A stretch of 64,000 nucleotides of DNA, from assembly GCA_949295905.1 (NCBI GenBank), contig CASFNA010000006.1:186001-250000 (forward strand). Reading direction: 5' to 3'. Below are positions 1-64,000 of this stretch, piece after piece. Origin of the DNA: an uncultured Prevotellaceae bacterium (GTDB lineage: Bacteria > Bacteroidota > Bacteroidia > Bacteroidales > Bacteroidaceae). The position numbers and the translations under genes were made by a program. A model generated the notes under the pieces. The model was not told the origin of the DNA. It saw nothing but the letters and a program-made list of their open reading frames with translations, and did not search any database. The first letter of the stretch is position 1; every line of letters begins with the position of its first letter.

Positions 1-1
1 G

Positions 2-1504
2 GGACGCACCAATCCCGACGACCATAGCGAGAAGTTCTGCATGTCTACGTTTGCCTGCAACACTTGCCAGGAGGTCAACGGAGTGAGCAAGCTGCACGGA
101 TGGGTAAGCCAAAAGATGTTCTCTGGTATATGGAACGGATATTATCCGGAAGAGAACCATGTGGGCTATGTCACCAACGGTGTGCACTTCCCGACATGGG
201 CGGCGACCGAGTGGCGCAAACTTTACGCCCAGCATTTTGACAGCTCGTTCATGTCAGACCAAAGCAACGAGAGCATCTGGCACGCTATTTACAACGTACC
301 GGACGATGTCATTTGGGACACACGTATGGCATTGAAGAAGAAACTGACCGATTATATACGTGACAAGTTCCGTGAGACGTGGTTGAAGAACCAAGGCGAC
401 CCTGCGCGCGTTGTTTCGTTGCTGGAGAAGATTAATCCCAACGCCTTGATGATAGGCTTCTGCCGCCGCTTCGCCACATACAAGCGTGCCCACCTGCTGT
501 TTACAGACCTTGACCGTCTGGCCAAGATTGTGAACAACCCTGAGCATCCGGTGCAGTTCCTCTTCGCAGGAAAGGCGCACCCGGCCGACGGCGCAGGCCA
601 GGGACTTATCAAGAAGATATTTGAGATAAGCCAGCGTCCCGAGTTCCTTGGCAAGATTATCTTCCTTGAGGATTATGACATGCAGCTTGCACGCCGCCTT
701 GTTTCGGGTGTCGATATTTGGATGAACACCCCGACGCGTCCTCTCGAGGCATCGGGTACATCGGGCGAGAAGGCCGAGATGAACGGTGTTGTCAATCTGT
801 CAGTGCTTGACGGATGGTGGCTCGAGGGCTATCGTGAAGGAGCCGGATGGGCGTTGACCGAGAAGCGTACATACAAGAACCAAGGCTACCAGGACCAGCT
901 TGACGCTGCCACGATATATGGTCTTCTCGAGAACGAAATCATACCTTTATACTACAACAAGAACGAGAAAGGGTATAGCGAAGGCTGGATTAAGGTAATC
1001 AAGAATTCTATCGCGACGATAGCTCCGCACTATACGATGAAGCGCCAGCTTGACGACTATTACAGCAAGTTCTACACTAAGGAAGCTGCACGCTTCAAGA
1101 AACTTTCGGCAAACGACAACCGCCTTGCCAAGGACATTGCGCAGTGGAAGGAGACTGTTGCCGAGCGTTGGGATTCGATAGCTGTCGTTTCCAAGGAGTC
1201 TACGCTGCCTACTACAGGCATGGAGACCGGTGTGGAATACAAGATTAAGTTCGTGATAGACGAGCAGGGACTGAACGATGCCATAGGACTTGAGTTTGTT
1301 TCTGTTACTACAGACAAGAATGGAGAGGAGCGTATATCCAACGTGTTCCCGTTCAAGCTTGTAGGGCGTGAAGGCAATCTTTATACGTTTGAGGCTACGG
1401 TAGAGGCTTCGGCTGCCGGAACTTACAAGACCGGTGTCAGGATGTATCCAAAGAACGAGAACCTGCCACATCGTCAGGACTTCTGTTATGTGAAGTGGCT
1501 TTAA
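2..1504 (+). CDS. glgP: Alpha-glucan (glycogen) phosphorylase, C-terminal part
   Basis: The reading frame is already open at base 2, so this is the last 500 or so residues of a protein whose family is usually about 850 residues. It phosphorolyses alpha-1,4-glucans to glucose-1-phosphate in the cytoplasm, using pyridoxal phosphate. The segment [14 protein letters not shown] matches the PLP-lysine region of phosphorylases (the lysine after GE is the expected Schiff-base residue). It is followed by NLSVLDGWW, which is typical of the short alpha-glucan phosphorylase type. The C-terminus ends in a beta-rich extension after about residue 400 of the visible part. A strong terminator follows the TAA stop. 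Family is confident; substrate length preference is not known. Confidence 0.93.
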
Positions 1505-1531
1505 TCACAAGCGACTGGCATATCGCTTATT

Positions 1532-1574
1532 GGCGGCACAAGGTTTTTTGACCTTGTGCCGCCTTTTTATTTTG
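1532..1574 (+). terminator. Intrinsic terminator after glgP
   Basis: GGCGGCACAAGGT and ACCTTGTGCCGCC form a 13-bp stem with a 6-base T/G loop, followed by TTTTTATTTT. It starts 28 bases after the glgP stop. Confidence 0.9.
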
Positions 1575-1588
1575 CTTGAATCAGGCGG

Positions 1589-1678
1589 ATTTGCAAAATA
1601 CGGCCTTTCAGACAGTAAAAGGCCGTGTTTTGAAGTGTGAAAGACGGCCTTTTGCAAGCCCAAAGGCCGTATTTTATA
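1589..1678. repeat. GGCC hairpin repeat cluster (two inverted pairs)
   Basis: In the gap between glgP and the next gene, four copies of an ACGGCCTTT/AAAGGCCGT unit lie in alternating orientation and can form two adjacent hairpins. The first pairs AAAATACGGCCTTT with AAAGGCCGTGTTTT. The second pairs ACGGCCTTT with AAAGGCCGT. The same unit recurs in at least five other intergenic places in this window. Confidence 0.75.
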
Positions 1679-1730
1679 ATGTCGGATGATTTCTTGCCAG
1701 GCCAATCCGGTTACGTTATATAGCAATTAA

Positions 1731-1762
1731 TTTGGTGATGTCGGAATAAAAGTGTAATATTG
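1731..1762 (+). promoter_or_regulatory. Bacteroidota-type promoter for the phenylacetate-CoA ligase gene
   Basis: TTTG at 1731-1734 is separated by 20 bases from TAATATTG at 1755-1762, one base off the TAnnTTTG consensus. The start codon is about 38 bases downstream. Confidence 0.65.
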
Positions 1763-1800
1763 CAAGCTGAAAAGGCATAGACAAAAAGAAATGACAGTAT

Positions 1801-3105
1801 ATGAACGGAGAATACTGGCAACCTGAAATAGAAACCATGCCGCGTGCGGATTTGTTGGATTTGCAGGCGGATAAGCTTAGGCGTACAGTGGAAATATCGC
1901 TGCGTTCGCCGTTTTATGGCCGCAGGCTTGGCGAGGCGGGGGTAACTCCCGATGCGATAAAGACCGTTGACGACATACGCAAAATCCCTTTTACTACCAA
2001 GCAGGACCTTAGGGACAATTATCCGTTCGGGCTCGTATGCGGCGACATGAAGGACGCTGTGCGCATACACTCGTCGAGCGGGACGACAGGCCATCCCACT
2101 GTGGTGGTGTATTCAAGGCACGACATTGACTCTTGGGCCAACATGGTGGCAAGGAACATGTACATGGTTGGCTGCCGCGACACCGATGTTTTCCAGAATA
2201 GTTCAGGATATGGTATGTTCACCGGCGGTCTCGGCTTCCAATATGGAGCCGAAAGGCTTGGTGCGACTACTGTGCCGGCCGCGGCCGGCAACAGCAAGCG
2301 GCAGATAATGTTCATACGCGATTTCGGTACGACATGCCTGCATGCCATACCGAGTTACGCCGTGAGGCTTGCTGAAGTGTTCAGGGAGGAAGGCGTAGAC
2401 CCGCGCAGCACGAAGCTCCGCACCTTGTTCATCGGCGCGGAGCCGCATACAGAGGAGCAACGCCGGAGGATAGAGCGCCTGCTGGGCGTCAAGGCGTACA
2501 ATAGTTTCGGGATGACCGAAATGAACGGTCCGGGGGTGGCTTTTGAATGCAAATGCCAGTACGGTATGCACTTGTGGGAAGACAATTACATCGTGGAGAT
2601 TGTCAATCCTGACACGCTTGAACCTGTGCCTGACGGCGAGGTGGGCGAGATGGTGCTCACAACGCTTGACCGCACGATGATGCCCATATTGAGATACCGT
2701 ACAAGGGATTTGACAAGGATAATTCCCGGAGAATGCCCTTGCGGCCGGACGCACAGGCGTATTGACCGCATAAAGGGACGCACGGACGACATGTTTATTA
2801 TCAAAGGTGTAAACGTGTTCCCTATGCAGGTGGAGAAAATCCTGGCCAAGTTCCGTGGACTTGGCGGCAATTATCTTATCAAGCTTGACACTGTGGCCGA
2901 CAATGATGTGATGACCGTCGAGGTGGAATTGGAACAGATGATGTCAGACGTTTATCCGGAATTGCATGAAATGACCAAAGCCATACAGCGGGCGCTGAAG
3001 GATGAAATACTGCTTACGCCAAAAGTCAGGCTTGTAAGGAAAGGCTCTATACCGTATACAGACGGCAAGGCCGTCAGGGTGGTAGACTTGCGTAAAGGCA
3101 GGTGA
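1801..3105 (+). CDS. paaK: Phenylacetate-CoA ligase
   Basis: A 434-residue cytoplasmic adenylate-forming enzyme that activates phenylacetate or a related aryl acid with ATP and CoA. The AMP-binding loop HSSSGTTGHPTVV lies near residue 85. The FGMTEMNGPG segment near residue 240 and the C-terminal GRTDDMFIIKGVNVFP hinge are characteristic of the PaaK subfamily. The length is normal. None of the partners expected for aerobic phenylacetate degradation, nor indolepyruvate oxidoreductase subunits, are nearby, so its role is probably salvage or clearance of aromatic acids from amino-acid fermentation (inference). It is followed after 33 bases by a DUF3256 gene that may share its transcript. Confidence 0.9.
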   Translation: MNGEYWQPEIETMPRADLLDLQADKLRRTVEISLRSPFYGRRLGEAGVTPDAIKTVDDIRKIPFTTKQDLRDNYPFGLVCGDMKDAVRIHSSSGTTGHPTVVVYSRHDIDSWANMVARNMYMVGCRDTDVFQNSSGYGMFTGGLGFQYGAERLGATTVPAAAGNSKRQIMFIRDFGTTCLHAIPSYAVRLAEVFREEGVDPRSTKLRTLFIGAEPHTEEQRRRIERLLGVKAYNSFGMTEMNGPGVAFECKCQYGMHLWEDNYIVEIVNPDTLEPVPDGEVGEMVLTTLDRTMMPILRYRTRDLTRIIPGECPCGRTHRRIDRIKGRTDDMFIIKGVNVFPMQVEKILAKFRGLGGNYLIKLDTVADNDVMTVEVELEQMMSDVYPELHEMTKAIQRALKDEILLTPKVRLVRKGSIPYTDGKAVRVVDLRKGR

Positions 3106-3138
3106 TAAAGTATAAAATAAAACGACAAGAATGAAACT

Positions 3139-3789
3139 ATGATGAGAAATCTGATTTTCATGACGGTATTGTCGCTCAACGTACTTGTTGTAGCGGCTCA
3201 AAAGACGGTTAAGGACGTGCTGGCGGAAATTCCGGAGAGCATAGTGCCGTATATAAACGCTGGGCAGCGTGAGGAAATATCAAAGTTTACAGGTGGAAAC
3301 GATACGATAAAAGTCAAGAACGAACTTAACGGATTTACGACGGTCAGTGTTGAGGGTGATGGCTTTGCGCGGATAGAACTTAACGGAAGCGCGTCCGTGC
3401 AGATGAAGCTGTTGACACAGAACGATACGGCCCAGGTAATATGTGTGGTAAAGACAATGGAGACACCTGTGCCCGAAAGCATCGTTGATTTTTATTCCGT
3501 AGACTGGGTTCCGGTTGATTTTGAGTTCGGCCTGCCTGAATCTGACGGTGCGGACGCGCTGCTTGCAGAATTCACCCAACGTCCGGACACCATGACGGAG
3601 GCAAGGTTCGAATATCTGCGCAGGTGTATCGAGCCGGTAATGGTCAAGGTGTCCGTCGAACCGGGAAAGGACGTTTTGACATACAGCTTGAGCGTACCGT
3701 TTGCATCAAAAGACGAGGCAGGAGACATTAACGCTATTATTAAGCAAAAATCTTATAAATGGACGGGTGACAGCTTTAAAATATATTAA
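3139..3789 (+). CDS. DUF3256-family exported protein
   Basis: A 216-residue protein with an N-terminal signal peptide (about residues 1-20, ending in VVAAQK). The body is beta-rich with charged residues and no recognisable catalytic motif. Phrases such as IPESIVPYI near the start and SFKIY at the end match my memory of the DUF3256 family, which is confined to Bacteroidales and has no known function. It lies 33 bases after paaK and before a candidate small RNA, so it is probably the last gene of that transcript. Confidence 0.75.
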   Translation: MMRNLIFMTVLSLNVLVVAAQKTVKDVLAEIPESIVPYINAGQREEISKFTGGNDTIKVKNELNGFTTVSVEGDGFARIELNGSASVQMKLLTQNDTAQVICVVKTMETPVPESIVDFYSVDWVPVDFEFGLPESDGADALLAEFTQRPDTMTEARFEYLRRCIEPVMVKVSVEPGKDVLTYSLSVPFASKDEAGDINAIIKQKSYKWTGDSFKIY

Positions 3790-3814
3790 TATCAAGAAAT
3801 TTGTTGTGCAATAT

Positions 3815-3845
3815 TTTGCAGAATAAAAAATAATCTATACCTTTG
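3815..3845 (+). promoter_or_regulatory. Promoter of the candidate small RNA
   Basis: TTTG at 3815-3818, a 19-base spacer, then TACCTTTG at 3838-3845, a perfect TAnnTTTG box. No protein gene begins downstream before the terminator at 3893. Confidence 0.75.
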
Positions 3846-3849
3846 CATC

Positions 3850-3920
3850 GTGTTTTTCATGGTATTAGATTATTAAGGTTAATAAAAAGATTGGTTGTCG
3901 TGAGACAACCTCTTTTTGTT
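3850..3920 (+). ncRNA. Candidate small RNA, about 70 nt
   Basis: A perfect promoter lies immediately upstream and an intrinsic terminator (GGTTGTC-GTGA-GACAACC then CTTTTTG, 3893-3918) ends the unit. Between them is an AT-rich, unstructured segment containing CATGGTATTAGATTATTAAG. I believe similar segments occur in other Bacteroidales genomes, but that is from memory. The only reading frame starting at this ATG stops after five codons, which argues for a non-coding transcript. Ends are predicted, not measured. Confidence 0.5.
3893..3918 (+). terminator. Intrinsic terminator of the candidate small RNA
   Basis: A 7-bp stem GGTTGTC/GACAACC with a GTGA tetraloop, followed by CTCTTTTTG. It could also serve the DUF3256 transcript. 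Confidence 0.75.
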
Positions 3921-4203
3921 TTATATGGTATGGTCGTTATCCGATGGTTCCCCTCCGTTCGTTTTTCCGCAAAAATATATAATCACAATCGTAAATAAAT
4001 AATATTGTCGTATTGTTCATGGCTTGTTTTATGGTGAAAGGCCTTGTTTCGCATCATGATACATGGTTTATGGCATTGTGGTTCGAGGTCAAATGAATGC
4101 CGTTGGATTATCCGTTAAAACATGATAGAATGTTTGTGTTATAGCAAATAAGGTCGCTTAAATTATAAAAAGATTGATTTTTTGAAAAATATTTCGGTAA
4201 AAA

Positions 4204-4235
4204 TTTGCGAGAATAGAATTAAATGCTTACCTTTG
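4204..4235 (+). promoter_or_regulatory. Promoter of the tRNA-Ser/tRNA-Glu pair
   Basis: TTTG at 4204-4207, a 20-base spacer and TACCTTTG at 4228-4235. The tRNA-Ser begins 45 bases further on. Confidence 0.75.
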
Positions 4236-4279
4236 CAACCGCATTTGAGCGATAATGCTTCGGTACAATAAACCGGAAA

Positions 4280-4367
4280 GGAAGTTTGGGTGAGTGGCTG
4301 AAACCAGCAGTTTGCTAAACTGCCGTGCGAGTTTATCGTACCGGGGGTTCGAATCCCCCAGCTTCCG
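4280..4367 (+). tRNA. tRNA-Ser (anticodon GCT)
   Basis: An 88-nt cloverleaf. The acceptor stem GGAAGTT pairs with AGCTTCC. The anticodon stem GCAGT/ACTGC encloses the loop TTGCTAA, giving anticodon GCT for AGC/AGU codons. A long variable arm and the T-loop GGTTCGAATCC confirm a class II serine tRNA. CCA is not encoded. Confidence 0.95.
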
Positions 4368-4400
4368 CGAGGTTGGAGGATGGTGTCGACATGAAATAAT

Positions 4401-4472
4401 GGTGGATTCATCTAATGGTTAGGATACAAGATTCTCAATCTTGGCATAGGGGTTCGATTCCCCTATCCACTA
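4401..4472 (+). tRNA. tRNA-Glu (anticodon CTC)
   Basis: A 72-nt cloverleaf. GGTGGAT pairs with ATCCACT (first pair G-T), the anticodon stem CAAGA/TCTTG encloses TTCTCAA, and the T arm reads GGGGTTCGATTCCCC. The CTC anticodon reads GAG. It lies 33 bases after tRNA-Ser and is followed at once by a terminator, so the two are probably co-transcribed. Confidence 0.94.
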
Positions 4473-4477
4473 CAAGT

Positions 4478-4517
4478 AAAAGCCGTCAGACGATTTTGTC
4501 TGACGGCTTTTGTGTTT
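4478..4517 (+). terminator. Terminator of the tRNA operon
   Basis: AAAGCCGTCAGAC and GTCTGACGGCTTT form a near-perfect stem with a GATTTT loop, followed by TGTGTTTTTG. Confidence 0.88.
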
Positions 4518-4630
4518 TTGTATTCCGTTGATAATGGTGTTTTCAGTTATTTGTATTGCAGATTGTGGTATAGTGTTTAGATAATGTGTGTCACAATGTA
4601 AACGATGATTATTTTATCTTGCATGAGGCG

Positions 4631-4660
4631 TTGCTAATCCGAAGTAATTTATTACTTTTG
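4631..4660 (+). promoter_or_regulatory. Promoter of the histidine gene cluster
   Basis: TTG at 4631-4633, a 19-base spacer and TACTTTTG at 4653-4660. This leaves a leader of about 100 bases before hisH. I see no histidine-rich leader peptide in it and no clear attenuator hairpin. Confidence 0.65.
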
Positions 4661-4769
4661 CAGTTGAAATATAATAAAGGTTGAACTGACAATCCGGGAG
4701 GGTAACCGACAGAGTGTGTTGTGCGGTGTTGTTCGATTTATATCTGTACTTGCCGGTTTGTAATGAAAT

Positions 4770-5360
4770 ATGGATGTAGCGATTGTCAAATACAATGCAG
4801 GGAATGTGTATAGCGTTGTAAACGCTTTGCGCAGGTTGGGGGTGGAACCGTTGTTGACTGATGACGGGGAAAGGATAAAGTCTGCTGACAAGGTCGTGTT
4901 TCCCGGGCAAGGTGAAGCCGCTGGTGCTATGGGGTATTTGTGCAGGCGTGGACTCGACAAAATCATAAAAGGGCTTAGGCAGCCTGTTCTTGGCATCTGT
5001 ATAGGCCAGCAGTTGCTTTGTCGGCATTCGGAAGAAGGTGATACCGATTGCCTTGGTGTTTTCGATGTAGATGTGCGGAGGTTTGTTCCGTTACGTCATG
5101 AAGACAAGGTTCCTGCGATGGGATGGAATTCGTTGTACGGGTTGGAGACGCCGTTGTTTAAGAATATACCCGATGGCGAATTTGTATATTTTGTCCACAG
5201 TTATTATGTCCCTGTATGCGATTTCACCGTAGCAAAGTCGGATTACATCCATACGTATAGTGCTGCCATGTGCAAAGGCAATTTTTATGCAACGCAGTTC
5301 CATCCAGAAAAGAGCGGAAGCGTTGGCGAGGCAATAATGCGTAATTTCCTTGAAATATGA
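4770..5360 (+). CDS. hisH: Imidazole glycerol phosphate synthase, glutamine amidotransferase subunit HisH
   Basis: A 196-residue class I amidotransferase that releases ammonia from glutamine and passes it to HisF. The nucleophile motif GICIGQQLLC contains the catalytic cysteine near residue 77. TQFHPEKSG near residue 180 carries the His-Glu pair. FPGQGEA supplies the oxyanion-strand region. It is the first gene of the his cluster and precedes hisA by about 60 bases. Length is normal. Confidence 0.95.
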   Translation: MDVAIVKYNAGNVYSVVNALRRLGVEPLLTDDGERIKSADKVVFPGQGEAAGAMGYLCRRGLDKIIKGLRQPVLGICIGQQLLCRHSEEGDTDCLGVFDVDVRRFVPLRHEDKVPAMGWNSLYGLETPLFKNIPDGEFVYFVHSYYVPVCDFTVAKSDYIHTYSAAMCKGNFYATQFHPEKSGSVGEAIMRNFLEI

Positions 5361-5419
5361 CAGAGGGTTTGTAATCTGTATATGATGAATGTGAATTGGT
5401 TTTGCTTATTAAAAACAAG

Positions 5420-6154
5420 ATGATGATAGAGCTGATACCTGCGATAGATATAATGGATGGCAAATGTGTGCGTCTGGCAAAGGGCGACTATGACACCAAG
5501 ACCATATACGGCGTTTCACCGGCGGATGTTGCTGAAAGGTTCGAAATGGCAGGCATCAGGCGTCTGCATGTTGTTGACCTTGACGGAGCAAGGTCAAAGC
5601 ATGTGGTGAATATGGATGTGCTTGCGGACATAACATGCCGTACGCGTCTTGTTGTAGACTTTGGTGGAGGTATAAAGAGTGACAACGATATAGAACAAGC
5701 GTTTGCCTGTGGTGCGGCCATGGTTACGGTTGGTTCGATAGCTGTTACGCAGAAAGAATTGTTTGTAAAATGGCTTGATAAGTTTGGAGCCGAACGCATA
5801 ATTCTTGGTGCTGATGTGCGTGATGGAAAGATAAGCATAAACGGATGGCGTGACGACACGTCGGAAGACATCGTCGGCTTTCTTGACTATTATGTTTCTA
5901 AGGGTGTGAGGAACGTGCTTTGCACCGACATATCCAAGGACGGAATGCTGCAAGGCCCGTCTTTCGGGCTGTATGAAAGGATATTGGCCGCATTTCCGGG
6001 CATAAACCTGATAGCGAGCGGAGGTGTGTCATGTGTTGAAGACATAAAGTGTCTTGAACAAGCAGGTGTACCGTCGGTAATATTCGGCAAAGCTTTCTAT
6101 GAGGGAAAGATTGATTTGGAGACATTGGCTGCGGAAATGTCCAAGAGTTGTTGA
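5420..6154 (+). CDS. hisA: Phosphoribosylformimino-5-aminoimidazole carboxamide ribotide isomerase HisA
   Basis: A 244-residue TIM-barrel Amadori isomerase of histidine biosynthesis. The N-terminal [14 protein letters not shown] carries the catalytic aspartate. The second is in LGADVRDG, and IASGGVS near the C-terminus forms a phosphate-binding loop. I place the start at 5420 because homologues begin at [10 protein letters not shown]; an upstream in-frame start at 5396 would add eight residues with no family support, and 5423 is equally possible. The stop lies 23 bases before the chosen hisF start. Confidence 0.94.
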
Positions 6155-6177
6155 TATGTGTTGAATATTTAAGTAAT

Positions 6178-6948
6178 ATGCCTACGATGAAAGGATTGGC
6201 TAAAAGGATAATACCCTGTCTTGATGTTAAGGACGGGTTGACCGTAAAGGGTACTAACTTCGTAAATCTGCGGAGTGTTGGCAATCCCGTGGAATTAGGC
6301 AAAGCTTATAGTGATGCAGGTGCAGACGAACTGGTGTATCTTGACATTACTGCAAGTAGTGACGGACGCAAGACGTTTACAGATGTAGTGACGCGTGTGG
6401 CACGTGAGATTAACATACCGTTCACCGTAGGTGGTGGGATTAATGATATAAGCGATGTTGAGCGTTTGCTTGGTGCCGGTGCCGACAAGGTTAGCGTCAA
6501 CAGTGCGGCATTGCGTTGCCCCGGGTTGATTGACGAGATTGCCCGTAGGTATGGTTCACAGGTTTGTGTGTGCGCCATTGATGCCAAATATGAGGATGGC
6601 AAGTGGATATGTTATCTCAATGGTGGCCGTGTCCCGACAGGTCGTGATTTATATGCTTGGGCAAAGGAAGCCGAGTCGCGTGGTGCTGGCGAAATATTGT
6701 TTACAAGCATGAACCATGACGGAGTGAAGACTGGTTATGCCAATGACGCTTTGGCTTGTTTATCAGACTCTTTGGGCATACCTGTGATAGCGAGTGGCGG
6801 AGCTGGCAAGATGGAGCATTTCCGTGATGCTTTCGTTTTCGGAAAGGCTGATGCCGCTTTGGCTGCGAGTGTTTTTCATTTTGGCGAGATAAGCATATAT
6901 GGATTGAAGTGTTACTTGTATGATGAAGGTGTAAATGTAAGATTGTGA
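6178..6948 (+). CDS. hisF: Imidazole glycerol phosphate synthase, cyclase subunit HisF
   Basis: A 256-residue TIM barrel that joins ammonia from HisH with PRFAR to give imidazole glycerol phosphate and [19 protein letters not shown] at the N-terminus holds the first catalytic aspartate, and [13 protein letters not shown] and IASGGAG match the other active-site and phosphate loops. An in-frame start at 6148 would overlap the end of hisA, but the family begins just before [10 protein letters not shown], so 6178 (or 6187) is preferred. It is paralogous to hisA. Confidence 0.95.
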
Positions 6949-6964
6949 ATGAATTAGATGTAAG

Positions 6965-7579
6965 ATGAAAATAGATTTTGGAAAAATGAACGGGTTTGTG
7001 CCTGCTATAATACAGGATGTCGGGACTTTAAAGGTCTTAATGCTTGGCTTTATGAATGAGGAGGCTTACAAAAAGACTTTAGAGACCAGGAAGGTGACGT
7101 TCTACAGCAGGAGCAGGAAATGTCTTTGGACGAAAGGCGAGACTTCAGGGAATTACCTTAATGTTGTAAGTGTGAAGGTAGATTGTGATAATGACACATT
7201 ACTGATAGAGGTTATGCCTGACGGACCTGTCTGCCATACGGGGACTGACACATGCTGGGGAGAGGAAAATGTCGGAAATCCGTTGGTATTCCTGTCAACA
7301 CTCCAAAATTTCATCGAGAAGCGCCGTGAAGAGCGGCCGGAGGGTTCATATACGACGAGTTTGTTCAAGGATGGCATAAACAGGATAGCCCAAAAGGTAG
7401 GCGAAGAAGCTTTGGAAGTGGTTATAGAGGCGGTCAACGGCAGCAATGAACGTCTGTTATACGAAGTTTCCGACATGTTTTATCATCTTATTGTGCTTCT
7501 TGCCGAGAGAGGCATACGTATAGAGCATATAGCTGAAGAGTTGTGTTGCCGCCACAAACCGGGTTGGCATAAACATTGA
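6965..7579 (+). CDS. hisIE: Bifunctional phosphoribosyl-AMP cyclohydrolase / phosphoribosyl-ATP pyrophosphatase HisIE
   Basis: A 204-residue fusion. The N-terminal HisI half (to about residue 105) shows VTFYSRSR, LWTKGETSGN and the metal-binding CHTGTDTCW. The C-terminal HisE half shows RIAQKVGEEALEVVIEA and DMFYHLIVLL, the MazG-like helical core. It carries out the second and third steps of histidine synthesis. It follows hisF by 16 bases and is the last his gene here; hisG, hisD, hisC and hisB are not in the window. Confidence 0.96.
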   Translation: MKIDFGKMNGFVPAIIQDVGTLKVLMLGFMNEEAYKKTLETRKVTFYSRSRKCLWTKGETSGNYLNVVSVKVDCDNDTLLIEVMPDGPVCHTGTDTCWGEENVGNPLVFLSTLQNFIEKRREERPEGSYTTSLFKDGINRIAQKVGEEALEVVIEAVNGSNERLLYEVSDMFYHLIVLLAERGIRIEHIAEELCCRHKPGWHKH

Positions 7580-7602
7580 ATAATGTAATAACATCAGATA
7601 TT

Positions 7603-8304
7603 ATGTTAATAGAATATAAGAATATAGGCATATACCAGGACGATGTATGTGTGCTTGGCGGTGTGGACTTCCATGTGGACGAGGGTGAGTTTATTTATAT
7701 TATAGGCCATGTTGGTTCTGGTAAGAGCAGCTTGTTGAAAACGTTGTATTGCGAGCTTGACATACATGATGGTGAAGAAGCTGTCGTGTTGGGGCGCAAT
7801 ATGTTGAAAATCAAGCGTAAAGAGGTGCCTTCTTTGCGTAAGGAACTTGGCATAATATTCCAGGATTTCCAGTTGTTGCACGACCGTAGTGTTTATAAGA
7901 ATCTGCAATTTGTTTTGCGTGCTACAGGATGGAAGGACAAGAATGCAATAAATGAACGCATAGACGAAGTGCTTGATGCGGTTGGAATGTCGGAAAAAAA
8001 GCTCAAAATGCCTTATGAGTTGTCTGGAGGCGAGCAGCAGCGCATAGCTATTGCAAGGGCTATTCTGAACAAGCCTAAAATCATAATCGCAGACGAGCCT
8101 ACAGGCAATCTTGACCCGGATACGGCGGACAACATTGTAAGTTTGTTGAAGCAGGTAAGCCTCACGGGTACGGCCGTTGTAATGTCTACGCATAATTTGC
8201 CAATGCTTGACAAATATCCGGGAATTGTATATCAGTGTAAAGACGGGGCGTTAAGCGACGTTACCGGAACTTATAATAAGGTAACGTTGCAAAGTGAGGA
8301 TTGA
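7603..8304 (+). CDS. ftsE: FtsE-like ABC transporter ATP-binding protein
   Basis: A 233-residue cytoplasmic ATPase. Walker A is GHVGSGKSS (about residue 36), the Q-loop is FQDFQLL, the signature is LSGGEQQRIAIARAI, Walker B is IIIADEPT with GNLDP following, and the H-loop is STHN. This pattern and size match FtsE/LolD-type ATPases, and in Bacteroidota such genes are usually named ftsE. No membrane partner FtsX is nearby. The ATG at 7603 is chosen because the upstream extension begins with TTG and overlaps the hisIE stop. It lies between his and lysine genes, so its placement gives no functional clue. Confidence 0.8.
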   Translation: MLIEYKNIGIYQDDVCVLGGVDFHVDEGEFIYIIGHVGSGKSSLLKTLYCELDIHDGEEAVVLGRNMLKIKRKEVPSLRKELGIIFQDFQLLHDRSVYKNLQFVLRATGWKDKNAINERIDEVLDAVGMSEKKLKMPYELSGGEQQRIAIARAILNKPKIIIADEPTGNLDPDTADNIVSLLKQVSLTGTAVVMSTHNLPMLDKYPGIVYQCKDGALSDVTGTYNKVTLQSED

Positions 8305-8350
8305 GTTTGGTTTTTGAATAAATATTTAAGAAGATAAAAAAATAAACATC

Positions 8351-9673
8351 ATGAAAGTAATGAAATTCGGAGGCACTTCTGTCGGTTCGCCAGAACGAAT
8401 GAAGAGTGTTGCCTCATTGATAACAAATGGCGGCGAGCCTGTATTGGTAGTGCTTTCCGCAATGTCTGGTACGACTAACTCGTTGATTGAGATATCAGAT
8501 TATTTATATAAGAAAAATCCAGAAGGAGCGAATGATGTAATAAACCGTTTGGAAAAGACGTATATGCACCATGTCGATGAGTTGTACTCAACAGCGGAGT
8601 GGAGAAACAAGACACGTGATTTCCTACGCGGTGAATTTGATTATCTGCGTTCCTTTACGAAAGACCTTTTCACCAGCTTTGAAGAGAAAAGCATTGTGGC
8701 TCAGGGAGAGATTATGAGCGCTAACATGATGACAAATTATCTTCTGGAATGCGGTGTGGAAGCTGCTTTGTTGTCGGCTCTTGATTATATGCGGACGGAC
8801 AAGAACGCAGAACCTGATTCTGTTTATATAAAAGAGAAGCTCGTAAGGCTTCTTGAGCAGACACCGGAAAAGCAGGTTTACATTACACAGGGCTTTATCT
8901 GTCGTAATGCTTATGGTGAGATTGACAATCTACAGCGTGGAGGCAGTGATTATACGGCATCACTCGTTGGTGCTGCGGTGAATGCTGATGAAATCCAGAT
9001 TTGGACGGATATCGACGGCATGCATAATAACGACCCTCGCGTAGTTGACAAGACAGAGGCTGTCCGCCAGCTGCATTTCGAAGAAGCTGCCGAGCTTGCT
9101 TATTTTGGTGCAAAGATATTGCATCCTACATGTGTGCAGCCGGCCAAGTTTGCAGGTATTCCTGTACGCTTGCTGAACACCATGGACCCGACAGCTCCGG
9201 GAACTATCATAAACAATGAGATTGTTCCGGGCAAAATAAAAGCTGTTGCAGCGAAAGACAATATTACGGCAATAAAAATAAAGAGTAGCCGTATGCTTCT
9301 TGCAACTGGATTTTTGCGCAAGGTATTCGAGATTTTCGAGAGCTACCAAACCCCTATAGACATGATTGCAACAAGCGAGGTCGGAGTTTCTATGAGTATT
9401 GACAATGATGCTCATCTGAACGATATTGTGGCAGAACTGAAGAAGTATGGAACTGTGACGGTTGACCGCGACATGTGCATCATCTGCGTTGTCGGGGATT
9501 TGGATTGGAGCAATGTCGGCTTTGAGACGTTGGCGACAGACGCCATGAAGAATATTCCTGTCAGGATGATTTCTTACGGTGGAAGCAATTATAATATTTC
9601 ATTCCTTGTACGTGAGAGCGACAAGAAACGTGCCTTGCAGTGTCTTAGTGATACATTGTTCAACAATAAATAA
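8351..9673 (+). CDS. lysC: Aspartate kinase (monofunctional)
   Basis: A 440-residue cytoplasmic kinase that makes aspartyl phosphate for lysine, threonine and methionine. KFGGTSVGS at residue 4 is the ATP/aspartate motif. GGSDYTASLVGAAV and WTDIDGMHNNDPR follow in the kinase domain, and two ACT domains occupy about residues 300-440. There is no homoserine dehydrogenase fusion. It precedes lysA by 12 bases, and the pairing suggests a lysine/diaminopimelate role with feedback control through the ACT domains (family knowledge). Confidence 0.94.
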   Translation: MKVMKFGGTSVGSPERMKSVASLITNGGEPVLVVLSAMSGTTNSLIEISDYLYKKNPEGANDVINRLEKTYMHHVDELYSTAEWRNKTRDFLRGEFDYLRSFTKDLFTSFEEKSIVAQGEIMSANMMTNYLLECGVEAALLSALDYMRTDKNAEPDSVYIKEKLVRLLEQTPEKQVYITQGFICRNAYGEIDNLQRGGSDYTASLVGAAVNADEIQIWTDIDGMHNNDPRVVDKTEAVRQLHFEEAAELAYFGAKILHPTCVQPAKFAGIPVRLLNTMDPTAPGTIINNEIVPGKIKAVAAKDNITAIKIKSSRMLLATGFLRKVFEIFESYQTPIDMIATSEVGVSMSIDNDAHLNDIVAELKKYGTVTVDRDMCIICVVGDLDWSNVGFETLATDAMKNIPVRMISYGGSNYNISFLVRESDKKRALQCLSDTLFNNK

Positions 9674-9685
9674 TTAAATGTAGAA

Positions 9686-10846
9686 ATGAAAGGTGTATTT
9701 CCTTTAGGGAAGTTTAAAAAAACAGACACACCGTTTTATTATTACGATACCGACTTGCTGCGTGCTACGCTGCGTGAAATCAACCGTGAGGCAGGCCGCC
9801 ATGAAAGTTTCCGTGTTCATTACGCTATAAAGGCTAATGCCAATCCTAAGTTGCTTAATGTAATATGCCAGGCAGGTCTTGGTGCCGATTGTGTCAGCGG
9901 AGGAGAGATTCTGGCTGCCGTCGATGCGGGCTTTCCTCATGACAAAATTGTTTTCGCTGGCGTAGGCAAAAGTGACAAGGAGATATGCCTTGCTCTGGAT
10001 AAGGACATATCATGCTTCAATGTTGAGAGTGTTCCCGAGCTTGATGTCATAAACGAACTGGCAGGGAGGAAAGGTAAGACGGCCCGTGTGGCATTTCGTA
10101 TAAATCCGAATGTCGGAGCGCATACCCATGCCAACATCACGACCGGATTGTCGGAAAATAAGTTCGGCATCGCCATGGAAGATATGGAAGCAATAATAGA
10201 AAAAGCGTTGTCGATGAATAATGTCAAGTTTGTCGGCTTGCACTTCCATATTGGTTCGCAAATACTTGACATGGGCGACTTTGCCGCTCTGTGCAACCGG
10301 ATAAATGATTTGCAGAATCAGCTTGAGGCCCACCACATTTCAGTAGGCAGCATAAATGTCGGCGGAGGATTAGGTATAGACTATACTCATCCGAATAAAG
10401 TGTCTATACCTGATTTCAAGGCGTATTTTGACACATATTCCCGTCATCTGAAGTTGCGCAAGGGGCAGACGTTGCATTTTGAGCTTGGCCGTTCTGTCGT
10501 AGGGCAGTGCGGTTCGCTCATATCGAGAGTGCTTTATGTGAAGCAAGGCGCAGCTAAGCAGTTCGCGATTATCGACGCGGGCATGACCGACCTTATACGT
10601 CCGGCACTTTATCAGGCGTATCACAAGATAGAGAATATATCTTGCGACGGAGTTTTGCAGACATATGATGTTGTCGGGCCGGTTTGTGAGTCGAGCGACG
10701 TTTTTGCTAAAGCTGTAGACCTGAATGAATGCCATCGTGGCGATTTGATTGCGATACGTTCAGCCGGAGCATATGGCGAGATTATGGCTTCATGTTATAA
10801 TTGCCGTCCGTTGCCTAAGGGATATATAGCAGAGGAGATGAGATAA
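9686..10846 (+). CDS. lysA: Diaminopimelate decarboxylase
   Basis: A 386-residue fold-type III PLP enzyme that converts meso-diaminopimelate to lysine. VHYAIKANANP carries the PLP lysine at about residue 49. HFHIGSQI, NVGGGLGIDY and the late VGPVCESSDVFA (catalytic cysteine) are the family motifs. It is directly downstream of lysC and almost certainly co-transcribed with it. A glycosyltransferase gene follows after 50 bases. Confidence 0.95.
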   Translation: MKGVFPLGKFKKTDTPFYYYDTDLLRATLREINREAGRHESFRVHYAIKANANPKLLNVICQAGLGADCVSGGEILAAVDAGFPHDKIVFAGVGKSDKEICLALDKDISCFNVESVPELDVINELAGRKGKTARVAFRINPNVGAHTHANITTGLSENKFGIAMEDMEAIIEKALSMNNVKFVGLHFHIGSQILDMGDFAALCNRINDLQNQLEAHHISVGSINVGGGLGIDYTHPNKVSIPDFKAYFDTYSRHLKLRKGQTLHFELGRSVVGQCGSLISRVLYVKQGAAKQFAIIDAGMTDLIRPALYQAYHKIENISCDGVLQTYDVVGPVCESSDVFAKAVDLNECHRGDLIAIRSAGAYGEIMASCYNCRPLPKGYIAEEMR

Positions 10847-10896
10847 GCGTCAGGCTGCGTTTGTAATTTGTTGGCGATAAAAGATGTGACGAAGAT

Positions 10897-12039
10897 ATGA
10901 TTCTTAATACTGTGACGATTGTAGTGTGTGCGGTTCTGGCCGTAGTGGCCGTGCTGTCTTCGTTGGCTGACACGTTTTTCAGGAAACTGTACGAAGACGT
11001 GGGTGGTGAGCCTGTGGAAGGACAACGTCCGCCTGTGTCGGTAGTCATCGTGGCAGACAACAATGCCTGTGAGTTACGGGAAAACCTTTCCCTTTTCCTT
11101 TCCCAGGATTATTCTCCGGGTTTTGAAATTATCGTGGTTGTGGAGAAAGACGAAGATGGTACGGCAGATGTCCTAAAAGCTTTTGCTGGTTCTTCTAATC
11201 TGTATGCAACGTTTGTTCCGGTTTCGTCACGTTATATGAGCCGTCGAAAGCTGGCCGTCACGCTTGGTGTCAAGGCAGCCAGGAATGAATGGATATTGCT
11301 GACTGACGCGGCGTGCCGTCCCTTGTCACCGCATTGGATAAGTAGCATGTCTGCAAAGTGTGGCGACGGTGTGAACATGGTTCTCGGTTACAGTAATTAT
11401 CCGGCCGAGGCTGGAGGGTTCAAAGTGTTTTGTCGTTTTTACCGTTCTTATTTTCTGCTGCGCGAGGCATTGTCAGGTAAGGCTTACGCTTCTGGCGGCA
11501 ACAATCTGATGTTCCGCAAGAGCATGTTCATGGCAGGTAATGGCTTCCAGGGTAACCTTAAGTACCTTCGTGGCGAATACGATTTCCTGGTAAACAAATA
11601 TGCGTCGGATGGTGGTGTGGCTGTAGAGCTTGAACCGTCCGCCTATATGGAAGACAAAGTTCCCACGCGCAAGGAATGGCGTAACAGCAATATCTTTTAC
11701 CGTGAGACGTGCCGCCGTTTGGCAAGAGGTATAGCCTATAGGCTAAATGTCGGGCTTGACTTGTTTTCACTTTACATTGGTGTGTTGGCGAGTGTCGCTT
11801 CCGCAGTGTATTCCGTTGTGGTGCAGGATTGGCTTGTACTGCCGTTTGCGTTTGTGGCCTTGGTTGCGCCTTGTTTGTTTAGGTTGCGCAGTGCCAGGCG
11901 TGCCATGTGCCAGTTCCAAGTCTCGATTCCTTTGTGGAAAGTCGTGCCGTACGAGTTGCGCCTGTTGTGGCATAACGTCAGGTACGCGTTGGCTTACAGA
12001 TTTTCCGATAAATACGATTTCATAAGCCATAAGTCATGA
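10897..12039 (+). CDS. Membrane-bound family 2 glycosyltransferase
   Basis: A 380-residue protein with an N-terminal transmembrane helix (about 3-25), a GT2 catalytic domain (VSVVIVADNN at 47, VVVEKDEDG near 81, TDAAC at 136-140, SGGNNLMF near 200) and two or three C-terminal membrane segments (about 285-335). Related proteins usually have a DxD-like TDAD at the nucleotide-sugar metal site; here the second aspartate is alanine. Its stop overlaps the start of the next gene (ATGA), and that gene overlaps fbp in the same way. Substrate unknown. Confidence 0.8.
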   Translation: MILNTVTIVVCAVLAVVAVLSSLADTFFRKLYEDVGGEPVEGQRPPVSVVIVADNNACELRENLSLFLSQDYSPGFEIIVVVEKDEDGTADVLKAFAGSSNLYATFVPVSSRYMSRRKLAVTLGVKAARNEWILLTDAACRPLSPHWISSMSAKCGDGVNMVLGYSNYPAEAGGFKVFCRFYRSYFLLREALSGKAYASGGNNLMFRKSMFMAGNGFQGNLKYLRGEYDFLVNKYASDGGVAVELEPSAYMEDKVPTRKEWRNSNIFYRETCRRLARGIAYRLNVGLDLFSLYIGVLASVASAVYSVVVQDWLVLPFAFVALVAPCLFRLRSARRAMCQFQVSIPLWKVVPYELRLLWHNVRYALAYRFSDKYDFISHKS

Positions 12040-13292
12040 ACGGCATGAGGGTCCTGCATTTTGTACCAAGCTTGAAAGCCGTCATGGATTCTGCGGTTAT
12101 GGGATATAAGGCGGCTTTGTTCGAGGCCATGGCACGTTGTGCCGATGTGATGGTCTTGACGATGCGCGGTAGCGGTCCTGTTGGCAATGTTAAGGTGTTG
12201 ACTTGTCCCTCTTCAGTGTCTTTGCCGTGGCGTATGCGGCGTTTCTTCAATGGTAGGTTGGCGGAGTTTCGCCCTGACATTGTACACATCCATGCATGTT
12301 GGAGCGTTGCTGCATATTGTGCGTTCTTGGAATGCAGGCGTAAAGGTATACCTGTAGTTGTTACGCTTGACCGCCAGCTTGAAGACTGGCATGTAAGGCG
12401 CAGGTACTGGCTGTGCAAGTTGCCTGCACTGCTGTTGTTTCAGCACCGTATGTTGTCGCGTGTGGGGGCTCTGCATTTTGTTTGCGGCCAGGAATTCTCG
12501 CGTTTTTCGTCTTTTGGCTGGCATCCGTCTCTGAAGGCAGGTGTGAGCCTTAACGCCAGGACTGTTGTGATAGAGCCTTTCAGCCTTTCTGCCGGAGAGT
12601 CGGCCGATGACATGTGCCGCCGCATGTTGTCGTTTTACCGCAAGGTTGTTGACAGCGACCCGTTCGGTCGCATGGATATCAGTCAGCTTAAGGTTGAGGA
12701 CACGCTTCTGGCCATCGGCATGTGGGGCGTTTCTACCTCGTCGGGAAGCCTAGGCGCGCCTGATGCCATGAAGTGCTTGGATGCGGAGGCGTGGCGGCGC
12801 ATATGCCTTCACGCGTATGATGAAGGAATCTTGGATTATGTGGCATACGGGATGAAGGCCTTGGGGATAGGCATGCCATTTGCCGATGTTGGTGCTGTGG
12901 AACGTTTCTCGCCGGTGCCTGCGGGTAATGGTGGTGTGGGGTTTGCGCCTGGCAATCGGGATTCAGGCGGGACGAAGGACGGGGCGGCAGTCCCCGGGCT
13001 TGAAGACGCGTTGTGTGCGGAGGTGTCGGCGTTTTTGGCCGGAATCAGGCGTGGCGTTGTGCGCAGGGCTGATTTCGTCAGGTTGTGCCAGACGCTTCGT
13101 TCTGCCGACTATGACGAGGATGCCGTCTGCTGCAGGCTTGGAAGGCTTGGTTTGTTGAGTGATGCCGCGCGCCTGATGCAAATCATGAAAGAGCGGTATG
13201 GCCTCACCGAAGGCTATATGTTCACCGACCCTTTGGACGACAGGAGGACCGGGGTGTTAAGAAGAAAACTTTTTAAATCAAAGATACAATGA
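12036..13292 (+). CDS. GT-B-type glycosyltransferase-like protein with an unusual C-terminal half
   Basis: A 418-residue protein. Residues 1 to about 185 resemble the acceptor-side Rossmann domain of family 4 glycosyltransferases (MRVLHFVPS at the start, RPDIVHIHACWS near 80, PVVVTLD near 110). The second half is mostly helical with many Arg and Cys residues, and I cannot find the donor-binding E-x7-E region expected in GT4 enzymes. It could be a divergent transferase, a partner of the preceding GT2 enzyme, or an enzyme that has lost activity. It is coupled by ATGA overlaps on both sides. Confidence 0.55.
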   Translation: MNGMRVLHFVPSLKAVMDSAVMGYKAALFEAMARCADVMVLTMRGSGPVGNVKVLTCPSSVSLPWRMRRFFNGRLAEFRPDIVHIHACWSVAAYCAFLECRRKGIPVVVTLDRQLEDWHVRRRYWLCKLPALLLFQHRMLSRVGALHFVCGQEFSRFSSFGWHPSLKAGVSLNARTVVIEPFSLSAGESADDMCRRMLSFYRKVVDSDPFGRMDISQLKVEDTLLAIGMWGVSTSSGSLGAPDAMKCLDAEAWRRICLHAYDEGILDYVAYGMKALGIGMPFADVGAVERFSPVPAGNGGVGFAPGNRDSGGTKDGAAVPGLEDALCAEVSAFLAGIRRGVVRRADFVRLCQTLRSADYDEDAVCCRLGRLGLLSDAARLMQIMKERYGLTEGYMFTDPLDDRRTGVLRRKLFKSKIQ

Positions 13293-15337
13293 ATACTGTA
13301 TTAAAGGACATTGAGGACGACATGAGGTACTTGCAGCTTCTCTCACAGTCGTTTCCCACCATAGCCGACGCAAGTACCGAAATCATAAACTTGCAGGCGA
13401 TACTCAACCTGCCAAAGGGCACCGAGCACTTCCTTGCCGACTTGCACGGCGAATACAAGTCGTTCCAGCATGTGCTGAAGAACGCGTCGGGCAATATCAA
13501 GCGCAAGGTCAACGAAATCTTCGGCAACGAGCTGCGCGAGGCCGAGAAGAAAGAGCTCTGTACACTGATATACTATCCAGAGGAGAAGCTCGAGCTGGTC
13601 AAGGCCGGCGAGGCCGAGCTTGACGACTGGTACCACGTGGCCATACACCAGCTCGTCCGCGTATGCCGTGACGTGTCGAGCAAGTACACGCGCTCCAAGG
13701 TGCGCAAGTCGTTGCCGGACGACTTCTCGTACATCATAGAGGAGTTGCTCCACGAGCGCGCCGACGATGCCGACAAGGCCGCCTATGTCAACGTGATAAT
13801 AGACACGGTCATAACCACAGGCCGTGCTGACGACTTCATCATTGCCATATCACACGTCATACAGCGTCTCGCCATTGACATGCTCCACGTGCTCGGCGAT
13901 GTTTACGACCGCGGCCCCGGTGCCCACCTCATAATGGACACCCTCGGTGCCTATCATAACTGGGACATGCAGTGGGGCAACCACGACGTGCTCTGGATGG
14001 GTGCCTGCGCCGGCAACGAAGCCTGCATATGCAACGTGGTACGCCTGTCGCTGCGCTACGCCAACCTTGCCACGCTTGAAGAGGGCTACGGCGTCAATCT
14101 TGTGCCCTTGGCCACCTTCGCCACGGAACGTTATGCCGACGACCCCTGCACGGAGTTCATGCCAAGCACCGGCGGCGGTGCCGACGACATTGACGACAAG
14201 ACGCGCCTGCTTACAGCCAGGATGCACAAGGCTATAACCATACTACAGTTCAAGGTGGAGGCCGCCATCATCAGCCGCCACCCCGAGTGGTGCATGGACA
14301 GCCGCCTGCTGCTTGACAAGGTTGACTACGACCGCAAGGTATGCACTATTGACGGGCGCGAGTACGGAATGAAGAGTTGCCGCTTCCCGACGGTTGACCC
14401 AGCCGACCCGTACCGCCTGACGGCGGAGGAGCGCACCCTCATGGACCGCCTGCGCCACTCGTTCACGGCCAACGAGAAGCTGCACCGCCACATACGCCTC
14501 ATGCTCGGCCACGGCTCGCTTTATACCATAACTAATGGCAATCTGCTTTTCCACGCCTCCGTGCCTCTTGACGCCGACGGTTCGCCCAAGGCCGTTACCC
14601 TTTACGGCGGACACAAGTACAGCGGGCGCGAACTGATGGACCGCGTAGACCGTGTCGTACGCAGCGCATTCCAGGCTGACACAGACTGGCAGGAAAGGCT
14701 CTTCGCAACAGACTATTTCCTCTACCTGTGGTGTGGACCCGATTCCGTACTTTTTGACAAGTCGAAGATGGCCACATTCGAGCGCTACTTCCTTGCCGAC
14801 AAGGACACCTGTAAGGAGGAGAAAGGTCTCTATTTCACTCTGCGCGACGACCCACGCGTGTGCGACCGCATACTCGACGCCTTCGGAGTCACCGCACCCA
14901 ATCGTCACATTATTAACGGCCACGTGCCCGTGCACGCCGCCAGCGGCGAGAACCCAATAAAGGCCCAGGGCCGCCTCATGGTCATAGACGGAGGCTTCTC
15001 GCAGGCATACCACAAGGAGACAGGCATAGCCGGCTACACCCTCGTATACCATAGCCGCGGCTTCCAGCTCGTGCAGCACGAGCCCTTCACCAGCACAGAG
15101 GACGCCATACTGCGCGGCTCCGATATCAAGAGCACCACGCAAATAGTCGAGATGTCGGCCCACCGCATGCTTGTGGCCGACACCGACACCGGCCGCGAGC
15201 TAAAGCGCCAGATAGCCGACCTCGAGAAGCTGCTCTACGCCTACCGCCACGGTTTCATAAAGCCCGCCACGTTCAATAAGGCGTGGGCGGAGGAGCGTCG
15301 GCAGCGGTATATGGGAGACAAAGGAAGCAAGAAGTAA
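13289..15337 (+). CDS. fbp: Fructose-1,6-bisphosphatase, class III
   Basis: A 682-residue gluconeogenic enzyme, of the length usual for the Bacillus Fbp type. The calcineurin-like metal motifs are clear: FLADLHGEY near 45, VLGDVYDRGPGAH near 205 and QWGNHDVLWMGA near 230, with NGHVPVHA near 545 and IDGGFSQAYH near 570. The DNA here is distinctly richer in GC than the his region, matching high expression or different codon preference. It overlaps the stop of the previous gene by 4 bases. The functional link to the two glycosyltransferase genes is not obvious. Confidence 0.95.
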   Translation: MNTVLKDIEDDMRYLQLLSQSFPTIADASTEIINLQAILNLPKGTEHFLADLHGEYKSFQHVLKNASGNIKRKVNEIFGNELREAEKKELCTLIYYPEEKLELVKAGEAELDDWYHVAIHQLVRVCRDVSSKYTRSKVRKSLPDDFSYIIEELLHERADDADKAAYVNVIIDTVITTGRADDFIIAISHVIQRLAIDMLHVLGDVYDRGPGAHLIMDTLGAYHNWDMQWGNHDVLWMGACAGNEACICNVVRLSLRYANLATLEEGYGVNLVPLATFATERYADDPCTEFMPSTGGGADDIDDKTRLLTARMHKAITILQFKVEAAIISRHPEWCMDSRLLLDKVDYDRKVCTIDGREYGMKSCRFPTVDPADPYRLTAEERTLMDRLRHSFTANEKLHRHIRLMLGHGSLYTITNGNLLFHASVPLDADGSPKAVTLYGGHKYSGRELMDRVDRVVRSAFQADTDWQERLFATDYFLYLWCGPDSVLFDKSKMATFERYFLADKDTCKEEKGLYFTLRDDPRVCDRILDAFGVTAPNRHIINGHVPVHAASGENPIKAQGRLMVIDGGFSQAYHKETGIAGYTLVYHSRGFQLVQHEPFTSTEDAILRGSDIKSTTQIVEMSAHRMLVADTDTGRELKRQIADLEKLLYAYRHGFIKPATFNKAWAEERRQRYMGDKGSKK

Positions 15338-15371
15338 GAAACAAGATTTTCGGCGGCATCAAGCAAAAAAC

Positions 15372-15395
15372 ACGGGCGGCATCGTTGCCGCCCGT
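15372..15395. terminator. GC-rich hairpin downstream of fbp
   Basis: ACGGGCGGCA and TGCCGCCCGT form a perfect 10-bp stem with a TCGT loop. On the plus strand no T-run follows at once. On the minus strand it is followed by TGTTTTTTGCTT, so it terminates best in the minus direction and may be bidirectional. Confidence 0.65.
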
Positions 15396-15481
15396 TGTAC
15401 GTTGGATTATTCGATTTTTATTTATTGTTTGTGCTTTTTTGCGTCAATGTGCAAGTTTTTTCGCGATTTCCCCCGGAAAAA

Positions 15482-15513
15482 TTTGTTCAAACGGCGGAAA
15501 AGCCTTATCTTTG
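15482..15513 (+). promoter_or_regulatory. Promoter of tRNA-Cys
   Basis: TTTG at 15482-15485, a 20-base spacer and TATCTTTG at 15506-15513. The tRNA starts 20 bases later. Confidence 0.75.
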
Positions 15514-15532
15514 CAGCGCAAAAAACGGAAAT

Positions 15533-15603
15533 GGTACCTTGGCCGAGCGGTTAGGTAACGGTCTGCAAAACCGTGTAGAGCAGTTCGACTCTGCTAGGTA
15601 CCT
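15533..15603 (+). tRNA. tRNA-Cys (anticodon GCA)
   Basis: A 71-nt cloverleaf. GGTACCT pairs with AGGTACC, the discriminator is T, the anticodon stem ACGGT/ACCGT encloses CTGCAAA, and the T arm is AGCAGTTCGACTCTGCT. CCA is not encoded. Confidence 0.94.
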
Positions 15604-15613
15604 CACGGAAGGG

Positions 15614-15647
15614 AAGGCTTTGAAGCGATGGCTTCAAGGCCTTTTTT
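15614..15647 (+). terminator. Terminator after tRNA-Cys
   Basis: AAGGCTTTGAAGC and GCTTCAAGGCCTT pair around GATG with one G-T pair, followed by a T-run. Confidence 0.85.
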
Positions 15648-15699
15648 GTATGTTGGCGGTCTGCCTGCCTGGTTGTAAATGCCTGGCGGCCGTATACAG

Positions 15700-15756
15700 A
15701 ATGCCGCCCGTTGCATGACGGAATGTTGTGTTCCGTAATGCTGCGGGCGGCATTTT
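15700..15756. terminator. Long hairpin downstream of the TonB receptor gene
   Basis: AATGCCGCCCG pairs with CGGGCGGCATT, and inside it GCATGACGGAA pairs with TTCCGTAATGC with small bulges. TTTTG follows on the plus strand. It separates the tRNA-Cys unit from the convergent receptor gene. Confidence 0.6.
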
Positions 15757-15792
15757 GTCTGCCGATATGCCGTTGCCCCAGGGCCGTTGCGG

Positions 15793-18216
15793 CTACATGC
15801 TGATTTTAAGGTCTACGCCGGCCTGCATGGGGGTGCCTCGTTGGGCGAACCATGTGTCGGTGCCACCGGCCGAGCTGCTGAAGGCGAATGTGGCGTAGCG
15901 CGTCCCGGTGACGTTGCGGCACCATAGGCGTATGGCCGTGCGGCCGCGCTGTAGGCCTGCGTGGAGGTTGAGCAGGGCGTAGACGGGTTGCGAGGCGGTG
16001 TTGGCCTCGTCCCAATATATGCGTCCCTGGGCGGTCATGTCGGCTCCGAGCAGCAGGGCGCAGCTGCGCGCCGTGCCCAGGGGCAGGCGGAGGTCGCAGC
16101 GCGCTGATAGCGTGTGGCGGGGTACGAAGGGTACGGAGTTGCCCTTGTGGTTTACCGTGGTGCCGTCGGAATCGGTCTCGGTGTACTTGGTGAACCTGGC
16201 ATCGGTCAGGGCATAGGTGACGGCCCATTGCAGCCTGTCGGCGGCTGCGCTGCCCCTCATGGCGGCTTCGAGGCCGAGGCTGCGGCTGCGTCCGGCGTTT
16301 ACCATCATTCGGCCGAAGCCGTATGTGCCCGCCATGACGGAGAGCTGCTGGTTGAGTACGTGCATGTAGTAAGCGGCGAGGTCGGCTTGCAGCGTGCCGC
16401 CGAGGAGGTTGAGGTGGGTGCCCAGCTCGTAGTTCCAGCTTTCTTCGGGCTTGTATGATATCGTATTGTTGACTTTGGCGTAGTCTTCAGGCGTGTGTGG
16501 TATGTCGTAGCTGCCGCTCATGGCGTGTGCGGCGTTGGCTGTGAGTTCGGATTGCAGTATGTCGGAGAACATCTGTATGTTGTACCCTCCGGCGCGGTAG
16601 CCTTTGCTCACGGTGGCGTAGACATTGCTGCCGTTGTCTGAAACTGTTGCCGTCAGGCCTATTTTGGGCAGCAGCTGGCTGTATGAATCATGGCTTTTGC
16701 CGTTCAGGGCGGATGCCAAGGTGTTGACGGCTTGGGTTCCCATGACGCTGGCACTGACGGTCATCGCGGCCCGTGTGTCGTATTTTACGGCTACCCGGCT
16801 ATAGTCGTAACGCAGGCCGAGGGTGGCGGTGAGGCGTGGTACAATGCGCAGGTTGGTCTCGTGGAAGATGGCGAGGTTCAGCTGCGGAGTGTGGAACAGG
16901 CCTGGTACCTGCATTTCCACTCCGGCCGTTACTCCGCCTGCCTTTTCTATTGCGGCGGCGGCCATTTGCCCTGCGGCATCTTCAGGCATGCCTGCGGCTG
17001 CCATCTGTTCCGCCATTGCGGAGTGTATTGCCGAATACATGGCCGACTGAATGCCGGATGCTATGCGGTTGGTGAAGTCTTCGTCGAAATGGACGGGGGC
17101 TTCCGTGCGCAGCCACTGGTATGATGCGAAGAGGCCGCTGGTATGCTGCCATGCGGCATCGGTGGCCGTCTTTATGGTTATTTCTTCTGTAAGTGCGTTG
17201 AGAAGTTGTCGTTGTGACAGGTGCATGAGGTCTTGCGGCAGGTAGTCTTGGTCCATGTCCATGCGGTCGCGCAGGAACTGATAACTGGTCTGCGAACTTA
17301 GCGTGTAGCCGTTGGCGCGGTATGTAAGGCTTGCGCCCGTGTTCAGCATGTTGCGCCGGTATGAGTTGTTGCGGTTGTTGGCCGGGCTGGCTATATGTCC
17401 CGAGGAGGTGTCGAGCGTGCCGTATGGGAATGCCGTCTGTATGGTGTATTGGTAATCTGTCGTAATGTCTGTCGTGAGCCGTGCTGTGGGACAGTATACG
17501 AGACGCAGCTTGCCGCCGGCTTCGTTGTGATTGTCGGCTCGTTCTCCTGTTGTGGAGTTCCTGAAGAAGCCGTTTTGCCCGTTGTAGAAAGCTGCGACGG
17601 AGAACGCCGCGCTGCTGTTGATTTTATCGTAATGCGCCAGCTCTACGTTGCGGTACAGGTGTGTGCCTATGCTGAGCGATATGTCCGTTCCCTGGTATCG
17701 CATCGGACTTTTTGAGTATAGGCGCACGATGCCGCCCTCTGTGTTCATTCCGTAGAGCGTGCCCTGCGGCCCGCGCAGAATGTCTATGCGGTCGAGCTGG
17801 TATGTGTGCATGTTGTACGAATTCTTGCTTACAAGCGGTATTCCGTCAAGATAGATGCCTACGGCCGGGTTGTTGACGCGCGACCCGATGCCGCGCACGT
17901 ATACGGATGACGTAAGTCGCGACCCGTAGGCAGGCATTGAGAACGACGGGGCGTATACGCTGAGGTCGGCCAGGCTGTGTACGCCGAGGCGCGTCATGTC
18001 ACGTCCGGCGAATACTGTTGAGCTTAGGGGCTGCTGTCTTAGCGAGAGCACTTCCTTGGGTTGTGATATGACTATTACTTCGTCAAGGTCGTATACTTGC
18101 GAAGTGTCGGAGAGGGACGGCAATCCGCCGCCGTCGGGCATGGTTGCGCCTTGCGTGAAATATGTGCATGTTGCCGCCGCGCAGAGCATGGCGGCTTTGA
18201 TGATGATTCTTGCCAT
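15793..18216 (-). CDS. TonB-dependent outer-membrane receptor
   Basis: An 807-residue outer-membrane beta-barrel transporter. It has a signal peptide (1-22), a TonB-box-like segment DEVIVIS near 45-51, and a plug domain (about 55-170) with VYVRGIGSR, GIYLDGIP and ILRGPQGTLYG. The rest is barrel strands ending in a DLKISM-type C-terminus. It lacks the N-terminal carboxypeptidase-like domain and the SusD partner of glycan systems, so a metal-chelate or small-molecule substrate is more likely (inference). Residues about 384-436 form an Ala/Met-rich insertion. It stands alone, with its own promoter. Confidence 0.88.
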   Translation of the reverse strand: MARIIIKAAMLCAAATCTYFTQGATMPDGGGLPSLSDTSQVYDLDEVIVISQPKEVLSLRQQPLSSTVFAGRDMTRLGVHSLADLSVYAPSFSMPAYGSRLTSSVYVRGIGSRVNNPAVGIYLDGIPLVSKNSYNMHTYQLDRIDILRGPQGTLYGMNTEGGIVRLYSKSPMRYQGTDISLSIGTHLYRNVELAHYDKINSSAAFSVAAFYNGQNGFFRNSTTGERADNHNEAGGKLRLVYCPTARLTTDITTDYQYTIQTAFPYGTLDTSSGHIASPANNRNNSYRRNMLNTGASLTYRANGYTLSSQTSYQFLRDRMDMDQDYLPQDLMHLSQRQLLNALTEEITIKTATDAAWQHTSGLFASYQWLRTEAPVHFDEDFTNRIASGIQSAMYSAIHSAMAEQMAAAGMPEDAAGQMAAAAIEKAGGVTAGVEMQVPGLFHTPQLNLAIFHETNLRIVPRLTATLGLRYDYSRVAVKYDTRAAMTVSASVMGTQAVNTLASALNGKSHDSYSQLLPKIGLTATVSDNGSNVYATVSKGYRAGGYNIQMFSDILQSELTANAAHAMSGSYDIPHTPEDYAKVNNTISYKPEESWNYELGTHLNLLGGTLQADLAAYYMHVLNQQLSVMAGTYGFGRMMVNAGRSRSLGLEAAMRGSAAADRLQWAVTYALTDARFTKYTETDSDGTTVNHKGNSVPFVPRHTLSARCDLRLPLGTARSCALLLGADMTAQGRIYWDEANTASQPVYALLNLHAGLQRGRTAIRLWCRNVTGTRYATFAFSSSAGGTDTWFAQRGTPMQAGVDLKISM

Positions 18217-18247
18217 TGTTCTTTTTACCCTTGCGTTAATACGGGTG

Positions 18248-18278
18248 CAAAGTTAGCGACAATGTGCGACATGCGCAA
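18248..18278 (-). promoter_or_regulatory. Promoter of the TonB receptor gene
   Basis: Read on the minus strand: TTG (18276-18278), a 20-base spacer and TAACTTTG (18248-18255), about 32 bases before the start codon. Confidence 0.72.
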
Positions 18279-18281
18279 TCA

Positions 18282-19235
18282 TCATTTATATTGATTTTTG
18301 TAGAGCCTGCCGAATCTTCGGAAGTATGTGTACAAGGCAAATGCCGCGTAGGCGACGAACATCGGGTAGCCGATATAGTATAAGGTTGATATGGAAAATA
18401 CGATGTAATTGACGGCACAGACACCCGCGAGTCCGCACAGGTAGAGTACGGCCTCGCTTGCCGGAAGCATCCCGCGCACAACGTCGGTTGCCGCTATGGC
18501 TATTATGAGTATGGCCCATACGCAGGCGAGAAACGCGCCTAATACGGGTGGCACGATGAACGGGTTGAGCGTGGGGTGGTAGTAGAAGTGTTCCCATACA
18601 TCGCTTGCAAACAGCTGTATGCTTGAATACATGACCGCTCCCGCTGCTACGGTGATAGACAGGAGGGTAGGATATAGCGTGGGAATGTCGTTGAAATGCA
18701 CTATCCTGGCGTTTCTGCGGAAGATGGTACGCATCAGGTAGGCCACGGAGATGATGGTGATGAATATGAGGAATATGAGCAGGTGGATGTCAGAGAATGT
18801 CGATATGAACTGTGAAATGGGGTCATCCGGGACAACGTCTGCCAGCAGCGATTTTTCGTGCACCCATCCGAACGTGAGCTGGTCGCGTGCCACCTGTACC
18901 CAGACCGTGTCCACGGAATCGGTGGGTATGATGCGGATGTCGGCAACGACGATATGGTCGTGCCTGTATATGGCGAGCGTGTCGGTGTGCATATGGTTGA
19001 GTGCTTCCTCGGGTTGCTGGCGTATCAACGTTATGGAGTCCGCTTTTACCACGAAGTTGTAGTTTTGGGCATAGTGTGGGCGGCGCACAGCATTTGTTGA
19101 GTCTGTCGTGTCTTTGGCCATGTAGTATGCCCACTGGCTGTTGCGCTGGTATCCGTGACACGACGACAATACCGTCATGGTAGTCATGGCAGCCAGCGCG
19201 ATGGCGAGGCGGAGGTATCGGTGAAAAGGTTTCAT
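18282..19235 (-). CDS. Membrane-anchored lipoprotein of unknown function
   Basis: A 317-residue protein with a lipoprotein-type signal (hydrophobic helix then LSSC, lipid cysteine near residue 26). The exported domain (about 27-145) includes VWVQVARDQLTFGWVHEKSL, which resembles a small SH3-like barrel. Four or five transmembrane helices follow (about 150-170, 190-210, 225-250, 260-300). I do not recognise a named family. It starts 7 bases after the U32 peptidase gene, so the two are probably translated from one message. Nothing links it to a pathway. Confidence 0.7.
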   Translation of the reverse strand: MKPFHRYLRLAIALAAMTTMTVLSSCHGYQRNSQWAYYMAKDTTDSTNAVRRPHYAQNYNFVVKADSITLIRQQPEEALNHMHTDTLAIYRHDHIVVADIRIIPTDSVDTVWVQVARDQLTFGWVHEKSLLADVVPDDPISQFISTFSDIHLLIFLIFITIISVAYLMRTIFRRNARIVHFNDIPTLYPTLLSITVAAGAVMYSSIQLFASDVWEHFYYHPTLNPFIVPPVLGAFLACVWAILIIAIAATDVVRGMLPASEAVLYLCGLAGVCAVNYIVFSISTLYYIGYPMFVAYAAFALYTYFRRFGRLYKNQYK

Positions 19236-19242
19236 GGTGTTG

Positions 19243-21081
19243 TCATTCTGCGTAAACGTTCATCTGGCAGTTCTTACAGTCGAACTCAAGGCGGAACCGT
19301 CGGCCGTCGGCAATGCGCAGGTAGAGCGGCTCCCGCCATTGTGGAGGTGTGCCGCCGTGCTTGGTGCAGTGGCCGAGCTGGCGGCGCAGGCAGTGTCGGC
19401 ATTGCATAAGTTGCGCTCCGTCGGGATGCGAAAGCTCGAATGCGGGAGTGGCTGACGGCATCCCTTCGTTGGCGTAGAACAGCCGTGCGTTGCGGTTGGC
19501 TATGTTGTAATTGTACTGTGTATTGTCGGGATATATGTTTTCAGCCTTGGCGGTGACGCCTTCCTTGTTGTCCGCCTCGTTGGGGTTACGTGTATTTTGC
19601 GACAGTGCCTTGGCCAGATTGTCTGCCGTTTTGCGTCTCGCTTCGGCCAGTATGCTTGACGGAATAAACGAATGAGGCTCATCGGGTACGGCGGTGAAGT
19701 TCCTGCAAGTGAACGGTGTCGTGCCAAGTTTTGTCAATTGTCTTTGTATATTGTCGCATTGAGGCTTCTCCGCGGCTTGTTTTTCCGTCAATTCGTATGT
19801 TGTGGCTTGTGTGCCGTCTTCGGCCGTGAACGTCAGGCGGAAACCGTCGGCCGTTTCTTCCATCATAATGTCTGTTGGTATTTTCCGTTCGGCAGAGCGT
19901 CGGTTCAGTGTGTCTTCGAATGCCTTGTCGCAGTTGCGGTAAAGCTCTGTGCCGCGTGTAAGCCATTTGGGCATTTTCAATGGGAAAATCCTGTTGCCCT
20001 CAGCGCGGTTTACTCGTAGTCCGGTCAGCTCTCCGCTGTTGAAGAAGCACAGGCCGTCGCCGTTGGCAAACGCCGCCGTGCCAGCTACGGTGAACGAGCC
20101 GTTGCGTATTTCCTTGACGTGTCCCACATGTTCGCCCAAGGCCTTCGGTGTGTCGGGAGAGGCAATGCCGTTGTCGCGGCCTGTCAGGAAATAGTCGGTA
20201 TAACCCCGGTTGAAGGTTTTTTCAAGGTTTGGCGTGAACGTATAACTACACCGTCCGAGCGATGCGCGGCGGTATCTTGACGGGTTGCGTTTCACTATTT
20301 CGTCAAGTTTCTGGCTGTATGCGGCGGTTACATTTTTCACGTATGATATGTCTTTCAGCCTTCCTTCAATCTTGAATGACGTGACACCGGCCTCTGCCAT
20401 TTGCTCAAGGTAGTCTATGCGGCACATGTCTTTGAGCGACAGCAGGTGGCGCCCATGTTGCAGTACGCGGCCTTCTGCGTCGAGAAGGTCGAACTTCAGT
20501 CGGCAGAACTGTGCGCATTCGCCGCGGTTTGCGCTGCGCGAGAAACAGTATTGCGAGGCGTAGCAAAGGCCGGAATATGACACGCACAACGCTCCGTGGA
20601 CAAAAGCCTCAAGCTCGGCGCACGGCACTTGGTCGTGTATGCCGCGTATATCGTCAAGCGACAATTCACGGGCAAGTACGACGCGGCTGAATCCTTTGGA
20701 GGCGAGCCATGCCACCTTGCCGGCCGTGCGGTTGTCGGTCTGCGTGCTGGCGTGCAGTTCCATCGGTGGCAGGTGCATCTCCAATATGCCCATATCCTGT
20801 ACGAGCAGGGCGTCAGCCCCTGCTTCGTACAGCCTGTTTATAAGTTCCTCGGTTTGCCGTAGCTCGTTGTCGTATATTATGGTGTTGACCGTCACGTAGA
20901 CGCGTGCGCCGTAAACATGGGCGTATCGGCACAGTTCCGCAATGTCTTCAACGCTGTTGCCGGCTGCGGCCCGCGCTCCGAAGCGTTCAGCGCCTATGTA
21001 TACGGCATCGGCACCGTGGTCGATGGCCGCCATGCCGCAGGCCAGGTTTTTTGCCGGTGCAAGTAGTTCGAGACTTCTCAT
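19243..21081 (-). CDS. U32 family peptidase / RNA-hydroxylation protein
   Basis: A 612-residue cytoplasmic protein. The N-terminal TIM-like domain opens with LELLAPAKNLACGMAAIDHGADAVY-type sequence and includes FVHGALCVSYSGLC and NRGECAQFCR, the cysteine-rich centre of the family. FKIEGRLKD and the NRGYTDYFLTG segment follow. The C-terminal part has another cysteine group (CRHCLRRQLGHC, FDCKNCQMN). In E. coli, members of this family (RlhA, TrhP) hydroxylate rRNA or tRNA rather than degrade collagen. The length here is nearer RlhA, but the assignment between them is not certain. It lies 59 bases after metA. Confidence 0.85.
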   Translation of the reverse strand: MRSLELLAPAKNLACGMAAIDHGADAVYIGAERFGARAAAGNSVEDIAELCRYAHVYGARVYVTVNTIIYDNELRQTEELINRLYEAGADALLVQDMGILEMHLPPMELHASTQTDNRTAGKVAWLASKGFSRVVLARELSLDDIRGIHDQVPCAELEAFVHGALCVSYSGLCYASQYCFSRSANRGECAQFCRLKFDLLDAEGRVLQHGRHLLSLKDMCRIDYLEQMAEAGVTSFKIEGRLKDISYVKNVTAAYSQKLDEIVKRNPSRYRRASLGRCSYTFTPNLEKTFNRGYTDYFLTGRDNGIASPDTPKALGEHVGHVKEIRNGSFTVAGTAAFANGDGLCFFNSGELTGLRVNRAEGNRIFPLKMPKWLTRGTELYRNCDKAFEDTLNRRSAERKIPTDIMMEETADGFRLTFTAEDGTQATTYELTEKQAAEKPQCDNIQRQLTKLGTTPFTCRNFTAVPDEPHSFIPSSILAEARRKTADNLAKALSQNTRNPNEADNKEGVTAKAENIYPDNTQYNYNIANRNARLFYANEGMPSATPAFELSHPDGAQLMQCRHCLRRQLGHCTKHGGTPPQWREPLYLRIADGRRFRLEFDCKNCQMNVYAE

Positions 21082-21140
21082 GTAAGCTATGCTTTGTTGT
21101 TAAGTTATGCCTTGTAAAGTTGTTTCTCTGCCTCTGTGCC

Positions 21141-22058
21141 TTACTTTATGCAGTCTATGTCATACGGGGTTTCCTGGTAGACGTAATAGTTGACCCAGTT
21201 GTTGAAGAACAGGTTGGCGTGCGCCCTCCATCTTACTATCGGCTTGTTGTCAGGGTCGTCGTTGGCGTAATAGTTGAGCGGCATGTCTACGTCGCTGCGT
21301 TTGCCCAAGTCCCGGCGGTATTCCTTGTCGAGAGTGTCCCTCGAGTATTCCAGATGTCCCATTATGTACAGCTCGCGTCCGCCACGGGAGATGACCATGC
21401 TTACGCCGCTTACGGGCGATTCGGCTATTATCTTAAGCTCTTTGTTGGTGGCTATGTCTTCTTTTCTCACCTCGGTATGGCGGCTGTGGGGCATGTAGAA
21501 GTAATCGTCGAAACCGCGGAATATAGGCAGCAGAGGGTCTGTGATGTATTGTCTGAACACGCCGAACATCTTACGTCCGAGCATGTGCTTGTCTATGCCG
21601 TAGTGGAAGTAAAGTCCGGCCTGTGCCGCCCAGCAGATGTACATCGTACTGGTGACATGGTTTCGCGCCCATGTGAATATGCGCGTCAGCTCCGGCCAGT
21701 AGGTAACGTCTTCGAACGCGAGGTGCTCTACGGGCGCACCGGTAACTATCATGCCGTCAAACTTCTTGTCGGCCAGTTCGTCAAAGTCTTTGTAGAACAT
21801 CATCATGTGTTCTATCGGAGTGTTCTTCGGCGTGTGGCTTTTCAGCTTCATGAACGTTATGTCCATCTGCAACGGCGTGTTTGAGAGCACGCGTATGAGG
21901 TCAGTCTCGGTTGTTATTTTCAGCGGCATGAGGTTGAGTATGACTATGCGCAGCGGTCGTATGTCCTGTGCATGCGCCCGTGAAGTGTCCATCACGAAAA
22001 TGTTTTCACGTTTCAGGGTCTCTATGGCCGGTAGTTTGTCGGGTATCCTTAATGGCAT
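21141..22058 (-). CDS. metA: Homoserine O-acyltransferase, MetA family (probably acetyl-CoA-specific)
   Basis: A 305-residue enzyme that acylates homoserine in methionine biosynthesis. The catalytic residues are all present by position: Cys142 in YICWAAQ, His235 and Glu237 in MGHLEY. Residue 111 (TGAPVEHL) is glutamate, not the glycine of the E. coli succinyltransferase. In this family Glu111 goes with acetyl-CoA use, so homoserine O-acetyltransferase is the better prediction. It heads a minus-strand group metA, U32 peptidase, lipoprotein. Its leader of about 100 bases may be structured. Confidence 0.93.
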   Translation of the reverse strand: MPLRIPDKLPAIETLKRENIFVMDTSRAHAQDIRPLRIVILNLMPLKITTETDLIRVLSNTPLQMDITFMKLKSHTPKNTPIEHMMMFYKDFDELADKKFDGMIVTGAPVEHLAFEDVTYWPELTRIFTWARNHVTSTMYICWAAQAGLYFHYGIDKHMLGRKMFGVFRQYITDPLLPIFRGFDDYFYMPHSRHTEVRKEDIATNKELKIIAESPVSGVSMVISRGGRELYIMGHLEYSRDTLDKEYRRDLGKRSDVDMPLNYYANDDPDNKPIVRWRAHANLFFNNWVNYYVYQETPYDIDCIK

Positions 22059-22168
22059 TTTTCGTTTCTTTTTATGTATTGCCTTTTACTGTGGTTATGC
22101 GTGCGGCGTTGATGGTTATCTGTTCATATATTGGCATGGCGCAGCTTGCATGGTATAAAAAGGCATTG

Positions 22169-22199
22169 CAAAGATAGTGTTTTTCCGTTATACGGGCAA
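22169..22199 (-). promoter_or_regulatory. Promoter of metA
   Basis: On the minus strand TTG (22197-22199), a 20-base spacer and TATCTTTG (22169-22176). Transcription would start near 22163, giving a leader of about 105 bases. Confidence 0.72.
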
Positions 22200-22265
22200 T
22201 AGTTTCGTATTCTCAAAATGTATGGATGTGGCTTTTTGTCTTGCAAAAGGCCGTCAATGGCAAAC

Positions 22266-22304
22266 CAAAAGGCCGTGTTTCACATCGCGAAACACGGCCT
22301 TTTG
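22266..22304. repeat. GGCC hairpin repeat, perfect 16-bp arms
   Basis: CAAAAGGCCGTGTTTC (22266-22281) and GAAACACGGCCTTTTG (22289-22304) are exact inverted copies around the 7-base loop ACATCGC. An isolated half unit AAAGGCCGTC lies just before it. Placed after the MFS transporter stop, it could act as a bidirectional terminator. Confidence 0.8.
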
Positions 22305-22389
22305 TAAGGTGTTGGAAATGAATGGGTTAAGCGACAGGTACTGATTGCTTAACCTTTCATCTCAATTGGGTCTTTCCCCCATTAATTCT

Positions 22390-24057
22390 TTAATCTTCAT
22401 TTTCCTTGATGTTCGGTTCTTCCAAGCCGTATCCGTTCTTCTTGTCAACCACCTTGAGCACGAAGCCGAGCAGCAGGGCGGCCACGCCGAGGCAGGCAAG
22501 CATTACAAGCGGGGCTGTGTAGTCGTAGGACACGGCTGCCTCCTGCGGTGTGATGAGGCCTGCTTTGAGGTCGCTTACGAGCTGCGGATTGGTCTTGTCG
22601 AGCACCTTGCCGATGAGCAACGGGAAGAGCCACAGGCCGATGTTCTGTATCCAGAAGATGAGGGCGTATGCGCTTCCGATGATTTTAGCGTCAACAAGCT
22701 TGGGCACGCTTGGCCACAACGATGCAGGCACAAGCGAGAAGCTGGCGCCGAGCACAAGGATTGTTACGTATGCTACGATTACTCCGCCTACGGCGTTGCC
22801 CTTGAACATTGGCAGAATGAAGGCGAAGGTGAGATGGCAGGCGATGAGCAGCAGCGAGCCTACTACGAGCATCGAGGCAGCCTTGCCCTTGTGGTCGACG
22901 TAGTTGCCGAGGATGGGCGTGATGCCTACGGCGAGCAACGGGAATACGGCGAACACGGTCTCTGCGCTCTGGCGCATATAGCCCATGTAGCAGAATACTA
23001 CGAGAGCCACGACTGCAACGATTTGCATAAGCGTGCGCATGCTTTTCTTCTTTGCGAAGTTGCTGGCGAAGGCGGCCGCAGCAACAACGAGCATGATGAT
23101 GTACTGGATTACGGTGACGGTGTTGCCGGCCCAGAAAGAACCTGGCTCAAGTTCCGTGAAAGTCAGGTTGCACTGCAACATGTTTACCGCGTACTTCTGG
23201 AACGGGAATATTGCCGAGTAGTAAAGCACGCACAACAGTGCAACGAGCCAGAAGCCGCTGCTGCGCAGGATGTTGCCTATGTCGCTCACTTTGAACGGGT
23301 CGTCTTTCTCTTCGGCCTCGCCGGTTTGTGCGTCGAGCTTCTTGTCCATGAAGAAGTAGACGATGAACATGATTAACGCTACCATGAGAAGCACTACGCC
23401 GAAGGCTACGGAACGCGACACGTCGATATCGCCTCCGAGCTTTGCGAATACGGGCGAGAATATCATGCAGGTGGCTACGCCGAGGCGCGCGAGTGCCATC
23501 TCTGAACCCATGGCGAGTGCCATCTCGTGCCCTTTGAACCATTTTACAATGCCTCGCGAAACCGTGATGCCGGCCATTTCGACACCGCATCCGAATATCA
23601 TGAAACCTACGGCAGCAAACTTGGCTGACGCCGGCATTCCAAGATAGAATGGGGAAATGCCCAGTTCGTCGAAACCTGGAATATAGTTAAGGTTGTTGTT
23701 GAACCATGTTTCAAGGCCGCTTCCCTGGAATGCTTCGGTTACGGCGTACCAGTTTATGGTGGCTCCGACAAGCATTACTGCACCTGAAAGCACGGCCGTG
23801 AAGCGCACTCCCATCTTGTCGAGTATTATTCCCGCGAAAATCAGGAAGAATACGAATACGTTGAGGAAGGTCTCAGAGCCTTGCATAGTGCCGAACGCGG
23901 TAGAATCCCAGCCGCGTGTCGATTGCATAAGGTCTTTGATGGGCGAGAGGATGTCCATGAAAATGTATGAGCAGAACATCGCAAACGCAAGGAAGAACAG
24001 CACCATCCATCTTGTGGCGGCTGAATCACGAAGTGTTTTTTGAATTGAAGATGTCAT
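22390..24057 (-). CDS. MFS transporter
   Basis: A 555-residue inner-membrane carrier with about 12 transmembrane helices: WMVLFFLAFAMFCSYIFMD at the N-terminus, a helix 2-3 loop LDKMGVRFTAV typical of the major facilitator fold, and a long cytoplasmic loop in the middle (MDKKLDAQTGEAEEKDDPF, about 250-270). It is longer than the 400-450 residues of typical sugar carriers and ends in a charged tail. Substrate cannot be told from sequence. Between it and the upstream S9 peptidase gene lies a long TTAAGAA inverted repeat, so it may be transcribed separately. Confidence 0.85.
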   Translation of the reverse strand: MTSSIQKTLRDSAATRWMVLFFLAFAMFCSYIFMDILSPIKDLMQSTRGWDSTAFGTMQGSETFLNVFVFFLIFAGIILDKMGVRFTAVLSGAVMLVGATINWYAVTEAFQGSGLETWFNNNLNYIPGFDELGISPFYLGMPASAKFAAVGFMIFGCGVEMAGITVSRGIVKWFKGHEMALAMGSEMALARLGVATCMIFSPVFAKLGGDIDVSRSVAFGVVLLMVALIMFIVYFFMDKKLDAQTGEAEEKDDPFKVSDIGNILRSSGFWLVALLCVLYYSAIFPFQKYAVNMLQCNLTFTELEPGSFWAGNTVTVIQYIIMLVVAAAAFASNFAKKKSMRTLMQIVAVVALVVFCYMGYMRQSAETVFAVFPLLAVGITPILGNYVDHKGKAASMLVVGSLLLIACHLTFAFILPMFKGNAVGGVIVAYVTILVLGASFSLVPASLWPSVPKLVDAKIIGSAYALIFWIQNIGLWLFPLLIGKVLDKTNPQLVSDLKAGLITPQEAAVSYDYTAPLVMLACLGVAALLLGFVLKVVDKKNGYGLEEPNIKENED

Positions 24058-24100
24058 ATTGTTGATGTTTGATTGTTGTTTTATGAAAAGGGAAATTAAA

Positions 24101-24178
24101 ATTAAGAATTAAGAGTTAAGAATTAAGAAAATATGCCTTGTGGGCGACTTTCTTAATTCTTAACTCTTAATTCTTAAT
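24101..24178. repeat. TTAAGAA-type inverted repeat, perfect 30-bp arms
   Basis: Arms 24101-24130 and 24149-24178 are exact reverse complements, separated by 18 bases. Each arm is built of TTAAGAA-like units. The right end runs into the stop codon of the S9 peptidase (24178-24180). The structure can fold in RNA from either strand and probably terminates the peptidase transcript. Confidence 0.85.
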
Positions 24179-26343
24179 TATTTAAGCCACCGGTCAAGCC
24201 AGTTGAAGAATGTGCGTTGCCACAATATTCCGTTTTGCGGTTTCAGCACCCAGTGGTTTTCATCAGGGAACAACAGCAACTCGGCCGGTATGCCGCGCAT
24301 ACGTGCAGCGTTGAAAGCGCCCATGCCTTGATTGGCATTTATGCGGTAATCCTTTTCTCCGTGGATGCAAAGGATGGGAGTGTCCCACTTGTCGATGAAT
24401 TTGTGCGGCGAGTTGGCGTAGGTCCTGCGTGCGTTTTCTGTCTGGTCTTTGTTCCAATAGGCATCGTCGTATTCCCAGTTGCTGAACCAAGCTTCCTCTG
24501 TGTCGGTGTACATAGATTCGAGGTTGAACGCTCCGTCGTGTGCTATGAAACACTTGAAACGCTTGTCGTGATGGCCTGCAAGGTAATAGACACTGAAGCC
24601 TCCGAAGCTTGCGCCTACAGCACCGAGACGGTCTTTATCAACGAACGGCAGGTTCTTGCAGGCATCGTCGATGGCTGTCAGGTAGTCTTTCATGCACTGG
24701 CCGGTCCAGTCGCCTGATATCTGCTCGTTCCATTCGCTGCCGAAGCCCGGCAGTCCCCTGCGGTTGGGCGCGATGACAACGTATCCGTTAGCCGCCATTA
24801 TTTGCATGTTCCAGCGGTAGCTCCAGAATTGTGATACCGGGCTTTGTGGGCCGCCTTCGCAGAAAAGCAGTGTGGGATATTTCTTGTTCTCGTCAAAGTG
24901 TGACGGCAATACCACCCAGTACATCATGTCTTTTCCGTCAGTCGTCTTGACCCAGCGTTGCTGGATTTTTCCGAACGTCATCTGGTCGTAGAGATGTTTG
25001 TTCTCAAACGTGATTTGTTCGGCTTTCGCCTGCTTTTCTTTCTTGCCCGGGTTTACGACGTAAAGTTCTGAAGCCTGTGACATGCTGTGCCTTTCAGCAA
25101 GCAGTTTTTCCCCGTCGTTGAGCAGCTGGACAGAACCATAGTCGTACCAACCGTCGGTCAGTTGCATCACCTCGCCTTTGAGGTTGGTCTGGTAGATGTT
25201 TTCGCATCCGTGCCAAACACCTAAGAAATAAAGTGTATTTGAATCGTCGCCCCAGCAGAATGCGTCAACGTTTGTGTCGAGTTTTTCGGTTACATACGTC
25301 TTGTCGCCGGTGTTGATGTTGTAGACGCAAAGGCGGTTACGGTCGCTTTCATAGCCGTCGCGCGCCATGCTTTGCCATGCTATGTATTTGCCGTCGGGTG
25401 AGAACTGTGGATTTGTGTCATATCCAGGGTTGTTTTTCAGGTTGTCTTCCGCATTGACGGCCTGGTGTTTCTTTGATTTTGTAAGGTCTGTTTCAGGTTC
25501 TATATAACCGGCTGGTTTGCAGAGATTGGTTGTTTCTCCTGTGGTGATGTCATATATGAAGATGTCCGTATCGGTTGAAGTGGCGTATTTTACTCCATCT
25601 TTTTTGCGTGAGGTATAGGCTATTGTTTTAGAGTCGGGACTCCATGCCAGCTGCTCTATGCCGCCGAACGGCTTTACGGGACTTTCGTAAGGCTCGCCCT
25701 GCATTATGTCTGTGCCTTCTCCTATACCGTTTGCTGTAACATCGGCAAGAAACGGGTGGGGAATTGTCTCCACGTATTCGTCCCAATGTCTGTAATTCAT
25801 GTCGGTAATTAGGCGGCCCGTCGCTTTGGGCAGGTCTGCCGGATTTTGTTTGATTATTTCGTGGAATGGAATCTGTTTTACTAATAAAACGCGTTTCTCA
25901 TCAGGGGAGAACATGAAGCCGTCGATGCCGGTCTTGTCGTTTGTCAACTGTCTGCGGCCGCTTCCGTCGGCGTTCATTTCCCATATCTGTCCGTCACAAA
26001 GGAATGCTATTTTTTGTCCGTTGTCTGTCCATACGGCATCACTTTCACTCTTTGCGCTTGTTGTGAGCATCTTGTTGTTTTTGCCGTCGGCATCCATTAC
26101 ATAAATTACGGTGTGGCTCTTGTTTTCCTTTACACTGTAATAACTTACCTGGTAAACGATACGCTTGCCGTCAGGCGATGCTTGGTGTCCTCCGATGCGT
26201 CCCATTGCCCAAAGGGCTTCCGGGGTCATCAAATCGCTTTTAAGCGTGATGTCGCTTTTTCCGATGATGCTTGTCGCACTTTGTGCGTTAGCCGTGTTGC
26301 AGCCAATGGCAAGTGCGGCTGCAAGCATGAATGTTTTGTTCAT
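24178..26343 (-). CDS. S9 family peptidase (prolyl oligopeptidase / DPP5-like)
   Basis: A 721-residue exported serine peptidase with a signal peptide (1-20, ending CNTANAQS). Residues about 35-440 form a WD40-like beta-propeller (repeated SPDGK and WSPDSK motifs). The alpha/beta-hydrolase domain carries Ser579 in GASFGG, Asp665 in GEKDYR and His697 in PDENHW. Bacteroidales relatives release dipeptides or acyl-aminoacyl residues in the periplasm (family knowledge). It follows yidC by 58 bases with a hairpin in the gap, as the third gene of the pyrG-yidC group. Confidence 0.92.
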   Translation of the reverse strand: MNKTFMLAAALAIGCNTANAQSATSIIGKSDITLKSDLMTPEALWAMGRIGGHQASPDGKRIVYQVSYYSVKENKSHTVIYVMDADGKNNKMLTTSAKSESDAVWTDNGQKIAFLCDGQIWEMNADGSGRRQLTNDKTGIDGFMFSPDEKRVLLVKQIPFHEIIKQNPADLPKATGRLITDMNYRHWDEYVETIPHPFLADVTANGIGEGTDIMQGEPYESPVKPFGGIEQLAWSPDSKTIAYTSRKKDGVKYATSTDTDIFIYDITTGETTNLCKPAGYIEPETDLTKSKKHQAVNAEDNLKNNPGYDTNPQFSPDGKYIAWQSMARDGYESDRNRLCVYNINTGDKTYVTEKLDTNVDAFCWGDDSNTLYFLGVWHGCENIYQTNLKGEVMQLTDGWYDYGSVQLLNDGEKLLAERHSMSQASELYVVNPGKKEKQAKAEQITFENKHLYDQMTFGKIQQRWVKTTDGKDMMYWVVLPSHFDENKKYPTLLFCEGGPQSPVSQFWSYRWNMQIMAANGYVVIAPNRRGLPGFGSEWNEQISGDWTGQCMKDYLTAIDDACKNLPFVDKDRLGAVGASFGGFSVYYLAGHHDKRFKCFIAHDGAFNLESMYTDTEEAWFSNWEYDDAYWNKDQTENARRTYANSPHKFIDKWDTPILCIHGEKDYRINANQGMGAFNAARMRGIPAELLLFPDENHWVLKPQNGILWQRTFFNWLDRWLK

Positions 26344-26361
26344 AATATTTTGATTTTGAAT

Positions 26362-26390
26362 ATAGGGGCAGACTTGCGGTCTGCCCCTAT
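26362..26390. repeat. Inverted repeat between yidC and the S9 peptidase gene
   Basis: ATAGGGGCAGAC and GTCTGCCCCTAT form a perfect 12-bp stem with a TTGCG loop. In the direction of transcription (minus) it is not followed by a T-run, so it may stabilise or partially attenuate the yidC message rather than end it. On the plus strand CAGGTTTTTT follows. Confidence 0.7.
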
Positions 26391-26401
26391 CAGGTTTTTT
26401 A

Positions 26402-28300
26402 TTATTTCTTTGGTCTCATTTTGTCTTGTTGCTCACGCTGACGCTTCAGTTCCTCGGCCTGTTTCTGCATGGCTTCAAGCCTTGCGGCCAGTCCACTCAT
26501 CTTTTGTGGATTGTTCTTGTTTTCCTGATAGCGTGCCTCGAGTATTGCAAGCAGCTTCTCATCATTCGTTGTCTTGCGCAATATCCACATTATAGCGGCA
26601 CTACAGAACAACGAGATGAAGTAGTAGAAGTTAAGTCCTGCCGAATAGTCGTTGAACATGAAGAAGAAGAATACAGGCATGAGGTAAGTCATCCAGCGCA
26701 TCATCTTCATCTGCTCGGCCTGTGCCCCAATCATCTGGTCCTTCTGCTGGCGCATCGTCATGATGGAATAAAGCACGTTGGCGGCGCAGAACAGAATACA
26801 GGTAAGGCTCAAGTGGTCGCCTATAAGCCAAATATTCGTATTCCATTCGATAATCGGGTCATAGGTTGACAAGTCGCTAATCCACAAGAAGCTCTCACCG
26901 CGCAGCTGTATGGCGTTCGGCACGAAGTTGAACATAGCAATCCAGATAGGCAGCTGTATGAGCATGGGCAGACATCCGCTCAACGGACTTACTCCGTATT
27001 TTGAGTACATCGCCATCATGGCCTGTTGCTTTTGCATCTGGTCTTCAGGCTTGTCATACTGCTTTGTCGCCTCGTCGATTTTGGGCTTTAAAACCCTCAT
27101 CTTGGCAGAAGACATGTAGCTCTTCTTGACCAATGGATATGTTATGACTTTAAGCAACAGGGTTATGAGTATGAGCACGATGCCCATGTTGATGTTCATT
27201 CCCGTCAACCAGTCGAATACGTAGATAGTAAACCAGCGGTTTATGATACGGAACAATGGCCAGCCGAGATATACAAGGCGTTGCAACTCCAAATCTTTGT
27301 TGAATGTGCTTTGCTTTTCCACCTTCTTCAAAAGGTTGAAGTCGTTAGGGCCGAAGTAGAATTCGAGCTCCGTTGGAGTTTTGCCCGTTGGGTCAAAAGA
27401 CGTTTTCATCTTTGCCGCATAGTGCTTCAGGAAGCCCGAGCCTTTTTCCTGCGGAATGCTTGTCATCAGCGAGTTTGCACCCAAATCGTCCTTTGCTATC
27501 ATCACTGCACTGAAGAACTGGTTTTTGAAAGCCACCCAGTCAATCACGTCTTCGATTTCCTCATCAACCTTTTCACCCGTCTCGCTAAGGTTGTCTGTTC
27601 CTCCTTCTGTGAGGTGATAAGTGAGCGATGAGTGTTGGTTTTCGAATGTAAAGCCTTTTTCCTGCTGTCGGCAAAGGTCCGTCCACTCGATGTCCATCTT
27701 GTCATAGTTCGGCGCGAACATACCGCTCATGCCGTTGGCCTGCATCGAGAAGTGGAGCATATAGTCCTTGCCAAGCCTGTAATTCATGACGAGCGACTTG
27801 CCGTTGCCGGCATCGGCCGTCATTGTTACCGTAGAGTCTGTAACGTTTGACGGAGTGAAGTAGAGGTCGCTTGTTATGATGTTTGTCTCTTTTCCGGCCA
27901 GCATGAACTTCAAAGACTGGTTCTTGCCGTCAAACAATGTCAGGTCGTTGCTGCCGTCGTTGGCTTTAAATCCTTTAATAACGGCTTTCTCAACGACACC
28001 ACCCTTTGTGTTGAGCGTAAGTTCCACCTTCGAGTTTTTAAGCACAACGCTTTGTGCTTTGCCGCTCATTGCCCTGTAGAAGGCTATTGTCGTATCCTCT
28101 ACGACCTGGTTTGCAGCATTGGCTTTTGACGCTTCCTGTTCCGCCTTTAGCTTTTGCTCTGCTTTTTGTTTGGCTACGGCGGTGATGGAGTCTTGCATCC
28201 TTTGCTGTGCAATCTCTTCCTCCGATGGCCTTGACCACCAACTAAAACCTATTAGAACGGCTGCGATTAGAATAAATCCTATAATCGTATTCTTGTCCAT
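26402..28300 (-). CDS. yidC: Membrane protein insertase YidC
   Basis: A 632-residue inner-membrane insertase. It has an N-terminal transmembrane segment (IIGFILIAAVLIGFSWW), a large periplasmic beta domain (about 30-350) and the conserved core of five helices. The core contains KKSYMSSAKMRVLKPKID, YSKYGVSPLSGCLPML and the Pro-rich helix 2 region. The positively charged tail (RQREQQDKMRPKK type) favours ribosome contact. It follows pyrG by 25 bases, an arrangement I associate with Bacteroidales. Confidence 0.96.
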   Translation of the reverse strand: MDKNTIIGFILIAAVLIGFSWWSRPSEEEIAQQRMQDSITAVAKQKAEQKLKAEQEASKANAANQVVEDTTIAFYRAMSGKAQSVVLKNSKVELTLNTKGGVVEKAVIKGFKANDGSNDLTLFDGKNQSLKFMLAGKETNIITSDLYFTPSNVTDSTVTMTADAGNGKSLVMNYRLGKDYMLHFSMQANGMSGMFAPNYDKMDIEWTDLCRQQEKGFTFENQHSSLTYHLTEGGTDNLSETGEKVDEEIEDVIDWVAFKNQFFSAVMIAKDDLGANSLMTSIPQEKGSGFLKHYAAKMKTSFDPTGKTPTELEFYFGPNDFNLLKKVEKQSTFNKDLELQRLVYLGWPLFRIINRWFTIYVFDWLTGMNINMGIVLILITLLLKVITYPLVKKSYMSSAKMRVLKPKIDEATKQYDKPEDQMQKQQAMMAMYSKYGVSPLSGCLPMLIQLPIWIAMFNFVPNAIQLRGESFLWISDLSTYDPIIEWNTNIWLIGDHLSLTCILFCAANVLYSIMTMRQQKDQMIGAQAEQMKMMRWMTYLMPVFFFFMFNDYSAGLNFYYFISLFCSAAIMWILRKTTNDEKLLAILEARYQENKNNPQKMSGLAARLEAMQKQAEELKRQREQQDKMRPKK

Positions 28301-28325
28301 CTCTGAAAACTTGTGTGATTGTTAT

Positions 28326-30016
<1,691 letters not shown>

Positions 30017-30077
30017 ATAATAGCCTCTTTATTAGGCGAAAAAAGCTATAACCGATATCTATGTATAAAATAAATGC

Positions 30078-30085
30078 TAACTTTG
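30078..30085 (+). promoter_or_regulatory. -7 box of the DUF3078 gene
   Basis: TAACTTTG lies 25 bases before the chosen start; a matching -33 element is weak. It also shows that the longer reading frame beginning at 30074 cannot be the true start. Confidence 0.5.
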
Positions 30086-30109
30086 CAGACAAAACGTAAA
30101 ACCGCAAGG

Positions 30110-31414
30110 ATGAAATACAAGTTTTTATTTACGGTAATATTTTTGTGTGTTGTCGGGTCGGCTTTCAGTCAGGCGAGGCTTGGCCGGCGTGTACTAAACC
30201 GTGAGCGGCCTGATACTTCAATTGTTGTGGCATATGTTGATTCGCTTAAAGCGTATAAGGCAAAGGCAGACACGTTGCTTCTTAAAACGGATTCCCTACA
30301 GGCGGCAGACGCTCCCGACCCTTGTTACTTCAGGCTGTTCAGTCCGTTGACATTCTACAGTTCAGTGGCAAGGCGTAGCATGGTGCTTGGCGATGGGCAT
30401 GATGACGCCCTTGGAGCGGCTATAGACAAAGCACTGCTTGGTGCTTACCTGTATAGCCCTGAACATGTGGAGGCAACGGACAATGAATTGGAAAAAGTCG
30501 GTGCTTTGCATGAGGAGATAACCGAACCGTTGAGGCATAAGGTTGAATATGTCGGCAATAACGATGATGTGCCTGAAGAACATACTGATGTTCCGCTTGA
30601 AATAGTCGTGGCAAAGCCAAATTTCTGGACGTTTAGCGGCGATTATTATTTGCAGTTCTTGCAGAATTTTGTATCTGACAATTGGTATAACGGCGGCGAG
30701 AGCGACTATTCCATGCTTGCCAGCGTGACATTGCAGGCTAACTATAACAACAAGCAGAAGGTGAAGTTCGAGAACAAGTTGGAAATGAAGCTCGGTATGC
30801 TTACGTCTCGCGGCGATACGTTGCATGGCGTGCGTACATCCGAAGACCTTATCCGATATACCGGAAAGCTGGGCTTGCAGGCTACTAAGAACTGGTATTA
30901 CACGCTTCAGCTGATAGCCCAGACACAGTTCATGCGCGGTTATAAAAGCAACGACCCCAAGGTGTATTCAGACATTTTGTCGCCGCTCAACCTTAACTTC
31001 TCGCTCGGTATGAGTTATAACGTGAATGCTTTTGACGGCAAGCTGACAGGCTCGATACAGCTTGCTCCGTTGGCTTACAACTTCAAATATGTTGGCAGAA
31101 AGGAACTTGCTGCTGACAACGGACTTGACGAGGGCAAGCATACCAAGCATGAATTTGGTTCGGGATGCACCTTCGACCTTGCCTGGAAGTTCTCCGAATT
31201 AATCAAATGGAAGACACGTCTTTATGGGTATACAACATACAAGCGTATGCAAATGGAGTGGGAGAACACAATTACGTTCCAGTTCAACAAGTACATATCG
31301 TCCAACTTGTTCGTTTATCCGCGCTTTGACGACAGCACGGCAAACAAGGACAGTACGCTCGGTTACTGGCAGTTCAAAGAATATCTGTCGATAGGCTTTG
31401 CCTATTCGTTCTGA
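30110..31414 (+). CDS. DUF3078-family outer-membrane protein
   Basis: A 434-residue protein with a clear signal peptide (MKYKFLFTVIFLCVVGSAFSQ). The start at 30110 is chosen because the upstream in-frame ATG at 30074 lies inside the promoter. After a linker of about 130 residues, FWTFSGDYYLQFLQNFVSDNWYNGG marks the DUF3078 domain. Alternating beta-strands follow, and the protein ends in a phenylalanine (FAYSF), as expected for an outer-membrane barrel. No function is known. It converges with the DUF1573 gene, and only an inverted repeat separates their stop codons. Confidence 0.82.
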   Translation: MKYKFLFTVIFLCVVGSAFSQARLGRRVLNRERPDTSIVVAYVDSLKAYKAKADTLLLKTDSLQAADAPDPCYFRLFSPLTFYSSVARRSMVLGDGHDDALGAAIDKALLGAYLYSPEHVEATDNELEKVGALHEEITEPLRHKVEYVGNNDDVPEEHTDVPLEIVVAKPNFWTFSGDYYLQFLQNFVSDNWYNGGESDYSMLASVTLQANYNNKQKVKFENKLEMKLGMLTSRGDTLHGVRTSEDLIRYTGKLGLQATKNWYYTLQLIAQTQFMRGYKSNDPKVYSDILSPLNLNFSLGMSYNVNAFDGKLTGSIQLAPLAYNFKYVGRKELAADNGLDEGKHTKHEFGSGCTFDLAWKFSELIKWKTRLYGYTTYKRMQMEWENTITFQFNKYISSNLFVYPRFDDSTANKDSTLGYWQFKEYLSIGFAYSF

Positions 31415-31415
31415 A

Positions 31416-31513
31416 AATTAAGAATTAAGGGTTAAGAATTAAGAAAATATGCGTTGTCTTTTTGATAATAATTGAGGCATGTTTTCTTAATTCTTAACCC
31501 TTAATTCTTAATT
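31416..31513. repeat. TTAAGAA-type inverted repeat between two convergent stop codons
   Basis: Arms 31416-31447 and 31482-31513 are exact 32-base reverse complements around a 34-base spacer. The left arm begins one base after the DUF3078 stop codon and the right arm overlaps the DUF1573 stop codon (31512-31514). It is well placed as a bidirectional terminator. The unit sequence is the same as at 24101-24178 with GG for GA in the centre. Confidence 0.87.
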
Positions 31514-31901
31514 ATTTTGCCTCTTCCATAGTTCCCTCGATGTACAGCCTTACCATCTCGGGCTTTCCGTTGCACCTTATAGTGATAGACTTCTTGAAGT
31601 GTCCGGGGAAGCGTCCCTTTCCGTTGTATGTCACGTTGATAGTGCCTTTTTGTCCCGGTGCTACAGGTTTCTTTGTGTATTGCGGAACGGTGCAGCCGCA
31701 GCTGGCAATGGCCTGATGTATTATTAACGGCGCGTCACCTGCGTTCGTGAATGTGAACGTGCATTTTTGTACCGGCGTGCTTTCCGAGAATGTTCCGAAA
31801 TCATATGTCATCTTGTCAAACTTGATTTCGGCGTTTTTCTGAGCCGAAGTATATGCCAATGACAACATCAGCATGAGCGACATTAATAGGAGTTTTTTCA
31901 T
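31512..31901 (-). CDS. DUF1573 domain-containing exported protein
   Basis: A 129-residue protein with a signal peptide (MKKLLLMSLMLMLSLAYTSAQ). A single Ig-like DUF1573 domain follows, with the motif TNAGDAPLIIHQAIASCGCTVP, in which the SCGC pair is typical. The start at 31901 fits the signal peptide; an extension of ten residues upstream is rich in Lys and Ser and unlikely. DUF1573 proteins are small periplasmic proteins of unknown role in Bacteroidota. A TAnnTTTG-like box lies on the minus strand at 31929-31936. Confidence 0.85.
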   Translation of the reverse strand: MKKLLLMSLMLMLSLAYTSAQKNAEIKFDKMTYDFGTFSESTPVQKCTFTFTNAGDAPLIIHQAIASCGCTVPQYTKKPVAPGQKGTINVTYNGKGRFPGHFKKSITIRCNGKPEMVRLYIEGTMEEAK

Positions 31902-32169
31902 TTTGCTTTTTTGTTTTGATTTTGGCGACAAAAATACTCCTTATTTCATTATGTCTATGCAAAACATATTTTATTTTGCATTAATTTTACTATTTTTCAT
32001 CCTTGTTCACCTAACGTGTTGCGGTCTTTTCCGTGGTTTTGGCAGGCCGTGTTGCATGTCGTTTCTTTTTGCTTTGTTTAACAATGTGGGCTTGCAAGTG
32101 GAATTTTGTTTAACATTTGATTTTTTGTAAAATAGAAAATTTTTGTCAAGAAATAGTCGGTAAGACCAA

Positions 32170-32283
32170 TGAAAACGACCTTCGACCGACCTGAAGACGG
32201 TTTTCAATGATGTCAAAGACGGCCTTTTACGATGCAGAAAACGGTCTTTAAAACAGAATAATGCGGCCTTTTCCGTTCGTTTT
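32170..32283. repeat. GGCC hairpin repeat cluster, degenerate
   Basis: Units read ACGACCTTC, AAGACGGTTTTC, AAGACGGCCTTTTAC, GAAAACGGTCTT and TGCGGCCTTTT. AAGACGGTTTTC and GAAAACGGTCTT can pair with one mismatch around the central copy. It is a decayed relative of the cleaner hairpins at 22266 and 35510. Confidence 0.6.
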
Positions 32284-32536
32284 CGGGCTGTTTCGAGCAT
32301 GAATTTAATGCTTGTTTCTGGATGAAATATCGTAAATTGCTGATTATCATGCGGTTGCTCTTAATGCTTTAAAGTGATGTTTTTCAGGGAAAAAGTCTCG
32401 GCTGGTTATGAATAATGCCGTTTTTAGAATTGTTAAGTTAATGAGTCGCGTCTCGTTTTAACAACGTATAACAATGCGGCGTGCTTAATAAAGTTAAATT
32501 TATTGTTGCGTTTTATTCTGTATTATTGTTTTGTTG

Positions 32537-32544
32537 TACCTTTG
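32537..32544 (+). promoter_or_regulatory. -7 box upstream of a small membrane protein gene
   Basis: TACCTTTG matches TAnnTTTG exactly. No good -33 element is seen at the right distance. It excludes the earlier in-frame start at 32481. Confidence 0.5.
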
Positions 32545-32570
32545 TTTCTGCATTTTATAAAATTTTTCTC

Positions 32571-32765
32571 ATGATTATGAATAAGCGTAAGTTAGTGGCT
32601 TTGTTTATTGTGGAGCAGGGCATGGTGATAGGTTTGGTGCTTGGCGTGGCCATTGGTTACAAGATGGGGCATATCAAGATGGGCGTTGTCTACGGTCTGC
32701 TGGGCGGTGCCGTGTTGGGCGGCATTATGTCTTTGCTGGCAGCGAGTTTGCGTAAAAGGAAGTGA
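32571..32765 (+). CDS. Small glycine-rich membrane protein
   Basis: A 64-residue protein beginning MIMNKRKLVAL (or at the second Met, 32577). It has two hydrophobic stretches, VEQGMVIGLVLGVAIGY and GVVYGLLGGAVLGGIMSLLAA, linked by KMGHIKMG. The glycine spacing recalls glycine-zipper helices. The C-terminus is SLRKRK. The start follows the -7 box at 32537. I do not recognise the family. It is flanked by non-coding DNA on one side and the GH9 gene on the other. Confidence 0.6.
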   Translation: MIMNKRKLVALFIVEQGMVIGLVLGVAIGYKMGHIKMGVVYGLLGGAVLGGIMSLLAASLRKRK

Positions 32766-32881
32766 GAGTGGTGCTTTGGCGGTAAGTCCGCTGTATGTTA
32801 ATATATCGAAAACGAGGCTACGGCGATTAAACATTTGGCAATTTGTAACCTCTAATATTGAAAAACCAAATTAACTTAAAC

Positions 32882-35434
32882 ATGAAAAACAACATTAGGC
32901 AAATGCTATTGGCATTTGGTCTTATTGTATCCTCATTTTCGCAGGCGCAAGATTTGGTGCTTAACGATAGCAGTTATTTTGAGCGGCAAGGCGTCAACGT
33001 GCTGGTTTTCAGCAATAGTTTCGACGGCGGTTTCAATGATGAAAAGAACTCTGGCATAGAAATCATCCAGCATGGCATACGCTCCGTGCAGGGCGGTGCC
33101 GTCCGTTTGAACGACACACCGGAGCAGTGGGACTTGGTGCCGAAGATGACTTACCGCAAGGTTGACCGCGAGCAGGGCAGCATAGAGGTTGGTTTGCGTT
33201 ATGATTATTATGACTTCGACAGCCGCATTGTCGTTACGGCCAAGGGCAAAGCCGTCGAGATAGCCGTTTGGCTTGACAAGCCTGTGCCCGAAGAGCTTGT
33301 AGGTGACGCAGGCTTTAACCTTGAGTTCCTGCCTTCGAGGTATTGGCTGAAGACGTTTGTCATGGACGGCCGTCTCAACCGTTTTCCCCGTTACGCCACC
33401 AGCCGGACGGTCACCCGGCCCAATAGCGAGAAGCCCCGGCAGTTCAAGGGCTTCAAGACTTATGACGACAGGGGGACAGGACGCTTCGTTTCGCCCCTGC
33501 CTCTCGAGACGGGACACAGCATAACCATGGCTATGGACGACCCCGAGCGCATGATAAGCATCAGCAGCGACGACGCCGAGCTGGAGCTTTTTGACGGCCG
33601 TATGCTGGCGCAGAACGGCTGGTTTGTGCTCCGCAGCATTCTGCCTGGAGGCAAGACGGGCAAGGTTGTTAGCTGGACGGTGGAGCCACATGCCGTAGAG
33701 GGATGGATAAGGAAGCCCAACATAGGTTTCTGCCAGGTAGGTTACACGCCCGACCAGCCCAAGGTAAGCGTCATAGAGCTTGACAAGAACGATACGCCCA
33801 AGGCTACCGCCGCCCTTATGCGCATCAACAATGACGGCACGGTGACAAAGGCTTACGAGGGGAAACTTGACAACTGGGGTGCTTACTATAAATATAATTA
33901 TGTGAAGTTCGATTTCTCCAGCGTCAACACACCCGGCATTTACTACATCCAGTACGACACGGTCAAGACCAACAACTTCCTTATTGACCGGCATGTTTAC
34001 GACAAGATAACCGACGCTACGACAGACGTGTGGGTGCCGATACACATGAACCACATGTTTGTGAACGAGGGTTACCGTGTATGGCACGGTGAACCGTTTA
34101 AGGAGGGATACCTGCAAGCCCCGCCGAGCGACCACTTCGACCTGCACTATCAGGGCTCGACGACCGACACGAAATACAAACCGCTGGAGCTAATCCCGGG
34201 TCTTAATGTGGGCGGTTTCTTCGATGCGGGCGACTTCGACATAGAGACGGGGTCGAACATCAATGTCGTAGAGAACCTTATCCGCGCGTGGGAGCTGTTC
34301 AAGCCGTTGCGCGACGAGACGTTTGTGAGCGAAAAGCAGCGTTACGTAGACTTGCACCGACCCGACGGTACGCCAGACATATTGCAGTACATAGAGCACG
34401 GAACGCTCAATCTTGTGGCGCAGGCGGAGCAGATAGGGCACATGGCTTCAACGCTGTCAAACTCTGTGTTGGACAATTACCATCACCTTGGCGACGCCGC
34501 ATCGATAACCGACGGACTGCACTTTGACCCGTCGCTGAAGCCTTACGAGGTGTCGGCCGACGGCAAGCGGAGCGGCACTCCTGACGACATGTGGGCTTTT
34601 ACTACACGTAATCCGCGGCTCGACATGCGCGCGGCTACCATGTTCGCCGCCGCCGCACACGCTCTGGAAGGCTATAACGACAGCCTGGCCGCACGGGCGT
34701 TGGCGCAGTCTAAACGACTGATGAAGGAGGCCGGGGAGCTCTTGAGCCGGCAAGACGCAACGGAAAAGAAGGACGACCGCAAGATGCTTCGCGGCGTTGC
34801 GGCCACCAACTTGCAGCTTTATGCCGCTACACAAGAAAAGGAATACCTTGACGTGTTCAAGAAAGAGATATGGAAAGAGTTGGACGGCAACCTTGAGTTC
34901 AACATCCAGACCGCGCTCGATGCCATCCCTTACTTGGACGAAGGTTATCGCGCGAAGCTGCGTCCTTACGTCGAGGAATACGCCAAGTATATCCGTTCGT
35001 TTGACAGCCAGAACCCTTATGGCGTGCCAATAGGCCTTGGCAGCTGGGCCGGAAGCGGCCCGCTGCTCGCGTTCGGCACGGCGGTATGTTTCGCTCACAT
35101 GTATTTTCCCGACATAGTGGCAAAGGACGAGGTGTATCGCGTAGCCAATTGGCTCTTCGGATGCCATCCATACCACAATTATTCGTTTGTGGCGGCCGTC
35201 GGGGCGGCGCGTCCCAAGATGGTGTTCTACGGCAACAACCGCGCCGACTTCTCGTTCATACCGGGCAACGTGGCTCCCGGACTGCTCTTCCGCAAGCCCG
35301 ACCATTTCGAGAATTTTGACGACTGGCCCTTCCTTTGGGGACAGAACGAGGGCACGATAGCCGGCAACACGCAGTACATTATCTTCGGTTCGGCCTTCAA
35401 GCATATTGCCGGAGAGCAGAAGGAGGAAAAGTAA
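32882..35434 (+). CDS. Glycoside hydrolase family 9 enzyme
   Basis: An 850-residue exported protein. The start at 32882 gives a signal peptide (MKNNIRQMLLAFGLIVSSFSQAQ); the longer frame starts with TTG. A beta-sandwich N-terminal part precedes an Ig-like CelD_N domain (about 280-380). The (alpha/alpha)6 catalytic domain carries GGFFDAGDFD (nucleophilic-water aspartates) near residue 445 and WGQNEGTIAGN near the C-terminus, with the expected acid Glu. It probably cleaves beta-1,4- or mixed-linkage glucans in the periplasm or at the surface. There are no SusC/SusD genes beside it, so it is not in a typical utilisation locus. Confidence 0.88.
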   Translation: MKNNIRQMLLAFGLIVSSFSQAQDLVLNDSSYFERQGVNVLVFSNSFDGGFNDEKNSGIEIIQHGIRSVQGGAVRLNDTPEQWDLVPKMTYRKVDREQGSIEVGLRYDYYDFDSRIVVTAKGKAVEIAVWLDKPVPEELVGDAGFNLEFLPSRYWLKTFVMDGRLNRFPRYATSRTVTRPNSEKPRQFKGFKTYDDRGTGRFVSPLPLETGHSITMAMDDPERMISISSDDAELELFDGRMLAQNGWFVLRSILPGGKTGKVVSWTVEPHAVEGWIRKPNIGFCQVGYTPDQPKVSVIELDKNDTPKATAALMRINNDGTVTKAYEGKLDNWGAYYKYNYVKFDFSSVNTPGIYYIQYDTVKTNNFLIDRHVYDKITDATTDVWVPIHMNHMFVNEGYRVWHGEPFKEGYLQAPPSDHFDLHYQGSTTDTKYKPLELIPGLNVGGFFDAGDFDIETGSNINVVENLIRAWELFKPLRDETFVSEKQRYVDLHRPDGTPDILQYIEHGTLNLVAQAEQIGHMASTLSNSVLDNYHHLGDAASITDGLHFDPSLKPYEVSADGKRSGTPDDMWAFTTRNPRLDMRAATMFAAAAHALEGYNDSLAARALAQSKRLMKEAGELLSRQDATEKKDDRKMLRGVAATNLQLYAATQEKEYLDVFKKEIWKELDGNLEFNIQTALDAIPYLDEGYRAKLRPYVEEYAKYIRSFDSQNPYGVPIGLGSWAGSGPLLAFGTAVCFAHMYFPDIVAKDEVYRVANWLFGCHPYHNYSFVAAVGAARPKMVFYGNNRADFSFIPGNVAPGLLFRKPDHFENFDDWPFLWGQNEGTIAGNTQYIIFGSAFKHIAGEQKEEK

Positions 35435-35509
35435 CCGCCGGGCATTCTGCATTACTTTAATTTAGCATTAAGGGCTTCTTCGTAACATGCTGATTGTCAG
35501 CGTGTTTGC

Positions 35510-35546
35510 AAAAGGCCGCCTTTCACGTTGCGAAAGGCGGCCTTTT
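35510..35546. repeat. GGCC hairpin repeat, perfect 15-bp arms
   Basis: AAAAGGCCGCCTTTC (35510-35524) and GAAAGGCGGCCTTTT (35532-35546) are exact inverted copies with the 7-base loop ACGTTGC. A half unit GACGGCCTTTTGCA follows at 35558-35571. Compared with 22266-22304 both arms have changed together (GTGTTTC to GCCTTTC), so pairing is kept. Confidence 0.8.
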
Positions 35547-35592
35547 AGCGTGTAATTGACGGCCTTTTGCATGGTGAAATGCCGTCAATGGA

Positions 35593-35764
35593 TTCATCCG
35601 CAAATCTGTTGGATGAAGTAAAAGCTTTATTAATGAAAACACCCTGCTTTAATTCAGGCATGACGGCTACCGACTGCCTGGATTATAAACGGATGAATTC
35701 GTTGACGGTAATGATTAAATCAATGAACAAATGTTTTTATTTCATCCAAAAGGTTTGCGGATGA
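35593..35764. repeat. MITE-like element with 24-bp terminal inverted repeats
   Basis: The ends 35594-35617 and 35741-35764 are inverted copies with 2 mismatches in 24 bases. They enclose about 123 bases that themselves contain an inner CAGGCA/TGCCTG hairpin. Immediately outside lie CCGTCAATGGA (35582-35592) and CCGTAAATGGA (35767-35777), which could be a target-site duplication with one mismatch. No transposase is encoded. Confidence 0.5.
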
Positions 35765-35897
35765 CCCCGTAAATGGAATGCGCGTCTAATTTCTGTTGAT
35801 GCCATGCCTATGCGTACACCGAAAGCGACAGAGCCTTCTGCGTGTGCGCCTTAACCTGGATGCAGCGTTTATTCTTTGTCATTTTAACCTATTATAA

Positions 35898-35928
35898 TTT
35901 GTTCGTTCACGCATTTTTTGTAATTTTG
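35898..35928 (+). promoter_or_regulatory. Promoter of aspS
   Basis: TTTG at 35898-35901, a 19-base spacer and TAATTTTG at 35921-35928, 26 bases before the start codon. Confidence 0.75.
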
Positions 35929-35954
35929 CACTTAAATTTTAGCAATTTTAGTTT

Positions 35955-37721
35955 ATGTATAGGACTAATACATGTGGTGAGCTGCGCCTTACGGATGCAG
36001 GCAAGCAAGTGACACTTGCCGGATGGGTGCAGCGCAGCCGTAAGATGGGTGGCATGACATTTGTCGACCTTCGCGACCGTTACGGTATTACGCAGCTGGT
36101 TTTCAATGAGAATGACGACGCCGGTCTGTGCGCCGAAGCAAACAAGTTGGGGCGTGAGTATTGCATACAAGTGGAAGGCAATGTGTGCGAGCGTCAGAGC
36201 AAGAACGACAACCTGCCTACCGGCGACATAGAGATTATCGTGTCGAAACTCAACGTTTTGAGCGAGAGCGCGACACCTCCTTTTACGATAGAGGACAATA
36301 CCGACGGCGGCGACGACATCCGAATGAAATACCGTTATCTGGACTTGCGCCGTCCGTCAGTGCGTAAGAACCTGGAGCTGCGCCACCGCATGACGATACT
36401 TATACGTAACTTCCTTGACTCAAAGGATTTCATCGAGGTGGAGACACCTATATTAATAGGTAGCACGCCGGAGGGTGCTCGCGACTTCGTAGTGCCGTCG
36501 CGCATGAATCCGGGGCAGTTTTACGCCCTGCCGCAGAGCCCGCAGACTCTGAAGCAGCTGTTGATGGTGAGCGGCTTTGACCGTTATTTCCAGATAGCAA
36601 AGTGCTTCCGTGACGAGGATTTGCGCGCCGACCGTCAGCCGGAGTTTACACAGATAGACTGCGAGATGTCGTTTGTAGACCAGGACGACGTGATTGATTT
36701 GTTCGAGGACATGTGCCGCCATTTGTTCAAGGAAGTGCGTGGCGTTGAGCTTCCTGCCAAACTCCAGCAGATGACTTGGGCGGAGGCTATGCGCCGTTTC
36801 GGCAGCGACAAGCCTGATTTGCGTTTCGGCATGGAGTTCATCGAACTGATGGACGTTTTGAAGGGCACTGGAACGTTCGGCGTGTTCAACGATGCCGAGT
36901 ATATCGGAGGAATATGTGTGCCAGGTTGCGCAAACTATACCAGGAAGCAGCTCGACCAGCTGACGGACTTCGTAAAGCGTCCGCAGGTAGGCGCGAAGGG
37001 GCTTGTATGGGTCAAGTTCAACGAGGACGGAACCATCAAGAGCAGCATAGACAAGTTCTATTCGCCCGAAGTCATGCAGCAGCTGAAAGCGACCGCAGGC
37101 GCGAACGACGGCGACCTGTTGCTCATTTTGAGTGGTGACAGGGCGAACAAGACGCGTACCCAGCTATGCACATTGCGCCTTGAGATGGGCGACAGGCTCG
37201 GTCTCAGGGACAAGGACAAGTTTGAATGCTTGTGGATTGTAGATTTCCCGTTGTTCGAGTGGAGCGACGAGGAACAGCGCCTGATGTCAACCCACCATCC
37301 GTTCACAATGCCCAACCCTGACGACATACCACTGCTTGAGGAGCATCCGGAGCGCGTCCGCGCCAAAGCTTACGACTTCGTCTGCAACGGAATAGAGGTT
37401 GGCGGCGGCAGCCTGCGTATCCATGACGGCAAGCTTCAGGAAAAGATGTTCAAGATACTCGGCTTCACGCCGGAACGTGCAATGGCGCAGTTCGGCTTCC
37501 TTATCAACGCTTTCAAGTATGGTGCTCCGCCTCATGCCGGACTGGCGTTCGGCCTTGACCGTTTCGTGTCAATCATGGCAGGTCTTGACAGCATCCGCGA
37601 CTGCATAGCGTTCCCGAAGAATAACAGCGGGCGCGATGTGATGCTTGACGCTCCTTCACCTCTTGACCCGAAACAGCTTGATGAGCTACAGATAAAGGTT
37701 GATTTAAGTCAAGAAAAATAG
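35955..37721 (+). CDS. aspS: Aspartyl-tRNA synthetase
   Basis: A 588-residue class IIb synthetase. The N-terminal OB-fold anticodon-binding domain includes [22 protein letters not shown]. Motif 2 is [18 protein letters not shown] near residue 220. A GAD insertion domain follows (about 285-420), and motif 3 is [10 protein letters not shown] near residue 540. Full bacterial length. It is a single gene with its own promoter; the next gene also appears to have one. Confidence 0.97.
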
Positions 37722-37768
37722 AGTTTGTCAATAAAAAGTCTTCAATGCGTGATTTTATTTTGGGAAAC

Positions 37769-37801
37769 TTGTCATTTTTTTGAAGAAATGCATTATATTT
37801 G
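37769..37801 (+). promoter_or_regulatory. Probable promoter of the DUF2582 gene
   Basis: TATATTTG at 37794-37801 matches the -7 consensus; TTG at 37769-37771 is 22 bases upstream, slightly long. Confidence 0.5.
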
Positions 37802-37864
37802 CATCGATAAAAGACCAAATTGTAGTCCACAAAGTGGAGTCTTTAATGTGATTTAAATAGGATT

Positions 37865-38164
37865 ATGACAGAAAAGAAAGAAACCGTAAGGAAGACCGCA
37901 ACCGCAACGAAGGCTGCTGGTGAGAAGAAGGCGGCACCTAAAAGGAGTGTTGCGAAGAAGGTTGTTTTTGACATCAACGCGGAGTCTGTAGGCTTCAAGG
38001 CTGGTGATGTATACCAGGCTCTTGCCACAGCTGACAAGGCACTTACCGTGGCAGAGATTGCCAAGGCTGCGAAGATAACCGAGAATGAGACTTTGCTCGG
38101 TATGGGGTGGCTTTTCAAGGAAGGCAAAATCAAGGCAGAGGAAAACAAGATTACGTTGGCTTAA
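37865..38164 (+). CDS. Winged-helix DUF2582 family protein
   Basis: A 99-residue protein. The first 30 residues are Lys/Ala/Thr-rich and disordered, like a histone-type tail (KKETVRKTATATK, EKKAAPKRSVAKK). Residues 36-99 form a compact winged helix (AGDVYQALATADKALTVAEIAKAAKI, GMGWLFKEGKI). Such proteins probably bind nucleic acid, but no target is known. The lysine-rich tail is unusual and suggests non-specific DNA or RNA binding (inference). A terminator follows. Confidence 0.78.
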   Translation: MTEKKETVRKTATATKAAGEKKAAPKRSVAKKVVFDINAESVGFKAGDVYQALATADKALTVAEIAKAAKITENETLLGMGWLFKEGKIKAEENKITLA

Positions 38165-38181
38165 TCTGTTGAAATGATATC

Positions 38182-38224
38182 AAAGAAGGGTCGGCATTTA
38201 ATGTTTACCGGTCCTTCTTTCTTC
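38182..38224 (+). terminator. Terminator after the DUF2582 gene
   Basis: AAAGAAGGGTCGG and CCGGTCCTTCTTT pair with G-T pairs around a 13-base loop, followed by CTTCT. The weak T-run lowers confidence. Confidence 0.6.
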
Positions 38225-38231
38225 TAATCCT

Positions 38232-38561
38232 ATGAATTACGACAGCGAAATCCTTTATGTTCTTAGGGAAGCTGGTGCGAAGGGGTTAAGCATAAGGAAG
38301 ATAACACGTCATGTGTTTAATAACAGAAACAATTTATTTGACGTTGTCTCCTTGGATGATGTACATCGTTATGTGGCTGGGTATCTTGCCCGTAACAGCA
38401 AGCCGAAAGGCTCTTTTATTGAACGAACGGATGTTCGTGGCGTGTATCGCCTAAACCTGTCTAATGCTTCTCGTCAGCTACAGTTTGATTTTAAAGACGA
38501 GGAAAATGAAAGCGGAGATTCTGAAACGCCTTGTGAGGACAAGTCGTTGTCTCTGTTTTAA
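38232..38561 (+). CDS. Winged-helix-like (HARE-HTH-like) conserved protein
   Basis: A 109-residue protein. Residues 1 to about 75 read as a helical DNA-binding-type domain (ILYVLREAGAKGLSIRKITRHVF, then VHRYVAGYLARNSK), with a wing-like RTDVRGVYRLN. The acidic C-terminus (DEENESGDSETPCEDKS) is disordered. The layout recalls HARE-HTH domains, but I am not certain of the family. Gene context: a second small winged-helix protein upstream and the xylose genes downstream; it could be a regulator, with no direct evidence. Confidence 0.6.
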   Translation: MNYDSEILYVLREAGAKGLSIRKITRHVFNNRNNLFDVVSLDDVHRYVAGYLARNSKPKGSFIERTDVRGVYRLNLSNASRQLQFDFKDEENESGDSETPCEDKSLSLF

Positions 38562-38638
38562 ACAAATTTAAGAAAAGAAACCGCGGAAGAGGTAGGGAAA
38601 GGTCCTTGTCATCCGTACTATGAATAAAAACAATTATT

Positions 38639-40138
38639 ATGTCAGGAAGATATTTGTTAGGTTTTGATGTCGGCAGTTCTTCTGTAAAGGCATCATTGGT
38701 TGACGCGGACACGGGTGTCTGCGCGGCGTCAGCTTTTTACCCGGAAAAGGAAGCACCGATAATCGCCGTAAAGGCTGGTTGGGCAGAGCAAGACCCACAG
38801 ATGTGGTGGGACAATGCCAAGCTCAGCCTGAAAAAGGTTATGAGCGATGCGGGCGTTAAAGGTGAGGATATCAAGGCTATAGGTATTTCTTATCAGATGC
38901 ACGGGCTGGTTTGTGTGGACAAGGACATGAAGGTATTGCGCCCGTCTATAATATGGTGTGACTCAAGGGCTGTACCTTATGGTGAAAAAGCCTTCGGAGA
39001 GCTTGGCGCTGAGAAATGTTTGTCGCACCTGCTGAATTCACCTGGTAACTTCACCGCTGCAAAACTGGCTTGGGTGAAGGATAATGAGCCGGATGTTTTC
39101 GACAAGATATACAAGATAATGCTTCCCGGTGATTACATTGCAATGAAGCTGAGCGGAACGATAAACACGACAATCAGCGGACTTAGCGAGGGTATGTTCT
39201 GGGATTTCAAGGAAAAGGATGCGGCTGGTTTCTTGTTGGATTATTTTGGTTTTGACAAGAACTTGATTGCAGATATCGTCCCGACATTCAGCGTACAGGG
39301 TGAAGTTAGTGCCGCAGCTGCGGCCGAGCTTGGGCTGAAAGAGGGTACGCCTATCAGTTACCGTGCAGGCGACCAGCCAAACAACGCATTGAGCCTCAAC
39401 GTGTTTAATCCTGGTGAAATTGCATCGACGGCAGGAACATCGGGAGTTGTTTATGGCGTTTTGGGCGAGGTTAACTATGACAAGCGCAGCCGTGTCAATA
39501 CATTTGCCCATGTGAACTATACTAAGGACGTGGACAGGCTCGGTGTGCTTCTGTGTATCAATGGTACGGGCATATTGAACGCATGGGTGCGCAGGAACGT
39601 TGCTCCTGAAGGTATTTCTTATTCGGATATGAATGAGATGATGGCTTCTGTGCCAATCGGTAGTGAGGGCGTGACAATAATTCCGTTCGGTAACGGAGCG
39701 GAACGTGTGCTTGAAAACAAGGAAATAGGTTGCTCGATACACGGCATAAACTTCAACAAGCACGGCAAGGCTCATATCATGCGTGCTGCGCAGGAAGGCA
39801 TAGTGTTCAGTTTCTGCTATGGCATGGAGGTTATGCAGCAGATGGGTATGGACATACGTAAGATACATGCAGGAAAGGCCAACATGTTCTTAAGCGACAT
39901 ATTCAGGAATACTTTAGCTGGAGTCAGCGGTGCTACAATTGAGTTGTATGAGACTGACGGCAGCGTAGGAGCGGCAAAGGGCGCCGGCATGGGTTGCGGT
40001 ATATATAAAGACAATAATGAAGCTTTCGCATCTTTGAAGAAACTTTCTGTCATAGAGCCTGATGAAAAGCACCGTAACGAGTATCTTGAGGCTTATACGC
40101 TGTGGAAGGAAAAGCTGCAAAGGCTGGCAGGCAACTGA
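38639..40138 (+). CDS. xylB: Xylulokinase
   Basis: A 499-residue FGGY-family kinase that phosphorylates D-xylulose. YLLGFDVGSSSVKASLVD is the N-terminal phosphate-1 loop. GISYQMHGLVCVD with IIWCDSRA matches the xylulose-binding region, and GDQPNNALSLNV and AGTSGVVYGV belong to the second ATPase lobe. It sits 60 bases before xylA, forming the standard xylose isomerisation pair. There is no xylose transporter or XylR regulator in the window. Confidence 0.93.
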   Translation: MSGRYLLGFDVGSSSVKASLVDADTGVCAASAFYPEKEAPIIAVKAGWAEQDPQMWWDNAKLSLKKVMSDAGVKGEDIKAIGISYQMHGLVCVDKDMKVLRPSIIWCDSRAVPYGEKAFGELGAEKCLSHLLNSPGNFTAAKLAWVKDNEPDVFDKIYKIMLPGDYIAMKLSGTINTTISGLSEGMFWDFKEKDAAGFLLDYFGFDKNLIADIVPTFSVQGEVSAAAAAELGLKEGTPISYRAGDQPNNALSLNVFNPGEIASTAGTSGVVYGVLGEVNYDKRSRVNTFAHVNYTKDVDRLGVLLCINGTGILNAWVRRNVAPEGISYSDMNEMMASVPIGSEGVTIIPFGNGAERVLENKEIGCSIHGINFNKHGKAHIMRAAQEGIVFSFCYGMEVMQQMGMDIRKIHAGKANMFLSDIFRNTLAGVSGATIELYETDGSVGAAKGAGMGCGIYKDNNEAFASLKKLSVIEPDEKHRNEYLEAYTLWKEKLQRLAGN

Positions 40139-40198
40139 TTCGTGAAGTCAAACCTTTTACTTTAAAATATTATTAATAACCTGTAAACATCAACGATT

Positions 40199-41515
40199 AT
40201 GGCAAAAGAGTATTTTCCGCAGATTGGAAAAATCAAGTTTGAGGGTGCAGACAGCACCAACCCGTTAGCTTATCATTATTATGATGCAGAAAAAGTGATA
40301 ATGGGTAAGAAAATGAAGGACTGGTTGAAGTTCGCTATGGCATGGTGGCATACACTCGGCCCGGCAAGCAGCGACCAGTTCGGTGGTGGCACACGCGTTT
40401 ATCCTTGGGACGAGAAGGCTGATGCCGTTGAGCGTGCTAAGGACAAGATGGACGCTGGCTTCGAAATCATGGAAAAGCTTGGAATCGAATATTTCTGCTT
40501 CCATGACATTGACCTTGTAGACGAAGGCGACACAATCGAAGAGTATGAGGCTCGCATGAATGCCATCACTGACTATGCTCTTGAGAAGATGAAGGGTACC
40601 AACATCAAGAACCTTTGGGGTACAGCCAACGTATTCGGTAACAAGCGTTACATGAACGGTGCTGCTACAAATCCTGATTTTGATGTTGTTGCACGCGCTG
40701 CCGTTCAGATAAAGACGGCTATCGACGCTACAATCAAGCTCGGCGGAACAAACTATGTGTTCTGGGGCGGACGCGAAGGATACATGAGCCTTCTTAACAC
40801 TCAGATGCAGCGTGAGAAAGAGCATTTGGCTACAATGCTGAAGGCTGCCCGTGACTATGCTCGTTCAAAGGGCTTTACTGGAACATTCCTGATTGAGCCG
40901 AAACCGATGGAGCCTACAAAGCACCAGTATGATGTTGACACAGAGACAGTTATCGGATTCCTCCGTGCACACGGTCTTGACAAGGACTTCAAGGTTAATA
41001 TCGAGGTTAACCATGCTACGCTTGCCGGTCATACATTCGACCATGAGTTGGCTGTAGCTGTTGACAACGGAATGCTCGGAAGCATCGACGCAAACCGCGG
41101 CGACTACCAGAACGGTTGGGATACAGACCAGTTCCCGATTGACAACTGGGAGCTTACACAGGCTATGATTCATATTATCCGCAATGGTGGTCTTGGCAAT
41201 GGCGGTTCTAACTTCGACGCCAAGATACGCCGTAACTCTACAGAGTTGGAGGACATCTTCATTGCTCATATCAGCGGTATGGACGCAATGGCTCGCGCTT
41301 TGGAGAACGCTGCCAACCTGATTGAGAAGTCTCCTTATTGCGAGATGCTTAAGAACCGTTACGCTTCATTCGATTCAGGCAAGGGCAAGGAGTTTGAGGA
41401 AGGCAAGCTGTCACTTGAGGATGTCGTAGCTTATGCTAAGACAGTTGGTGAGCCTAAGCAGACTTCTGGCAAGCAGGAGCTTTATGAGACAATCGTAAGC
41501 TGGTATTGCAAGTAA
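40199..41515 (+). CDS. xylA: Xylose isomerase
   Basis: A 438-residue TIM-barrel metalloenzyme converting D-xylose to D-xylulose, of the class II length. FAMAWWHTLGPASSDQFG, YFCFHDIDLVDEGD (catalytic His and the Asp), FWGGREGY, EPKPMEPTKHQYD and IEVNHATLAGH are all present and intact. A strong terminator follows, closing the xylB-xylA operon. Confidence 0.97.
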   Translation: MAKEYFPQIGKIKFEGADSTNPLAYHYYDAEKVIMGKKMKDWLKFAMAWWHTLGPASSDQFGGGTRVYPWDEKADAVERAKDKMDAGFEIMEKLGIEYFCFHDIDLVDEGDTIEEYEARMNAITDYALEKMKGTNIKNLWGTANVFGNKRYMNGAATNPDFDVVARAAVQIKTAIDATIKLGGTNYVFWGGREGYMSLLNTQMQREKEHLATMLKAARDYARSKGFTGTFLIEPKPMEPTKHQYDVDTETVIGFLRAHGLDKDFKVNIEVNHATLAGHTFDHELAVAVDNGMLGSIDANRGDYQNGWDTDQFPIDNWELTQAMIHIIRNGGLGNGGSNFDAKIRRNSTELEDIFIAHISGMDAMARALENAANLIEKSPYCEMLKNRYASFDSGKGKEFEEGKLSLEDVVAYAKTVGEPKQTSGKQELYETIVSWYCK

Positions 41516-41540
41516 TAATGTGGCATTTTATATAAGAAAG

Positions 41541-41571
41541 AGGCGGAATCAAAAAATTCCGCCTTTTTTTT
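41541..41571 (+). terminator. Terminator after xylA
   Basis: AGGCGGAAT and ATTCCGCCT pair around CAAAAA, followed by eight or more T residues. Confidence 0.92.
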
Positions 41572-41602
41572 ATATTTTATTTTTTTATATGTCTTTTTTT
41601 AT

Positions 41603-41610
41603 TACCTTTG
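41603..41610 (+). promoter_or_regulatory. -7 box of the GDP-fucose operon
   Basis: TACCTTTG is an exact TAnnTTTG match 36 bases before manC; the -33 element is not clear. Confidence 0.5.
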
Positions 41611-41646
41611 TCTTTATAATGTTTAATTAGTTCCTATATTTATATT

Positions 41647-42714
41647 ATGGCTCATTCAAGCAATCATTTAGTCATAATGGCCGGAGGAGTGGGGAGCCGC
41701 TTCTGGCCAATGAGTACAACAGAAAAACCTAAACAGTTCATAGACGTATTGGGTGTCGGCCGTTCTTTGTTGCAGCTTACGTTTGACAGATTCAAAGGTG
41801 TCTGCCCGGCAGAAAATGTATGGGTTGTAACCAGTGTCAATTATAAGGATTTGGTTATGGAACAGCTCCCTGAAATCCCAAAGGGTAATATCCTTTGTGA
41901 GCCATGCAGAAGGAACACTGCGCCGTGTATAGCATATGTGAGCTGGAAAATCAAGGCGAAGGACAGGAATGCAAACATTGTAGTATCTCCAAGTGACCAT
42001 GTAGTGGTGAATGTTGACGAATTCCGTAGGGTTGTTACGCAATGCCTCAAATTCTCAGGTGAGACGGACGCGATAATAACTTTGGGCATGAAACCGACGC
42101 GTCCAGAGACCGGATATGGATATATTCAGGCAGATTTGTCATCAAGTTCTCCGCGTAACAAGGAGATATTCCGTGTTGATTCTTTCAGGGAGAAACCTGA
42201 TTTGGAGACGGCCAATAAGTATATCAAGAATAAAAGTTATTTTTGGAATGCTGGTATTTTCATTTGGAATGTCAATACAATTGTAAATGCGTTCAGGGTG
42301 TATCAGCCTTCTATAAGCAGGGTTTTTGAGAATCTGCTCCCGATTTATGGAACACCACAGGAGCAGGAGGAGATTAACCGCAGATTCCCTGAATGTGAGA
42401 ATATCTCCGTTGATTATGCCATAATGGAAAAAGCGGAAGAGATATTTGTCTGTCCTGCCGATTTTGGTTGGAGTGATTTAGGCACATGGGGCTCTTTGTT
42501 GATGCAGACCAAACGTGACCTTTATGGAAATGGTGTGATAGGTGACAACATATCCTTGTTCGACACGCATAACTGTATTGTCCACACATTGGACAAGAAA
42601 CGTGTTGTAATCCAAGGGCTTGATGGATATATTGTTGCAGAGAAAGATGACAAACTGCTAATCTGCAAGCTTTCTGAAGAACAGCGCATAACCCAGTTCT
42701 CAGAACAAGGTTGA
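41647..42714 (+). CDS. manC: Mannose-1-phosphate guanylyltransferase
   Basis: A 355-residue nucleotidyltransferase making GDP-mannose from GTP and mannose-1-phosphate. [21 protein letters not shown] is the GTP-binding signature, with VVSPSDHVV and FREKPD in the core. It lacks the C-terminal phosphomannose isomerase domain of the long ManC type. It is the first gene of manC-gmd-fcl. Confidence 0.92.
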
Positions 42715-42746
42715 TTACAAAAATAATATGGAGACTTAGTTCCAAA

Positions 42747-43832
42747 ATGAGAAAACAAGTTGCTTTAATTACCGGAATAACCGGTCAGGATGGGTCATAT
42801 TTGGCTGAATTTCTAATAGAGAGGGGGTACGAGGTACATGGATTGTTGCGTCGTTCTTCGTCGTTTAATACAGGACGTATAGAACATCTGTATCTGGATG
42901 AGTGGGTGCGTGACATGAAGAAGTCTCGTCTTGTCAACCTTCATTGGGCCGACATGACTGATTCCTCATCATTGATACGTATAATAGGCGAGACTAAGCC
43001 TGCCGAGATATACAATCTTGCTGCACAGAGTCATGTTAAAGTTTCTTTTGATGTGCCTGAATATACGGCAGAGACAGATGCGGTCGGGGTTTTGCGCCTG
43101 CTTGAGGCTGTGCGCATATGCGGTCTTGACAAAACTTGCCGTATTTATCAGGCTTCTACGTCCGAGCTTTATGGCAAGGTGCAGGAAGTGCCACAGACCG
43201 AGACTACTCCGTTTTATCCGCGTTCGCCATATTCCGTGGCCAAGCTGTATGGTTTTTGGATAATGAAAAATTACCGTGAAAGCTACGGTATGTACTGTTG
43301 CAATGGCATATTGTTCAACCATGAGAGCGAGCGTAGGGGTGAAAACTTTGTTACGCGCAAGATTACCCTTGCCGCGTGCCGCATAGTGCAGGGATATCAG
43401 GACAAGCTCTATCTTGGCAATCTTGGTGCGCGCCGCGATTGGGGGTATGCCCGTGATTATGTTGAGTGCATGTGGATGATATTGCAGCAACCTGAGCCGG
43501 ACGATTTTGTAATAGCTACAGGCGAGATGCACACCGTGCGCGAATTCTGTACGTTGGCATTCAAGGAAGTAGGGATTGAATTACGCTGGGAAGGCGAAGG
43601 GGTAGACGAGAAGGGTATAGATGTTGCTACAGGCAGGGTTCTTGTAGAAGTAGACCCAAAGTATTTCCGTCCCTGTGAGGTTGACCAGCTGCTTGGCAAT
43701 CCGGCTAAGGCAAAGGAGGTACTTGGCTGGAATCCAACCAAGACATCGTTCAGTGAGTTGGTAAAGATTATGGTTCAGCATGATATGAAGTTTGTAAGGA
43801 AACTTTATATCAAGGCTCAAATGGCAGAATAA
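42747..43832 (+). CDS. gmd: GDP-mannose 4,6-dehydratase
   Basis: A 361-residue SDR enzyme that converts GDP-mannose to GDP-4-keto-6-deoxymannose. [20 protein letters not shown] is the NADP-binding loop, followed by [25 protein letters not shown] is the YxxxK catalytic pair, with [20 protein letters not shown] downstream. The start at 42747 is used because the earlier in-frame ATG (42711) would overlap manC and add twelve residues foreign to the family. Confidence 0.95.
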
Positions 43833-43834
43833 TC

Positions 43835-44935
43835 ATGTTGGATAAGGATGCTAAGATATATGTTGCAGGTCATCACGGTTTGGTAGGTTCTGCAATATGG
43901 AATAATTTGAAGTCGCGCGGTTACGAGAATCTTGTAGGCCGCAGCCATAATGAATTGGATTTGCTTGACCCGGTGGCGGTGAGACAGTTTTTCGATGAAG
44001 AACGTCCCGATGCCGTAGTGTTGGCCGCGGCTCATGTAGGCGGCATTATGGCAAATCTTAATTACCGTGCCGACTTTATTTACCAAAACTTGCAGATACA
44101 GCAGAACGTCATCGGTGAGAGTTTCCGCCACGATGTAAAAAAACTCTTGTTTCTTGGCAGCACATGTATTTATCCGCGCAAGGCTCCTCAGCCTATGAAG
44201 GAGGAAGTCCTGCTTACATCGGAATTGGAGTACACCAACGAACCGTATGCAATTGCAAAGATTGCCGGCCTGAAGATGTGCGAGAGTTTCAGCCTGCAAT
44301 ACGGGTGCAATTACATCGCCGTTATGCCCACTAACCTTTACGGCCCCAACGATAACTTCCACCTTGAGAACAGCCATGTGTTGCCTGCCATGATGCGTAA
44401 GGTGCACTTGGCAAAATGCCTTAACGAAGGCCGGTGGGACGATGTGAGGAAAGACCTCGACCTGCGTCCTGTGGAAGGTATTGACGGCAGTAATAGTGAC
44501 GGCGAGATATTGGCGGAGCTTTCAAAGTTTGGAATAACTCCCGGGTCTGTCACTCTTTGGGGTACAGGCAGCCCGATGCGCGAGTTCCTTTGGAGTGAGG
44601 ATATGGCCGACGCAAGCGTCCATGTGCTGCTTAATGTTGACTTTAAGGATACTTACAAGCCTGGAGACAAGGAGATAAGGAACTGCCATATCAACGTAGG
44701 TACGGGCAAAGAACTTAGCATACGCGAATTGGCGGAGAAGGTTGTCGGTGAAGTAGGCTTTAAGGGCGAGCTTCGCTGGGACAGCTCAAAGCCTGACGGT
44801 ACCCCGCGCAAGCTTACCGATGTGTCAAAGCTTCATTCCTTGGGATGGCGTCACAAGATAGAGATTGACGAGGGTGTGCATAAGCTGTATGAATGGTACA
44901 AGCTTGGCATTTGCATAAACCACAAGACGAATTAA
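43835..44935 (+). CDS. fcl: GDP-L-fucose synthase
   Basis: A 366-residue SDR epimerase/reductase that completes GDP-L-fucose. It starts IYVAGHHGLVGSAIW. LGSTCIYPRKAPQPMKEE holds the Ser/Cys of the active site, and NEPYAIAKIAG the Tyr and Lys. It begins 2 bases after gmd. No fucosyltransferase is adjacent, so the GDP-fucose presumably serves surface glycans or protein O-glycosylation encoded elsewhere (inference). Its stop codon lies within the left end of a TTAAGAA repeat. Confidence 0.95.
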   Translation: MLDKDAKIYVAGHHGLVGSAIWNNLKSRGYENLVGRSHNELDLLDPVAVRQFFDEERPDAVVLAAAHVGGIMANLNYRADFIYQNLQIQQNVIGESFRHDVKKLLFLGSTCIYPRKAPQPMKEEVLLTSELEYTNEPYAIAKIAGLKMCESFSLQYGCNYIAVMPTNLYGPNDNFHLENSHVLPAMMRKVHLAKCLNEGRWDDVRKDLDLRPVEGIDGSNSDGEILAELSKFGITPGSVTLWGTGSPMREFLWSEDMADASVHVLLNVDFKDTYKPGDKEIRNCHINVGTGKELSIRELAEKVVGEVGFKGELRWDSSKPDGTPRKLTDVSKLHSLGWRHKIEIDEGVHKLYEWYKLGICINHKTN

Positions 44936-44996
44936 GAATTAAGAGTTTAGGATTAAGAAAATATGTCGTCGCAGGTATTTTTCTTGATTCTTAATT
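44930..44996. repeat. TTAAGAA-type inverted repeat, one arm shortened
   Basis: The left arm (from 44930, overlapping the fcl stop codon) reads AATTAAGAATTAAGAG and continues to GGATTAAGAAAATATG. The right arm (about 44979-44996) keeps only TTTTCTTGATTCTTAATT. It appears to be a decayed third copy of the element at 24101 and 31416. Confidence 0.75.
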
Positions 44997-44998
44997 AC

Positions 44999-45042
44999 AA
45001 AATGAAAGGGGATGCGCTTTGAAGCGCATCCCCTTTCATTTT
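44999..45042. terminator. Bidirectional terminator between fcl and RNase G
   Basis: Perfect 19-bp arms (44999-45017 and 45024-45042) around TTTGAA, with AAAATG/CATTTT at the base giving T-runs in both directions. The right arm contains the stop codon of the minus-strand gene (45036-45038). Confidence 0.9.
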
Positions 45043-46610
45043 GTTTCAATCTCTTCCTTCATGTCGATAAAATGTTTCTCCTTGTCATAGAATTCATATT
45101 GCAAGAGAGCCATTTTCTGTGAAGGCACTACGTGCACTCCCCGTCCGTATTTCATCTGCCATTTCCTTTTAAGGCTTATAAGGCCTTGGTTGATGTATGC
45201 GGCGACGTAGGGGTGTACGTGCAGATAGAATTTCTTGACGCCAATCTTGTTGACAAGTCGGTCAATTTTCCTCTCCAATTGGTCTACGAAAAGTATGCTT
45301 GACTTTATTTTCCCAGTGCCGAAGCATGTTGGGCAGGTTTCCTCGACGTTTACATCTATTGCCGGGCGTACCCTCTGCCTTGTTATCTGCATCAGTCCGA
45401 ACTTGCTTAGCGGCAGGATGTTGTGTCGTGCGCGGTCTTTCTGCATGTTCTTGCACATGCGTTCGTACAGCATCTGGCGGTCTTCGGCGAGGTTCATGTC
45501 GATGAAGTCTACGACGATGATTCCTCCCATGTCCCTAAGCCTTAGCTGTCGTGCCAGTTCGTCGGCCGCTCCGAGGTTCACGTCCAGTGCGTTGGCCTCT
45601 TGTCCGTTGGCTGAGCGTGTGCGGTTGCCGCTGTTCACGTCTACTACGTGCAGTGCCTCTGTGTGTTCTATTATGAGGTATGCGCCGTGTTTGTAGTTTA
45701 CTATTTTGCCGAAGCTTGATTTTATCTGCTTTGTAATGTTGAAGTTGTCAAAGATGGGCACATTGCCAGAGTACATTTTCACTATGCCTGCCTTTTCAGG
45801 GGCTATCAGTGTGACATAGTGTTTTACCTCCTTGTACACTTCTTCGTCGTTGACGTAGATGTTCTCGTATGAGGGGTTGAACAGGTCGCGCAATAAGGCT
45901 ACGACCCTGCTTGTCTCCTCGTACACCAGTTGAGGCCTTTTTTCTGTTTTCTGTACTTTGGTTATGGCATCCTCCCAACGCTTCAAGAGGACTTTCAGTT
46001 CGGTGTCAAGCTCGGCTACACGTTTGCCTTCGGCTACGGTGCGCACTATTATCCCGAAGTTTTTGGGCTTTATGCTGTTTATCAGCTGTTTCAGCCTGGC
46101 GCGCTCCTCGCCGCTTTTGATTTTTGAAGAAACCGAAACTTTATCGTTGAACGGGATTAGCACCAGGTACCTTCCGGCGAAGCTCAGTTCGCCCGTCAGC
46201 CTCGGGCCTTTTGTCGAAATGGGTTCTTTGACTATCTGCACCATCACCTCCTGTCCGACTTTCAGCGTTGTCTGTATGCTGCCGTCTTTTTTCAGCTCGG
46301 GCTGGCGTGTGGCTTTTGAGAATGGATAAAGTTTCTTTCTGTCGCTTTGTACTTGTTTCAGGTACTTTTCGTAAGAGTAGAATTGACTTCCTAAGTCAAG
46401 GTAATGCAGGAAGGCGTCGCGTTCGAATCCTACATCCACAAAGCAGGCGTTCAGCCCTGGCATAAGCTTTTTCACCTTTGCCATGTAGATGTTGCCAACC
46501 GAAAAAGACGCCGAGCGTTGCTCGGTTTGATACTCTACCAGATTCTTGTCTTCCAGCAGGGCAATCGATATCTCTTTCTGTTGGACGTCAATTACTAATT
46601 CGCTGGTCAT
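45036..46610 (-). CDS. rng: Ribonuclease G/E family endoribonuclease
   Basis: A 524-residue protein of RNase G size. The N-terminal S1-type domain includes VGNIYMAKVKKLMPGLNACFVDVG. The DNase I-like catalytic part contains ELARQLRLRDMGGIIVVDFIDM, with the metal-binding aspartates. EETCPTCFGTGKI is the Zn-link cysteine pair (near residue 430). It lacks the long C-terminal scaffold of E. coli RNase E. It lies downstream of the HU and tiny basic protein genes but is separated from them by a terminator. It probably acts in rRNA maturation and mRNA decay. Confidence 0.95.
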   Translation of the reverse strand: MTSELVIDVQQKEISIALLEDKNLVEYQTEQRSASFSVGNIYMAKVKKLMPGLNACFVDVGFERDAFLHYLDLGSQFYSYEKYLKQVQSDRKKLYPFSKATRQPELKKDGSIQTTLKVGQEVMVQIVKEPISTKGPRLTGELSFAGRYLVLIPFNDKVSVSSKIKSGEERARLKQLINSIKPKNFGIIVRTVAEGKRVAELDTELKVLLKRWEDAITKVQKTEKRPQLVYEETSRVVALLRDLFNPSYENIYVNDEEVYKEVKHYVTLIAPEKAGIVKMYSGNVPIFDNFNITKQIKSSFGKIVNYKHGAYLIIEHTEALHVVDVNSGNRTRSANGQEANALDVNLGAADELARQLRLRDMGGIIVVDFIDMNLAEDRQMLYERMCKNMQKDRARHNILPLSKFGLMQITRQRVRPAIDVNVEETCPTCFGTGKIKSSILFVDQLERKIDRLVNKIGVKKFYLHVHPYVAAYINQGLISLKRKWQMKYGRGVHVVPSQKMALLQYEFYDKEKHFIDMKEEIETK

Positions 46611-46634
46611 TTCCGATTGTTGAACTTAGTTGGT

Positions 46635-46688
46635 CAAAAAAACGGGCATACCGGCAAGCCTTGTCTGCAAGGTGCGCCGGCATGCCCT
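46635..46688 (-). terminator. Terminator of the HU / small basic protein transcript
   Basis: On the minus strand GGGCATGCCGGC pairs with GCCGGTATGCCC (one G-T pair) over an imperfect inner stem, followed by GTTTTTTT. It lies just before rng, only about 25 bases from the rng start. Confidence 0.85.
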
Positions 46689-46722
46689 TGTGTCCGAGAG
46701 GACAGGCATTCAGGCTCGCGCC

Positions 46723-46812
46723 TTACTTGCTCTTGTGCCTGTTCTTTCTCAATCTTTTCTTACGCTTGTGCGTAGCCATCTTGTGGCCCTTCTTTTTCTT
46801 ACCGTTTGGCAT
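46723..46812 (-). CDS. Tiny basic protein, possibly ribosomal (AURKAIP1/COX24-like)
   Basis: A 29-residue protein, MPNGKKKKGHKM then ATHKRKKRLRKNRHKSK, with more than half Lys, Arg or His. Despite its size it has a start, a stop, a terminator behind it and a conserved neighbourhood (HU upstream, RNase G downstream). The K-R-K-K-x-x-R-K-x-R-H-K pattern resembles the C-terminal AURKAIP1/COX24 (mS38-type) domain found in mitochondrial and some bacterial small ribosomal proteins. I remember near-identical peptides in other Bacteroidota, but cannot check. An internal start at Met12 is possible. Function is inferred. Confidence 0.75.
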   Translation of the reverse strand: MPNGKKKKGHKMATHKRKKRLRKNRHKSK

Positions 46813-46857
46813 AATTATAAGTTTTAAAAGTTATTTGATATTGATTGGATTTACTTG

Positions 46858-47139
46858 TCATTCTCCCTTCATCTTTGCCACGAAGCTCTTTGCCGGCTTG
46901 AAGCTGGGGAAGTCGTGCGCAGCTATCACCAGGGTTGTGTTCTTGGATATGTTACGTGCGGTCTTTTCGGCCCTGTGCTTTACCACGAAGCTTCCGAATC
47001 CGCGCAGGTACACGTTCTCCTTCTTTTCGAGCAGGCTGTTCTTTATGGCTTCCATGAACGCCTCGACGGTTGTCGATACGTCTTTTTTCGTGATGCCGGT
47101 AGATTCTACGATTTCCTCGATAATATCTGCTTTAGTCAT
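46858..47139 (-). CDS. HU-family DNA-binding protein
   Basis: A 93-residue nucleoid protein. TKADIIEEIVESTGITKKDV is the N-terminal helical pair. VYLRGFGSFVVKHRAEKTARNI matches the GFGxF turn and arm, with the usual P replaced by a variable arm tip. It would bend DNA and contribute to nucleoid structure. A TAnnTTTG box lies upstream on the minus strand. Confidence 0.93.
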   Translation of the reverse strand: MTKADIIEEIVESTGITKKDVSTTVEAFMEAIKNSLLEKKENVYLRGFGSFVVKHRAEKTARNISKNTTLVIAAHDFPSFKPAKSFVAKMKGE

Positions 47140-47195
47140 GTCGCTTGTCTGTATTTAATGATTGCATGTTCTTTTGTACATCATTTTTGAGCGTG

Positions 47196-47203
47196 CAAAT
47201 ATA
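47196..47203 (-). promoter_or_regulatory. -7 box of the HU gene
   Basis: On the minus strand TATATTTG, an exact TAnnTTTG match, 57 bases before the HU start. The -33 element is weak. Confidence 0.5.
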
Positions 47204-47891
47204 CAGCTTTTTGTTGTGAAATGGAAATTTATTTTGCTTTTTTTGCTTAAATGCGCTATAAATCACGCAGTTACGGCGGTCTGTATTTCATGTCGGCCCG
47301 GTTGTCGTCAGTCTGCCTGTTTGTCAACCTGAAGTGTGGTTTCCGTGTCATTTGTCTATTTTGAGATTGTCGGGCAAATGTGTTGAAACAGGTTGGCCTT
47401 GGCATGGTTTCCGGCTTACGTTGCGGTGTATTGCCGTGCCTTGTGTTGCGAAAAGCCGTGAGTTGTCCTGCGTTTTGCCGTCTTTCATTGCTCGAAAGGC
47501 CGTCTTCGGGGTTCGGCTTCGGCGTTTAAATACCTCGTTTCCGGCGGTGTTTCAGCCTCGTTTTTGTTGTTTCAGGGCGTTTTTTCGACTGTTTATATTG
47601 CACATGTTCGCCTGCTTCCGGCTTAATGCCTTGTGTTGCAGGCCTTTGCGTTTGCACACTTGAAACGCGCGTATTTGCGACGGTTGCCATGCTCTTTCTT
47701 GAATAGCGTATTCCTGGAGCGTCATGCTGAATCAGTTTGTAATTAAGAAAGTTGTTTTTCACAGCAAAGTGTAAATCCACAAGACTGTCACGGCGCGTCG
47801 TTTCCCAGTTGAGGAAAATATTTCCTGACGGCAAATCTTTCATCGAATCCACTGTGCTTCAAACTTTTTTCTTGAATGAACCATTATGAAC

Positions 47892-47922
47892 TTGTATGGC
47901 GTTTTTTTATTGCCTAACTTTG
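47892..47922 (+). promoter_or_regulatory. Promoter of the surface-protein cluster
   Basis: TTG at 47892-47894, a 20-base spacer and TAACTTTG at 47915-47922. The leader is then about 105 bases long. Confidence 0.72.
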
Positions 47923-48033
47923 CAAAAACAAACCGGAAAGCATGCCGGAAACGCGTTGCTGCGATGTCGGCTACGGGGGGTAGGATATAACGGGAAACCA
48001 ACATACACCATATATATTAATAATTAACAAGCT

Positions 48034-48966
48034 ATGACTATGAAGACAGTTAAGAAGTTATTTACGTTTATGTTAGCGGCAGGCGCGCTTTGCGCCTGCT
48101 CTTCGGGCGGCGGAACCGGCCAGCCCGACGTGCCCGAGCCACCTGCACCTACGGGCAAGTTGCCAATCGTCATCAGTACATCCGTTAGCGGGGTTGAAGA
48201 TACGCGCGTTACCGACTACGCCTTCGAGGCCGGCGACGCAGTGGGCCTTTACGTTGTCAACCGCGGCGCCGACGGCGCGGCCGGCGCGTTGCTTGCAGAG
48301 GGCAACCATGTTGACAACATGCGCTTTACGTACAGCGGCACATGGATTGCCGACTCGCCGGTTTACTGGCTCGACAACACCACGCACGCCGACTTTTACC
48401 TCTATTATCCCTATACGCCCTCCGTGGCTGATGTCAGTGCAATGCCCGTCAGCGTCAATGCCGACCAAAGCACGGAGTCAGCCTACAAGGCCGGCGACAT
48501 TGTGGTAGGCTCGGCACTCGACGTAGCCCCCACCGAAAGCGCGGTGGTTATCGCCGCCAGGCACGTCATGAGCCAGATGCTCATAACCCTTGTTCCTGGT
48601 AACGGCTTCACGGCCGAGAGCCTTGCCGCTGCCGACATAGCTGTAAGGGTGAACGGTGTGAAGACCGGCGCTACGGTCAACCTCGCCACGGGCGCAGTTG
48701 CGGCTACGGGCGCAGCCACGGCGGTAACCCCTTTGTGTGCTGACGGCGTTTACCGTGCGCTCGTCGTGCCGCAGAGCGTGCCCGAGGGCAACCTCATCAC
48801 CGTAACCGTTGACGGCCGCGACTTCAACCTCAAAAAGGCGTTCACCTTCGTCAGCGGCAAGCGCCACAAGTTTACCGTCACCCTGAGCAAGACCTCGAGC
48901 GGCATCAACGTTACCATCGACCAGTGGATTGACGACGGCACGGACAACGGCGGAGTGGCAGAGTAA
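48034..48966 (+). CDS. Fimbrillin-family lipoprotein
   Basis: A 310-residue outer-membrane lipoprotein (MKTVKKLFTFMLAAGALCACSS; lipid cysteine near residue 22). A fimbrillin/Mfa1-like two-lobed beta domain fills the rest: TRVTDYAFEAGDAVGLYV near residue 57, FYLYYPYTP near 128, AARHVMSQMLITLV near 172 and YRALVVPQSVPEGN near 250. The same landmarks recur in the next two surface proteins, so these are paralogues. It could be a fimbrial subunit or anchor, or a monomeric surface protein. The gene is GC-rich. It is the first gene of the cluster. Confidence 0.82.
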   Translation: MTMKTVKKLFTFMLAAGALCACSSGGGTGQPDVPEPPAPTGKLPIVISTSVSGVEDTRVTDYAFEAGDAVGLYVVNRGADGAAGALLAEGNHVDNMRFTYSGTWIADSPVYWLDNTTHADFYLYYPYTPSVADVSAMPVSVNADQSTESAYKAGDIVVGSALDVAPTESAVVIAARHVMSQMLITLVPGNGFTAESLAAADIAVRVNGVKTGATVNLATGAVAATGAATAVTPLCADGVYRALVVPQSVPEGNLITVTVDGRDFNLKKAFTFVSGKRHKFTVTLSKTSSGINVTIDQWIDDGTDNGGVAE

Positions 48967-49108
48967 GTTTAATGTTGTTGGGATTATGCGGTTATTGGAG
49001 TGTGCGGTTGTCTAAGGCCGTTGCCCATTTTCCGGTTCTCCTCATTATTCCCAGTATCCAGATTTTCCCGGCTCGCCCGGTTCTCCCATAAGTTAAAAAC
49101 CGAAAAAT

Positions 49109-52100
49109 ATGAATATGAAGACCAACCAACACATTTATATATATGTCCTTGCGTGCGCCATGGCGTTCGCAGGCTGTTCTGACGACTTGTTTGATGGCGG
49201 CTCCGCAAATGGCGGAGCCAGCCGCATCGAGCTGTCGGGCGAAATAGACCAGATGGCCGTGACCCGTGTCAACGACAGCGGTTTTTGTGACGGCGACGTG
49301 ATGGGCGTTTACATCGTGGACTACGAGGGCAACAATCCCGGCACGTTGCAGGTGAGCGGCAACCGTGGCGACAACGTGCGCCACACGTTTGACGAGGAGA
49401 ACTATAAATGGAACTCTGCCTACGACCTGTATTGGAAAGACAAGCACACTCATATTGACGTTTACGGATATTATCCTTACGGCTCACCCGAGAGCGTTGA
49501 TGCTTACTCTTTTACCGTGCAGCGCGACCAGAGCACCGCTTCCGCTGAAGGTGGACTGGGCGGATACGAGGCCAGCGACTTCCTATGGGGCAAGGTAGCC
49601 GACGTTGCCCCGACTACCAGCGTAATCCGCCTGCCCATGCAGCACCGCATGGCCAACGCCCGCGTAACTCTCGTTGAGGGCACGGGTTTTGCCGCAGGAG
49701 AGTGGGCGCAGACCGACAAAATAGTGCTTGCGGCCAACCTTGTGCGCGAAGCCTCAATCAATCTGGCCGACGGAACGGTCACCCCGACGGGTGAAGTGGA
49801 GCAGACTATGACTGTGCCCAGCCGCAACGGTGACGAGTGGCGCGCCATTGTAGTGCCGCAGACTGTGCCGTCAGGAGCTACGCTCTTCAGCATAACCATC
49901 GGCGGTGTGCCTTACAAGTTTTCCAAGAACGAGGCGTTTACCTACGTCGCAGGCAAGATGAACAACTTTTCAATACGCGTTGACAAGAAGGCCGCCAGCG
50001 GACAATACACCCTCACGCTTATCAGCGAGAGCATAACTCCGTGGGAGAACGACCTCGTAAGCCATGACGCAACGACGCGTGAATATGTCATCATCAACTC
50101 TACCGCAGGCCACCTGAAAGACTCTATCATGGCGGCCAACAAGGACTACACGCAGGTGAAGAACTTGAAAATTACGGGTGCGATAAATACACAGGATTTC
50201 TATTTCATGCGCGATTCGATGGATAATTTGCAAGCTCTGAATTTGAAGGACGTTACGGCTTATAGCGACTTTATCGATAGTATGACTGGAAATGATGCAC
50301 CTTCAATAGTTTCAACAGAAGGATTAATTCCATATGAAGCTTTCTATAATAAGGTGTCGTTAGTATATATTGTTTTTCCTGATAAGTTAAAAGGAATTAG
50401 CGCAAGGTCTTTTGTTGGGTGTGATAACTTGTCTGGTTCAATATCTGTACCGGAAGGTGTGATTGCTATTGGAAGCCAGGCTTTTCGGGGATGTTCTTTC
50501 TTAACCGGGTCGTTGTCATTACCAAGCACGTTAGAGTATATAGGTGAAGGTACCTTTGCAGGTTGTAATTTTTCATGTGAATTGATTTTACCTAATAGCT
50601 TGCGATATATAGGAAAGAATGCGTTTGGTGATTTTGATGTCGGAGGTGGTTCATATTATGGAAATTTGATTTTGCCTGATAATTTGGAATATTTGGGTGA
50701 GGGTGCTTTCATATATTGTGACGATTTAAAGGGAGATCTTAAAATTCCTCAAAAGGTGAAAGTTCTACGTGACAATGTTTTTAATACGACAGGTTTTGAT
50801 GGTACACTTACTTTACATGACGGCATAATAAGTATTGGAAGTGGTGTGTTTGGATGTCCATTGAAAGGGGAACTTGTATTGCCCAAACACATTGTTACAA
50901 TTGGCTCAAATGCATTTTCTTGTAATTTTTCAGGACGGTTAGTCATGCATGAAGGTGTGGAATCAATCGGAGATGCGGCATTTGCGGGAAATAAGTTTAC
51001 AGGTGTTATCGAGTTGCCTGAAGGATTACGTGATATAGGTCGTAGTGCATTTAGTGGCTGTACGAGTTTAGAAGGTATTGTAATACCTTCAAGTGTGGAG
51101 AATATACGTGATTATGCGTTTAGTGGCTGTTATGGTATAGGTTCGATTGTATGTAAAGGCGAGATGCCGGCTCATGTGGGAAATAGTGCGTTCGACGGCG
51201 TACCCAAAGACAATTTCACGCTTGAAGTGCCAGAACTGGCAGTACCACAATATCAGACGGCAATAGGGTGGAATGAGTTTAAGCGCATAGCGGCCCATCA
51301 CGAGCTTGTGTGCCGTCCGTCAATCGCTTGCGCGTTGAATACAGAGCGCACGCAGACGCTTGTCGTTGATGCGGAAGGTGAATGGGAAGTGGCGAGCAAG
51401 CCCGACTGGTGCGAACTGTCGAAGATAAGCGGCGGTGACAAGACGGAAGTGATGCTCGCCATCAAAGCCTTGGCACAAGGTGCAGGCGACCGTACCGGCG
51501 AAATAGTGTTCAAGCTGAAAGACGAGGATTACACCCACACGTGTACCGTGTCGCAATACGATTACGAGTATGGCGAAGACGAATGGCTGACGCTGCAAAA
51601 GGCTACGCGTGGCAACAACGGCGGCATCAACATCGTAATACTTGGCGACGGCTACAATGCAGAAGACATTGCCAGCGGCGACTATCTTGCCAATATAAAG
51701 CAGCAGATGGAGTATTTCTTCGGTGTAGAACCTTACACTACTTATCGTGGCTACTTCAACGTGTACACGGCGTTCCCACTTTCACAAGAGACTGGCGTAG
51801 GCTCTGTCAACACAATCCGCTATAACCGTTTCAATACTACTTACACAGGCGGAACGGGGCTTAGTGCCGATAACGACGCAATATTCGAGTATGCACTCAA
51901 TGCTCCAACGGTGAACACTGGCAACCTCAATCAGACGCTAATAATCATCGTGCCCAATAGTACTGACTACGGCGGAATAACGAATATGTGGGCTGACGGC
52001 TCGGCCATAGCTTTCTGTCCGCTAAGTACTTATGAATATCCGCTCGACTCGCGTGGCGTAATCCAGCACGAGGCCGGTGGTCACGGTTTCGGAAAACTTG

Positions 52101-52594
52101 GTGATGAATACATTTATCATAACGCTTTCGTTGATGTTTGCAGTTGTTTGTGTTGCGAGCATGTTGGTGAGTTTAATCAAGCCAAGGCAAACGGCTGGTA
52201 CGACAACCTTTCACTGACGGGCAAGATGCACGAAGTGCCTTGGAGCCATCTTATCTTTGACGACCGTTATAGCGACTTGGTGGATATATACGAGGGCGGC
52301 TTCATGCACAGTAGGGGAGTGTTCCGCTCGGAGCAGAACTCCTGTATGAACAACAACATTCCCTACTTCAGTACCATAAGCCGCGAGAGCATAGTGAAAC
52401 GTATCAAGCAGTATGCCGGCGAGACGTACTCGTTTGAGGAGTTTGTCGCCAACGACAAGCGCGATGCTGGCGCCGTTACACGTAGTGCGGACGTGAAGGT
52501 GAGTGGACGCACGATGCACAGCTACCAAATGCCGCCGCGCATTCACAAGGGCAGTCCGCTGAAGGGGCTAAAGACGAAGGGAACAAGAAGGTAA
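49109..52594 (+). CDS. Fimbrillin-LRR-BACON-M64 peptidase fusion lipoprotein
   Basis: A 1161-residue surface lipoprotein (AFAGC, lipid Cys23). Domains in order: fimbrillin-like (37-295; TRVNDSGFCDGD, YGYYPYG, WRAIVVPQTVPSG); BspA-type leucine-rich repeats (about 350-700; repeats such as IGSQAFRGCS, IGEGTFAGCN, IGRSAFSGCT); BACON-like sandwich (about 735-817; VASKPDWCELSKISG); and an IgA-peptidase M64 domain (about 825-1110; IVILGDGYNAED, zinc motif HEAGGHGFGKLGDE at 987-1000). The helix reads HExxxH rather than HExxH. The likely role is an adhesin that also cuts host or neighbouring proteins (inference). The LRR part is AT-rich, unlike both sides. Confidence 0.85.
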   Translation: MNMKTNQHIYIYVLACAMAFAGCSDDLFDGGSANGGASRIELSGEIDQMAVTRVNDSGFCDGDVMGVYIVDYEGNNPGTLQVSGNRGDNVRHTFDEENYKWNSAYDLYWKDKHTHIDVYGYYPYGSPESVDAYSFTVQRDQSTASAEGGLGGYEASDFLWGKVADVAPTTSVIRLPMQHRMANARVTLVEGTGFAAGEWAQTDKIVLAANLVREASINLADGTVTPTGEVEQTMTVPSRNGDEWRAIVVPQTVPSGATLFSITIGGVPYKFSKNEAFTYVAGKMNNFSIRVDKKAASGQYTLTLISESITPWENDLVSHDATTREYVIINSTAGHLKDSIMAANKDYTQVKNLKITGAINTQDFYFMRDSMDNLQALNLKDVTAYSDFIDSMTGNDAPSIVSTEGLIPYEAFYNKVSLVYIVFPDKLKGISARSFVGCDNLSGSISVPEGVIAIGSQAFRGCSFLTGSLSLPSTLEYIGEGTFAGCNFSCELILPNSLRYIGKNAFGDFDVGGGSYYGNLILPDNLEYLGEGAFIYCDDLKGDLKIPQKVKVLRDNVFNTTGFDGTLTLHDGIISIGSGVFGCPLKGELVLPKHIVTIGSNAFSCNFSGRLVMHEGVESIGDAAFAGNKFTGVIELPEGLRDIGRSAFSGCTSLEGIVIPSSVENIRDYAFSGCYGIGSIVCKGEMPAHVGNSAFDGVPKDNFTLEVPELAVPQYQTAIGWNEFKRIAAHHELVCRPSIACALNTERTQTLVVDAEGEWEVASKPDWCELSKISGGDKTEVMLAIKALAQGAGDRTGEIVFKLKDEDYTHTCTVSQYDYEYGEDEWLTLQKATRGNNGGINIVILGDGYNAEDIASGDYLANIKQQMEYFFGVEPYTTYRGYFNVYTAFPLSQETGVGSVNTIRYNRFNTTYTGGTGLSADNDAIFEYALNAPTVNTGNLNQTLIIIVPNSTDYGGITNMWADGSAIAFCPLSTYEYPLDSRGVIQHEAGGHGFGKLGDEYIYHNAFVDVCSCLCCEHVGEFNQAKANGWYDNLSLTGKMHEVPWSHLIFDDRYSDLVDIYEGGFMHSRGVFRSEQNSCMNNNIPYFSTISRESIVKRIKQYAGETYSFEEFVANDKRDAGAVTRSADVKVSGRTMHSYQMPPRIHKGSPLKGLKTKGTRR

Positions 52595-52608
52595 TTACTT
52601 AAAATGGA

Positions 52609-53511
52609 ATGAAGATGAAAAGAAATATAATAAAATACGTTGTGGCGGCGTTATTCATAATGGGGTTGCCGTCATGTTCGTCACAAGATGAAAATGATGC
52701 TCCGCCCGTTGATGCAAAGCATACGCCGATGACATTCTCCGTAACCCATCCGGCACAGCGTACTCGGGTTACTGACACCGGCTTCGAGGACGGCGACCGC
52801 ATAGGGTTGTTCGTTGCCGCGCAGGACGCTCCGTTGGAAATAGGCGGAAACCTTGTCAACAATGAACCGTTAACCCTTGGCGGCGGAGCTTGGACCGCCG
52901 GGCGCACGCTTTATTGGGATGAAGGAACGTTCAATGCTTATGCCTATTACCCATATACGGCACAGGTAAGTTCGATTGAAGACATGCCTTTCAGCGTGAG
53001 TACGGAGCAAGGGACGGTAGACGGAGCATCGGGCATAGACGGTTATGAGTCCAGCGACTTCCTTTATGCGAGGACGGAAGGCGTAAGCGCATCTAACGCT
53101 CCTGTAAGCCTTACGTTCAGGCATGTAATGAGCAAGTTGACCGTGCGCCTAATCAAAGGTGAGGACTTTGAGGGCGACATGCCGACGGATGCTGTTGTAT
53201 ATGTGCACAACACTGTGCCAACGGCTACCATAGACTTGAATGCCGGGGTGGCCACGCGCTATGTGCGCGGAATACGGGCTACAATCGAGGCCAAGCAGGA
53301 GAGTGACTACATGTTCTCGGCCATTCTGGTGCCGCAGCGCGTGGAAAACCGTATGCCGTTGATAGAGGTTGTGATGAAAGGAGTCTCATACATGTATGAA
53401 AGTACGTTCCAGTTTAAGCCCGGTACGGAGCACCTTGTAAATTTTGTAATATCCGACAATCCCGACCAGATAAAGATAGAAATAGGAGGAGAAATCGAGG
53501 ATTGGCAATAA
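52609..53511 (+). CDS. Fimbrillin-family lipoprotein, second paralogue
   Basis: A 300-residue lipoprotein (VVAALFIMGLPSCSS, lipid cysteine near residue 23). The fimbrillin-like landmarks TRVTDTGFEDGDRIGLFV, YAYYPYT, YESSDFLYAR, FRHVMSKLTVRL and AILVPQRVENR line up with those of the two preceding proteins. It starts 15 bases after the M64 fusion gene and ends 3 bases before the next start, so it sits within a continuous operon. Role as for its paralogues, unproven. Confidence 0.82.
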   Translation: MKMKRNIIKYVVAALFIMGLPSCSSQDENDAPPVDAKHTPMTFSVTHPAQRTRVTDTGFEDGDRIGLFVAAQDAPLEIGGNLVNNEPLTLGGGAWTAGRTLYWDEGTFNAYAYYPYTAQVSSIEDMPFSVSTEQGTVDGASGIDGYESSDFLYARTEGVSASNAPVSLTFRHVMSKLTVRLIKGEDFEGDMPTDAVVYVHNTVPTATIDLNAGVATRYVRGIRATIEAKQESDYMFSAILVPQRVENRMPLIEVVMKGVSYMYESTFQFKPGTEHLVNFVISDNPDQIKIEIGGEIEDWQ

Positions 53512-53514
53512 GCG

Positions 53515-54546
53515 ATGAAGACGGCTGTATATATTCTGTCTATATTGATGCTCGTTATAGTAAGCGTGGTGGCGGTTTTGAGGCTGCTGCCCGCTTTTGC
53601 TGTTGATAACAATACTAACGGACGTGTCAGTTTCGGCGTGTACGAAGGCCGTGAACTTGTTGAGCTTGTAGACCGCAAGGGCAACACTTGCTACATTGTC
53701 GAGGACGGCAATGGGAACAAGCTGTTCAATGTACCGGTGCGTGACTGTATGATAGACGTTCGTTTCCGTGACGGGCGGCTGCGCTTCCGCGAAAAGGCTA
53801 CCGGTAGGACAGGCTTTGTTGACAGGAACGGCATTGTTACGTTTAATCAAGAAGGTCGGACCGCCGGTTATGAACAGGCTAAATATGAACAGGCAAAGTT
53901 TCAGCCGCAGGTAACTGGAGTTGTGCATGAGAAACGGAGTAACAAGCCGGGGGCTGCACAGTCAGGGCGGCTTGACGATGTTGCGCTGCGCAGGCTTAAG
54001 AGTGACAATCCGTTTTACCGCGAGGCTGTAAGGGTCTTGTCTGGAAAGCTTGGTGAAAACGACGCGGAGCGACGGCGTGTCATCCTGAACTACTGTGAGC
54101 ATTTCAGGATGGCGTATGTTACTAAAGACATTGATTTCATCCGCCAGCTTTTCAGCGGCCATGCGTTGATAATAGTAGGCAATGTGGTAAAGTCAGTTCC
54201 TGATGAGGGCAAAGAGTTTGCATCGGGTAAGCGTGTGGAGTATTATCTGCGAACCAAGGATGAATATATAAAAAGGTTGACAGCTGCTTTTGCCGCCAAT
54301 AAGAAAATTGATGTTAGGTTTTCCGATTTTCGGATAATGCGCCATCCTACAATCGACGGGATTTACGGTGTAAGCCTGCGTCAGCGTTATAGCAGCGATC
54401 GTTATTCTGACGACGGCTGGTTGTTCTTGCTTTGGGATTTCCGTGACGAGTCCATGCCTTGCATATATGTGAGGACGTGGCAACCGGCGGATGATGTACA
54501 TGATGGCGGCGATGTGATAAGTATCGGTGATTTTAATATGGAGTGA
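53515..54546 (+). CDS. Exported NTF2-like domain protein
   Basis: A 343-residue protein with an N-terminal membrane anchor or signal (YILSILMLVIVSVVAVLRLL). A first beta-rich region (about 35-115) has a repeated DRKGNTCYIVEDGNGNKLF/DRNGIVTFN pattern. A linker contains a short direct repeat (YEQAK twice). The C-terminal half (about 185-330) matches the NTF2/SnoaL-like family of Bacteroidales exported proteins (LRTKDEYIKRLTAAFAANKKI, RHPTIDGIYGVSLRQ, LFLLWDFRD, VRTWQP). I recall such proteins near PEGA-domain proteins and kinases. Function unknown. Its stop overlaps the next start. Confidence 0.7.
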   Translation: MKTAVYILSILMLVIVSVVAVLRLLPAFAVDNNTNGRVSFGVYEGRELVELVDRKGNTCYIVEDGNGNKLFNVPVRDCMIDVRFRDGRLRFREKATGRTGFVDRNGIVTFNQEGRTAGYEQAKYEQAKFQPQVTGVVHEKRSNKPGAAQSGRLDDVALRRLKSDNPFYREAVRVLSGKLGENDAERRRVILNYCEHFRMAYVTKDIDFIRQLFSGHALIIVGNVVKSVPDEGKEFASGKRVEYYLRTKDEYIKRLTAAFAANKKIDVRFSDFRIMRHPTIDGIYGVSLRQRYSSDRYSDDGWLFLLWDFRDESMPCIYVRTWQPADDVHDGGDVISIGDFNME

Positions 54547-55529
54547 TGGTAAAACGAGTGTTGTGCTTTTGCTTGTCGTTGTTAGCCGCAGCTGTAATGT
54601 TGGCTGGCGGTAAGCTTGGGTTGCGGTTGGACGGGTCGGAAAGTATGGTTGGCGCGCGGTTTCAGGTTGTAGGTTTTAGGGCCTTGCCAAATGATGTCAG
54701 CGCGTTCATATCGCCAGTTTATGACCTTAACGGGGAGGCGTGCGCTTTGGTAAAAGTCGTTGCTTCTGCTGATTTTGCGTTTTCTTCCCCTCTTGGAATC
54801 GTGAAACGTAAGAATGAGACAGGTGAAGTGTGGTTATATATGCCAAAGGGTACCAAACTGCTTACAATAAAGCATCCGCAGTGGGGCGTTATGAGGAACT
54901 ACCGTTTTGCGAGAACTTTGGAAAGTCATGTAACTTACGAACTTACAATAAAGACACCAAGCGTGTCACCCATATTGAAGACCGATACGGTAATACTGAC
55001 TAAAACAGTTACTGACACTGTTGTTGTGGCAGGCGGCAGACCAAAGGTCCCATTGGCTATGCACGCCATGTTGACAGTGTCGATGCATTCCAACGGTCCT
55101 TCATACGGGGTTATGTTCGCAATGTTGCGCAGGCATGGCTTTTTCCTACATGCGCAAAGCGATATGAAGAGTGTTGGAGAAACATCGATTGCATGTGACA
55201 GAAATGGTTTTTTGGATGATGGCGCCAAGCCGTATTATTCAGGGAAAACACGCCATTCAAACTATGTGTTTACCGTTGGTCCTGTACACCGTCTGTGCCG
55301 ATGGCTTGACTTGTTTTACGGCATAGGTTACGGCCGTACAGCGACAGCGTGGCAGCTCGCAGAAAGCGAGGGCGGCGGATATGTGTTGAATGACGGTTAC
55401 ACTCATAAAGGTATTGCTGCCGAAGCTGGCGTACTGTTGTCAATTGGACGTATCAGCGTGTCTACATCAGCAGTAACTGTGGCGTGCAAGCAGTGGCAAG
55501 CCTGTTTGGGGTTGGGTATCAAGATATAG
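54546..55529 (+). CDS. Exported PEGA-like / small-barrel protein
   Basis: A 327-residue protein with a signal peptide (FCLSLLAAAVMLAGG). Residues about 25-135 read as the beta-sandwich domain that in Bacteroidales often accompanies PEGA modules (PVYDLNGEACALVKVV, GEVWLYMPKGTKLLTIKH). A Thr/Val linker (TDTVILTKTVTDTVVV) leads to about 150 residues of alternating strands that may form a small membrane barrel. The ATG at 54546 shares one base with the preceding stop (TGATG); a GTG at 54543 is the alternative start. No enzymatic motif. Confidence 0.65.
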   Translation: MVKRVLCFCLSLLAAAVMLAGGKLGLRLDGSESMVGARFQVVGFRALPNDVSAFISPVYDLNGEACALVKVVASADFAFSSPLGIVKRKNETGEVWLYMPKGTKLLTIKHPQWGVMRNYRFARTLESHVTYELTIKTPSVSPILKTDTVILTKTVTDTVVVAGGRPKVPLAMHAMLTVSMHSNGPSYGVMFAMLRRHGFFLHAQSDMKSVGETSIACDRNGFLDDGAKPYYSGKTRHSNYVFTVGPVHRLCRWLDLFYGIGYGRTATAWQLAESEGGGYVLNDGYTHKGIAAEAGVLLSIGRISVSTSAVTVACKQWQACLGLGIKI

Positions 55530-55547
55530 TTGACGAATTTATAATAT

Positions 55548-57185
55548 ATGTATAAGCCATTTATTGTGTTATTGGTGTTATGCGCCGCTTTATCAGCTTG
55601 CAGTGAGGAGGACGCACCGGACAATTTGGAGCCTCGCCTTCTTGTAGGCGAAGCTGTTGACATAACACGGCATGAGGCCACGTTGCCAGGGCGTGTGGAG
55701 TTGAGCGGCAGTACAGCCATGCCTGAACTTTGGTTCGAGTATTGTTCCGATGCAGGCATGGAGACTTTTACTTGTCAGGCTGATGATGCAGGCGACGGCG
55801 GCGTTCAGGCGCGTATTACTGGACTGAAACCCGGTACGAAGTATGAATACCGTCTCAAAGGTAGCAATGGCAGGGCTACTGTAAGTAGCGATATTGGCAC
55901 ATTCTTGACATTGTCCAACGACAAGCCGGCAATTACCGGGCTACAGATATTAAGCCAAGGGCCTACAAGCGTCATTGCGGCTTTTGAGATAACTGATGAT
56001 GGCGGAGAGGACATTATGGAGGCAGGATGTTACATTGCCGACCTGGGTTCAGGCTCTGTCGATAAATTGCAGGCAGAATACAGCAGTTCGATTGACGGCG
56101 TTATTTGCCGTATTGTAATAAAAGGATTGAGACAGTCTGCCGAGTACGAACTTTGTCCGTATGCGGCGAACAGTAGTGGTGAGACTAAGGGGGAACCGTT
56201 GCCTTTTGCCACGCGGAATGTTGTCATGATGAGCGAGCCGGGAGAATTGGCCGAGCTATTAGGGGATGACATGTACCAGTATGAGGAAATGACATTCGCC
56301 GGGCCGATGAATGGTTACGACATACGTTGCCTTAGGCGGATGATGGGACGTGATGTTGACGGTTCGGAAACTCCTGGCCGGTTGGCGCATGTAGATATGA
56401 CCGATGTAAACATCGTATCAGGTGGTGGCAGTTATGACATGTCGCGATATACCGAGGATGATGTCATTGGATATGGCATGTTTGCCGATTGTACACGGCT
56501 GGAGGAAATAGCCATGCCGTCTACTGTCAAGACCATAAGCAAGGACGCTTTCCGTGATTGCGTTTCGCTGGAGCGTATCTCGATTCCGGCTGGGGTTGTG
56601 GATGTAACACCTTCTGGCGGTTGCCAAGCATTGCAGTGTGTGGAAGTTTCGCAGGCAAATGAGTATTATAGCAGCGTTGACGGTGTGCTTTTCGATGCAG
56701 GGGTGTCAAGTATTGTATGGTTCCCTATGGGTAAGAACGGAGATTACGAGCTTCCCGCCACGGTTACGTCAGTCGGCGATTATGCTTTTAGAGGCTGTAA
56801 CATATCAGAGTTTGTCTTTCCAGACGGGGTCACAGAGTTAGGGAAGGCTGTATTCTTGGAAAGCAAGGTTGAGCGTGTTGTCTTGCCGGATGGATTGAAG
56901 CTGTTGCCTTCGGCCACGTTCCAAGACTGTGCAAAGCTTTGCGAGGTTAAACTCGGCAAAGGAATGGAGCTTGTGTCTGACTACGTGTTTGACGGGTGTA
57001 CGCTTTCCGACATATATGTTGGGGCCAAATATCCGCCAGTGTGCAGCGATAATGCGTTTGACGGTACGGCGGATGACTTTTTCTCGACATGTGTTCTGCA
57101 TGTACCTGCAAGTCGTCTTGCAATGTACAAGGCAGACAATAAATGGGGACGCTTTGACAATATAATAGGAATAGACGGAATATGA
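55548..57185 (+). CDS. Fibronectin-III / leucine-rich-repeat surface lipoprotein (BspA-like)
   Basis: A 545-residue lipoprotein (LLVLCAALSACSEE, lipid cysteine near residue 18). Two fibronectin type III-like domains (about 30-215; ITGLKPGTKYEYRLKGSNG and IKGLRQSAEYELCPYAANS) are followed by BspA-type leucine-rich repeats (about 300-520; ISKDAFRDCVSLERISIP, VGDYAFRGCNISEFVFP, LPSATFQDCAKL). BspA-type repeats mediate adhesion in oral Bacteroidales (family knowledge). The base composition here is like its neighbours, unlike the LRR section of the M64 fusion. Its stop overlaps the next start by 4 bases. Confidence 0.8.
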   Translation: MYKPFIVLLVLCAALSACSEEDAPDNLEPRLLVGEAVDITRHEATLPGRVELSGSTAMPELWFEYCSDAGMETFTCQADDAGDGGVQARITGLKPGTKYEYRLKGSNGRATVSSDIGTFLTLSNDKPAITGLQILSQGPTSVIAAFEITDDGGEDIMEAGCYIADLGSGSVDKLQAEYSSSIDGVICRIVIKGLRQSAEYELCPYAANSSGETKGEPLPFATRNVVMMSEPGELAELLGDDMYQYEEMTFAGPMNGYDIRCLRRMMGRDVDGSETPGRLAHVDMTDVNIVSGGGSYDMSRYTEDDVIGYGMFADCTRLEEIAMPSTVKTISKDAFRDCVSLERISIPAGVVDVTPSGGCQALQCVEVSQANEYYSSVDGVLFDAGVSSIVWFPMGKNGDYELPATVTSVGDYAFRGCNISEFVFPDGVTELGKAVFLESKVERVVLPDGLKLLPSATFQDCAKLCEVKLGKGMELVSDYVFDGCTLSDIYVGAKYPPVCSDNAFDGTADDFFSTCVLHVPASRLAMYKADNKWGRFDNIIGIDGI

Positions 57186-57757
57186 ATACACCAGAGATAG
57201 AGGAACTGAAATTGCTTGTTGAACGTAAATACGGACGTGTGCTTGGCACGACAACGGATTTTGAAGAATTTTCGTTGCATGTGTGCCGACAGTGCGGTAT
57301 GCGTTTGTCTGCATCGACATTGAAGCGTATCTGGGGTTATGTAGGCGACAGCCACATGCCGCGCAGGTGTACGCTTGACATCTTGGCTCGCTACATAGGC
57401 CATGGGGACTATAATGAATTCAAGTGTTGGCTTAAGACGAGCACGAGGTACAATTCGTCTTTTTTCGCTGCCAGTCAGCTAACCAGCAGCGAGCTTGCGC
57501 CTGGGGCGTCTGTTGAGATTGGCTGGAGTCCCAACCGTCTTGTACGGTTGGGCTACCTCGGTGACAGTCTGTATGAGGTAGTCTGCTCGGCCAACAGCAA
57601 GTTACAGCCTGGCGACAGGTTCGTAACGGGCTGTTTTATCAAGGAGCAGCCGCTTTACCTTCCTTTCATTGAGCGCGGCGGCATACGTACAACTCCGTTT
57701 GTTGCCGGGCGCAACGGGGGCTTGACGATAATAAAGGTTACGGACGGCAAGGCATGA
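57182..57757 (+). CDS. Putative DNA-binding regulator of a Bacteroidales-specific family
   Basis: A 191-residue cytoplasmic protein. Residues 1-85 are helical and contain MRLSASTLKRIWGYVGDSHMPRRCTLDILARYIGHGDYNEFKCWL. The family with S-x-x-TLKR-x-WGY and TLD-x-LARYIG motifs is common in Prevotella and looks like a helix-turn-helix. Residues about 100-190 form a beta-rich domain (ASVEIGWSPNRLVRLGYLG). It overlaps the previous gene by 4 bases and the kinase gene by 4 bases, suggesting that it and the kinase are made together. A regulator role is an inference. Confidence 0.6.
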   Translation: MNTPEIEELKLLVERKYGRVLGTTTDFEEFSLHVCRQCGMRLSASTLKRIWGYVGDSHMPRRCTLDILARYIGHGDYNEFKCWLKTSTRYNSSFFAASQLTSSELAPGASVEIGWSPNRLVRLGYLGDSLYEVVCSANSKLQPGDRFVTGCFIKEQPLYLPFIERGGIRTTPFVAGRNGGLTIIKVTDGKA

Positions 57758-58695
57758 TTATGGAAAACGCAGGTACATCCGGATATACAGAACAGCTTGA
57801 CGGCGAGATGGATGCTCCGTCAATTCCTGTAGACAGTGCATTTAGCGGTCTACGTAGCTTCTATGTGTCTCCGCATGGACATACACAGCTTTTTTACGCC
57901 TCGAGGTATGGCAAGTCATATGTCCTTAAATGCCTGAAGGCTGATTACCTTTACACACCGGTTTACAGGCAAGCTTTGGTCAAGGAATTTGAAATCGGAG
58001 TACAGCTCGACCATCCCGGAATCTGCCGTACAATAGGAATGGAAGATGTGCCAGGTCTTGGCCCAGCCATAATAATGGAGCGTGTTGACGGCTGCACGCT
58101 TGCAGAGCTGATAGGCAGGAAGGGTTTGACCAAGCCTTTGGCGCGTAAGATTGCAGTTCAGGCCGGCTCTGCAATTGATTATATTCACAGCAAGCAAGTA
58201 ATCCACCGCGACCTGAAACCCTCGAACATAATGGTCACATATAACGGGCATAATGTAAAACTGATAGATTTCAGTCTTGCAGACAGTGATGCTTTCGAGG
58301 TGCTGAAGCAGCCGGCGGGAACATCCGGCTACATAGCACCCGAGCTGCTTCAGCCTGGTGCGAAAGCCGACGCACGCAGTGATATATATTCATTCGGAAT
58401 GGTTTTGGCCGGCATGGCGCGTATAACAGGTGACAGACGCCTGTCCGCTGTGGCGGCAGAGTGTACGCGTCGTAATGCCAGTGAACGTCCGGCAAGTGTT
58501 CCACAGATGAAGGAGCCGTTTGTGCCGCGTTTTAGATTTTTGTTTGTTCTCTTCGTCGTTGTTGCCGTTTTGGCAGCCGTCGCTTGTGCCGTAATATTGC
58601 CGTTGCGGCATAGAACCAGCATTGCAGGCCAATCGGTAGATAATGTGGAGCCTGACGGCAACAGTGCTGTTGACTGTGCGGAATGGCCGCGATAA
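57754..58695 (+). CDS. Membrane-anchored Hanks-type Ser/Thr protein kinase, DFS variant
   Basis: A 313-residue protein. The kinase core spans about 35-250: ATP lysine K59 in YVLKCL, Glu79 in the C-helix, the catalytic loop HRDLKPSN (151-158), DFS at 172-174, the APE triad at 195-197 and SDIYSFG near 209. The glycine-rich loop is not obvious. A transmembrane helix (about 260-283) leads to a short exported tail of about 30 residues with no sensory domain. All catalytic residues are present except the glycine of DFG. It is the last gene of the cluster; targets may be the overlapping regulator or cell-surface assembly factors (speculative). Confidence 0.85.
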   Translation: MIMENAGTSGYTEQLDGEMDAPSIPVDSAFSGLRSFYVSPHGHTQLFYASRYGKSYVLKCLKADYLYTPVYRQALVKEFEIGVQLDHPGICRTIGMEDVPGLGPAIIMERVDGCTLAELIGRKGLTKPLARKIAVQAGSAIDYIHSKQVIHRDLKPSNIMVTYNGHNVKLIDFSLADSDAFEVLKQPAGTSGYIAPELLQPGAKADARSDIYSFGMVLAGMARITGDRRLSAVAAECTRRNASERPASVPQMKEPFVPRFRFLFVLFVVVAVLAAVACAVILPLRHRTSIAGQSVDNVEPDGNSAVDCAEWPR

Positions 58696-58711
58696 GCCAG
58701 GATTGCAGGTA

Positions 58712-58742
58712 TTGGATTGTAATGTAAATTTTCGTACCTTTG
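58712..58742 (+). promoter_or_regulatory. Promoter of the yeiH-like gene
   Basis: TTG at 58712-58714, a 20-base spacer and TACCTTTG at 58735-58742. Confidence 0.75.
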
Positions 58743-58803
58743 CACCGGGGAATTTTATAAGGACGAAAGTTTTTCATTCCATAAAAATAAAACGGTATAC
58801 ATT

Positions 58804-59835
58804 ATGTTGACAGAAAAGCGAAGCAGTATGCTTCATGGTGTGTTGTTGATAACATTGTTTTCGTGTGCGGCGTTTTATATAGGCGATACAAGCTTCATCA
58901 AGAACCTGCACCTCAGTCCAATGATAGTGGGCATAGTCTTAGGTATGCTGTATGCCAATAGTCTGCGCAACAACTTGCCCGACACTTGGGTGCCAGGCAT
59001 ACAGTTTTGTTCGAAGCGCATATTGCGGGCAGGTATTGTGCTTTACGGTTTCAGGCTGACTTTCCAGAATGTGCTCGACGTAGGTCTGGCGGCTGTTGCC
59101 ATTGATGCCATCGTAGTAGTTGTGACTATTTTCGGGGGAATCTTACTTGGCCGGGCAATGAAGATGGACCGTGGCATAGCTTTGCTGACATCGGTCGGTA
59201 GTGCCATATGTGGCGCGGCGGCGGTGCTGGGTACGGAGTCGGCTATTCGTGTGAAACCGTACAAGACGGCTGTTGCAGTGTCAACGGTTGTGATTTTCGG
59301 AACGCTTGCCATGTTCCTTTACCCTGCGCTTTATCAGAGCGGAGTGTTCGACCTTGACGCCAAGGCCATGGGTGTGTTTGCCGGTTCTACCATCCATGAG
59401 GTTGCTCATGTCGTGGGTGCGGGCAATGCCATGGGGAAGGACGTTTCAGACTCGGCTGTCATTGTTAAGATGATACGTGTCATGATGCTTGTTCCTGTGT
59501 TGCTTGTCATCAGCTATAGTGTGATGCGTGCCGCAGCAAAGGACGGCTCTGCCCAAGGTCGCGGACACATACAGACACCGTGGTTTGCCGTAATGTTCCT
59601 TGTTGTCATAGGTTTCAATTCGCTTGATTTGCTGCCTCAAGGGCTCGTCGATTTCATCAATGCCTTTGATACTTTTCTGCTGACAATGGCCATGACGGCA
59701 CTTGGCGCTGAAACCAGTATAGACAAGTTTAAGAAAGCAGGTTTCAAGCCATTCCTGCTGGCATTCTTCCTTTTCTTGTGGCTTATAGGCGGAGGATATC
59801 TCATGGCAAAGTATCTTGTGCCGCTTATAGGCTGA
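58804..59835 (+). CDS. yeiH: YeiH/UPF0324 family putative sulfate (or anion) exporter
   Basis: A 343-residue inner-membrane protein with about ten hydrophobic helices. LSPMIVGIVLGMLYAN, LRAGIVLYGFRLTFQNV, SVGSAICGAAAVLGTE and GSTIHEVAHVVGAGNAMG are hallmark segments of the PF03601 family. Members are annotated as sulfate exporters, but the substrate is mostly unproven. It is a single-gene unit with its own promoter and a terminator after it. Confidence 0.88.
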   Translation: MLTEKRSSMLHGVLLITLFSCAAFYIGDTSFIKNLHLSPMIVGIVLGMLYANSLRNNLPDTWVPGIQFCSKRILRAGIVLYGFRLTFQNVLDVGLAAVAIDAIVVVVTIFGGILLGRAMKMDRGIALLTSVGSAICGAAAVLGTESAIRVKPYKTAVAVSTVVIFGTLAMFLYPALYQSGVFDLDAKAMGVFAGSTIHEVAHVVGAGNAMGKDVSDSAVIVKMIRVMMLVPVLLVISYSVMRAAAKDGSAQGRGHIQTPWFAVMFLVVIGFNSLDLLPQGLVDFINAFDTFLLTMAMTALGAETSIDKFKKAGFKPFLLAFFLFLWLIGGGYLMAKYLVPLIG

Positions 59836-59867
59836 TGCCGGGTGGTTGGAAATGCTATATGATGAAT

Positions 59868-59906
59868 ACCCTGAAGGGCATGACGCTTTCTTCAGGGTGT
59901 TTTCTT
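59868..59906 (+). terminator. Terminator after the yeiH-like gene
   Basis: ACCCTGAAG and CTTCAGGGT pair around a 13-base loop, followed by GTTTTCTT. Confidence 0.78.
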
Positions 59907-60009
59907 ATGCCTGCATGTTAAGATTCAATAGTTTTATGGCCTTAATGTCGGACATTTATGCCTGTATATTGATGGATGTTGCAGGCCGTTGATGTTTAAA
60001 GGTTTACGG

Positions 60010-60042
60010 AACACGGCGTTTCATAAGTTGAAACGCCGTGTT
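60010..60042. repeat. Hairpin repeat, perfect 13-bp arms, GGCC family variant
   Basis: AACACGGCGTTTC (60010-60022) and GAAACGCCGTGTT (60030-60042) flank the 7-base loop ATAAGTT. The design (CGGC core, TTTC-loop-GAAA) matches the copies at 22266 and 35510, but the core reads CGGCG. Confidence 0.72.
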
Positions 60043-60305
60043 TTGCAAGGTGTTTTGCGGCCTTTTACGATGTGTTTTGCCGTGTCATGCCGGCATGGTG
60101 GTTCCCATGTTGATTGTGTTGTGCAGCCGACAACCTCTTGTTGGTAATAATAAAGCTTAAAAATGCGTGATTTGGGGCAAAAGGCTTTCGCGTTTCGCGG
60201 AAAAGCAGTAATTTTACACGCTGTAAACGACTATAAAATGCCGTAGAGCCAAAGAAAACGGCCTTAAACGGCGTTTTTCAGAATTTTAATACAACTAACA
60301 GACAA

Positions 60306-62921
60306 ATGGACAATAACAGTACGTTTGACCAGGACAGAATCATAAAAATCAACATTGAGGAGGAGATGAAATCCTCCTACATAGACTATTCGATGTCTGT
60401 GATTGTGGCACGTGCGCTGCCCGACGTGCGCGACGGCTTCAAGCCTGTGCACCGCCGTATTCTCTACGGAATGATGGGTATCGGCAACACGAGCGACAAA
60501 CCTTACAAGAAATGCGCGCGCGTGGTGGGCGAGGTACTTGGTAAGTATCATCCTCACGGTGACAGCTCGATATACGGAGCTTTGGTACGTATGGGCCAGG
60601 AGTGGAACATGCGTTATATGCTCGTTGACGGACAGGGCAATTTCGGTAGTGTTGACGGCGACTCTCCGGCGGCGATGCGTTATACGGAATGCCGCCTGTC
60701 GAAGATGGGCGAACACATCATGGACGACCTTGACAAGGAGACCGTCGACATGGTTAACAATTTTGACGACACGCAGAAGGAACCGACGGTGATGCCGACA
60801 AAAATACCCAACCTGCTTGTGAATGGCGGTAACGGCATAGCCGTGGGTATGGCAACAAACATTCCGACGCACAACCTTGGCGAGGTGATTGACGGATGTT
60901 GCGCGTATATAGACAATCCTGACATCGACGTGGACGGGCTGATGCATTATATAAAAGCGCCTGATTTCCCTACAGGCGCCTACATATATGGCATACAAGG
61001 CGTGCGCGACGCATATGCCACGGGGCGTGGACGCATCGTCATGCGTGCCAAGGCCGAGATTGAGAGTGCTGAGGCTCATGACAAGATAGTCATAACAGAG
61101 ATACCATACGGCGTAAACAAGGCACAGCTTATAGAATACATAGCCGACTTGGTCAAGGAAGGCAAGCTTGACGGCATAAGCAACGCCAATGACGAGAGTG
61201 ACCGCCACGGTATGCGCATAGTGATAGACGTCAAGAAAGACGCCAACGCCAACGTGATACTGAACAAGCTGTTCAAGATGACGGCGCTGCAAAGCTCGTT
61301 CTCGGTTAACTGCATCGCTTTGGTGAAGGGCCGTCCGCGCCTGCTTACGTTGAAGGACTGTGTGCGCTACTTTGTAGACCACAGGCACGACGTGACCATA
61401 CGCCGCACAAAATTTGAATTGCGCAAGGCCAAGGAGCGTGAGCATATATTACAGGCACTCATCACCGCGTGCGACAATATTGACGAGGTGGTACATATAA
61501 TACGCGGCTCAAAGACTCCTTCTGACGCGCAGCGCAACCTTGAACAGCGCTTCGGCTTTGACGAGTTGCAGTCAAAGGCCATAGTGGACATGCGCCTTAG
61601 CCAGCTGACAGGCCTGCGCATGGACCAGCTGCACGCCGAATATGAAGAGATTGAACGCCGTATAGCATACTTGCAGCAGATACTTGACGACCCGGAACTT
61701 TGCAAGAAGGTAATGAAAGACGAACTTCAGGAAGTGAAGGAGAAGTATGGCGATGAGCGCCGCACGGAAATCAAGTATTCGAGCGAAGAGTTCAATCCGG
61801 AAGACTTTTATCCCAATGACCCTGTGGTGATTACAATCAGCCATTTGGGTTACATCAAGCGCACTCCATTGTCAGAGTTCCGTGAGCAGGCGCGCGGAGG
61901 AGTGGGCAGCAAGGGGGCCCATAGCCGTGACAACGACTTTACCGAGTATATTTATCCGGCAACGATGCACAATACCATGATGTTCTTTACAAATAAGGGG
62001 CGTTGTTATTGGCTGAAGTGCTACGAGATACCCGAAGGTGCGAAGAACTCAAAAGGCCGTGCCATACAGAATCTACTCAACATCGAGAGCGACGACAGCA
62101 TAAAGGCGTTCCTGAGATTGCGTGGAAGTTTGGACGATGAGGAGTTTGTCAACAGTCATTACGTTGTATTTGCCACGAAGAAAGGACTGATTAAGAAAAC
62201 CAGCCTTGAGGCATATAGCCGTCCGAGAGCTAACGGTGTCATAGCCATAAATGTGCTTGAGGGCGATGAGGTAGTAGGCGTGCGCCTGACCAACGGCCAT
62301 AACGAACTGCTTATGGCAGATAGGAACGGACGTGCCGTGAGGTTCCATGAGGATACGGTACGCGCGATGGGACGCGTCTCGACCGGTGTTCGAGGCATGA
62401 AACTTGACGACGGCGACGACGAGGTGGTAGGAATGGTGGTAGTAAACAAGCCTGATACTGAAACCATCATGGTTGTAAGCGAGAACGGTTATGGCAAGCG
62501 TAGTCAGGTGGAAGACTACCGTGTGACCAACAGGGGCGGTAAGGGTGTGAAGACTCTTAGCATAACCGAGAAGACCGGAAGGCTCGTTGCAATCAAGGTT
62601 GTTACCGACGACAACGACCTCATGATAATCAATAAGAGCGGCATACTTATACGCCTGAAAGTGTCGGAATGCCGTATCATGGGCAGGGCGACCCAAGGGG
62701 TAAGGCTTATCAACCTTACAAAGAAGAATGACGTGATATCAAGCGTATGCAAGGTCATGGGTTCTGACCTTGAGGCACTTGCCGAAGCCGAAAGCCGCAA
62801 GGAGTGGACTGCTACGAGCGAGGCAATAAAGAATGATTCGCTTGCATTTCCCGTAGAAGGCGATGCGGCGGACGATGGCGCTGACGATGCAGACACTGTA
62901 GGTGAGGGTGGTGATGCCTGA
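60306..62921 (+). CDS. gyrA: DNA gyrase subunit A
   Basis: An 871-residue type IIA topoisomerase subunit. The catalytic Tyr126 lies in AAMRYTECRL. The quinolone region reads KYHPHGDSSIYGALVRMGQ, with Ser87 at the E. coli Ser83 position and Gly91 at the Asp87 position. The coiled-coil and C-terminal beta-pinwheel follow, with the GyrA-box-like EQARGGVGSKG near 530 confirming gyrase rather than topoisomerase IV. The C-terminal tail is acidic (DAADDGADDADTVGEGGDA). A GC-rich, well-conserved gene. Confidence 0.96.
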   Translation: MDNNSTFDQDRIIKINIEEEMKSSYIDYSMSVIVARALPDVRDGFKPVHRRILYGMMGIGNTSDKPYKKCARVVGEVLGKYHPHGDSSIYGALVRMGQEWNMRYMLVDGQGNFGSVDGDSPAAMRYTECRLSKMGEHIMDDLDKETVDMVNNFDDTQKEPTVMPTKIPNLLVNGGNGIAVGMATNIPTHNLGEVIDGCCAYIDNPDIDVDGLMHYIKAPDFPTGAYIYGIQGVRDAYATGRGRIVMRAKAEIESAEAHDKIVITEIPYGVNKAQLIEYIADLVKEGKLDGISNANDESDRHGMRIVIDVKKDANANVILNKLFKMTALQSSFSVNCIALVKGRPRLLTLKDCVRYFVDHRHDVTIRRTKFELRKAKEREHILQALITACDNIDEVVHIIRGSKTPSDAQRNLEQRFGFDELQSKAIVDMRLSQLTGLRMDQLHAEYEEIERRIAYLQQILDDPELCKKVMKDELQEVKEKYGDERRTEIKYSSEEFNPEDFYPNDPVVITISHLGYIKRTPLSEFREQARGGVGSKGAHSRDNDFTEYIYPATMHNTMMFFTNKGRCYWLKCYEIPEGAKNSKGRAIQNLLNIESDDSIKAFLRLRGSLDDEEFVNSHYVVFATKKGLIKKTSLEAYSRPRANGVIAINVLEGDEVVGVRLTNGHNELLMADRNGRAVRFHEDTVRAMGRVSTGVRGMKLDDGDDEVVGMVVVNKPDTETIMVVSENGYGKRSQVEDYRVTNRGGKGVKTLSITEKTGRLVAIKVVTDDNDLMIINKSGILIRLKVSECRIMGRATQGVRLINLTKKNDVISSVCKVMGSDLEALAEAESRKEWTATSEAIKNDSLAFPVEGDAADDGADDADTVGEGGDA

Positions 62922-62968
62922 ATTTGGTTGAGTTGGAAATTTTAGAACATACCTAAATACATTTCATT

Positions 62969-64000
62969 ATGAAAAAACTAACTATTATGGCGCTTGCTGC
63001 AGTGTTCAGCGCGTCTGCTTTTGCACAGGATGTGTATAAGCAAATTTCAAAAATCAAGGACTACAAGGAGGCCTACAATCTCTTGCAGGCCAATCTTGGA
63101 AGCATGTCTGCCGAAGAAAAGGCAAAGTGTTACAATGCATTGGTAGATTTGGCATACGACAAAGTGGTCAAGGAACAGGCCACTATAACCGAGAACCAGA
63201 TGGCCGAGCAATTTGGCAAGGAAGTTGCTCCTTATGACACCGTAGGATTGTATGACGCGGTGTTGCAGGCTCTTGAAAACGGTGTCGTGTGTGATGAATT
63301 TGACATGCAGCCCAACGAAAAGGGAAAGGTAAAGCCGAAGTTCCACAAGTCCAACGGCGACCGCCTGTACGGCATCCGTTTCCATCTTATCAATGCCGGA
63401 ATATATTACCAGACTTCCAATGAGCCGTTGTCATACAAATATCTGGCAACTTATGTTGAAAGTTCTGACTATCCCTTGTTCAAGGAACAGGACAAGAGCA
63501 AAGACGCCAATCTTACCCAGATAGCATATTATGCTGCGCGTTCGGCTTATTTCGCCAAGGACTATGCCAAGGCAGAGAAATATGCGGATATAGCACTCGG
63601 TGACACAGCTGTATCTAAGGATGCCATGCAGGTGAAGTTGGCTGTAATGCAGGCGCAGTTGAAGACCCATGCAGACACACTTAACTACATTACAAAGCTG
63701 AAAGACATTTATGCAAAAGATGAAAGCAACGAAATGATTTTCAGCACAATATGCTCGATGTACATTTCTACCAACGACAAGGCAGCACTGAATGAACTCG
63801 TACAGTCAAAGCTTGCGAAAGACCCGAACAACTTTACAGCATTGGCTATGAGCGGACAGGCTTACATGAACGAGCACAAGTGGGACGATGCTATTGCCGC
63901 CCTTTCTAAAGCGGAAGCTATACAGCCTGAAAATGTGGCAGTTGTCGGTTCCATAGGCAACAGTTACATGTACAAGGCTCAAGAGGCTGTAGAGCAGGCT
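62969..64000 (+). CDS. Exported tetratricopeptide-repeat protein, 5' part
   Basis: At least 344 residues, open at the end of the window. It has a signal peptide (MKKLTIMALAAVFSASAFAQ). The body is helical with TPR-like units (AYYAARSAYFAKDYAKAEKYADIAL, ALAMSGQAYMNEHKWDDAIAALSKAEAIQPEN). It probably acts as a periplasmic scaffold. It starts 47 bases after gyrA; I see no clear terminator or promoter between them. Confidence 0.8.
   Translation, partial: MKKLTIMALAAVFSASAFAQDVYKQISKIKDYKEAYNLLQANLGSMSAEEKAKCYNALVDLAYDKVVKEQATITENQMAEQFGKEVAPYDTVGLYDAVLQALENGVVCDEFDMQPNEKGKVKPKFHKSNGDRLYGIRFHLINAGIYYQTSNEPLSYKYLATYVESSDYPLFKEQDKSKDANLTQIAYYAARSAYFAKDYAKAEKYADIALGDTAVSKDAMQVKLAVMQAQLKTHADTLNYITKLKDIYAKDESNEMIFSTICSMYISTNDKAALNELVQSKLAKDPNNFTALAMSGQAYMNEHKWDDAIAALSKAEAIQPENVAVVGSIGNSYMYKAQEAVEQA

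Follow-up and report, generated by a model that had tools for sequence, protein, structure and literature searches.

The eight genes o1 to o8, which run together on the plus strand at 48034..58695 of the window (the whole 64,000-nucleotide stretch of DNA analysed here) and are all present as a preliminary description had them, are a conserved system when their gene content is compared among relatives. As a whole, the locus is best explained as an envelope-to-gene signalling operon built on a kinase, the regulator o7 and an operator, a reading to which we give a probability of roughly two in three. In the proposed circuit, the surface LRR lipoprotein o6, the outer-membrane barrel o5 and the inner-membrane NTF2-like protein o4 would report the state of the surface to o8, a single-pass Ser/Thr kinase, which would change the state of o7, most simply by phosphorylation, with S92 as the candidate site. 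o7 would bind the tandem TGAAC repeat beside the -33 element and control one promoter, most likely as an activator. The output of this promoter would be three fimbrillin-type lipoproteins that may assemble into a pilus, o2 with its LRR-BACON-M64 part being the probable tip, together with the signalling proteins themselves, resulting in feedback. This reading is carried by the conservation of the gene set, the operator, its link with o7 and a series of domain fusions, all read directly from sequence. The features of the locus are as follows.

47877..47891, plus strand: operator, direct repeat TGAAC-N5-TGAAC with a 10-bp period, adjoining the -33 element (pattern search)
47892..47922, plus strand: promoter, TTG at 47892-47894, spacer of 20 bp, -7 element TAACTTTG at 47915-47922
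48034..48966, plus strand: o1, fimbrillin-like lipoprotein (Mfa_like_1, 3e-62)
49109..52594, plus strand: o2, fimbrillin - BspA LRR - BACON - M64 metallopeptidase lipoprotein, candidate pilus tip (Pfam)
52609..53511, plus strand: o3, fimbrillin-like lipoprotein (Mfa_like_1, 1e-62)
53515..54546, plus strand: o4, membrane-anchored NTF2-like protein (Cds6_C, below cut-off in the window)
54546..55529, plus strand: o5, beta domain and 8-strand outer-membrane barrel
55548..57185, plus strand: o6, FN3-like/BspA-LRR lipoprotein (LRR_5, 6e-30)
57182..57757, plus strand: o7, DNA-binding domain of CI-like type (about 1-86), then a disordered linker containing S92 and a C-terminal beta domain
57754..58695, plus strand: o8, Hanks-type Ser/Thr kinase, single TM helix, short outer tail (Pkinase, 113 bits)

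Histidine kinase and receiver domains of two-component systems had no match in o1-o8 (Pfam, NCBIfam), and no phosphatase family was matched in the operon (Pfam), the latter being a point against the circuit.

Gene content and order across Bacteroidales

An alignment scan of named genomes with o7 gave 339 relatives. The best 80 of these loci, taken with flanks of at most 10 kb per side, were sorted by phmmer into types A, B and C. Type A, 26 of these best 80 loci, holds o4-o5-o6 on the strand of o7, with o8 and with o1-o3 as far as the contigs reach, and is found in Prevotella, Paraprevotella, Xylanibacter rarus, Leyella stercorea and Marseilla massiliensis. Type B (23 of the best 80), found in Bacteroides acidifaciens, B. 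faecalis, B. bouchesdurhonensis, Phocaeicola faecicola and Butyricimonas synergistica, has o4-o5-o6 convergent with o7-o8, and the flanks retrieved contain o3 in 22 and o2 in 21 of the 23 loci. Type C (31 of the best 80) consists of L155-L180 and five rearranged or cut loci, including L139 of B. faecichinchillae. A kinase match was present in 76 of the best 80 o7 loci, at most 100 bp from o7 in 66 and farther away in 10, and was absent in 4. In a tree of o7 and o8 combined (75 rows, omitting loci whose kinase was missing or too short), every type A row fell into one clade with one type C row (100/99), and every type B row into another with five type C rows (99/96).

The gene-order comparison for which the preliminary description had called was therefore favourable to it, since the gene content recurs in different genera and families (among the 80 loci, 26 are of type A and 23 of type B). 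Its picture of a surface module under signal control that encodes its own kinase and regulator stands as far as this conserved content and an operator tracking o7 are concerned, but not as an obligate coupling to the surface genes. Translational coupling as the general link is not supported, since o7-o8 are a separate convergent unit in type B and o1-o2-o3 lie about 360 kb from o4-o8 in one genome of the family (G008). The claim that the products are made in fixed proportion is likewise unsupported, as tight gene spacing does not show fixed proportion.

Linkage is also seen beyond adjacency. Among 151 genomes of the family, o5 was found above 200 bits in 11 and o2 of at least 61% identity in 10 (G103 and G118, where o2 is in pieces, included); all ten are among the eleven with o5, and G137 has o5 without such an o2. 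A close o7 is present in nine of the ten o2 genomes. The exception is G036, whose sole o7 relative is 36% identical and on another contig, and its retention of the kinase o8 beside o4-o6 without a close o7 counts against the circuit. In G008 the full set co-occurs in spite of the 360 kb. Relatives of o2 at a greater distance (40-48% identity) were found in G130, G123, G034 and G070, all without close o7; G130 has relatives of o1-o2-o3 without o7 or kinase matches, and G123 carries o2 in tandem. Based on this co-occurrence pattern of o2, o5 and o7, the surface cassette appears separable in deep time and co-inherited with the signalling genes in this clade.

The operator and the o7 family

Upstream of o1, the direct repeat TGAACCATTATGAAC abuts a promoter with a spacing of 20-21 bp; in the window the order is TGAACCATTATGAACTTG, the next 20 bp and then TAACTTTG, so that the repeat abuts the TTG at -33. 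TTG with TAACTTTG, which we take by consensus to be a Bacteroidales promoter, is the only one of its type upstream of o1-o8 within 47140-58695. Allowing three mismatches, the operator was found in 12/12 type A upstream regions of o1 that are long enough (the window, L103, L105, L107, L111, L112, L113, L116, L118 with 3 mismatches, L120, L137 and L138), a count that leaves aside five more type A loci with o1 whose contigs end too close to the gene. Information content in the operator alignment is about 2 bits over the repeat as well as the -7 element, with low values in the spacer. The pattern matches once in the window against a shuffle mean of 0.02-0.04, and the bacterium's own genome holds one perfect site and four further matches, each with 3 mismatches (reversed control, 2).

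Judged by its distribution, the operator tracks o7 and not the surface genes. The strict operator-promoter pattern occurs in 8 of the 151 family genomes (G000, G022, G048, G069, G103, G118, G137 and G149), and all eight fall among the ten that have an o7 of at least 48% identity; the other two are G138, with a one-mismatch site (L067), and G008, with none. It was found in 0 of the other 141 family genomes, and the reversed-pattern control gave 0 in all 151. The association with close o7 over the 151 genomes (Fisher 8e-12) ignores kinship and overstates independence because five of the ten close-o7 genomes are of one genus. No operator site was found in G036, which has o2, o4, o5, o6 and o8 and no close o7, nor in G130, G123, G034 and G070, which have o2-like genes and no close o7. 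With a slightly looser pattern run on whole genomes, a site was found in 38 of 42 o7 genomes. These 42 belong to the set of 54 loci that are type A, type B or rearranged, in which the other 12 already had a site in the flank. This test overlaps with that on 151 genomes because at least three assemblies are common to both (L106 = G118, L110 = G069, L181 = G008). The site is missing despite o7 in G008 and in the genomes of L128, L132 and L134, which counts against the circuit.

The spacer is 20 bp in 63 and 21 bp in 9 of 72 distinct sites, collected from the 151 family genomes, the 80 loci and 30 of the 48 whole-genome sites (those with loci), and it is never 19 or 22 bp, though the pattern permitted both. 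Because the operator adjoins the -33 element with such a fixed spacing, we think it quite probable that o7 is an activator rather than a repressor. Counting duplicates, the gene behind 80 site occurrences is o1 in 44, o7 in 15, o2 in 2, o6-like in 1, and another or no clear gene in 18; some of these 18 sites stand before genes whose products are not evidently surface proteins, a point against the circuit. In 18 of the 26 distant loci L155-L180, o7 is directly preceded by a site with at most three mismatches, which is evidence for autoregulation.

The window's o7 had no Pfam match, and HTH_26 appeared at 0.14 in one of 62 o7 relatives. In its AF2 model (pLDDT 84.8), residues 4-86 contain five helices, residues 88-97 are modelled with low confidence, and residues 99-187 make up a beta domain. 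The top entry in both a sequence profile (E 0.37) and Foldseek (E 0.15, probability 0.84), each a weak score, was 3zhm, the N-terminal domain of the TP901-1 CI repressor on its operator, and an HTH-only profile of o7 did not recover CI; in sequence and model, the o7 N-terminal domain thus weakly resembles phage CI repressors. S92 is Ser in 24/24 rows of a mixed alignment and 62/62 rows of a close one and, lying in the low-confidence linker, is a candidate phospho-acceptor.

Twenty-eight loci of distant o7 relatives (about 25-43% identity) were examined; 26 of them have a kinase within 6 kb (exceptions L078 and L083), and beyond o7 and the kinase they have no window protein above 100 bits except for LRR similarity in L089, L090 and L095. 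TGAAC direct repeats occur near o7 in 11 of these 28 loci, with 16 matches from -1800 to +300, all in inverse orientation (GGTTCA) and with a period of 10 or 11. The same search with 59 permuted words gave a mean of 0.56 and a maximum of 4 matches, and 130 kb of loci without o7 contained no TGAAC direct repeat. The repeat was not found near o7 in the other 17 of the 28 loci, which counts against the circuit. On this basis o7 is the putative binder of the TGAAC repeat.

Kinase, sensor domains and envelope proteins

The Pkinase match of o8 scores 113 bits against a cut-off of 31.7 (Pfam), residues K59, E78, D153, N158 and D172 are invariant in 29 alignment rows, and an HxDLKPxN-type motif is present in 44 of 46 type A and B o8 proteins. 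With its catalytic Lys, HxD, Asn and DFx, o8 is by sequence a Hanks-type Ser/Thr kinase; an alignment inspected by eye revealed no obvious glycine-rich loop, which counts against the circuit. It is the only PF00069 match found in its own genome, which is 86% complete.

Relatives of the kinase occur fused to sensors, as kinase-TM-NTF2 in L156 (the same as L069), where the NTF2-like domain is homologous to o4, and as kinase-TM-LRR in L091, L100 and L101. The o7 N-terminal domain is found as HTH-TM-LRR (L236) and as HTH-TM-PF18491 (L235, L239 and L240). The PF18491 region of kinase L082 is 49% identical over 171 residues to the sensor of L239 (E 4e-54), and the LRRs of L091, L090, L100 and L101 match that of L236. 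Because sensors shuffle in this way between kinases and o7-type DNA-binding domains, o8 and o7 would belong to one pathway. Full-length, sensor-less o7 has a kinase within 3 kb in 55 of 65 matches, the 10 without one counting against the circuit; for the HTH-only form the count is 0 of 18. In each of these 18 proteins the HTH is followed by a TM helix, and the flanks searched around them (up to 6 kb per side, shorter where contigs end) contain no kinase.

A broader reading, to which we would give somewhat less than even odds, is that of a new class of signalling circuit widespread in Bacteroidales, combining a Hanks kinase, a CI-like regulator of an undescribed family, tandem TGAAC operators and interchangeable envelope sensor heads, where the heads (BspA LRR, NTF2-like, PF18491) may be attached to the kinase or to the DNA-binding domain, or be separate outer-membrane and surface proteins as in the window. 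If true, this would amount to a Ser/Thr equivalent of two-component systems, in the window driving a pilus with a protease tip.

Mfa_like_1 was matched in o1, o2 and o3, which identifies all three as fimbrillin-like subunits of the type V fimbriae kind; Mfa2/FimB-type anchor and accessory families had no Pfam or NCBIfam match over the cut-off in o1-o8. The M64 domain of o2 scores 53.5 bits against a cut-off of 26 (Pfam), and its zinc motif is present in the window's o2 and in 37 of 41 o2 relatives of at least 700 aa; o2 is probably a tip subunit with an M64 protease. By pattern, a lipobox was recognised among relatives in 12/17 o1, 22/46 o2 and 34/49 o3. o2 is a lipoprotein with a CSDD-type tail and o6 has an acidic tail where a lipobox is recognised (35/50), acidic residues following the cysteine in such relatives of o2, o3 and o6; these residues presumably resemble surface-export signals. 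Cds6_C is above the cut-off in the o4 homologue of L116. Going by their domains, the surface proteins may serve adhesion and proteolysis.

Alternative readings, known systems and distribution

o8 might instead act on other targets, such as surface-protein export or the cell wall, with o7 alone being a constitutive or ligand-sensing regulator and the pair merely co-inherited. The C-terminal beta domain of o7, which is unassigned, could indeed bind a ligand, and both the ten full-length o7 matches without a kinase within 3 kb and the o8 kept beside o4-o6 in G036 would fit; however, sensor heads swap between kinases and o7-type domains and the kinase pairs only with head-less o7 (55/65 vs 0/18), so that we regard independent action as unlikely, though deserving of real weight. 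That the operator is bound by another protein, as a promoter feature or as the site of a different regulator, while o7 has another job, seems to us improbable: the element is missing from 141/141 family genomes without close o7, and the TGAAC direct repeat lies in inverse orientation near o7 in 11 of 28 distant loci, which for the most part have little in common with the window apart from o7 and the kinase, even if the HTH assignment of o7 is weak and 17 of the 28 lack a repeat near o7.

We find it harder still to see the locus as a common type V (FimA/Mfa1-like) fimbrial operon to which a signalling pair is adjacent by chance, despite the fimbrillin-like o1-o3, the o1-o2-o3 relatives of G130 and the o2 tandem of G123, since genomes with o2 of at least 61% identity have o5 in 10/10 and close o7 in 9/10 cases (not G036), even at 360 kb in G008, and since the operator is located before o1. 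We give hardly any credence to o8 as an anti-phage defence kinase of the PD-T4-6 kind in a variable locus. PADLOC does match the o8 kinase domain (mad6 5e-38, PD-T4-6 2e-33), but these matches span the generic kinase domain only, o4-o7 were scanned without a match, and gene content is stable across families.

The signalling operon that we favour has counterparts of already known kinds, namely kinase-regulator pairs and type V fimbriae. PknH-EmbR of Mycobacterium and AfsK-AfsR of Streptomyces are Ser/Thr kinase - transcription factor pairs with an OmpR-like DNA-binding domain. As there, a membrane Hanks kinase is encoded with the DNA-binding protein that it presumably controls, but o7 lacks any Pfam match and its domain is CI-like rather than OmpR-like, the operator is a tandem TGAAC repeat, and the sensors are BspA LRR, NTF2-like, PF18491 or separate envelope proteins. 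Type V (FimA/Mfa1) fimbriae of Bacteroidales polymerise by strand exchange after Arg-protease cleavage, and the window likewise encodes several Mfa_like_1 lipoprotein subunits together; unlike them, it has a subunit, o2, fused to LRR-BACON-M64, and the operon holds its own kinase, regulator and barrel. ToxR-like proteins are one-component membrane regulators, a plan shared by the 18 HTH-TM proteins that contain the o7 domain (L235, L236, L239 and L240 among them), whereas the DNA-binding domain of the window is sensor-less with a kinase adjacent. To our knowledge, the role of Ser/Thr kinases in Bacteroidales is largely open. The M64 domain of o2 resembles the M64 peptidase lipoproteins PDB 3p1v and 4df9 (phmmer 2e-8 and 3e-8), but sits behind a fimbrillin domain, BspA LRR and BACON. 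BT4244, a BACON-CBM32-M60 mucinase, also joins a putative glycan-binding BACON to a zinc metallopeptidase, although of a different family, and the part of the BT4244 account consulted mentions no fimbrillin or LRR domains and no kinase or regulator (PMC3267712).

In the open literature searched we found no description of such an operon, and the o7 family, its operator, the split sensor and a protease-bearing fimbrillin in one operon are undescribed there. The locus has the parts of a complete small circuit, with one kinase, one regulator, one operator, one promoter and a predicted phospho-site, and natural variants occur in cultured Bacteroides, Phocaeicola, Butyricimonas, Xylanibacter and Leyella. 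If our reading is right, it would show how gut commensals switch a protease and surface adhesins according to cues from the envelope or host, and would provide a role for a regulator family that Pfam does not include.

As to distribution, o7 of at least 61% identity is found in 11 of 299 genomes of the window's genus, its own included, and the o7 family has matches in 58 of the 151 sampled family genomes, sensor-bearing forms counted. At E 1e-12, 292 of 295 other genomes of the phylum were without an o7 match and three had just the o7 N-terminal domain within larger reading frames; the sample bounds the spread and not the frequency of o7 because it is thin in its own family. Seven other relatives in the genus are uninformative for an empty site because other genes follow HU there. 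The sister species G154, whose ribonuclease G is 97% identical to that of the window, keeps the order rng, HU, YeiH, gyrA with no operon between HU and YeiH, a difference that either gain or loss could explain. In the stretch compared, G154 aligns solely up to 47274 and from 58802 onward, so the block by which the two differ contains the operator, the promoter and all eight genes.

A second operator and a zinc-ribbon-like protein

The genomes G048 and G478 each carry a second operator, the TGAAC-N5-TGAAC direct repeat predicted to be bound by the putative regulator o7, and in both it lies upstream of the same 110-aa protein, which holds two zinc-ribbon-like CxYCGKKF motifs:

L190, 301-633; L208, 1566-1898: 110-aa protein behind a second operator (G048 and G478)

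A relative of this protein is also encoded in L078 (and in the overlapping L019), the stretch where G036, a genome with surface genes and the kinase, has its only o7 relative. The 110-aa protein is a possible second member of the regulon.

Single-chain membrane regulators

The predicted DNA-binding domain of the o7 type was also found in single-chain membrane regulators, where it is followed by a transmembrane helix in all those examined (18/18). Beyond the helix comes a BspA LRR in L236 and a PF18491 domain in L235, L239 and L240.

L235, L236, L239, L240; L244-L258: single-chain membrane regulators with o7-type domain

Variant o2 genes and flanking features

In L105 and in Leyella stercorea (L122), the fimbrillin-LRR-BACON-M64 gene o2 occupies two reading frames, of 906+331 aa and 738+727 aa respectively. 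Xylanibacter rarus (L108) has a further o2-like ORF (546 aa) ahead of o2, and G123 carries three copies of o2 in tandem.

L105, L122, L108, L243: o2 variant forms

The fimbrillin-like gene o1 (48034-48966) has a GC3 of 0.74 against 0.49-0.58 in o2-o8, and its base composition is therefore unlike that of the other operon genes. Downstream of the operon, the YeiH-type gene has its own separate upstream promoter (TTG-N20-TAnnTTTG, 58712-58742), which is without the operator. In L083, a TGAAC-rich minisatellite with a period of mostly 9 bp (4191-4877) lies ~4-5 kb from an o7 relative.
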